DNA of 28,288 bases, from positions 1-28,288 of IMG/VR virus record IMGVR_UViG_3300025101_002729, one strand, 5' to 3'. This DNA is from a virus. The first letter of the stretch is position 1, and each line of letters begins with the position of its first letter. This document shows, in pieces, positions 1-28,288 of the stretch. The position numbers were made by a program, and so were the translations under genes. The notes beneath the pieces were generated by a model that saw nothing but the letters and a program-made list of their open reading frames with translations, made no database searches and was not told the origin of the DNA.

Positions 1-218
1 GGTATCTCTTCTGTGACATGATGTATAATTTTATCATTGAACTTAGCAAACCTATCTTTATTCTCTGCATAGTAAAGGGGTTTTTCATTTCCACTCACAG
101 TGAATGGAGATTCAGTTATGACAAAATGATCCACAACATCACCTAAAATGTTGAGACGCATCTCTAACAATTCTAGTTCATTGAAGAAAATAATAGAATC
201 AAATACTTTTCTTTTCAT
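1..218 (-). CDS. Glycosyltransferase family 17-like protein (N-terminus, cut by window edge)
   Basis: The reading frame begins at ATG 218-216, overlapping the stop of the upstream gene (TAATG), and stays open to the left edge, so about 72 N-terminal residues are visible. They read MKRKVFDSIIFFNEL followed by ELLEMRLNIL, then DHFVITES and KPLYYAENKDRF. This pattern (K-x-FD-x-IIFFNELELLEMRL, then FVI-x-E-S, then KPLY-x-x-x-NK-x-RF) is the start of the GT17 family, named for beta-1,4-mannosyl-glycoprotein N-acetylglucosaminyltransferases and common in bacterial and phage polysaccharide clusters. Its position as the last visible gene of a sugar cassette fits a role in glycan assembly. Donor and acceptor cannot be read from the sequence. 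It probably shares a transcript with the genes on its right. Confidence 0.75.
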   Translation of the reverse strand, partial: MKRKVFDSIIFFNELELLEMRLNILGDVVDHFVITESPFTVSGNEKPLYYAENKDRFAKFNDKIIHHVTEEI

Positions 219-991
219 TATATTTCAGTGAGGGTATACATGGGCATTACGGTGAAATTTGTATTACTTAAAACACATTCTATAGATTCTTTAGTGAATC
301 CACTATCGTCTTTAAACTTCTCTATTATAGCACGATCTACGACTTTTGGATCAACCCACCAATCTTCATACGGATTTCCTTGATTTGCTACATTTTTAAC
401 AACAAGTTCATATCCATAATCACTTAGAATTGCACCAGATTTCTTTTGCCATATTTCATCATAATATCCATCTATACCTGCTCGGTAAACTTCAGTTTCA
501 TATGTGATAACAGAAAATCTATAATCATCTAATGGCAAATTTTCTAGAGCAGCAAGTGTCGCCTCTGATGGATCAATATCTAATTGTAGATAATCAATTT
601 GCTTTGGATAGTTTCTTTCTTCAAAAAGTTTTTTGTAATCAAATGTAGTTGCATCAGTGCATATACATTTATTTTTTCTAATAGTGTTAAAGTATTCAAC
701 CTTTTCACTATCCAATTCAAATGAAACTCCAGTCCAATCATAATTTTTTTCCAATAAGTATGAGTTGTTTATTATTCTAGGCATGTCTGCACCTATCTCA
801 ACATAATACCCATTCTTTTTACCATCCAACATACTCAATACAAAGATGTCTTGCATTGATTGTGACCAGTTTGCCTCTACATTTTCAGAATTTTTAAACT
901 GATGCCTCAGTCTGTAATGATCTTTTTTATCATATCGAAGCCAATAATTTGGTGCTCTATTCTCTTCCATATTAATTTTTCCAGTAGTCAT
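218..991 (-). CDS. FkbM-like SAM-dependent methyltransferase
   Basis: A 257-residue protein. The segment around residues 43-70 (SQSMQDIFVLSMLDGKKNG then YYVEIGA) is the usual entry of FkbM-type methyltransferases: a Q-D hydrophobic helix followed by the glycine-containing SAM-binding motif I (VEIGA). A later acidic strand (YLQLDIDPSE, about residues 134-143) corresponds to the motif after the SAM site. Such enzymes O-methylate sugars in surface polysaccharides, which fits the neighbours. The normal N-D after EIGA is replaced by D-M-P. Two starts are possible. The ATG at 991 has a strong Shine-Dalgarno (GGAGG, 6 nt upstream) and overlaps the previous gene by 20 bp. The ATG at 970 lies 1 nt after that gene's stop but has only a weak site. 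I chose 991. Confidence 0.75.
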   Translation of the reverse strand: MTTGKINMEENRAPNYWLRYDKKDHYRLRHQFKNSENVEANWSQSMQDIFVLSMLDGKKNGYYVEIGADMPRIINNSYLLEKNYDWTGVSFELDSEKVEYFNTIRKNKCICTDATTFDYKKLFEERNYPKQIDYLQLDIDPSEATLAALENLPLDDYRFSVITYETEVYRAGIDGYYDEIWQKKSGAILSDYGYELVVKNVANQGNPYEDWWVDPKVVDRAIIEKFKDDSGFTKESIECVLSNTNFTVMPMYTLTEI

Positions 992-1964
992 ATATCCCCT
1001 CCGTTACTTCATATTCCATATCTTTTACTTTACGATTTGGTTGTTTCATTGCCCAGACAAACATACTTTCAATTAATTCTTCTAGGTTAGTATTGTCTTT
1101 AAACTTAAGCAAATTTTTTGCCTTGTCATGATTACAATACGCATGTTTTGCTTCATGTCTAGGAGGGCCATGTTCTATCGGAACATCATATCCATATTTT
1201 TTACCAATATCCTGAACTGTTTTTGCAACCTGATTGAGTGTAAAGAATTTATCAGCACCAATATTAAATGTTTCTCCATCAAATTCTTTTAATAATATAT
1301 CAAAAGGATTCATATAGTATTTAATATCAGAAAACGCACGGGTTTGTTCCCCATCACCATAAACAAGTATGGGTTGACCGTTTAGAGTCTTGCGAATAAA
1401 AATACCAATTACATTACGATATCTATCCCAAATATTTTGATAAGTTCCTAAAACATTATGTGGTCTGACAATATTATATCTTAATCCAAACTGCTTCTCT
1501 GCCATCTTTAGATCACATTCTACGGCATACTTTGCCATACCGTATGGATCTATGGGTTGTGGTTGTTTATCCTCTGTAAACGGTGGTTCCTGTGCACCAT
1601 ATACTGCCATCGATGATGTAAATATCATCTTAGTTTTATATGTAATACATGGATTGATAAGATTTGCAGAACAAATAAGATTGTTACGATAATTATAATT
1701 ACGAATAAATGGTGATAATCCTTCAGCAGCATACGCAGCAAAATGAAGCAATACTTGAGGTTTATGTTCCTCAAACAATGCTTCAACCTTTTTTCTTCTC
1801 TCTAAATTTAATTTAACAAATTCAAAGTTCTCACCCTTCGTGATAAACGCTTTATGCCCACCGGATAGGTCATCAATACCAATCACATGATGTCCATTTT
1901 TAATCAAGTGGCGAGTGTAATTAGCACCAAGTAATCCGGCACATCCGGTTACAAAAATCTTCAT
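972..1964 (-). CDS. NAD-dependent sugar-nucleotide epimerase (GalE-like extended SDR)
   Basis: A 330-residue extended short-chain dehydrogenase/reductase. The N-terminus has the Rossmann nucleotide motif GCAGLLG (residues 7-13), and the catalytic set is TSS (116-118) with Y141-x3-K145 (YGMAK). The HFAAYAAEG stretch and the VYG-x-x-x-x-PPFTED loop are typical of UDP-glucose/UDP-galactose 4-epimerases and related UDP-sugar epimerases. Length matches that family (about 330-340 aa). It probably interconverts a nucleotide sugar used by the glycosyltransferases beside it. The start ATG at 1964 overlaps the stop of the preceding gene by 4 bp (ATGA), so translation is probably coupled. The exact sugar is not determined by these motifs. 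Confidence 0.85.
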   Translation of the reverse strand: MKIFVTGCAGLLGANYTRHLIKNGHHVIGIDDLSGGHKAFITKGENFEFVKLNLERRKKVEALFEEHKPQVLLHFAAYAAEGLSPFIRNYNYRNNLICSANLINPCITYKTKMIFTSSMAVYGAQEPPFTEDKQPQPIDPYGMAKYAVECDLKMAEKQFGLRYNIVRPHNVLGTYQNIWDRYRNVIGIFIRKTLNGQPILVYGDGEQTRAFSDIKYYMNPFDILLKEFDGETFNIGADKFFTLNQVAKTVQDIGKKYGYDVPIEHGPPRHEAKHAYCNHDKAKNLLKFKDNTNLEELIESMFVWAMKQPNRKVKDMEYEVTEGIYDYWKN

Positions 1965-2773
1965 CGATAATCTAGAATAAATTTACGTTGATCCTCTGTA
2001 TTTTTCCAACTACATGGAAAAACAGGAAGATAGTTATCCAATTCCATCACATGAACTTCAACATCTGTTTTCATCAGCATACTATAATTCAAATGCTCTG
2101 TCAATAACAAGTCAGTTGTATATAGGTTCTTTATTTGAGTGGAGCACAGAGCTGCTGCCATTGCGAAAGTTCCCACACCAGACAGTGCTACATTCTTTGC
2201 ACTCATCAATGTTGCAAAGTCATCTGCTACTGTAGAAGATTGAACTTTTACCTTATCAATCTTCATAAGTTCATGAACTATAGGATTGTTTCTATCTGGT
2301 TCTGTAATAAGAATACATTTCTCAAATGAATCAATAAGATTTAGATAAAAGATAAGTGGGTTTGGAATATAATTTGTTGGTGGATCAAAGACACGATGAT
2401 AATTATCACCACTACGAAGATGCATTACAATTGTATCATCACCAATAGAATCTTTCTTTGGTAAGACTAAATTAGGTGCGATACGTTTACATACACGACG
2501 CATATTACGATATACATGCTCGACACCAACACCGATTTCATTACCACCCTCATAACATCCATGCTCACAATGAACTAATGCCTCCCAAGCATAGAATCTA
2601 CCTGATTGTTTTATATTATCAGATCCAAAATTCACTGTAAATTTAGATATTATATCGTGATCAAGTGTCTGAGTGAAATCAGTTTTATTTTTCTCAGCAG
2701 CCATAATACAATTAGCAACTTGCTGTATATTATTTCCTAAACGACCCGACCAATGGGAAACAGAAAAACTCAT
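1961..2773 (-). CDS. Glycosyltransferase, family 11 / fucosyltransferase-like (tentative)
   Basis: A 270-residue protein. Residues 10-16 (GRLGNNI) followed by an alanine/asparagine helix, and residues 118-125 (HLRSGDNY), resemble the GRLGNQ-like and H-x-R-x-GD-Y motifs of alpha-1,2/alpha-1,6-fucosyltransferases, in which the second motif contacts GDP-fucose. A later segment (about 197-209, LSGVGTFAMAAAL) resembles the conserved S-x-S-TF-x-WW-x-A region in a degraded form. The gene lies between an epimerase and a methyltransferase and downstream of a GDP-mannose epimerase, consistent with a GDP-sugar donor. Another GT-B-like transferase without fucose specificity is possible. It overlaps both neighbours by 4 bp. 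Confidence 0.55.
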   Translation of the reverse strand: MSFSVSHWSGRLGNNIQQVANCIMAAEKNKTDFTQTLDHDIISKFTVNFGSDNIKQSGRFYAWEALVHCEHGCYEGGNEIGVGVEHVYRNMRRVCKRIAPNLVLPKKDSIGDDTIVMHLRSGDNYHRVFDPPTNYIPNPLIFYLNLIDSFEKCILITEPDRNNPIVHELMKIDKVKVQSSTVADDFATLMSAKNVALSGVGTFAMAAALCSTQIKNLYTTDLLLTEHLNYSMLMKTDVEVHVMELDNYLPVFPCSWKNTEDQRKFILDYR

Positions 2774-3579
2774 GGTGTAATAATTAATTCATTTTGAATA
2801 TTAGGAATATCTTGTTTCCAATTTATAAACTTAGGATTGTTCTTGTTAAAATGTAAATCATTTAATTCGTTACGAAGAACAAATACTTCTTCCCAATCAA
2901 TTCCATCCTTAAATCTCTTTATTGCATCTAAATTTTTAATTTTTATGAAAGTCATTCCATAATCACCCGGATGATGGGAAAGAAAAATGTCATGATCATC
3001 ATATTCAGTTAGTTCCATAACATTTTTAGGGAGATTAAAAAATTCAGTAATCGCTTCATCTACTCTTCTATACTCCTTTCCTGCTATCATATCTCCCTTT
3101 GTAGTATGATCCCAGTGAGAATCATGAAAAATGAAATATCCATTTTCATTAATATGATTTGACCAAAAATAAAGTTCTGCAAGAACAATCTCTCTTGTAT
3201 GTAACGTGTCTACAAAAATTATATCAAAAGGATCTACACACCAATTTTTTCCTAATGTTACACTATCTGCTTGACATCTAACATAGTCGTCATTTAAAAA
3301 TTTTTCTCCTCCGTTCACAGATAATCCTGAAAAATTTAAATCGCATCCATAAACGTGATTATTATTTTCAGAAGCATTAACAGATAAAGCGATAGATGAT
3401 GCACCGTCACGAACACCAAGATCTAAAAATCTTTTATTCTTTACATCCTTTACCAGATCAATTAACAATAAAGAATTAGTTCCTAAATCACAAAATCTAG
3501 TATCACTAAGAAAGTTAATAACTCCTTCAGAAGCAATTTTTTCTTTAATATACCAAGACCACCATTTTAAATCAGACAT
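2770..3579 (-). CDS. Class I SAM-dependent methyltransferase (Methyltransf_24-like)
   Basis: A 269-residue protein. Residues about 51-62 (FLDLGVRDGASS) form SAM motif I with an acidic residue and a glycine loop. About 70 residues on comes DIIFVDTLHT, where the D-x-x-H is the signature of the Methyltransf_24 / cephalosporin-hydroxylase-like group, and GYFIFHDSHWD follows as the post-motif strand. In phage and bacterial polysaccharide loci these enzymes methylate sugars. The tail (about residues 200-269) is not recognisable. The gene overlaps the upstream SDR gene by 8 bp and the downstream transferase by 4 bp, so it belongs to the same operon. Substrate unknown. Confidence 0.7.
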   Translation of the reverse strand: MSDLKWWSWYIKEKIASEGVINFLSDTRFCDLGTNSLLLIDLVKDVKNKRFLDLGVRDGASSIALSVNASENNNHVYGCDLNFSGLSVNGGEKFLNDDYVRCQADSVTLGKNWCVDPFDIIFVDTLHTREIVLAELYFWSNHINENGYFIFHDSHWDHTTKGDMIAGKEYRRVDEAITEFFNLPKNVMELTEYDDHDIFLSHHPGDYGMTFIKIKNLDAIKRFKDGIDWEEVFVLRNELNDLHFNKNNPKFINWKQDIPNIQNELIITP

Positions 3580-4420
3580 AATTTTTTTTCATCTCCTCAA
3601 AGACTTTTGAAACACCCTCTTTAACAGAGGTTTTAGATTTCCAAAATTTTTGTATGTAAGGATCTGATACGTTTCGAGCATCTTTCTGCACTTCATCTAC
3701 AGATTCTGATCGTCTGATCACAACTTCTTTTCCAATGTTGGAAAATAATTTTTGTATACTCTGTGCAATTTCCAGTATAGTTGTGCAATTACCAGTAGTA
3801 ATATGAAGTTCGTCGTCAGAAGTAAGTCTATCATAATTTGCCATGACAGCTTCCAACGCTTCGCAACAGTCTTCTGCATAAAGAAACTCCCTTGCTTCAG
3901 TTCCATCTGTCATCATATCTATGACACCAGTTTCAAATCCTTTACGAATGAAATCTGTGATGACATGTGCCTTTTCCATATCCTTTTCAATGCCATAAAC
4001 ATTCCAAAATTTGACAATTAATCCACCAAGAGACTTGGTATAAAGTTCGCCAACTCTTTTTAACACACCATAAGGTGAGTATGACATGTTACTCATTTGT
4101 GATGATGCAAATACAAAAGGTTTATTATATTTTTGTAATAACCCAAATGTATTTGCCATCAGTCTAGTGTTGTTATCTATGAACTGAAATGTGTGTTGAT
4201 ATTTTTTAAGATAATGTGATCCACCAACATCAAATGCTAAAAAGAAAACAAAATCTGACAACATTATTTTACGATGCAATTCTGGATTAGGAATCACAGT
4301 CATATCTTCATGTTGACCGTTTGTAATATCAAACTCTAAGACTTCATAATTTTTCTTGCGAAAATATTCTGCAAGATATGCTCCTATCTGTCCACCGGAG
4401 CCTAATATACTAACTCTCAT
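3572..4420 (-). CDS. NAD-dependent epimerase/dehydratase (extended SDR)
   Basis: A 282-residue protein. The N-terminus MRVSILGSGGQIGAYL carries the GxGGxxG-type nucleotide-binding loop. SSQ (about residues 106-108) and YGVLK (about 117-121) supply the catalytic S and Y-x3-K of extended SDRs. Shortly after come KFWNVYG, like the R-x-x-NVYG-P segment of sugar-nucleotide epimerases and dehydratases, and EFLYAEDCCEA, like the FIYV-x-D substrate-loop motif. It is slightly shorter than typical family members (about 310 aa). It lies 2 bp after the GDP-mannose epimerase and upstream of a methyltransferase, suggesting it makes or modifies the same nucleotide sugar. Reaction not assignable. Confidence 0.8.
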   Translation of the reverse strand: MRVSILGSGGQIGAYLAEYFRKKNYEVLEFDITNGQHEDMTVIPNPELHRKIMLSDFVFFLAFDVGGSHYLKKYQHTFQFIDNNTRLMANTFGLLQKYNKPFVFASSQMSNMSYSPYGVLKRVGELYTKSLGGLIVKFWNVYGIEKDMEKAHVITDFIRKGFETGVIDMMTDGTEAREFLYAEDCCEALEAVMANYDRLTSDDELHITTGNCTTILEIAQSIQKLFSNIGKEVVIRRSESVDEVQKDARNVSDPYIQKFWKSKTSVKEGVSKVFEEMKKNYV

Positions 4421-4422
4421 AA

Positions 4423-5556
4423 TTAACCTGCAATCATTGCCTCGTTTAAAATTGGATCTGCTTCCTGATAAAGTTCTTTAGATATTTGCCAACTTATCCA
4501 ACCATATGTTTTCTTGATACCTTCCTCTAAAGTTTGCTCATAATCCCACCCAAGTTTCTCACGAATAAGATCATTGTTAGAATTACGACCACGCACTCCT
4601 AGAGGGCCATCAATATGATTTTTCTTAATTGTTTTATTTGCAACTTTAGCAGCAGTCTCTACCAATTGATTAATAGTAACCATCTCCTCAGACCCTATGT
4701 TTACAGGCCCTAGAAAATCGGAATCCATAAGCCTACGGGTTGCTTCAATACATTCGTCGATGTAGAGGAAGGATCTTGTTTGTTCTCCGTCTCCCCATAC
4801 TTCAATCTCATCTCCGCTGGTAGCGTAGGCAACCTTTCTGCAGATGGCAGCGGGAGCCTTTTCTCTTCCTCCTTTCCATGTTCCTTCTGGCCCGAAGATG
4901 TTATGGTAACGAGCAATCCTAACAGGGATACCATGATTACGATTATAAGAGAGATATAACCTCTCAGAAAAGAGTTTTTCCCATCCGTATTCGGAATCAG
5001 GGTTAGCAGGGTAAGCGGATTCTTCACGACAGTCTGGGTTATTAGGGTCTAGTTGATTGTGTTCTGGATACATACATGCAGACCCAGAATAAAATATCTT
5101 TGTTTTCCAGAGTAACTTAGATCTATTTGCTTCTGTCCAATCTTTCTTTTCACCATCGAATGTTTCATTCAACTTTCTTTGTTCTTCTAAAACATTTAAA
5201 TTAATTGATACTGAGTTGTGCATGATATCTGCATCATTCTCTCCTGTGAATACAAACCCTGCACCACCCATGTCAGCAGCAAATTGATATATCTCATCAA
5301 ATGGTTCAATGTGTTGATAAGGAACTGAATTATAAAAATTACCTTGATAACCTTTAAATTCAAGGACACGTTTTACAAAATGAACATCACGTAAATCACC
5401 TTGAATAAATTCATGTGCTTCACTGTCTGAAAATTCAGGATATTTTAAATCAACTCCACGCACCCAGTATCCCTCGGATTTAAGTCGCTTAACCATGTGA
5501 CTTCCAATAAAGCCACCAGCACCGAGAACAAGTGCAGTTTTTTTAAATTTACTCAT
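4423..5556 (-). CDS. GDP-mannose 3,5-epimerase-like enzyme
   Basis: A 377-residue extended SDR, with the nucleotide loop at residues 12-18 (GAGGFIG). The segment FAADMGGAGF is diagnostic for GDP-mannose 3,5-epimerases, which convert GDP-D-mannose to GDP-L-galactose/L-gulose. SGSACMYPE (157-165) holds the cysteine matching the catalytic Cys of the plant enzyme. REESAYPANPDSEYGWEK contains Y190-x3-K194, and ARYHNIFGPEGTWKGGREKAP holds the second catalytic lysine region. Two insertions (about 69-84 and 128-148) are not obvious in plant enzymes. It is the first gene of the sugar cassette and sits directly behind a perfect sigma-70 promoter, so it is probably expressed early. The mannose-6-phosphate isomerase cupin about 2 kb upstream could feed the same pathway. 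Confidence 0.88.
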   Translation of the reverse strand: MSKFKKTALVLGAGGFIGSHMVKRLKSEGYWVRGVDLKYPEFSDSEAHEFIQGDLRDVHFVKRVLEFKGYQGNFYNSVPYQHIEPFDEIYQFAADMGGAGFVFTGENDADIMHNSVSINLNVLEEQRKLNETFDGEKKDWTEANRSKLLWKTKIFYSGSACMYPEHNQLDPNNPDCREESAYPANPDSEYGWEKLFSERLYLSYNRNHGIPVRIARYHNIFGPEGTWKGGREKAPAAICRKVAYATSGDEIEVWGDGEQTRSFLYIDECIEATRRLMDSDFLGPVNIGSEEMVTINQLVETAAKVANKTIKKNHIDGPLGVRGRNSNNDLIREKLGWDYEQTLEEGIKKTYGWISWQISKELYQEADPILNEAMIAG

Positions 5557-5576
5557 GCGATTATCGTATTATAATT

Positions 5577-5605
5577 ATTATAAGAAATTAAGAATTAAAT
5601 GTCAA
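5577..5605 (-). promoter_or_regulatory. Consensus sigma-70 promoter for the sugar cassette
   Basis: Read on the minus strand, TTGACA (5605-5600) is followed by a 17-nt spacer and TATAAT (5582-5577), a perfect match to the bacterial housekeeping promoter. The predicted start is near 5570, giving a leader of about 14 nt before the ATG at 5556. It lies between the stop at 5608 and the GDP-mannose epimerase gene. A second TATAAT-like hexamer lies a few bases downstream. Host-type promoters of this kind drive early genes in T4-like marine phages. Confidence 0.85.
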
Positions 5606-5607
5606 TC

Positions 5608-5814
5608 TTAGAATCTTCCGGGGAAGGCATCGTGAAGTGTTTCAATCATACTTACAAGTGTATCATGATCGCTACTGGCATCACTATCATGTGTATGTGA
5701 TTTCAATTCAGCGACTGCTTCTTCCAATGCTTTGAGTCTTGCCTCTACCTCTACATCATATTTTGACATAGAAGCACCTGTTGCAGACTTTGCTGCTTTT
5801 CCTTTTGCTGCCAT
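5608..5814 (-). CDS. Small coiled-coil protein, conserved hypothetical
   Basis: A 68-residue protein of unknown function. The N-terminus (about 15 residues) is rich in Ala, Gly and Lys. Residues about 18-41 (SKYDVEVEARLKALEEAVAE, then LKSH) show heptad spacing of hydrophobic residues and probably form a coiled coil. An acidic HTHDSDASSDHD stretch and a short helix ending FPGRF follow. I recognise the V-E-A-R-L-K-ALE coiled-coil type from small proteins of marine T4-like phages. The gene is followed by the sigma-70 promoter of the sugar cassette. A start at Met16 is possible, but the Met1 ATG at 5814 gives the complete frame. Confidence 0.7.
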   Translation of the reverse strand: MAAKGKAAKSATGASMSKYDVEVEARLKALEEAVAELKSHTHDSDASSDHDTLVSMIETLHDAFPGRF

Positions 5815-5831
5815 GGTTTTATTAATTTTCT

Positions 5832-6059
5832 TTATTTAGTATTGGTATAGCAGGGGACATCTTCTGGATCTAACCATTTAGTATATTCAAAATCCTCCAT
5901 TGCTGTATCTATTTGCATAAAATTATCGCAAAGATACATGTCCCTCCATCTTTGAGTTGATTCATTAAACTTTTGGATACGATAATCTTTAAAACCGTTT
6001 GGAAGTAAGTCATCCATTTCAATGTATCGGTATGGGAAACGTTCTAGAATTACATTCAT
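5832..6059 (-). CDS. Hypothetical protein, 75 aa
   Basis: A 75-residue protein with many aromatic and acidic residues (N-terminus MNVILERFPYRYIEMDDLLP, C-terminus ending in PEDVPCYTNTK). No signal peptide, membrane segment or known motif is visible. Its ATG overlaps the stop of the preceding gene by 4 bp (ATGA), which supports it as a real, translationally coupled gene. I do not recognise its function. Confidence 0.6.
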   Translation of the reverse strand: MNVILERFPYRYIEMDDLLPNGFKDYRIQKFNESTQRWRDMYLCDNFMQIDTAMEDFEYTKWLDPEDVPCYTNTK

Positions 6060-6271
6060 GAGAGATCCTCTAGTATAACTTCCATCATTATATCATAATC
6101 CTCATAGTGATTGCCAGTAAATTCTATATTTTCTTTATTATTGTAATATCTTTTAACTTTTTTAAAAAGTTTTGGATGAGATACATCAAGAAAAAATTCT
6201 TTGTTGACAGCACCAAGTAGGGTGTGAATATCCCTTTTAAATTTGTTTTTAAGCGTCATTGCTTTATACAT
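6056..6271 (-). CDS. Hypothetical protein, 71 aa, directly behind a sigma-70 promoter
   Basis: A 71-residue protein, basic at its N-terminus and acidic at its C-terminus (ending MMEVILEDLS), of unknown function. The -10 box of the promoter at 6281-6309 ends only 10 nt before the ATG at 6271. The transcript would therefore be nearly leaderless, or translation would begin at Met5 (ATG at 6259). Neither start has a clear Shine-Dalgarno. It is the first gene of a two-gene unit with the 75-aa protein, with an ATGA overlap. Confidence 0.6.
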   Translation of the reverse strand: MYKAMTLKNKFKRDIHTLLGAVNKEFFLDVSHPKLFKKVKRYYNNKENIEFTGNHYEDYDIMMEVILEDLS

Positions 6272-6280
6272 TTACAGTTT

Positions 6281-6309
6281 ATTTTAAATTTAATCTGCGA
6301 TAATGTCAA
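6281..6309 (-). promoter_or_regulatory. Sigma-70 promoter whose -35 contains a stop codon
   Basis: On the minus strand TTGACA (6309-6304) is followed by a 17-nt spacer and TAAAAT (6286-6281), one mismatch from consensus. The TGA stop of the upstream 43-aa gene (6308-6306) lies inside the -35 hexamer. The predicted start is near 6274, only about 3 nt before the ATG at 6271. Confidence 0.75.
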
Positions 6310-6437
6310 GCATCGGATCCCCGACCAGTTGTATATAATTCTATTATAGCCTCATCTTCTTTACTTACCTTCTTTTTCCTCTGAATTGCTCGGTAATCTT
6401 CATGTAATCTTTCTAAAGCAACCTTTTTATCAGGCAT
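6306..6437 (-). CDS. Small conserved hypothetical protein, 43 aa
   Basis: A 43-residue frame translated by hand from ATG 6437-6435 to TGA 6308-6306: MPDKKVALERLHEDYRAIQR, then KKKVSKEDEAIIELYTTGRG, then SDA. It is highly charged and helical, with a regular hydrophobic pattern (VALERLHEDYRAI and DEAIIELY) and clean codon use. It fills a stretch that would otherwise be an unexplained 190-bp gap. I recognise this type from small proteins of marine T4-like phages but know no function. The start lies 12 nt downstream of a TATAAT-containing repeat (6450-6463). No strong ribosome binding site is visible. Confidence 0.65.
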   Translation of the reverse strand: MPDKKVALERLHEDYRAIQRKKKVSKEDEAIIELYTTGRGSDA

Positions 6438-6449
6438 TGTAGTATGGCG

Positions 6450-6463
6450 ACGTATATTATATA
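6450..6463 (-). promoter_or_regulatory. 14-bp repeated AT-rich element, copy 1 (possible promoter)
   Basis: On the minus strand this reads TATATAATATACGT. It lies directly after the stop codon of the 75-aa membrane protein and 12 nt before the ATG of the 43-aa protein. The identical 14-mer occurs at 15722-15735 with almost the same distance (13 nt) to a start codon. It contains TATAAT but has no convincing -35 box. Confidence 0.4.
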
Positions 6464-6691
6464 TTATCTACGAATTATTATGACATCATCATCGTCATCA
6501 TCTTCAACATTAAATACTAAAAGTTCTTCACCTGATTTAACGTCTGTCATTTCTGGGTGAATATTTTGTCTTTTGATTGGTTTGTTTAGAGAATCAATAG
6601 TGGTAGTCATCATCTTCCACATGAAAGCAAATGTTGCACCAAATACACCTACAAAAAATATAAGGAAGATAAAAACAGTAAAATCATTCAT
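6464..6691 (-). CDS. Single-pass membrane protein with poly-Asp tail
   Basis: A 75-residue protein. Residues about 4-27 (FTVFIFLIFFVGVFGATFAF then MWKM) form one strong transmembrane helix at the N-terminus. The rest is soluble and ends in six consecutive aspartates followed by VIIIRR. Positive residues after the helix (K26, K37, R41) suggest the C-terminus is cytoplasmic. Function unknown. It overlaps the upstream gene by 4 bp (ATGA), and the two probably form a pair of membrane proteins. Confidence 0.65.
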   Translation of the reverse strand: MNDFTVFIFLIFFVGVFGATFAFMWKMMTTTIDSLNKPIKRQNIHPEMTDVKSGEELLVFNVEDDDDDDVIIIRR

Positions 6692-7047
6692 TGTCGTTGA
6701 AATAACTTTTGAATAGGAACTTGTTTTATTTTATCAATTATATCAGTCTCTATCTTATCTAATATATTAACATCAATATGCATAAATGGTGGAATGATTC
6801 CTAACATTCTTAATAGACCATCAACAAATAATGCAAGAGTGGTGAATCCAAGAATCATACTGATAACAGTGGCATCGCGATTATGCTTTGCCATTGATAT
6901 CTCATCAATCTCTCTTGCTTGATTCACTGCCTCTTTAACAGCTGCTTCAATGAGTAAATTAACTTCTTCTTTAGTGTAAGAATCGTTTTTTCTTTTGAGT
7001 TTAGTAACAGTAGTTACTGGAAACTCTCTGATTAGTGTATCGATCAT
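6688..7047 (-). CDS. Membrane protein, hypothetical, 119 aa
   Basis: A 119-residue protein. The first 55 residues form a charged, helical domain (SYTKEEVNLLIEAAVKEAVN). Residues about 60-85 (ATVISMILGFTTLALFVDGL then LRMLGI) form one transmembrane helix, and a helical tail ends in LFQRQ. Function unknown. The gene follows the zinc-ribbon gene by 8 bp and overlaps the next membrane protein by 4 bp. Confidence 0.65.
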   Translation of the reverse strand: MIDTLIREFPVTTVTKLKRKNDSYTKEEVNLLIEAAVKEAVNQAREIDEISMAKHNRDATVISMILGFTTLALFVDGLLRMLGIIPPFMHIDVNILDKIETDIIDKIKQVPIQKLFQRQ

Positions 7048-7055
7048 GTTAAGAC

Positions 7056-7304
7056 TTAACGTATTTCAAAGTCAAGTTTTCTGACTTTTCTTTTTCTTCT
7101 TTGTTCTTGCCAAGCAAGTTCTTCTGGTGTTAATGCTTTCGCATCTGTTTTTTGTGTATTATTATTTAACATTATAACTTTCTTTAGATTTTTTGCCGTA
7201 AATGAATCGCCTGTTACAACCAACATGTTAGGACATCCACATGACTCTGGTTTCTTACTACTGGTTATCTCTTTATTACAATCTTTGCATTTTACAATAA
7301 TCAT
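7056..7304 (-). CDS. Zinc-ribbon-like small protein
   Basis: An 82-residue protein. C6-x2-C9 near the N-terminus (KCKDCNKEI) and a C-G-C pair (C22, C24, in ESCGCPNM) could bind one zinc as a compact ribbon. The middle is lysine- and asparagine-rich. The C-terminus is strongly basic (WQEQRRKRKVRKLDFEIR), suggesting nucleic-acid contact, though this is only inference. Translation is coupled to the mannose-6-phosphate isomerase gene by an ATGA overlap at 7301-7304. Confidence 0.6.
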   Translation of the reverse strand: MIIVKCKDCNKEITSSKKPESCGCPNMLVVTGDSFTAKNLKKVIMLNNNTQKTDAKALTPEELAWQEQRRKRKVRKLDFEIR

Positions 7305-7636
7305 TTGACTCTACCATACTGATCCTCTAATCTAATAATATCATCTTCTTTACATTCACCTAATTGAACCTCAATAAAAACTAAACGTTCTTGATTAGCC
7401 TTTGCTCGGTGAACCTCTTTTTTGTTAATCATAATTCTATCACCAACAACACCTTGGAAATCCACACCATTAACATGTATAGTTCCACTACCTTCTACAA
7501 TTGTCCAATGCTCCTCTCTAAGATTATGATACTGTAGAGAGAGTTGTTGTTGAGGTAAGATTATAATTCTTTTTACTTTGTATGTTGGTTCGTCCAACAA
7601 TACCTCATATGATCCCCATGGTTTATCTACTTTCAT
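7301..7636 (-). CDS. Mannose-6-phosphate isomerase, type II cupin domain
   Basis: A 111-residue single-domain cupin. MKVDKPWGSYEVL is the classical entry (KPWG-x-YE) of the C-terminal isomerase domain of bifunctional mannose-6-phosphate isomerase/GDP-mannose pyrophosphorylases. The metal-binding pattern LQYHNLREEHWTIVEGSG gives H37, E41 or E42, and H43, and VHRAKA gives H76. It would convert fructose-6-phosphate to mannose-6-phosphate, the first step towards GDP-mannose for the epimerase downstream. No pyrophosphorylase domain is attached. An upstream GTG at 7669 extends the frame by 11 codons through the terminator-like hairpin. I prefer the ATG at 7636, which matches the family start exactly. 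It is preceded by a structured leader and so is probably regulated at the RNA level. Confidence 0.82.
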   Translation of the reverse strand: MKVDKPWGSYEVLLDEPTYKVKRIIILPQQQLSLQYHNLREEHWTIVEGSGTIHVNGVDFQGVVGDRIMINKKEVHRAKANQERLVFIEVQLGECKEDDIIRLEDQYGRVK

Positions 7637-7643
7637 ATCAATT

Positions 7644-7694
7644 AAAAAAAATAAGACCCTCTGCCCCACTTATAAAGTTGCATCTTAGGTCTTA
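7644..7694 (-). terminator. Terminator-like hairpin that competes with the leader junction
   Basis: On the minus strand TAAGACC (7694-7688) can pair with GGTCTTA (7658-7652), seven perfect pairs plus one G-U, and is followed immediately by eight T (7651-7644). The 29-nt loop contains weaker internal pairing: TGC with GCA, then ACTT with AAGT (7678-7675 with 7671-7668). The loop is long for a plain intrinsic terminator. The 5' arm is also the 3' strand of the 9-bp helix that closes the upstream three-way junction, so the two structures exclude each other. Confidence 0.6.
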
Positions 7695-7888
7695 AAAGAA
7701 AGGGGGAGGTTGGATTCCTGTATACCAACAAAAGATGGGCATTACTACAGAGTAAATACATCTTTGCCTAAGACCTATCTGGTAAGATAGTTCTGCCATT
7801 CCTGACAGCGAGCACCACCTCTGTCTCATCACCTTAACCAGCAATATGCCAGTAAGTTTATTCAGTCACTCCCTATGTCGCGTCCGAC
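7644..7888 (-). ncRNA. Structured leader RNA or small RNA (candidate riboswitch/attenuator)
   Basis: About 250 nt without a convincing gene between a sigma-70 promoter and the isomerase ATG. Helices visible on the minus-strand RNA are: UGUCG/CGACA (7889-7885 with 7880-7876, tetraloop); GACAG/CUGUC (7825-7821 with 7808-7804), competing with CUGUC/GGCAG (7808-7804 with 7797-7793); CUAUCU/AGAUAG (7790-7785 with 7780-7775); P1 UAGGUCUUA/UAAGACCUA (7777-7769 with 7694-7686, nine perfect pairs). P1 encloses P2 AAAGAUG/CAUCUUU (7765-7759 with 7737-7731), which is capped by UUACU/AGUAA (7755-7751 with 7746-7742), and P3 GUUGG/CCAAC (7729-7725 with 7713-7709). P1, P2 and P3 make a three-way junction. 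No known riboswitch consensus is recognised. Cyanophage wcaG-type RNAs also precede sugar genes, but identity is untested. Confidence 0.6.
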
Positions 7889-7894
7889 AAACTT

Positions 7895-7923
7895 ATTATG
7901 ACATACTATCTGAGAGTTGTCAA
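7895..7923 (-). promoter_or_regulatory. Sigma-70 promoter for the structured leader
   Basis: On the minus strand TTGACA (7923-7918) is followed by 17 nt and CATAAT (7900-7895), one mismatch from consensus overall. The TGA stop of the upstream 67-aa gene (7922-7920) is embedded in the -35 hexamer. The predicted transcription start is near 7888, at the foot of the first hairpin of the leader. Confidence 0.8.
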
Positions 7924-8123
7924 CCCTCTGATTCTCGGTAGTAATCGTCTAGTGGTTCTAGTGATAAAACTTCTATATCATCGTCACCGATCTCAAGTTC
8001 TATCCATTCTGCAAACTCTTTGTATATAGCATTTTTATCGGCGACTGGTTGTGCTTCATCTATACGAGCAATAGACCACTTACGTGTTGAATATACGGTC
8101 TCCTCAGTCGATGTTCCCTTCAT
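7920..8123 (-). CDS. Hypothetical protein, 67 aa
   Basis: A 67-residue acidic protein, from MKGTSTEETVYSTRKW to the C-terminal DDYYRESEG. The open frame extends upstream to 8339, but that part lies entirely within the GIY-YIG-like gene in another frame. The ATG at 8123 gives a normal 20-bp overlap and a GAAAAG ribosome-binding-like stretch just upstream. The motif KEFAEWIELEIGDDDIE suggests an amphipathic helix followed by an acidic turn. Function unknown. Its stop codon is part of the -35 box of the next promoter. Confidence 0.6.
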   Translation of the reverse strand: MKGTSTEETVYSTRKWSIARIDEAQPVADKNAIYKEFAEWIELEIGDDDIEVLSLEPLDDYYRESEG

Positions 8124-8550
8124 AGTAATCTTTTCTAAAATATCTTGAGAGTATGTTGCTATTGTAGTATTTTGGGGTTCCATCGTCAAGCTGCTCCGTA
8201 AGAACCCTGTTCGTAAAGAGTTGTCTGGTTTCTTCGTAGTTTGTTTTGCCCTTTGTATAATGTAATGATAAGATAGTTCGACTAAAATTTTGTTTACCCA
8301 ATCGTCCAATTTCTTCTTTAAGTTCCGGACAAGACCCATAATACTTCTTCCAATCAGATTCTGATTTTACTTTTCGTTTTTTACCTTTAGGAGTTCTGAA
8401 CTGCCAAAAATATTTACGTCCGATATATTCCCTACCGTTCTTATTATTTGTAATGATGTAGACGTAACCGAAGAAATCGCCAATATCATTAGAAGAGAAA
8501 TTTGAACCTTTATATAGCCAGGGATTTTCATAATCAATAGTCATACTCAT
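8104..8550 (-). CDS. GIY-YIG-like nuclease-family protein
   Basis: A 148-residue protein. Residues 28-35 (GYVYIITN) and 40-46 (REYIGRK), followed by KYFW, match the GIY and YIG elements of GIY-YIG domains, with the first element reading Y-V-Y as in Seg-like and related T4-family proteins. The lysine-rich TPKGKKRKVKSESDWKKYYG segment follows. The catalytic Arg (R45 or R40) is present, but I cannot place the usual glutamate with certainty. It could be a free-standing homing endonuclease beside nrdB, a common location for such elements in T4-like phages, or a fixed phage gene of other function. The start is the ATG at 8550 or at 8544. It overlaps the preceding gene by 17 bp. Confidence 0.65.
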   Translation of the reverse strand: MSMTIDYENPWLYKGSNFSSNDIGDFFGYVYIITNNKNGREYIGRKYFWQFRTPKGKKRKVKSESDWKKYYGSCPELKEEIGRLGKQNFSRTILSLHYTKGKTNYEETRQLFTNRVLTEQLDDGTPKYYNSNILSRYFRKDYYEGNID

Positions 8551-8746
8551 GAAGCACTTCTAACGCATTATTTAGTATGCGTTGTGCAGCACCTCTTTGA
8601 GTATCATTCCACTCTGGATACCAAGAGTGTTCGTCAAGACCTCTTTTAATTTTAAGAAGTCTTGATTCCATGTCAATTTTTTTAAGTCTTCCGTTCATAT
8701 AAGTTCTGTAAAAAGGATCAGGCCAAGGGCATGAGAGTGCATCCAT
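8534..8746 (-). CDS. Hypothetical protein, 70 aa
   Basis: A 70-residue protein beginning MDALSCPWPDPFYRTYMNGR, with a tryptophan- and glutamate-containing helical C-terminal half (TQRGAAQRILNNALEVLHEY). No motif or membrane segment is visible. It is the first gene after nrdB, separated by 33 bp that hold a hairpin. Function unknown. Confidence 0.6.
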   Translation of the reverse strand: MDALSCPWPDPFYRTYMNGRLKKIDMESRLLKIKRGLDEHSWYPEWNDTQRGAAQRILNNALEVLHEYDY

Positions 8747-8749
8747 GAT

Positions 8750-8770
8750 TAGATAGATTATTACTATCTA
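8750..8770 (-). other. Intergenic stem-loop downstream of nrdB
   Basis: TAGATAG (8750-8756) and CTATCTA (8764-8770) form a perfect 7-bp stem with a 7-nt loop between the nrdB stop (8780) and the next ATG (8746). No T-run follows on the minus strand, so it is not a standard intrinsic terminator. It could be an mRNA processing or stability element. Confidence 0.45.
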
Positions 8771-8779
8771 GTCTACTTC

Positions 8780-9964
8780 CTACAGTTTAAACCCACTAAA
8801 TGTGTCTTTCTTGACATCTTGTTTTATTCCGCCCACAACATAAGATTCAACCTCTGTCTCCTGTGGTGCAACCTGCAATCCTTTTGAAGATATCCAGTGC
8901 TCAGTCCAAGGTAATGGATTGTTTCTTGCAGGAATATCATACTGTGGTTTAAGATGAATCGATCTTAATCTACGATTACATACCCACTCAACATACTGAT
9001 GAAGTAGTTTGTCATTTAAACCAATCATACTACCATCTTTGAACAAATACTTTGCCCATGCTTTCTCTTCATTAACACACTTGTCAAACATTGATATAGT
9101 CCACTCTTCTTCCTCTTTCATAATCTGTTGCATCTCTGGATCATCACCCTTTCTCCAATTATTTAAAATGTTTTGGGTTATTGCCAGATGCTGATTCTCA
9201 TCTCTTGCAATAAGAGATATGATTTTCGCAGATCCTTCCATGAGTTTAAGCTCACCAAAAGCAAAACTACAAGCGAAAGATACATAAAAGCGGATACCTT
9301 CCAAAATATTGACATTAGCGACTGCCCTATAAAGTTTTCTTTTTAATTCTTTTCTTGTATAATCTCTCAGATAAGAACCTTTGTTCTCTGATTTCCATTG
9401 ATTTCCAGTATCATACTCATGTGCCTCGTTGATAAAGTCATCATAAGAACCTGTAACACTTGCAGCACGTTCTAGTATTCTTGGATCATTAATGATTGTA
9501 TCAAATACTTCGGATGGATCAGAATAGACATTCTTAATTACATAAGTGTAAGAACGTGAGTGTATCATTTCCATAAATGACCAACATTCCATACATGCTT
9601 CAAGTTCTGGTAATGAACAGTATGGCAAAAATGCCATTCCGGGTGCACGACCTTGAACTGAGTCAAGCATAATCTGATACTTTAAGTTAGAAGTATAGAT
9701 ATGTTTCTGTTCTGGACGTAATGTTTGGTAATCACCACGGTCTTTTTGTAGAGACACCTCTTCTGGTCTCCAAAAATATCCAAGTTGTTGTTTAGTTAAA
9801 TTTTCAAACTGTGGATATTTGAAGTTATCATATCTTTGAACACCTAATGGTTGTCCAAAAAACATGGGTTGTTTCTTAGTGTCAACATCTTTTGTGTTGA
9901 ACACAGTCATACCCTTAACTTCTGCCATTGGTTTTGATTCTGTTGATGAAATTTTAAATTGCAC
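8780..9964 (-). CDS. nrdB: Ribonucleotide reductase class Ia, beta subunit
   Basis: 394 residues from a GTG start, or 382 from the ATG at 9928. Iron and radical residues are visible: E132-x2-H135 followed four residues later by the radical tyrosine Y139 (EMIHSRSY), and a second E-x2-H in ARDENQHL. The N-terminal QPMFFGQPLGVQRYD and WRPEEVSLQKD segments are typical of marine T4-like phage NrdB. It generates the tyrosyl radical used by NrdA to reduce ribonucleotides for phage DNA synthesis. The GTG at 9964 lies inside the nrdA tail with AGGAG about 10 nt upstream. The ATG at 9928 has no Shine-Dalgarno but matches the homologue N-terminus better. The start is therefore unsettled. Confidence 0.97.
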   Translation of the reverse strand: MQFKISSTESKPMAEVKGMTVFNTKDVDTKKQPMFFGQPLGVQRYDNFKYPQFENLTKQQLGYFWRPEEVSLQKDRGDYQTLRPEQKHIYTSNLKYQIMLDSVQGRAPGMAFLPYCSLPELEACMECWSFMEMIHSRSYTYVIKNVYSDPSEVFDTIINDPRILERAASVTGSYDDFINEAHEYDTGNQWKSENKGSYLRDYTRKELKRKLYRAVANVNILEGIRFYVSFACSFAFGELKLMEGSAKIISLIARDENQHLAITQNILNNWRKGDDPEMQQIMKEEEEWTISMFDKCVNEEKAWAKYLFKDGSMIGLNDKLLHQYVEWVCNRRLRSIHLKPQYDIPARNNPLPWTEHWISSKGLQVAPQETEVESYVVGGIKQDVKKDTFSGFKL

Positions 9965-12248
9965 AGGATTCGCACTCCTCTTCGTTTGCGTCGTCTATTT
10001 CGTTAATCAAGTCTAGTATATCAGGTTTATCTGATTCTACATCATCAGTTTTCATATCATTAGTATTTTGATAATAGGATGTCTTCCAACCATATTTGTA
10101 TGTTGTTAATAAATCTTGTGCCATCACACTAACCGGAACTTCAGAGTCGTCAAAATGCTCTGGATTGTATGACCAATTTCCAGAGATTGCTTGATCAAAA
10201 AACTTTTGCATTACTGCAACTATGTTAATATATCCGGTATTATCAGGCATATCCCAAAGAAGAGTGTAATTGTTTTTTAGACTTCCATAAGATGGAACAA
10301 CCTGCTTAAGAGGCCCCTTCTTTGATTTTTTAATGGACAAGTATGCTCTAGGAGGTTCAATTCCATTTGTTGCGTTTGACACAACGGAACTACTCTCCGA
10401 AGGCATTTGTGCGGACAATGTTGAGTGCCTGAGACCGTGCTCCAAGATAGATGACCTAAGAGATTCCCAATCATGCTGACACTCTAAATTACTAATTTCA
10501 TCTACATCCTTCTTATATGTATCAATTGGAAGTATTCCATCTGAATATTTTGTTCTTCCGAAGTTTTCACAATGGCCTTTTTCAATTGCTAACTGATTAG
10601 ATGATTTTAAAAGGTAATATTGAAAAGATTCTGATAAACTATGAACAGCATCCCATGCCTCTTGAGAGTCATATTTGAACCCAAGTTTTGCCAAATAATG
10701 TGCTAGACCTATAAATCCTACACCAAGTGATCTTCTTGCCTTTGTAGCGATCTCTGCTGCCTTTACAGGGTAATCTTGATAATCAATCAACTCCTCTAGT
10801 GCACGGACAGATAAATCACATAAATCTTCTAATTCTTTATCAGATTGAACCTTACCAACATTAATTGCAGATAGGATACAAAGTGCAATCTCACCCAAAT
10901 GATCATCGATATGTTGTAGTGGATATGTGGGTAAAGTAATCTCCTGACAAAGATTACTCATAGTCACTCTATCTTTGAAAGAACTATGACTATTGCAATG
11001 ATCAATATTCATAATATAGATACGACCAGTCTCTGCTCTCTCTTTTAAAAGATCAAGAATTAATTTCTGTGCACCTACAGTGGTTTTTGGTATATCACTC
11101 TTCTCATAGTTTTCATAAAGTTCATCAAAAGAATCAGTTCCAAAAGCATCATAAAGTCCGGGTGCATCATGAGGAGAGAATAAAGTTATCTCTCCATCAT
11201 CAATAAATCTTTGATAAAATAAAGCACTTAATTGAATACTATAATCTAACTTTCTTACTCGGTTGTCTTCCGTGCCTTTGTTGTTTTTGAGAACAATGAT
11301 GTCTTGAATTTCTTGATGCCAGATTGGAAAGTGGACAGTAGCTGAGCCGCCTCTGATCCCGTTTTGAGTGCAGCATCTGACAGTTGATTCAAATTTTTTA
11401 AGGAAGGGGATGACACCTGTGTGTTGAACCTCTCCGCCTCTGATTTTACTGTTGATACCACGGACTCTCCCTGCGTTAATACCGATACCAGCCCTTTGTG
11501 CGACATACTTGCCAATAGCCATATCACTGCTAAAGATACTATCGAGGGTGTCATCAATATCAACCAAAACGCAAGATGCAAATTGACGAAGAGGTGTTCT
11601 GACACCTCCCATAATTGGTGTTGGGATGTTGATTTTGTGTTTACTGATTGCGTCATAGTATCTTTTTACGTAGTTAAGTCTGGTTTCTTTTGGATATTCT
11701 GCAAATATTGTCAGGGCAATCATGATATACATGAATTGTGGTGTTTCAAAAACACCTCCACCACTCCTGTCCTGCACAAGATATTTATCGACCACTTGCC
11801 GAAGTCCTGCATATGTGAATAGAAAATCGCGGCTATGGTCAAGGAAACCATTAGCCTTGTCAATCTCCTCCTTAGAATATTTGTTAAAAATGTCTTTATC
11901 ATATACATCAATATTTGTGCAACTGTAAATGTGATTTTCTAAATGAGGTAAATCACGAACACCACCATACAAATTTTTTCTTACAGAGAACAATAATAGT
12001 CTAGCAGCAACAAATTGGTAGTTAGGATTATCAGTAGATATTAAATCACTAGCAGATTTAATCAGTATTTCCTGAATTTCAGCAGTGGTAATACCATCAT
12101 AGAACTGTATGCCAGATTGTATCTCAACTTGACTCGCAGAGACCCCTCCAAGACCTTTACATGCCTCTTCGACCATGACATGCATCTTTTCTAGATCGAG
12201 TAGTTCAATTGAACCATCTCTTTTAACAACTTTAGTTCCGTTGCTCAT
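9954..12248 (-). CDS. nrdA: Ribonucleotide reductase class Ia, alpha subunit
   Basis: 764 residues from the ATG at 12248. The N-terminus carries an ATP-cone-like domain (TKVVKRDGSIELLDLEKMHV). Active-site residues are C226 (FASCVLVD), N432/C434/E436 (SNLCQEITLP) and C457 (ALCILSA). The radical-relay tyrosines are in YGSLKNNYTLLWDMP, and the C-terminal redox pair is in ECESCAI. It reduces ribonucleoside diphosphates with NrdB. A longer frame from a TTG at 12260 exists, but the ATG overlaps the primase stop as ATGA and has GGAAAAG just upstream, so I use it. Operon order gp61-nrdA-nrdB is normal for marine T4-like phages. Confidence 0.97.
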   Translation of the reverse strand: MSNGTKVVKRDGSIELLDLEKMHVMVEEACKGLGGVSASQVEIQSGIQFYDGITTAEIQEILIKSASDLISTDNPNYQFVAARLLLFSVRKNLYGGVRDLPHLENHIYSCTNIDVYDKDIFNKYSKEEIDKANGFLDHSRDFLFTYAGLRQVVDKYLVQDRSGGGVFETPQFMYIMIALTIFAEYPKETRLNYVKRYYDAISKHKINIPTPIMGGVRTPLRQFASCVLVDIDDTLDSIFSSDMAIGKYVAQRAGIGINAGRVRGINSKIRGGEVQHTGVIPFLKKFESTVRCCTQNGIRGGSATVHFPIWHQEIQDIIVLKNNKGTEDNRVRKLDYSIQLSALFYQRFIDDGEITLFSPHDAPGLYDAFGTDSFDELYENYEKSDIPKTTVGAQKLILDLLKERAETGRIYIMNIDHCNSHSSFKDRVTMSNLCQEITLPTYPLQHIDDHLGEIALCILSAINVGKVQSDKELEDLCDLSVRALEELIDYQDYPVKAAEIATKARRSLGVGFIGLAHYLAKLGFKYDSQEAWDAVHSLSESFQYYLLKSSNQLAIEKGHCENFGRTKYSDGILPIDTYKKDVDEISNLECQHDWESLRSSILEHGLRHSTLSAQMPSESSSVVSNATNGIEPPRAYLSIKKSKKGPLKQVVPSYGSLKNNYTLLWDMPDNTGYINIVAVMQKFFDQAISGNWSYNPEHFDDSEVPVSVMAQDLLTTYKYGWKTSYYQNTNDMKTDDVESDKPDILDLINEIDDANEEECESCAI

Positions 12249-13213
12249 ATTCTTTTCCAAGTATTAAATTTAAGTTTTGCTTCTAAACCAAAATATGTAT
12301 TAGATTCTAACACGCTCATTACATCTTGTCCACTCATCACCATATCATTTATGTCTTTTTCAACAATATTACTAGGCCAAATTACCACTTTATCTCCTCT
12401 ATCGATGGTTTTGGAGATTCGATTGACGATTTCTCTGTTACGTGGTTCATTATCAAAAACCCAAATATAATCGCTCCAACCAAACGACCGAACATCAAGA
12501 TCGGAACCGCACATAGCAACCGAGTTCTCCACGAAGGAGGAATCGAAAGGGCCTTCAATGATATAAATTGATTTTTCTTTGTTAACTTTGTCGAGTCCAT
12601 AAATTTTGGGAGCATCCTCCTCTAACATGATAGTAATATATTTAACAGAATTAGGGCCTAGAGACCTTCCTTGTATTCCTATAAGATTGTTTTCATATAT
12701 TAAAGGAATTACTATTCGTGGTTCATCATAAGTTACATCATCAAATTTAGAGACTAAAGTATTTACCCACTTCTTAAATGTATCTGTATAATAAAATTCA
12801 GATGGGTTTAACTTTCTTTTTTCTAGATATTTTTTTGCAATTGGATTATCAATTGCCTTTGGTAAATTTAGTTTGGGTTTAAAAACTGGTGCTTTAAATT
12901 CAAACTTTGGTTCTTCAACAACAAAGTTACGACCAGTATGACCATCCTTAAATTTTTCAAAAGCATATTGTTTATGAACAACAGGGTCTATCTTCTTCAA
13001 AAAATTACTCAAAGACATTGAAGCACCACAATTATGACATTTGAAATTTACATTTGCCTTAATTGCATAGAGATATCCTCTCGTTTTACTTTTAGTTCTT
13101 TTTGAGTCACCACAAATCGGGCATCTGAAATTATACAGATCAGATTTAACTCTTTTGAATTTTTGTAGTCTTGATGATACTAATCCAATATACTTAGAAT
13201 CAACTTGATCCAT
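12245..13213 (-). CDS. 61: DNA primase gp61
   Basis: 322 residues from the ATG at 13213. A four-cysteine zinc ribbon sits at the N-terminus (C31-x2-C34 in FRCPICGDSK and C59-x2-C62 in FKCHNCG), laid out as in T4 gp61. The Toprim core is visible in KSIYIIEGPFDSSFVENSV (EG motif) and in YIWVFDNEPRN (D-x-x motif). It makes the pentaribonucleotide-type primers for lagging-strand synthesis with the gp41 helicase. The frame extends four codons upstream to a TTG, but the ATG MDQVDSKYI is the natural start. It overlaps the preceding membrane protein gene by 14 bp and nrdA by 4 bp. Confidence 0.93.
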   Translation of the reverse strand: MDQVDSKYIGLVSSRLQKFKRVKSDLYNFRCPICGDSKRTKSKTRGYLYAIKANVNFKCHNCGASMSLSNFLKKIDPVVHKQYAFEKFKDGHTGRNFVVEEPKFEFKAPVFKPKLNLPKAIDNPIAKKYLEKRKLNPSEFYYTDTFKKWVNTLVSKFDDVTYDEPRIVIPLIYENNLIGIQGRSLGPNSVKYITIMLEEDAPKIYGLDKVNKEKSIYIIEGPFDSSFVENSVAMCGSDLDVRSFGWSDYIWVFDNEPRNREIVNRISKTIDRGDKVVIWPSNIVEKDINDMVMSGQDVMSVLESNTYFGLEAKLKFNTWKRI

Positions 13214-13601
13214 CCACAATAGCAACTACTGGTGCTATTATAGCACTATTTGCAGAAGAAAACAATGGTCTAATTAATTTGATAGCTTGGGGATTACTTA
13301 GTAATACCACTGCTCCCAATGCTCCAACAGTAGTCCAAAGTCTCCGTTCCAATAATGATAGTCTTTGACGCAGGACGACATGATCGCTGTCCATTTTATC
13401 ACGGAGTTCGTCAATTTTAGCAAAGAGTATTCCGTCGATTTCGTCTTGTTTCGATAATTTTTCTTCATGGACGGCAAGCATCCTACTAACATTAGTATTT
13501 ACCTCTGCAATTTTTTCAATAGCAGAATCTAACTTCTCTACAAAATGTTCGAGAACTTCTTGTTTTTGTTCTAGAATAGCGACTCTTACTTCTTCATCCA
13601 T
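13200..13601 (-). CDS. Coiled-coil membrane-anchored protein, hypothetical
   Basis: A 133-residue protein. Residues 1-85 are a long charged helix with heptads (EQKQEVLEHFVEKLDSAIEK, and LRQRLSLLERRLW), a probable coiled coil. Residues about 89-104 (WTTVGALGAVVLLSNP) form a hydrophobic segment, and a second hydrophobic stretch lies near the C-terminus (SAIIAPVVAIVDGSS). It could be a small spanin- or holin-like or virion membrane protein, but nothing identifies it. It overlaps gp61 by 14 bp and the upstream gene by 16 bp. Confidence 0.65.
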   Translation of the reverse strand: MDEEVRVAILEQKQEVLEHFVEKLDSAIEKIAEVNTNVSRMLAVHEEKLSKQDEIDGILFAKIDELRDKMDSDHVVLRQRLSLLERRLWTTVGALGAVVLLSNPQAIKLIRPLFSSANSAIIAPVVAIVDGSS

Positions 13602-13774
13602 TGCTTTCGTGCCCCCCTAGTATAGATATATCTTTTCTTCTTTCTAATAGGGGGATCATCACCCGCTTGACTTGTTCCTGCTATATTTCCACTACCAACA
13701 TTATTCGTTGGAGCACCACCAATCGCTTGCTCACGAATTAATTCAATTACCTTTTCTAGCGGAGTTTTTTTCAT
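13586..13774 (-). CDS. Hypothetical protein, 62 aa
   Basis: A 62-residue protein. A short N-terminal helix (TPLEKVIELIREQAIGG) is followed by a Gly/Asn/Ser linker and a very basic C-terminus (IRKKKRYIYTRGARKQWMKK). This layout, an oligomerising helix, a flexible linker and a basic tail, is seen in small phage DNA-binding or capsid-associated proteins, but that is inference only. The gene overlaps the upstream gene by 32 bp and the downstream one by 16 bp. Confidence 0.6.
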   Translation of the reverse strand: MKKTPLEKVIELIREQAIGGAPTNNVGSGNIAGTSQAGDDPPIRKKKRYIYTRGARKQWMKK

Positions 13775-14147
13775 TGTAATCCCTATAAAGTTCTTTCAAA
13801 CATACCACGTCAACTTTGACATCATGCATGCTTGTCTTAGGATACTCAGGTAATCTGTTTAAAAAGATTACAAAACTCTTCATCGTATCCCACAGATCTT
13901 CGTCTATTTTGTAAAATAACATCGGAGTTGTCGCTTCACCGAAAATATTATAGAGAACTATAAAATGATTAAGTAGTAAATGAGATTTAAGGACACCAGT
14001 GTTTTTGTATCTCTTCAATAATCTTTTGATATATTTGAAGTGATTTAAATCCTTATCAAAGTCGTCCTTTGTAACGGCTTGTGGATTTTCATAATTTTTA
14101 ATCGCAAACAAGAGGAAGTTGCCCTCATTCAATTCAGTAAATCTCAT
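13743..14147 (-). CDS. Conserved hypothetical protein, 134 aa
   Basis: A 134-residue protein beginning MRFTELNEGNFLLFAIKNYE, then a helical, lysine-rich middle (FKYIKRLLKRYKN) and LKSHLLLNHFIVLYNIFGEA. It is soluble, with no known motif. I recognise the N-terminal pattern (NFLLFAIKNYENPQ) from hypothetical proteins of marine T4-like phages. Function unknown. It lies 17 bp after the late structural-like gene that ends at 14165. Confidence 0.7.
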   Translation of the reverse strand: MRFTELNEGNFLLFAIKNYENPQAVTKDDFDKDLNHFKYIKRLLKRYKNTGVLKSHLLLNHFIVLYNIFGEATTPMLFYKIDEDLWDTMKSFVIFLNRLPEYPKTSMHDVKVDVVCLKELYRDYNEKNSARKGN

Positions 14148-14164
14148 ATCATACTTTTAATAAT

Positions 14165-15454
14165 TTATGCAGCTGGTGGATTTGGTGGATATGCTGGATA
14201 GATCGGAGTATCAGCAGTTGTAATACCTGACATTGCAACTAATACTTCTTTCTTAACTCTTAAGTTACCCGCTGAATCAACGTATGTTTGAACACCAACC
14301 CATCCGGAATGGTCAAGAATAAATTTATCACCGGCAGTAGAGTCACCTGTTGCTGTTAGACCAGCACCTGCAGTTCCATATATGAATCTATCGTAACCAC
14401 CTTGGAATCTATTAACAGTTACACCTGCTCCAGAATTAATAGCTGATCCTGTTGTTGATCCAAATGATATGAATGCTGCAGTCTCATCACCAACAATAGT
14501 TAATCCTAAACCAGCGTTAACAGCGATGTCAGCACCCTTAGTTAATGTAACTATGGTATCACTAAAGACTGTGATCGCCATACCAGCAGTAATTGTTCCT
14601 CCAGAGGCACCAGCAACTAATGAAATAGTATTAACACCTACATTCACTGTTCCGATTGCAACAGCAGATGCAATATTAGGAGTTAAAATTGTGTCTCCCG
14701 CCAAGAGATTATGTCCAGCAAGATTACTAATTGTTATGTAATTAGTTGTTGCACCCTGTCCAACTAACGCTTTTACTGTAGTAGATCCAAAACCAACGAT
14801 TGATCCACTCTGGTCTTGAATAAATTGACCATGTTTTATACCCGGTGGAGGAGCGAATCTAAAGACTGTTTCTCCTGCTCCAACAGCAGATAATGTGGTC
14901 ACAACAGCATCATTTACTTTTGATATGACAAGATTACCAGTATTTGTATCTATGCTATCTCCGACTATTAATCCTAGTCCTCTCTCACTACTTTGTTGTG
15001 CCTTACTTACAGAGAAAACACTAACACCAACACCCGCTGCATCAGAAGTGGCAACTGCTGCTCCTAAAATTACTTCTCCAATTTTATTCAAACTAGATGC
15101 GGAATCATTTCTTGTGCTGAATGATTGATCGCCTTCTGATGAGGTAGGACACTCACGAACTTTGAAAAATGTAACTCCAGATATTGCTGCACCGCTTAAA
15201 CCGGCTGTTGATCCAATAGAAATGGAAGTCGTGCTTGCGATACCAACAATGGTAGCACTACCGAAATAAGTGGCACCCGGTGCTCTTGATCCGATTTCTA
15301 TTACATCACCTGTTTTTGCTGCACCGACACGACCAAACGTGGTTGCTGCTCCAACAATTTCTTTTGTTGCATAATTCAAGGTTAACGTGGCCTGCGCTGC
15401 ATGTGCTGCAGGGGCAGTTCCAATACCAGCATCCTTGTTTCCCCAAAGTGCCAT
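14165..15454 (-). CDS. Virion structural-like protein with beta-rich repeats
   Basis: A 429-residue, Gly/Ala/Ser/Thr/Val-rich protein almost without Lys, Arg or Cys in its core. It starts MALWGNKDA, an N-terminus I associate with virion structural proteins of marine T4-like phages. Short beta-type units recur through the sequence (VGIASTTSISIGSTAGLSG, VGVNTISLVAGASGGTITAG, GFGSTTVKALVG), as in fibre or decoration proteins. The C-terminus ends PIYPAYPPNPPAA. A T4-type late promoter lies 33 nt upstream of its start (TATAAATA at 15495-15488), so expression with virion genes is expected. Location in the particle (capsid decoration, neck or tail) is unknown. Confidence 0.7.
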   Translation of the reverse strand: MALWGNKDAGIGTAPAAHAAQATLTLNYATKEIVGAATTFGRVGAAKTGDVIEIGSRAPGATYFGSATIVGIASTTSISIGSTAGLSGAAISGVTFFKVRECPTSSEGDQSFSTRNDSASSLNKIGEVILGAAVATSDAAGVGVSVFSVSKAQQSSERGLGLIVGDSIDTNTGNLVISKVNDAVVTTLSAVGAGETVFRFAPPPGIKHGQFIQDQSGSIVGFGSTTVKALVGQGATTNYITISNLAGHNLLAGDTILTPNIASAVAIGTVNVGVNTISLVAGASGGTITAGMAITVFSDTIVTLTKGADIAVNAGLGLTIVGDETAAFISFGSTTGSAINSGAGVTVNRFQGGYDRFIYGTAGAGLTATGDSTAGDKFILDHSGWVGVQTYVDSAGNLRVKKEVLVAMSGITTADTPIYPAYPPNPPAA

Positions 15455-15487
15455 GTTTTTCTCTCTTTAGATTTTCTTGCTAATTAA

Positions 15488-15495
15488 TATTTATA
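15488..15495 (-). promoter_or_regulatory. T4-type late promoter (TATAAATA)
   Basis: An exact TATAAATA on the minus strand, in the 59-bp gap upstream of the 429-aa structural-like gene (ATG at 15454). This is the -10-like element recognised by the T4 late sigma gp55 with the gp45 clamp. An AGAGAG ribosome-binding stretch lies between it and the ATG. Confidence 0.85.
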
Positions 15496-15513
15496 GATAT
15501 GTGATCTTCAAAA

Positions 15514-15708
15514 TTAACGGGTCTGAATTGCCTTCTCGACTTCCGCTAAAAGTTTATCATCCATGTCAGTTTTTGTTAACTTAACTGCTTTTTTAAGGAT
15601 GACTATACAAACTTCAATGAGTTTATCCCCTAATTCCTCATTTTCAGGGATTTTATTCACCGCATCAGATACAATTTTTGATGCGAATGGTAGTAAAAAT
15701 GAAAGCAT
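15514..15708 (-). CDS. Small helical protein, 64 aa, hypothetical
   Basis: A 64-residue protein. MLSFLLPFASKIVSDAVNKI is hydrophobic and amphipathic, with a charged turn (PENEELGDK) and a second helix (LIEVCIVILKKAVKLTK). The first helix could touch a membrane. A lysis accessory or virion role is possible but not shown. AGGA lies 9 nt before the ATG. A 14-bp element with TATAAT (15722-15735) lies 13 nt upstream of the start. Confidence 0.6.
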   Translation of the reverse strand: MLSFLLPFASKIVSDAVNKIPENEELGDKLIEVCIVILKKAVKLTKTDMDDKLLAEVEKAIQTR

Positions 15709-15721
15709 AATAATTTCCTAA

Positions 15722-15735
15722 ACGTATATTATATA
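15722..15735 (-). promoter_or_regulatory. 14-bp repeated AT-rich element, copy 2 (possible promoter)
   Basis: TATATAATATACGT on the minus strand, identical to 6450-6463. It lies 2 nt after the stop codon of the 735-aa gene and 13 nt before the ATG at 15708. The repeat and the matching spacing to a start codon suggest a phage promoter class, but the -35 region is not recognisable. Confidence 0.4.
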
Positions 15736-15737
15736 GG

Positions 15738-17945
15738 TCAGCAGTTCCAGCGTCTTCGTGCTTGCCTTAATCTGCTATCTGGATCTTTCGCTGCTTTAGG
15801 AAACTTCTTCATTTGCCCTGCACTTCTAGCACAGTAACTTTTCCTTCTGTTTGCTGCCTTAGATCCTTTCTTTAATTTAGATGGTTTTGTTGTTACCGCA
15901 GTCTTTAGTTTTGAGCCTGGATTTCTACGACGATATGCTGCAACACCCTTTGCTGTCATACCAGCACCACTTTTAGTAGGTCTTTTGTGCCCTGATTTGA
16001 CACTCATACCCTTCATATCATCTTCGTAAACGTGCTCTACTTCTTCTTTGCTAGCTTTTTTTTTAACACAGTTTGGATATCTCTTTCCAAACATAGTCTT
16101 CATACCTTTCTTTTCATATCCAGGCCAACATTTCTCCTGAAACTGACCAAATGAGATACCGTCTCTTTCAAACTCTTCCTTACGACTATTACCCCAGTTA
16201 GCAGCACCTACTTTACGACACTTAACTAACGCACCTGATGCATAAGCACTTGGCCACACAGAGTATCTTGACTTAACTTTATGATAGCAAGCATCTTTTG
16301 TGCCACTACCCTTCCCTTTCTTATCCTTTGCTTCATTCACAAACTCCTCTTTCTTCACACCCATTTTACCGCCAGTCACTCTTGGATTTTTCTTTCCAAA
16401 ATGTTTTGCAATATGATCTTCCATCTTTTTAACTGCCTCTGGATGTGATTTACTAAGATCTGCATATCCTTTAAATCCCTCTCCTACTCCAGCAGCTCTT
16501 AATGTCTTTGCCTGTTTTGTGTGCATCGCAACTGCCTTATCAAGTTGTGCTGGAATTTTATTCGCAGCTTTCCCTGCATCTTTCTTTACCTCATCAGAGT
16601 CTCTTAATCTTTTTGCTTGACTCTTATGTAACGCAACTGCTTTGTCAAGTTCTGCTGGTATTTTATTTACAGATGATCCGTAATGTCTCTCGGAAATTTT
16701 CTTTTTGTTTTTTAAGTATGCCTGTAAAGTAGGATTTTTTGTTTTGACTTCCATGCCAGCCCTCCTTGCTGCTTTGTTACCGGATCCCCTATCAGTTTCT
16801 GTAGGGATGTTTTTGATTGCTGCTTGTGCAGTAGGAGGATGAGTTGATGCTAATTTTGCCTTTCTCGATACTCCTTGACCACCGTATGCTTCCTTCATTT
16901 TCTTTTTGGGATCAGTTGAAACCATTGTTGGTGCTGCTGCACCTGACTTCTGTGGTTGATTAGGGTCTTTTGCTACCTTTCTTCTTCTTGCACTATCTCT
17001 TTCTTTATCACTCATAGATGCTCTCTTTGATGAAGAGGTGCACTTAGGAGTTGTTTTCTGACCGGGTTGACGAGCACAAGGTTTACCATCATACTTACCA
17101 CCAACTTGAACCCAACCTTTTACTTTGCGTCCAGACTTAGTAGTTCCGCTTGATTTACCAAACCAGTCCCGTAAACCTTCCTCGTTTACTTCACCACTAT
17201 CTACATAATCTGCTGCAGTATCTATATAATCTGCTGCTTTAGTAATCTTTGATTGAACCCATGCTTCTACATCACCTTCACCTTTCATTTTTTTCTTCAA
17301 TCTCTGTGATGCTCTCATGATAGTAGAGAGTTGAGATCTTATCATTGAGTGTTCATGATCTTTTTTCTCACTCATAGATTTCTTTTTTTTCTTAGCAATT
17401 TTTAAATCTTGCAATCTATTCTTTTTAGAGATAGCAATAGCAGCCTGTTGTGCAGGATTTATCGCTTCATTCATCTTCTTTGTCTTTTCCTTCATCGTGT
17501 TGATGAATTTTCTATAGACTGCTGCTTCAGAGGTTTTACCCATTTCTCTTGCCCTTTGTTCCATAGCAACTGCTGCTTGAATTTTATGAGCATGTGATCT
17601 TGAAGAATTACGTATTTTTGAGACAGATGCTTTAGCAGTAGCCACATCCTTAAAACCAAGTCCATGAATAGTTCCTTTAGGATTTTCATCAGTATATAAA
17701 TCAGAATGTTTTTTAGATCCGGCTGGTTGACCTTTCTTTCTAGGAATACGAGGGTTTGATTCCTCCTTTTGCACTACTTTATTTGGTAAACCTTTATGTT
17801 TTGTAGATGCAAAATCTTTTGCATCACTTTTTTTCATAGAGTCTGCAGCCTTTTGAACTTCAGGTGACGGATTATCCATTTCACCTTTTTTGGTTGCATA
17901 AACCATTCCCATAAATCTTTGTTGTTTTTTGGAAAGTGCTGGCAT
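15738..17945 (-). CDS. Multidomain basic protein (DUF3008-like N-terminus, several small phage domains)
   Basis: A 735-residue, strongly basic protein that reads as a string of short domains. Residues 1-54 (MPALSKKQQRFMGMVYATKK and FASTKHKGLPNKV) match DUF3008. Residues 88-155 (GTIHGLGFKDVATAKASV and AMEQRAREMGKTSEAAVYRK) form a helical unit. Residues 257-345 hold WFGKSS, GWVQVGGKYDGKPCARQPG and a SMSDKERDSARRRK unit. Residues 427-483 contain a 35-residue tandem repeat. Residues 549-585 (CYHKVKSR and WPSAYASGALVKCRKVGA) and 595-628 (SFGQFQEKCWPGYEKKG and RYPNCVKK) are cysteine-bearing units. Residues 663-735 (MTAKGVAAYRRRNPGSKLKT to RRRWNC) resemble DUF6321. Linkers are charged. A virion-packaged DNA-binding protein is my best guess. 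The start overlaps the upstream stop (TAATG). Confidence 0.75.
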   Translation of the reverse strand: MPALSKKQQRFMGMVYATKKGEMDNPSPEVQKAADSMKKSDAKDFASTKHKGLPNKVVQKEESNPRIPRKKGQPAGSKKHSDLYTDENPKGTIHGLGFKDVATAKASVSKIRNSSRSHAHKIQAAVAMEQRAREMGKTSEAAVYRKFINTMKEKTKKMNEAINPAQQAAIAISKKNRLQDLKIAKKKKKSMSEKKDHEHSMIRSQLSTIMRASQRLKKKMKGEGDVEAWVQSKITKAADYIDTAADYVDSGEVNEEGLRDWFGKSSGTTKSGRKVKGWVQVGGKYDGKPCARQPGQKTTPKCTSSSKRASMSDKERDSARRRKVAKDPNQPQKSGAAAPTMVSTDPKKKMKEAYGGQGVSRKAKLASTHPPTAQAAIKNIPTETDRGSGNKAARRAGMEVKTKNPTLQAYLKNKKKISERHYGSSVNKIPAELDKAVALHKSQAKRLRDSDEVKKDAGKAANKIPAQLDKAVAMHTKQAKTLRAAGVGEGFKGYADLSKSHPEAVKKMEDHIAKHFGKKNPRVTGGKMGVKKEEFVNEAKDKKGKGSGTKDACYHKVKSRYSVWPSAYASGALVKCRKVGAANWGNSRKEEFERDGISFGQFQEKCWPGYEKKGMKTMFGKRYPNCVKKKASKEEVEHVYEDDMKGMSVKSGHKRPTKSGAGMTAKGVAAYRRRNPGSKLKTAVTTKPSKLKKGSKAANRRKSYCARSAGQMKKFPKAAKDPDSRLRQARRRWNC
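16497..16667 (-). repeat. Tandem 35-codon repeat inside the 735-aa gene
   Basis: Two copies of an N-K-I-P-A-E/Q-L-D-K-A-V-A-L/M-H unit ending Q-A-K-x-L-R, encoded at 16602-16667 and 16497-16562, with a period of 105 bp. The copies differ at several codons, many of them synonymous, so the duplication is not recent. Confidence 0.8.
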
Positions 17946-19288
17946 TATTTTTTACCCATATCCATGATGGCACCTTTACCATATTTTTTCCTAATGTCTG
18001 CTTTCACAATATCAAGTGCAGATTTACCTTTTGCTGCTTTTTGTGCAGCAGTCATGCCTTTTGATGGTTTCTCTGGTTTTCTTGGCATAGTTGTTGCATC
18101 TTTCTTATCAGGAGAACTTATATCAATACCCCTTTCAGCCATGCGATCTTTATAATGATCATATTCCTCTTCTGGAATATAGTCTTCAGTGCTCATTCCA
18201 AGTGCAGTCTTTACTTTTTTACCAACTGAATATGGATTATCTTTTTGTTTTTGTCTTCTAGTTTCTGCTCGTATTGAAGACATCTTCAACTTGTTTGAAA
18301 TAGCAGTTCTCTTACTACCTACTTTTGGTTTTGGATTTACTTTATCAATCGCACGAGCAACTTTCAACCTCATTCCTACTCTTGGATTACCATATTCATC
18401 AAGTTGTTCACCGTCTGGTTCATATGATGCAACAATGTCTTCACCACCAGTTTGTCTTACTGCCTGTAATTTACGAAGTAATACTTGTTTTTTAAGTTGC
18501 CTTTGACGAAGCATCTTTGATTTCATTTGTGGATCCTCTTGACCCTTTTTATCCATATCCATTTCAACAACATCAATCAGTTGTCCACCCATACTTTCAA
18601 CTGCCTCACCTAATTTAGGATTAATAACAATTTTATTTTTTATATTTTTCTCTGTTACTTTTTTATTATCTTTATTGTCGGGGCCTTCAACTTCTTCTTC
18701 CCATATAAAATCTTCTCTCCAATTAGAAATAGATTCCATATACTTATTTCTACCTGACGGTGATGGTTGTGTGCTATCAAAGTGAGGATTATTTCTAGCA
18801 GCTTGAGATTGTGACGCTCTTTGTTTTTCTAGTTTCTTTGCTTTCTTATCAAGAAAATCTTTCATAGCACCAGATGGTTTTCCAGATCCTTTTGCCATAC
18901 CTGTGTCAGAAAATGCTTCATGAGTAAACTTCATACCCTTAGTTGCTTTATCCTTAAGTGCCTGACGTTTCTTGGGATCCATATTCTTTTCATAGTCTGC
19001 TAACTTCTTAGCATAACTAGGGTCATCCATTTTTTTAATTTGCTTTCTATCTTCTTTGTTAGGGCCTGTATACATTGCTTCATCAACATCTTCACCCTCA
19101 TGAGGAATCGTATTACCATCTGCGTCTTTCTTATGATGCTCATTTACAATATGATGACTTCTTCCACACTTAATGCATGGGTCTTGACCACATCCTTCAC
19201 AATCACAATCACAACCAGATTCAACAATCTGACTTAAGTAGATTTGTGATAGTTTGTTTAATGGGTTTGGCGATATTCCTTGTGGCAT
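17945..19288 (-). CDS. Virion-associated-like protein with Cys cluster, hypothetical
   Basis: A 447-residue protein beginning MPQGISPNPLNKLSQIYLSQ. A cysteine cluster follows at residues 26-41 (C26, C28, C30, C33, C38, C41, with H45 and H46 after it), suited to binding one or two metal ions. Then come lysine-rich stretches (MDPKKRQALKDKATKGMK), an NWRED motif near residue 190, a compact predicted beta/alpha segment (KNKIVINPKLGEAVESMGGQ), and a basic tail ending MDMGKK. The opening and the NWRED segment are types I associate with marine T4-like phage proteins. The KGKSALDIVKADIRKKYGKG region near the end is another conserved-looking unit. A CATAAATA late-promoter variant lies 21 nt upstream. 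The role is unknown, probably virion-related. Confidence 0.65.
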   Translation of the reverse strand: MPQGISPNPLNKLSQIYLSQIVESGCDCDCEGCGQDPCIKCGRSHHIVNEHHKKDADGNTIPHEGEDVDEAMYTGPNKEDRKQIKKMDDPSYAKKLADYEKNMDPKKRQALKDKATKGMKFTHEAFSDTGMAKGSGKPSGAMKDFLDKKAKKLEKQRASQSQAARNNPHFDSTQPSPSGRNKYMESISNWREDFIWEEEVEGPDNKDNKKVTEKNIKNKIVINPKLGEAVESMGGQLIDVVEMDMDKKGQEDPQMKSKMLRQRQLKKQVLLRKLQAVRQTGGEDIVASYEPDGEQLDEYGNPRVGMRLKVARAIDKVNPKPKVGSKRTAISNKLKMSSIRAETRRQKQKDNPYSVGKKVKTALGMSTEDYIPEEEYDHYKDRMAERGIDISSPDKKDATTMPRKPEKPSKGMTAAQKAAKGKSALDIVKADIRKKYGKGAIMDMGKK

Positions 19289-19289
19289 G

Positions 19290-20564
19290 TCACTTTTTTA
19301 GTCTGTATTTATTTATGAACTCCTTAATATCAAAGTTCTGTATTTTCTTCATACCCATCTTATCCATAACGTTTTTTCTATATCCTGAAGTGCCAATTAA
19401 GTAATTTGGGTGTGTTTTATCTCTCATACGACGACTCATTCTGACTTCAGTATATTCCATGACATCCTTTATCCATGTTTTAAACATATAATTTTCTTCG
19501 GTTACACATATTAAATGATTAGTTCCACGACGAATTATTTTTCCTATCAGTCCCGTATTCAAACTTTCAACATAATCACCTAATTTATATAAATTACCAG
19601 ACACATATTGTTCTCTCAAACCTCTTGGATCACATTTAGGTGCAATTTGCCATAATTCTGCAACTGCTTTCTTCTTTGCAATCTTCATACCAGAACGAAC
19701 TGCATCATATAAAGCTTGTGCATCTGCATCTTTTATAGAACTTGGTGTTCCTGTTTTAAATGAATTAAAATCATCATCTACTACAGCTTTTCTCATTTTA
19801 GATGCCGACATCCCTTCAACTCCTTCAGCATCAGCATCTCTCACGCCAGCAGAAATAACTCTAATCTCATCAAAATCATATAGTTCTCCATTATATTTGT
19901 TTGCAAGATTTTCAAACTCTGCTTGACGATCTGCTCCAACAACAATATTAACATTTTTATATCCTTCCTCTGCTGCTGTAACCAATACATTAAATATTGA
20001 TCTCATTTCTGAATCATTTATAATATTTTCTTCAAACTCTGGAAACATCTTTCTCATGAATGAAACTTTCATATCAGGATCAAGAGGATTTTTCTTTGGA
20101 TCTTGTGATCTTGATGGGTATATTTTTAATTCACCACCCACAGCAACTTTTTGTGCTGCTTTTAATAATTTTTCATGACCTATAGTTGGTGGATTAAATC
20201 TACCAAACGCAACTGTAATTGTATCTCCCTCTGCAGTCTCTGCCTCATCAGGTTTTTTTGTCTTTACAGGTGCTGCAGTTTCTGGTTTTGCTGGTTTTGC
20301 TGGTGCTGCAACTTGTCCGGGTCTTGCAGCAACTTTAGTTTTGATTGGTTCTGGTGTTGGTCTACGAGTTTGTGTTTGTGGATCTTCTTTTGCTCCACCT
20401 CTCTTACCAAAGAATTTTAATTTACCTTTCTCTGTTTTTGCAACATACTTTCCACCAGCATCTAACCAACCGCCATGACCATCACTCTTGAGATTAAGTC
20501 TTTTTGCTTGTGCGGCTACTTTGGATTCTTCTGCTTCAACTAAAAATCGTGAAAAACCTTTCAT
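19290..20564 (-). CDS. HxGH nucleotidyltransferase-fold protein with extra N- and C-terminal domains
   Basis: A 424-residue protein. Residues 1-55 hold a small unit (GGWLDAGGKYVAKTEKGKLK) seen in marine phage proteins, then a Pro/Ala/Lys linker to about 112. Residues 117-260 form a HIGH-superfamily nucleotidyltransferase: FGRFNPPTIGH (T127-I-G-H130), VVGADRQ (about 209-214) and the late MSASKMRKA motif (252-260), which aligns with the ISSTxxR signature. Residues 300-424 (LWQIAPKCDPRGLREQYVSG, then HLICVTEENYMFKTW) form a separate domain without known function. The activity could be adenylyl- or cytidylyl-transfer. Its place among basic virion-like genes, and not a metabolic cluster, argues for a structural or DNA-modifying role. 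It sits 1 bp before the next gene. Confidence 0.7.
   Translation of the reverse strand: MKGFSRFLVEAEESKVAAQAKRLNLKSDGHGGWLDAGGKYVAKTEKGKLKFFGKRGGAKEDPQTQTRRPTPEPIKTKVAARPGQVAAPAKPAKPETAAPVKTKKPDEAETAEGDTITVAFGRFNPPTIGHEKLLKAAQKVAVGGELKIYPSRSQDPKKNPLDPDMKVSFMRKMFPEFEENIINDSEMRSIFNVLVTAAEEGYKNVNIVVGADRQAEFENLANKYNGELYDFDEIRVISAGVRDADAEGVEGMSASKMRKAVVDDDFNSFKTGTPSSIKDADAQALYDAVRSGMKIAKKKAVAELWQIAPKCDPRGLREQYVSGNLYKLGDYVESLNTGLIGKIIRRGTNHLICVTEENYMFKTWIKDVMEYTEVRMSRRMRDKTHPNYLIGTSGYRKNVMDKMGMKKIQNFDIKEFINKYRLKK
19310..19317 (-). promoter_or_regulatory. Late-promoter variant (CATAAATA)
   Basis: CATAAATA on the minus strand, one base from the T4 late consensus TATAAATA, 21 nt upstream of the ATG at 19288. 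It lies inside the end of the preceding coding sequence. The spacing to the ATG is like that of the exact late promoter at 22973-22980, which supports it. A single mismatch in AT-rich DNA keeps the call moderate. Confidence 0.45.
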
Positions 20565-20595
20565 AAGATGGTATTATATACTTTATTTAGCGTTT

Positions 20596-22023
20596 TTATT
20601 TAACAACAAGATGAAAGCATGCATTCCATATTGTTTTTGCCTCAGTAACAGGGACATTATTAATCTCTCTTAAACTGTTAGGAAGCATTTGTTTTCTCCT
20701 TTCTAGTTGTTGTGCACTAATACCAGCACCAAATCTTTGAGATGCTGCTAAGTCAAATAAATTTTCAACAGTAATGTCCCGACTTATTTTATTTGCAATA
20801 TCATTTACTGCAACACCTACCTCACCTGCATGAGTTTTATTTAACCATGCTTCCTCTGGACTTCTCGCACCTCTTTCTGCATTTGATGGATCCCAAAAAG
20901 TTCCATTTAGATGTTTGTATAGAGCCTGAGTGTATGGTTCAATTTCATTTTTAAATTGAACTGGATCTTTTTTGAAAGATTCAAGTAATTTTTTTCGTGC
21001 CAACCAATTCCTACCACTTGATCCTGACCAATATTTCCTCAATACTGGATTACTTCTTTCTAAATTAGTTCTAATTTTATCAAGTGACTGAATACCACTA
21101 TTATCTGTTTCACTTATTATATACTGATAATTTTCAGTTCCCATAGTTCCATATCTTGCACCACCACCTTTAACTTCTATCTCCAATCTAGCACCACCAG
21201 ATGGAACAGTTTTTGTTTTTATATTACCAACTATATAATCCTTCTTAATAGTTCCTTTTGTTGTTTCATTAAATAAATCAACCGCAAATCCTATCTTTGC
21301 ATCTTGATTGTTATTGTCATATTTAAGTTGTGTATAACGAACAACTTTTTTTATAGATATACCTTTCGCATTTTCTAATGTTATTTTTACCGATGAACCC
21401 GGTGCTTTAAGTGATATAGGATATAATTGTTTCTTCTCATATAGATTAAAGATCGCATTGTTCAATGCATTAAGATATCCGACTTTATATTCAGGATCTA
21501 TTAATATTCTTTTATTTAAATTTTTAACATAATCTTTTAAAACATTGACTGACTTCGGTGTAAATATCCAAACATCTGAGGGATTCCATTTATCTTTATC
21601 AACTGTTCCTCTAAATCCTAAAGCTGTCTTTGCTTTTTTTGATATCTCTTCATATACTTTATATGGATCATATTGAGCAGGTATCTCATCTGCTCTCATA
21701 ATTTCACATTGACCATTTATATTATAAGATGATGAAAATTTATCCATTTGCATCACTAATCTTGGATGCCATCCCTTTTCTGTAAGGAATGTATAAACTT
21801 TATCTAGTCTCGAAATAAATGCAGAATCTGAATTTACTTTTTTAGTGATTGAATTGATACCAAGATTACTTGACCATTTATTCAAGTCCCCTTGATTATT
21901 AATATTCAACCAATCACTAATACTATATTTTTTAAATTTATTTTTTTTGTAAATTGCAAAATAATAGCAAAACAATGCTTCACTTAAAACTTCTACGTCT
22001 TTTTTTGAAACAGTGATTGCCAT
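20596..22023 (-). CDS. Unknown protein, 475 aa, possible PD-(D/E)XK-like core
   Basis: A 475-residue soluble protein. I do not recognise a named family. Two regions stand out. Residues 146-153 (WNPSDVWI) followed by YLNALNNAIFNLYEKKQL and YPISLKA (201-207) give a D ... S-L-K arrangement that resembles the D and E-x-K motifs of nuclease-fold proteins in other phages. Residues 278-292 (ARLEIEVKGGGARYG) contain E-x-E-x-K-G-G. The C-terminus ends KTIWNACFHLVVK. It lies in the block of late-type genes, coupled to the upstream 71-aa gene (TAATG) and 31 bp before the nucleotidyltransferase gene. A nuclease role is inference only, and a structural role is equally open. Confidence 0.6.
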   Translation of the reverse strand: MAITVSKKDVEVLSEALFCYYFAIYKKNKFKKYSISDWLNINNQGDLNKWSSNLGINSITKKVNSDSAFISRLDKVYTFLTEKGWHPRLVMQMDKFSSSYNINGQCEIMRADEIPAQYDPYKVYEEISKKAKTALGFRGTVDKDKWNPSDVWIFTPKSVNVLKDYVKNLNKRILIDPEYKVGYLNALNNAIFNLYEKKQLYPISLKAPGSSVKITLENAKGISIKKVVRYTQLKYDNNNQDAKIGFAVDLFNETTKGTIKKDYIVGNIKTKTVPSGGARLEIEVKGGGARYGTMGTENYQYIISETDNSGIQSLDKIRTNLERSNPVLRKYWSGSSGRNWLARKKLLESFKKDPVQFKNEIEPYTQALYKHLNGTFWDPSNAERGARSPEEAWLNKTHAGEVGVAVNDIANKISRDITVENLFDLAASQRFGAGISAQQLERRKQMLPNSLREINNVPVTEAKTIWNACFHLVVK

Positions 22024-22238
22024 TACCTGTTGAGAAAATAGTGATTGATAACTTCTATGTTCTCATGTGCTTTAGCAATCTCACTGAGTTCCTTCTCAAT
22101 CGTTGCCATAACATCAGAGTGTTCACCAATACCTACGGGTTGGTTAAGATAGATTTCGACATTTTGTTGATGCTTACAAATCAAACCTTGATAGTAATTG
22201 ATTTGGGATTTTAAAATGTCGTCACGTAAATTAATCAT
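22023..22238 (-). CDS. Conserved hypothetical protein, 71 aa
   Basis: A 71-residue helical protein (MINLRDDILKSQINYYQGLI, then NVEIYLNQPVGIGEHSDVMA and IEKELSEIAKAHENIEVI). The N-x-EIYL-x-x-x-VGI-x-EH-x-D pattern is one I know from small proteins of marine T4-like phages. No function is known. It is the first of two coupled genes and follows a hairpin that contains the preceding stop codon. Confidence 0.7.
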   Translation of the reverse strand: MINLRDDILKSQINYYQGLICKHQQNVEIYLNQPVGIGEHSDVMATIEKELSEIAKAHENIEVINHYFLNR

Positions 22239-22241
22239 AAT

Positions 22242-22258
22242 GTCATAGAAACTATGAC
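22242..22258 (-). other. Perfect stem-loop over a stop codon
   Basis: GTCATAG (22242-22248) and CTATGAC (22252-22258) form a 7-bp stem with a 3-nt loop. It includes the TAG stop of the 231-aa gene (22254-22252) and lies just before the next ATG (22238). No T-run follows on the minus strand, so it is more likely an mRNA processing or translational element than a terminator. Confidence 0.45.
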
Positions 22259-22947
22259 TCTAGTATACCTCTAATTTCTGATTCTGTAAACCTACCTGAA
22301 TCAATTAATTTTTGAACTATGTTAGTTTCTTCACCATATCCGGGACTCATTTTTATTTTTGTCATCATATGTGCAGCGTTTGTTTGACCTTTTTTCTTTG
22401 ATAAAAGTTTATCTTTACCTTGCTGTCTATCCTGTGATGCCATTTTTCTCATGACTGGATCTGCACCCTTCACCATTTCATCTACATATTCTTCTTTCAT
22501 TTTCTTATCTTTAGCAGCCTTTTTCATTGACTCCTTTTTATCACCATCTTTATCAAGATCTATGAAATCTGGTTTCCCTTTACCATTTCCATTTCCATTA
22601 TCATCATCATGATCTTTCCCATTACCATTATCTTTTCCATTACCCTTTTTACCTTTTTTCTTATCAAGGTATGCTCTAAGTCCTGCAGGTATCTTACCTT
22701 CGTTTAACTTATCTAACTCCTCAAGAGCCTCATCAATTTTATGAAATAGTTCATTCTCGAATGACTCAACAAGATGATCTGCCATTATATACAATGGTTT
22801 ACCTGTTGCCTCATTTATCTTATAACGATTTTGCCACGCAGGAGTATTACCATCTTTATCTGCTCTTGTCAAAAGATATCCTTGATCACTCTTATTCATA
22901 GAGGCGTATGCTGCAGATAAACCTGCAAGATCATTCATTAAGCCCAT
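22252..22947 (-). CDS. Virion-like protein with Gly/Asn/Asp linker and EF-hand-like loop
   Basis: A 231-residue protein. A helical N-terminus (MNDLAGLSAAYASMN) is followed by KIPAGLRAYLDKKKGKK (residues 85-101) and a low-complexity Lys/Gly/Asn/Asp stretch (102-125). PDFIDLDKDGDKKE (126-139) has the D-x-D-x-D-G spacing of a calcium-binding EF-hand or dockerin loop. The C-terminal helix (VQKLIDSGRFTESEIRGILE) resembles an interaction tail. The K-I-P-A-G-L-x-A-Y-L and FIDLDKDGDKKE units recur in marine phage proteins. A perfect T4 late promoter lies 25 nt upstream, so it should be made late. A start at Met4 is possible. Confidence 0.7.
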   Translation of the reverse strand: MGLMNDLAGLSAAYASMNKSDQGYLLTRADKDGNTPAWQNRYKINEATGKPLYIMADHLVESFENELFHKIDEALEELDKLNEGKIPAGLRAYLDKKKGKKGNGKDNGNGKDHDDDNGNGNGKGKPDFIDLDKDGDKKESMKKAAKDKKMKEEYVDEMVKGADPVMRKMASQDRQQGKDKLLSKKKGQTNAAHMMTKIKMSPGYGEETNIVQKLIDSGRFTESEIRGILES

Positions 22948-22972
22948 GGGAATTATTAGAATTTAACAATAG

Positions 22973-22980
22973 TATTTATA
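22973..22980 (-). promoter_or_regulatory. T4-type late promoter (TATAAATA)
   Basis: An exact TATAAATA on the minus strand, overlapping the stop codon region of the MazG gene (stop at 22976) and 25 nt before the ATG at 22947. It marks the switch from replication genes to the virion-like block. Confidence 0.85.
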
Positions 22981-23383
22981 GATCTCCTGCCTTACGATTT
23001 TCGGATTGATGCACGTTAAACTCACCACCGGGATATCTTTTCTTTAATTTATCAACATTCATCTCGATTATTTCATCAAATGTTGTATCGAGTGCCATAC
23101 ATGCTTGAGCAATATACCAACAAATATCACCTAGTTCTCTCTTCATATGAAAGACATTATCTTCATTATATGGTTTACCTTGAAGAATAATTTTCTTTAC
23201 TACTTCAGTAAATTCACCAGACTCTGCTGTGAGACCAAGTGCAGCGGTTAATAACTGTGATAGGTTACAGTCATCTTCTAACTCTAATTTATTCATACGA
23301 GTTAAGAGAGCAGCATAGTCTAAACTTTCTGCGCTTGTTACATCATGCACAAAGTCTAAGTATTTTTCTGTGTCAACTGTCAT
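22976..23383 (-). CDS. mazG: MazG-like nucleotide pyrophosphohydrolase
   Basis: A 135-residue all-alpha NTP pyrophosphohydrolase. Metal-binding residues are E54-x2-E57 (LTAESGEFTEVVKK) and E83-x2-D86 (RELGDICWYI), the MazG E-x2-E ... E-x2-D layout, with the KKRYPGGEF ending typical of the short MazG subgroup. It hydrolyses NTPs or dNTPs to monophosphates. In marine cyanophages MazG-type enzymes are thought to act on nucleotide pools or (p)ppGpp, though the substrate of this one is not evident. It lies 2 bp after a 98-aa hypothetical gene in the replication operon. Confidence in the superfamily is high, in the substrate low. Confidence 0.88.
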   Translation of the reverse strand: MTVDTEKYLDFVHDVTSAESLDYAALLTRMNKLELEDDCNLSQLLTAALGLTAESGEFTEVVKKIILQGKPYNEDNVFHMKRELGDICWYIAQACMALDTTFDEIIEMNVDKLKKRYPGGEFNVHQSENRKAGDL

Positions 23384-23385
23384 AA

Positions 23386-23682
23386 TTAAATTTCTTGTAA
23401 ATTACTTTCGGGTAGTTCTTCTAGTATGGGTTCAAAGGGCAATCTTTCGGTTACTTTAGGTAATCCCCTTTGACCGGGTAATGCACCTTCTGTTTCGGCA
23501 GTTACATCAACAATATGTGGTGGTAATGGTTTTGGCGCATTTATTTGTTTGTATGTAAACCCCTCATTAGGATGCAATCTCAAAGTATCTATAGCATATT
23601 TTTCATGACTGCAATCATTATAATGTTGACCTAGACCATCATATACAGACCAGTAGGGATAAAAATAATCAGGTAATGTCAT
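23386..23682 (-). CDS. Hypothetical protein, 98 aa
   Basis: A 98-residue protein with an aromatic N-terminus (MTLPDYFYPYWSVYDGLGQH), then CSHEKYAIDTLRLHPNEGFT, and a proline- and glutamate-rich, probably disordered C-terminus. No known motif. Its ATG overlaps the gp41 stop by one base (TAATG), so it is translated with the helicase. Function unknown. Confidence 0.6.
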   Translation of the reverse strand: MTLPDYFYPYWSVYDGLGQHYNDCSHEKYAIDTLRLHPNEGFTYKQINAPKPLPPHIVDVTAETEGALPGQRGLPKVTERLPFEPILEELPESNLQEI

Positions 23683-25058
23683 TAGAATTTAAAATCACCG
23701 AATGTTTTTTTGAATTTTGATTTATCATCATCATACTCTGTTTCTTGTCCGTTGTCAATAATATCATCTTGTGCTTTCTGTTCACAATCATATAATCTCA
23801 TCTTTGCACGATCAATACCAACAACAAAACGTTTATGTATGGTGGGATCATTATATCTATTCTTTAATTGCTTAACCAATATTTGGTTGATGCTCTCCAA
23901 CTCCTCTGTAGATATAAGAGCGAACATAAGGTCAGCAGTTGCAGGGAGACCAAAGGATTCGGACGTATCTGTAAGATCCACATCACTACTAGCAAACCCA
24001 CTACGAGTGGTTTGGGTAGCTGAAACGATTGGAAGGTTTGCTTCAACCGCAAGACCACGGAGTTCTTCCGCAATTGCTTTGATATACGAGTAAGAATTGA
24101 CATTAGAATTACCTCGATAACGAGAGGATGCACATATGTTTAGGTAATCAATGAATATGATATCAGGTCTAAAAGACTTTTTTAATGCAAGTTCATTTAA
24201 CAATGATTTAAAATGACCTGAATGTGCAGCAGCAGTTGGATACTCTTTAATTATAAGTGTGCCTTGTGTCTTCTTTGATATGTCAGTCACCTTACTTTCA
24301 AACATTGGTTTAGGTAAGTCTGTAATATCTTGAATATTAATATTCAAAAGATTCGCATCAATCCTTTCCGCAATCTTTTCTTCAGCCATCTCCATAGTAA
24401 TATAGAGAACATTTTTACCTTGGAGTAAAACAGAAGAGGCAAAATGGCACATAAACAAAGACTTACCAACACCAGTGCCAGCAAGAGCGATGTTAAGCGT
24501 TTTATTCGGGAGACCTCCTTTTGTGACTTTATCGAAGAACTCCAAGTCGAATGGTATCTTATCTTCTTTTCTGTGATAAGACTCATATCTATCCTCATAA
24601 TCAATTAAATAATCATGACCTACATGATTATCGAAAGACACAGCCAGAGCATCAGACAAAATAGAAGGAATAGCATCCCTTCCTTTAGTGTCATCTTTTC
24701 CATCTGCTAGTTGTATTGATTCTATTAATGCTAAGTATATAGCACGATCTCGACACCACTTTTCAGTTGTATCGAGTAACCATGTAAGATCTGCAGGATT
24801 GTCGTCTAATTCACCGATGAACAACGTGATATCCTTGAACATAGAGTCATTAATATCATTTCGTTTTTCAATCTCAATACAAAGAACTTCTTTGGTAGTA
24901 AGTTCATTATACTGTTCAGCAAACGCAGTAATCTCTTGAAAAACTATCTTTTGTTTTTCATCTTCAAAGTATTCTGGTTTAATAAAAGGGACAACTTTAC
25001 GGAGATATTCTTCATTATATAAAAGGTTTCTTAAGATAAGAAACTCAACTTTCTCCAT
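23682..25058 (-). CDS. 41: Replicative DNA helicase gp41 (DnaB-like)
   Basis: 458 residues. The RecA-like helicase core has Walker A at G194-T-G-V-G-K199-S200 (ALAGTGVGKSLFM), Walker B at 299-304 (DIIFIDYLN, D304), the Q349 motif (SATQTTRSG) and a probable arginine finger late in the core (FVVGIDRAKMR). The N-terminal 150 residues are helical, as in T4 gp41. It unwinds the fork 5' to 3' and activates gp61. The acidic tail ends FKKTFGDFKF, close to gp41-type C-termini. The gene overlaps uvsX by 14 bp. Confidence 0.95.
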   Translation of the reverse strand: MEKVEFLILRNLLYNEEYLRKVVPFIKPEYFEDEKQKIVFQEITAFAEQYNELTTKEVLCIEIEKRNDINDSMFKDITLFIGELDDNPADLTWLLDTTEKWCRDRAIYLALIESIQLADGKDDTKGRDAIPSILSDALAVSFDNHVGHDYLIDYEDRYESYHRKEDKIPFDLEFFDKVTKGGLPNKTLNIALAGTGVGKSLFMCHFASSVLLQGKNVLYITMEMAEEKIAERIDANLLNINIQDITDLPKPMFESKVTDISKKTQGTLIIKEYPTAAAHSGHFKSLLNELALKKSFRPDIIFIDYLNICASSRYRGNSNVNSYSYIKAIAEELRGLAVEANLPIVSATQTTRSGFASSDVDLTDTSESFGLPATADLMFALISTEELESINQILVKQLKNRYNDPTIHKRFVVGIDRAKMRLYDCEQKAQDDIIDNGQETEYDDDKSKFKKTFGDFKF

Positions 25059-26052
25059 AACTAAACTCCTTTTGTGCTATTTCATCTAGAGCTTGCATTA
25101 CATAATCATCAAAGTATGTTTCTGGTTCTGCATAGATTTGTTTTGCATAGATTTTTTTACCATTGATTTCATATCTACCAGCAACGTTTTTCCATAGTCC
25201 ACCAATCTCACCTAACTCAAGGAGACCATAATATTTGTCAAGACCACGTTCATCATAATATAAACGAATCTCAACTGTTTTGTTTTCTTTACTCAAGCGT
25301 GATTTATGAGTCTTTGCTTTGATAATGTTTCCAATAACTTCCTTTCCATCCTTCTCCTTTTTCTTACTGAGATAAATGATTGTGCTTGAAGCATACTTGA
25401 GACCGCTGCCTCCTCCCATTTCTTTTGTAGGGACATAAGAACCAATGACATCATAAGTGTGGTTAGTAACAATAAGTGGAATCTTTGCTTGACCAAGTTT
25501 CAAAGTGAGCATTCTAAATGCACCTTTGACAAGTTGAGATTTGGTCATATCTCTAACTTGTTTTTCATTTAGTGTATCATTTATTTCTTTCTCTGTCGAT
25601 AACATGCCAAGAGAATCTAACACAAACATACATGGTTTACGTTCATCCTCTGGTTTTTTGAGATAGATATCTACTGCCTTGAGTGCTTTACTACGAAACT
25701 CTTCTATTGTAACAACATTTACTACAACAAGACGATCTAAATCTATACCACGAGACTGAAGTAATCCTTTATTAACTGCGGCCTCTGTGTCAAAGTATAA
25801 ACAATAACCATCAGGATTAGAATCAAGGAAGTTTTTAACCACTGCGAGGGAGAAAAAAGTCTTTCCAGTGCTGCTTTCACCAGCAATTGCAGTGATCTTG
25901 TTATTAGATACACCGCCAAATATACTCCCTGATATAAGTCCATTAAAAATAAACGAACCTGTGTCAATGAATGTTTCAGTTTCATCGATATTTGATGCCA
26001 GTTGGGTAAAGTCATCTCCAATCTCTTTTACTATCTCTTTCAGAAAATCCAT
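25045..26052 (-). CDS. uvsX: RecA-like recombinase UvsX
   Basis: 335 residues, shorter than T4 UvsX (about 390). Walker A is at 58-65 (GESSTGKT), Walker B at 141-149 (CMFVLDSLG), and the DNA-binding loop region reads GSYVPTKEMGGGSGLKYASS. It forms filaments on single-stranded DNA for recombination-dependent replication and repair. It lies directly upstream of gp41 and behind a small zinc-ribbon gene, in the usual recombination/replication cluster. Confidence 0.95.
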   Translation of the reverse strand: MDFLKEIVKEIGDDFTQLASNIDETETFIDTGSFIFNGLISGSIFGGVSNNKITAIAGESSTGKTFFSLAVVKNFLDSNPDGYCLYFDTEAAVNKGLLQSRGIDLDRLVVVNVVTIEEFRSKALKAVDIYLKKPEDERKPCMFVLDSLGMLSTEKEINDTLNEKQVRDMTKSQLVKGAFRMLTLKLGQAKIPLIVTNHTYDVIGSYVPTKEMGGGSGLKYASSTIIYLSKKKEKDGKEVIGNIIKAKTHKSRLSKENKTVEIRLYYDERGLDKYYGLLELGEIGGLWKNVAGRYEINGKKIYAKQIYAEPETYFDDYVMQALDEIAQKEFSYGES

Positions 26053-26054
26053 AA

Positions 26055-26204
26055 TTATTTTTTTATTTTATGATAAACTTCAACGTAAGATTCACACTTT
26101 GGGCATGATAAATTAGTAACTATATCATACTCCATATCTGGATAATCGTCAAGATCTTGATCCCCACCCCAGATGAGTTCAGTATTACAATGCCAACAAT
26201 TCAT
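26055..26204 (-). CDS. Small zinc-ribbon protein, 49 aa
   Basis: Translated by hand from ATG 26204-26202 to TAA 26057-26055. C3-x2-C6 (MNCWHCNTEL) and C34-x2-C37 (SCPKCESY) form a four-cysteine zinc ribbon around an acidic middle (DQDLDDYPDMEYD). Its ATG overlaps the pyrE stop as ATGA and it ends 2 bp before uvsX, so it fills the whole gap between them. I know this small ribbon type from marine T4-like phages. Function unknown. Confidence 0.75.
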   Translation of the reverse strand: MNCWHCNTELIWGGDQDLDDYPDMEYDIVTNLSCPKCESYVEVYHKIKK

Positions 26205-26740
26205 TTTATAATATCCTCTAGTTTAAACAATGATATAAATTCAAGTTCATTATTTTCCCATACCTTATGATTCTCTTGACGATCTACAATCGCAACAACA
26301 CGATTTACAATGTAACCTGCATCTCGTAATACATTCACTGCCTTGATTGCACTACTACCTGTAGTAGTAACATCTTCTAAAACAGTAACAACTGATCCTT
26401 TTGGTGGTTTGTTACCTTCAATAACTTCCTTTGTCCCATATCCTTTAGGATTTTTTCTTACAATAAGAGCATCAATATGTTTACCAGAATAATAAGCCTT
26501 CTGTGCAATGCCGCATACTAAAGGATCAGCACCTAAAGTTAGACCACCTACTGCTGCAGCGTTATCCTCCACATGTTCAATCATTAGGTGAGATAACAAT
26601 GCATTCCCTTCACACGATAAGGTGACAGGTTTGCAATTGATGTAATGTTCTGATTCTTTACCCGATGATAGGGTAAATTTACCATGCTTATACGCTCTCT
26701 CTTTGAGTAACATACGCAATGTATTTCTATGCGTTTCCAT
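26201..26740 (-). CDS. pyrE: Orotate phosphoribosyltransferase
   Basis: 179 residues, within the normal length for PyrE. The PRPP-binding motif is at 118-130 (VTVLEDVTTTGSS). Residues 95-102 (RKNPKGYG) match the conserved R-K-x-x-K-x-H/Y-G flexible loop, and GGLTLGADPL gives the G-x-x-x-GA-P/D strand. The N-terminal FTLSSGKESEHYIN is the F-x-L-x-SG-x-x-S-x-x-Y entry. It converts orotate and PRPP to OMP in pyrimidine synthesis, supporting phage DNA synthesis together with NrdAB. It overlaps the nucleotidyltransferase by one base and the zinc-ribbon gene by 3 bp. Confidence 0.93.
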   Translation of the reverse strand: METHRNTLRMLLKERAYKHGKFTLSSGKESEHYINCKPVTLSCEGNALLSHLMIEHVEDNAAAVGGLTLGADPLVCGIAQKAYYSGKHIDALIVRKNPKGYGTKEVIEGNKPPKGSVVTVLEDVTTTGSSAIKAVNVLRDAGYIVNRVVAIVDRQENHKVWENNELEFISLFKLEDIIK

Positions 26741-27201
26741 CAGATTCCTAGTAATTTACGTTGTCTTTCAAAATATCCGTGTAGAATCCATGAACTACTA
26801 TTCATTTTATCATTACCACCGATACCCCATTCAAACTTAACTCTATCATTTTTTTTAAATCTGTCAAGTTCTGGTGTGTTACCTTTTTCTCTGTCACCTC
26901 CGTTACAGAAAATAATTTCATCTGCAATCTCTAAACATTTATCTATTGCACCACACGCGGATCCTTGATCGTCATCAGGGACAGTAATAACAGCATCAAC
27001 CATTCTTAGATGACGAATAATTTCTGCTCTCTCTGTCCATGATTGAAAGTATTGTCCCTTCTTTTTAGTTAACCACTCTTCAGTATTAATACCTACAACT
27101 AAAAAATCAGAGAAGTCTTTTGCTCTTGCAAAATATGATATGTGACCACTGTGTAAGGGATCAAACCCACCAGTAACCAGACTCACTTTTTTATAAAACA
27201 T
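26740..27201 (-). CDS. HxGH cytidylyl/adenylyltransferase family protein
   Basis: 153 residues. TGGFDPLHSGHI has H17-x-GH20 of the nucleotidyltransferase superfamily, with CNGGDRE (residues 99-105) as the second motif and NSSSWIL (134-140) in the place of the ISST-x-x signature. Length and motifs resemble glycerol-3-phosphate cytidylyltransferase and the RfaE adenylyltransferase domain. It would activate a sugar phosphate or polyol phosphate. It may support the sugar cassette or another pathway, but it lies in the replication operon directly before pyrE. The substrate is not determined. Confidence 0.8.
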   Translation of the reverse strand: MFYKKVSLVTGGFDPLHSGHISYFARAKDFSDFLVVGINTEEWLTKKKGQYFQSWTERAEIIRHLRMVDAVITVPDDDQGSACGAIDKCLEIADEIIFCNGGDREKGNTPELDRFKKNDRVKFEWGIGGNDKMNSSSWILHGYFERQRKLLGI

Positions 27202-27470
27202 TACTTATGATGATGTAGTGGATAATCTTTTTCTTGTGCTCTCTGTGTCATCACTGGTTTACGTCCTTCATGACCATGTGCAATCCCTAACTCATGCATT
27301 TTTGCATGCTCTAAAATTTCATCTTTAAGGTTTTTACCACCTTCTCCAAAAGTATAGTATAAACCATACCCTACTGTTATAACTATGGATGCCACGATCC
27401 AAAATATGAATACACCTGTTGGTGGTAATCCATCGTAGTTTCCGTGTTCAATTAAAGTAGAAAAAATCAT
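27201..27470 (-). CDS. Single-pass membrane protein, hypothetical, 89 aa
   Basis: An 89-residue protein. The N-terminal 15 residues are polar. Residues 16-42 (PPTGVFIFWIVASIVITVGY then GLYYTFG) are a strong transmembrane helix, and the C-terminus is charged and histidine-rich (MHELGIAHGHEGRK, ending LHHHK). Translation is coupled on both sides (ATGA with the 56-aa gene, TAATG with the nucleotidyltransferase). Function unknown. Confidence 0.65.
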   Translation of the reverse strand: MIFSTLIEHGNYDGLPPTGVFIFWIVASIVITVGYGLYYTFGEGGKNLKDEILEHAKMHELGIAHGHEGRKPVMTQRAQEKDYPLHHHK

Positions 27471-27637
27471 ATCACTAATCCGTGAGTTTCACGTAGAATT
27501 TTTTTATAAGGGCCACCGGGATTTTGATCCCGTGTTTCTTTGACTAATTTAAGTTTTTGATACAATGCAGTATCACCACCTAAAGTCAATGCTTTTATTA
27601 TAGTGGCAAGTTCTCTGTCGTCAACAGGTAAATCCAT
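27467..27637 (-). CDS. Hypothetical protein, 56 aa
   Basis: A 56-residue protein starting MDLPVDDRELATIIKALTLG and ending ETHGLVI. An in-frame GTG at 27682 would extend it into gp43. The ATG at 27637 gives the TAATG overlap used throughout this operon, so I chose it. It is helical, without known motif. Function unknown. Confidence 0.6.
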   Translation of the reverse strand: MDLPVDDRELATIIKALTLGGDTALYQKLKLVKETRDQNPGGPYKKILRETHGLVI

Positions 27638-28288
27638 TAGGAAAAGAATAGTTCGAGGTTTACAGTTTTTTCTACATTCCACCCAATCGCATCAAGAATG
27701 ATTTTGAGTGGTTCCAAGAATGACTTATCAAATTGTAGATCATAATCGATATACGCATCAAGTCCAATTTCACGAGGAAAGTCTTGGATAAAGGATATAA
27801 TATTTTCGTGAATAATGTTAGGTTTTTTCAAATAACAGAATTTAATTTTTTCACCGTTTTGAATAAGTGAATATTTATTATCCAACTTATTCTTTTTCAC
27901 ATGGTGGTTAAACAATAACGCACCACGTATATGTATGGGAGTTCCCTTTGAGTATATCGTAGAATGTGCTCGATACTTATCTACATTTGATGCTGTGCGA
28001 GGAAATGATATTTCCTCTGCCGGTAATGTTTTGAATTCCTTACGACAAGCATCAATATAATCAATTATATCTTCCTCTGTGCCATTCATCATTATCTTAA
28101 GTGCATCCTTAATCATCTTACGACAAGGTGCAGGAGTTGATGACTTGACTGCCTCAATACCCATCATCTTCAGTTTAGGTTCTTCATAACGAACACCTTC
28201 ACTATCCCATACATTTAAAATATATCTTTTCTTTGCTGTCCATATACCACGATCTGCGATGTTCTCCCTCTTCATAAACATCTTTTGA
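27637..28288 (-). CDS. 43: DNA polymerase gp43, C-terminal part (gene continues past the right edge)
   Basis: About 217 residues of the C-terminus are present and the frame stays open to the right edge. The visible start, KRENIADRGIWTAKKRY, then ILNVWDSEGVRY and EPKLKMMGIEAVKSSTP, aligns with the T4 gp43 thumb and KKRY motif (KREAIADRGFWTGKKRY). The C-terminus KTVNLELFFS matches the clamp-binding tail of T4-type polymerases (ASLDFLFG in T4). It is the replicative family B polymerase. Confidence 0.95.
   Translation of the reverse strand, partial: QKMFMKRENIADRGIWTAKKRYILNVWDSEGVRYEEPKLKMMGIEAVKSSTPAPCRKMIKDALKIMMNGTEEDIIDYIDACRKEFKTLPAEEISFPRTASNVDKYRAHSTIYSKGTPIHIRGALLFNHHVKKNKLDNKYSLIQNGEKIKFCYLKKPNIIHENIISFIQDFPREIGLDAYIDYDLQFDKSFLEPLKIILDAIGWNVEKTVNLELFFS

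Follow-up and report, generated by a model that had tools for sequence, protein, structure and literature searches.

A conserved 3' hairpin module and a fixed-distance promoter accompany manA RNA in cyanophage DNA

The gene-free leader of a mannose-6-phosphate isomerase-type cupin gene in virus record IMGVR_UViG_3300025101_002729 (analyzed over its whole 28,288 nucleotides, hereafter the window) is a known class of structured RNA, manA (RF01745), regulatory in position. Directly 3' of it lies a hairpin with a receptor-like internal loop that, on comparison of related loci, is a previously undescribed conserved module, and this is our main new finding. This module, a promoter at a fixed distance and a pattern of one copy per genome are additions to the RF01745 model, to the excerpted text of the 2010 description of manA and to the literature found. 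Sequence comparison establishes how manA folds, where its promoter lies, that the hairpin is conserved and that the layout is that of an attenuator.

Results

The leader matches manA RNA over its full length

Using cmscan, we matched positions 7889-7699 (minus strand) to RF01745 over model positions 1-192, at 191 bits where the gathering threshold is 55.2. The earlier note had recognized no known riboswitch class here, which the Infernal search against Rfam that it proposed overturned. The window holds a single manA, the only RNA family matched by cmscan; no other Rfam family, including wcaG, matched it up to E=1, and tRNA and tmRNA were rejected as the identity of the RNA since ARAGORN found none. 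The RNA occupies a potential 5' UTR in cyanophage DNA, on the same strand as the cupin gene (7636-7301, minus strand, 111 aa; a mannose-6-phosphate isomerase C-terminal-type cupin, PF01050 1e-22), whose ATG is at 7636. The gene content of the window is of the T4-like cyanophage type, and the relatives are cyanophages. The 2010 paper (Weinberg et al. 2010, PMC2864571) lists manA as a probable riboswitch that occurs in T4-like cyanophages and marine metagenomes, with downstream genes that belong to mannose/fructose metabolism, nucleotide synthesis, photosynthesis or the chaperones; the RNA described here has the same helices, the same marine T4-like cyanophage setting and the same position 5' of a mannose-isomerase-type gene. 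Our literature search turned up no experiments on manA RNA later than that paper.

We assessed covariation in 88 relatives that also carry the downstream hairpin, and of the RF01745 consensus helices, P1, P4, P5 and P6 are kept by compensatory changes, with 4-5 double-change pairs each. Two elements follow the Rfam structure: a 5' hairpin (7889-7885/7880-7876; 92.5% canonical, two double-change pairs) and the true manA closing helix GGGAG/CUCCC (7873-7869/7708-7704), which is nearly invariant (99.5% canonical) and has a pair probability of about 0.9. In helix P1 (7828-7823/7774-7769), pairing is 99.8% canonical and four of the six pairs show double changes (UGAGAC/GUCUCA, UGAGUC/GACUCA and other variants); the helix measures 6 bp in 77 of 78 RNAs. 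Arm P4 (7808-7793, CUGUCA-GGAA-UGGCAG) ends in a GNRA tetraloop, a candidate docking loop, and has double changes in five of six pairs, and arm P5 (7790-7775, CUAUC/GAUAG with loop ACCA) in four of five. The two arms that the earlier note had drawn inside its three-way junction are real manA helices with compensatory changes: P6 (7765-7731, 7+4/5 bp; 7765-7759/7737-7731 and 7755-7752/7745-7742), with double changes in five of seven outer pairs, and the 5-bp P7 (7729-7725/7713-7709), 100% canonical with one double-change pair. An unconstrained minimum free energy fold of the leader contains the manA closing helix, P1, P3-P7 and the 3' hairpin; its energy is not lower than that of shuffled sequences (z -0.84), so that energy alone is uninformative. 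The invariant loop GUGGUG (7818-7813) might kiss the invariant loop ACCA (7783-7780) through UGGU/ACCA pairing, and this may be the pseudoknot that the 2010 drawing shows as questioned.

A conserved hairpin follows manA RNA

The hairpin at 7693-7653 (minus strand) consists of a terminator stem, AAGACC/GGUCUU (7693-7688/7658-7653), interrupted by a receptor-like internal loop (CCUAAGAUGC / GGGCAGAGGG). Eight U (7651-7644), read from the sequence, follow it and end 7 nt before the ATG, with no Shine-Dalgarno sequence evident between the two. A G+C-containing hairpin and a U-run make this a predicted intrinsic terminator, and the earlier description of a gene-free structured leader with a terminator-like hairpin directly before the cupin gene was right. 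The hairpin represents a conserved ~41-nt element, GACCUAAGAUGCA...GGGCAGAUGGUC, with the consensus GACCUAAGAUGCA-ACU(C)nnnn(G)AGU-SGGGCAGAUGGUC. Its stem covaries among the 88 relatives (G-C in 70, A-U in 18), as a check for covariation proposed with the terminator model had asked, and its internal loop is invariant save one base, which is U or G.

The element is tied to manA. It sits 178-191 nt 3' of the manA GGGAG in 28 of 103 manA loci (about 27%), and a scan of the collection with the hairpin alone found manA upstream in 101 of the 102 element sites with enough upstream sequence; the single exception looks like a chance match in other DNA. The hairpin lies outside the RF01745 model and matched no Rfam family up to E=1. 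It was absent from INPHARED phages by BLAST, and absent also on reading the loci of 13 cultured manA phages. Just 3' of manA in P-HM1 and MED4-213 stands another conserved terminator-like hairpin, AAACCUCGUGAUGCUAUCUUUCGCCUCUCCGAGGUUUUUU.

At least five T directly follow the stem in 44 of 60 hairpin loci outside gp32 and in 3 of 35 before gp32, which means that the module is retained even where termination is impossible. Counted over 75 hairpin-bearing unique loci, a U-run of at least five is present in 39 and missing in 36, and termination would thus not be the sole role of the hairpin. Where a U-run exists, the distance to the ATG is short (median 13 nt; at most 20 nt in 34 of 43 loci), leaving no room for another promoter.

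A sigma-70 promoter lies at a fixed distance

A -35 box (TTGACA, 7923-7918), overlapping the stop codon (7922-7920) of the upstream ORF, and a -10 box (CATAAT, 7900-7895) are separated by a 17-nt spacer, and the predicted transcription start at about 7889-7888 is the first base of manA. This arrangement is general: a consensus sigma-70 promoter (penalty <=2) ends 5-6 nt before the manA RNA in 96% of 195 loci, compared with 1% of 678 control windows. The late promoter TATAAATA was rejected as the general manA promoter, since no more than 18 of 206 loci have it, and the examples seen double as TTGACA-TATAAA sigma-70 sites. In many manA loci the terminator of the upstream gene overlaps the manA promoter, and in the upstream sequence GAGGGTGTTGACACCCTCTTTTTTT the -35 box TTGACA lies inside the terminator hairpin. 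Just upstream of the manA cassette, the window encodes a SegE-type GIY-YIG homing endonuclease (8104-8550, PF19835), which overlaps an out-of-frame ORF (7920-8339).

The hairpin resembles a tetraloop receptor

The internal loop, CCUAAGAUGC opposite GGGCAGAUGG, is like the 11-nt tetraloop receptor (CCUAAG/UAUGG) of group I/II introns and RNase P but not identical to it. The 5' strand CCUAAG and the end of the 3' strand, AUGG, are shared; where the receptor has UAUGG, the hairpin has GAUGG (83 of 88) or GAGGG (5 of 88), plus one extra A. The one variable base of the loop is at the position that we take to be bulged in the 11-nt receptor. The account in PMC11381326 agrees with this. The 11-nt receptor is specific for GAAA, whereas the loops that accompany the hairpin are any GNRA or GCAG (GAGA, GCAA, GAAA, GCGA, GGAA, GUAA and GCAG all occur). 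GNAG loops have a GNRA-like fold, and the IC3 receptor accepts any GNRA (PMC3494683).

The P4 loop (GGAA here) is of the GNRA/GNAG type in 76 of 77 manA RNAs with the hairpin and in 88 of 117 without it (p 2.5e-6), the latter including UUCG, CUUG, UUUA and CCCAA loops. Within gp32 loci alone, the counts are 26 of 26 with the hairpin versus 8 of 21 without. When a Pagel-type test was run on a core tree, it favored dependence (LR 24.7), with the GNRA fold essentially never lost while the hairpin is present, although the test is liberal, since of seven control traits one came to LR 21.2. The association supports the hypothesis that the P4 GNRA loop may dock on the internal loop of the hairpin. 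Rigid docking was rejected: a correlation of helix and linker length would be expected, and P4 length (mostly 4-6 bp) showed none with linker length.

Discussion

Beyond structure and layout, we infer a mechanism that we consider somewhat probable, in which manA would form the 5' end of its own sigma-70 transcript and the manA-specific hairpin with its U8 would attenuate the cupin gene. RNA polymerase would start at the promoter, make a transcript with the manA RNA at its 5' end and stop in part at the U8 run, so that the cupin gene would be made by read-through only. Less certainly, the P4 GNRA loop would dock into the receptor-like loop of the hairpin, the state of the manA core would set the stability of the hairpin and with it termination, directly, and a folded core would mean less gene expression. 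For the attenuator count the RF01745 match, the compensatory changes, the fixed promoter, the occurrence of the hairpin only after manA, the short distance from U-run to ATG and the link between GNRA loops and hairpin. Against it, or against docking, count the lack of an exclusive helix, the 36 of 75 hairpins without a U-run, the variable length of P4, the varied GNRA loops and the liberality of the tree test. The layout of promoter, structured domain, hairpin with U-run and start codon within 7-20 nt is that of transcription-terminating riboswitches and attenuators; unlike these, manA has no conserved mutually exclusive helix. An optional tetraloop receptor within manA's own terminator/leader hairpin, which would let the core regulate by tertiary docking on the terminator with no strand exchange, is a tentative proposal, possible but on the whole doubtful.

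The strongest competitor, which we nevertheless find rather unlikely, treats manA as a stand-alone non-coding RNA of the phage, driven by its promoter and acting in trans, with an incidental neighboring gene and a 3' end made variously by the receptor hairpin and U-run, by a plain terminator or by tRNA processing. The genomic distribution speaks for it, as does the promoter of its own in 96% of loci. All 13 complete cyanophage genomes that carry manA (11 plus S-SSM7 and P-TIM40) have exactly one copy, at about seven different sites (among them after gp23, before talC, after regA near hsp20, before gp32, after psbA/ferredoxin and directly before tRNA-Gly), and P-HM1 and P-HM2, classed as one species, carry it at different places. 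The downstream genes of 180 unique loci, named mostly from N-terminal sequences and not by database search, are very mixed: gp32, talC, thyX, hsp20, HAD-type genes, small hypotheticals, structural genes and few cupins. In 14 loci a tRNA gene begins within about 50 nt 3' of manA, too close for a terminator, or a ribosome site that serves a gene, to fit in between. On the other side, manA heads directly to an ORF with no terminator or tRNA between in 82 of 206 loci, the U-run loci are leader-like, with the start codon within about 20 nt in 34 of 43, and manA is missing from S-SM1, Syn1, S-PM2, Syn33 and S-SM2. The wandering single copy, the mixed neighbors and the tRNA adjacency thus make a mannose-specific ligand less likely, and a stand-alone RNA stays a live option.

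Some observations on individual loci belong here. In S-SSM7 and 14 IMG/VR loci (e.g., L005, L020, L031 and L048), a tRNA (Asn, Gly, Asp or Tyr) stands almost directly after manA, which suggests that RNase P releases the 3' end of manA at such loci. Genes annotated in GenBank as hypothetical proteins T4-GC 428, 524, 569 and 570 are the manA RNA genes of P-SSM4, S-SSM5, P-HM1 and P-HM2, and such small proteins annotated over manA RNA genes are probably spurious. Antisense downstream genes (L152, L207 and P-TIM68) were dismissed as artefacts of ORF choice, forward ORFs being present. We also rejected the idea that manA belongs to bacteria: a pattern search of the genome contig collection gave 17 matches, of which just three proved to be manA, one on a 189-kb contig from a Prochlorococcus single-cell genome and two on MAG contigs that are probably phage. 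A Flavobacteriales MAG (L433) and a gammaproteobacterial MAG (L441) hold full manA on short contigs that are probably mis-binned cyanophage DNA.

Quite improbable, in our judgment, is that the 3' hairpin is no terminator but a structural or translational leader domain through which manA controls translation or mRNA stability, with the U-rich stretch as a site for ribosomal protein S1 and the hairpin docked on manA. The hairpins without a U-run, mainly before gp32 (fewer than five T in 32 of 35), are in keeping with such a role, as is the lack of an evident Shine-Dalgarno sequence before the cupin gene. The at least five T found directly after most stems outside gp32 argue against it, and so does the plain terminator that occupies this place in 35 further manA loci, a type of call that was also made in 15% of control windows.

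The transcriptional ON switch of the earlier note, in which a 9-bp helix (7777-7769, UAGGUCUUA, with 7694-7686, UAAGACCUA) would close a three-way junction and block the terminator, is highly improbable: the complementarity is indeed perfect in the window, though in no relative, and its strands overlap the terminator, but the helix is broken in most relatives (78% canonical cells, no double-change pairs, outermost pair C-A in 79 of 88), pairs no better than chance (longest contiguous pairing 5.59 bp on average versus 5.47 with shuffled partners, 11 being reached by the window only), and would take the 3' strand of the covarying P1. With a base-pair probability of 0.00 and a penalty of 8.4 kcal/mol if forced, added to this lack of conservation, the switch logic falls. 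A second exclusive pair proposed upstream (GACAG/CUGUC versus CUGUC/GGCAG, 7825-7793) is likewise unconserved, 7821/7808 being C-C in 73 of 88. No overlap of a manA helix with the terminator is conserved among the relatives, and the conserved alternative aptamer/terminator pairing of a classical riboswitch expression platform is not seen. The broader reading as a riboswitch or attenuator stays plausible, from the leader position and the hairpin, even though the switch model was wrong.

The sugar-phosphate or nucleotide-sugar ligand guessed from the cupin gene is a weak guess. We do not favor a mannose-type ligand, since this cupin follows just a few percent of manA RNAs and many others stand before gp32, talC, thyX, hsp20, tRNAs and further genes; if manA senses a signal at all, this probably reflects infection or metabolism in general and is not a mannose metabolite.

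For functional constructs, a 3' boundary through 7644 is now defined; if the RNA is cut at the Rfam end, the module is lost. For manA, an orphan among riboswitch candidates ever since 2010, the new features shift the order of tests, with transcript ends and tertiary docking first and mannose ligands last.
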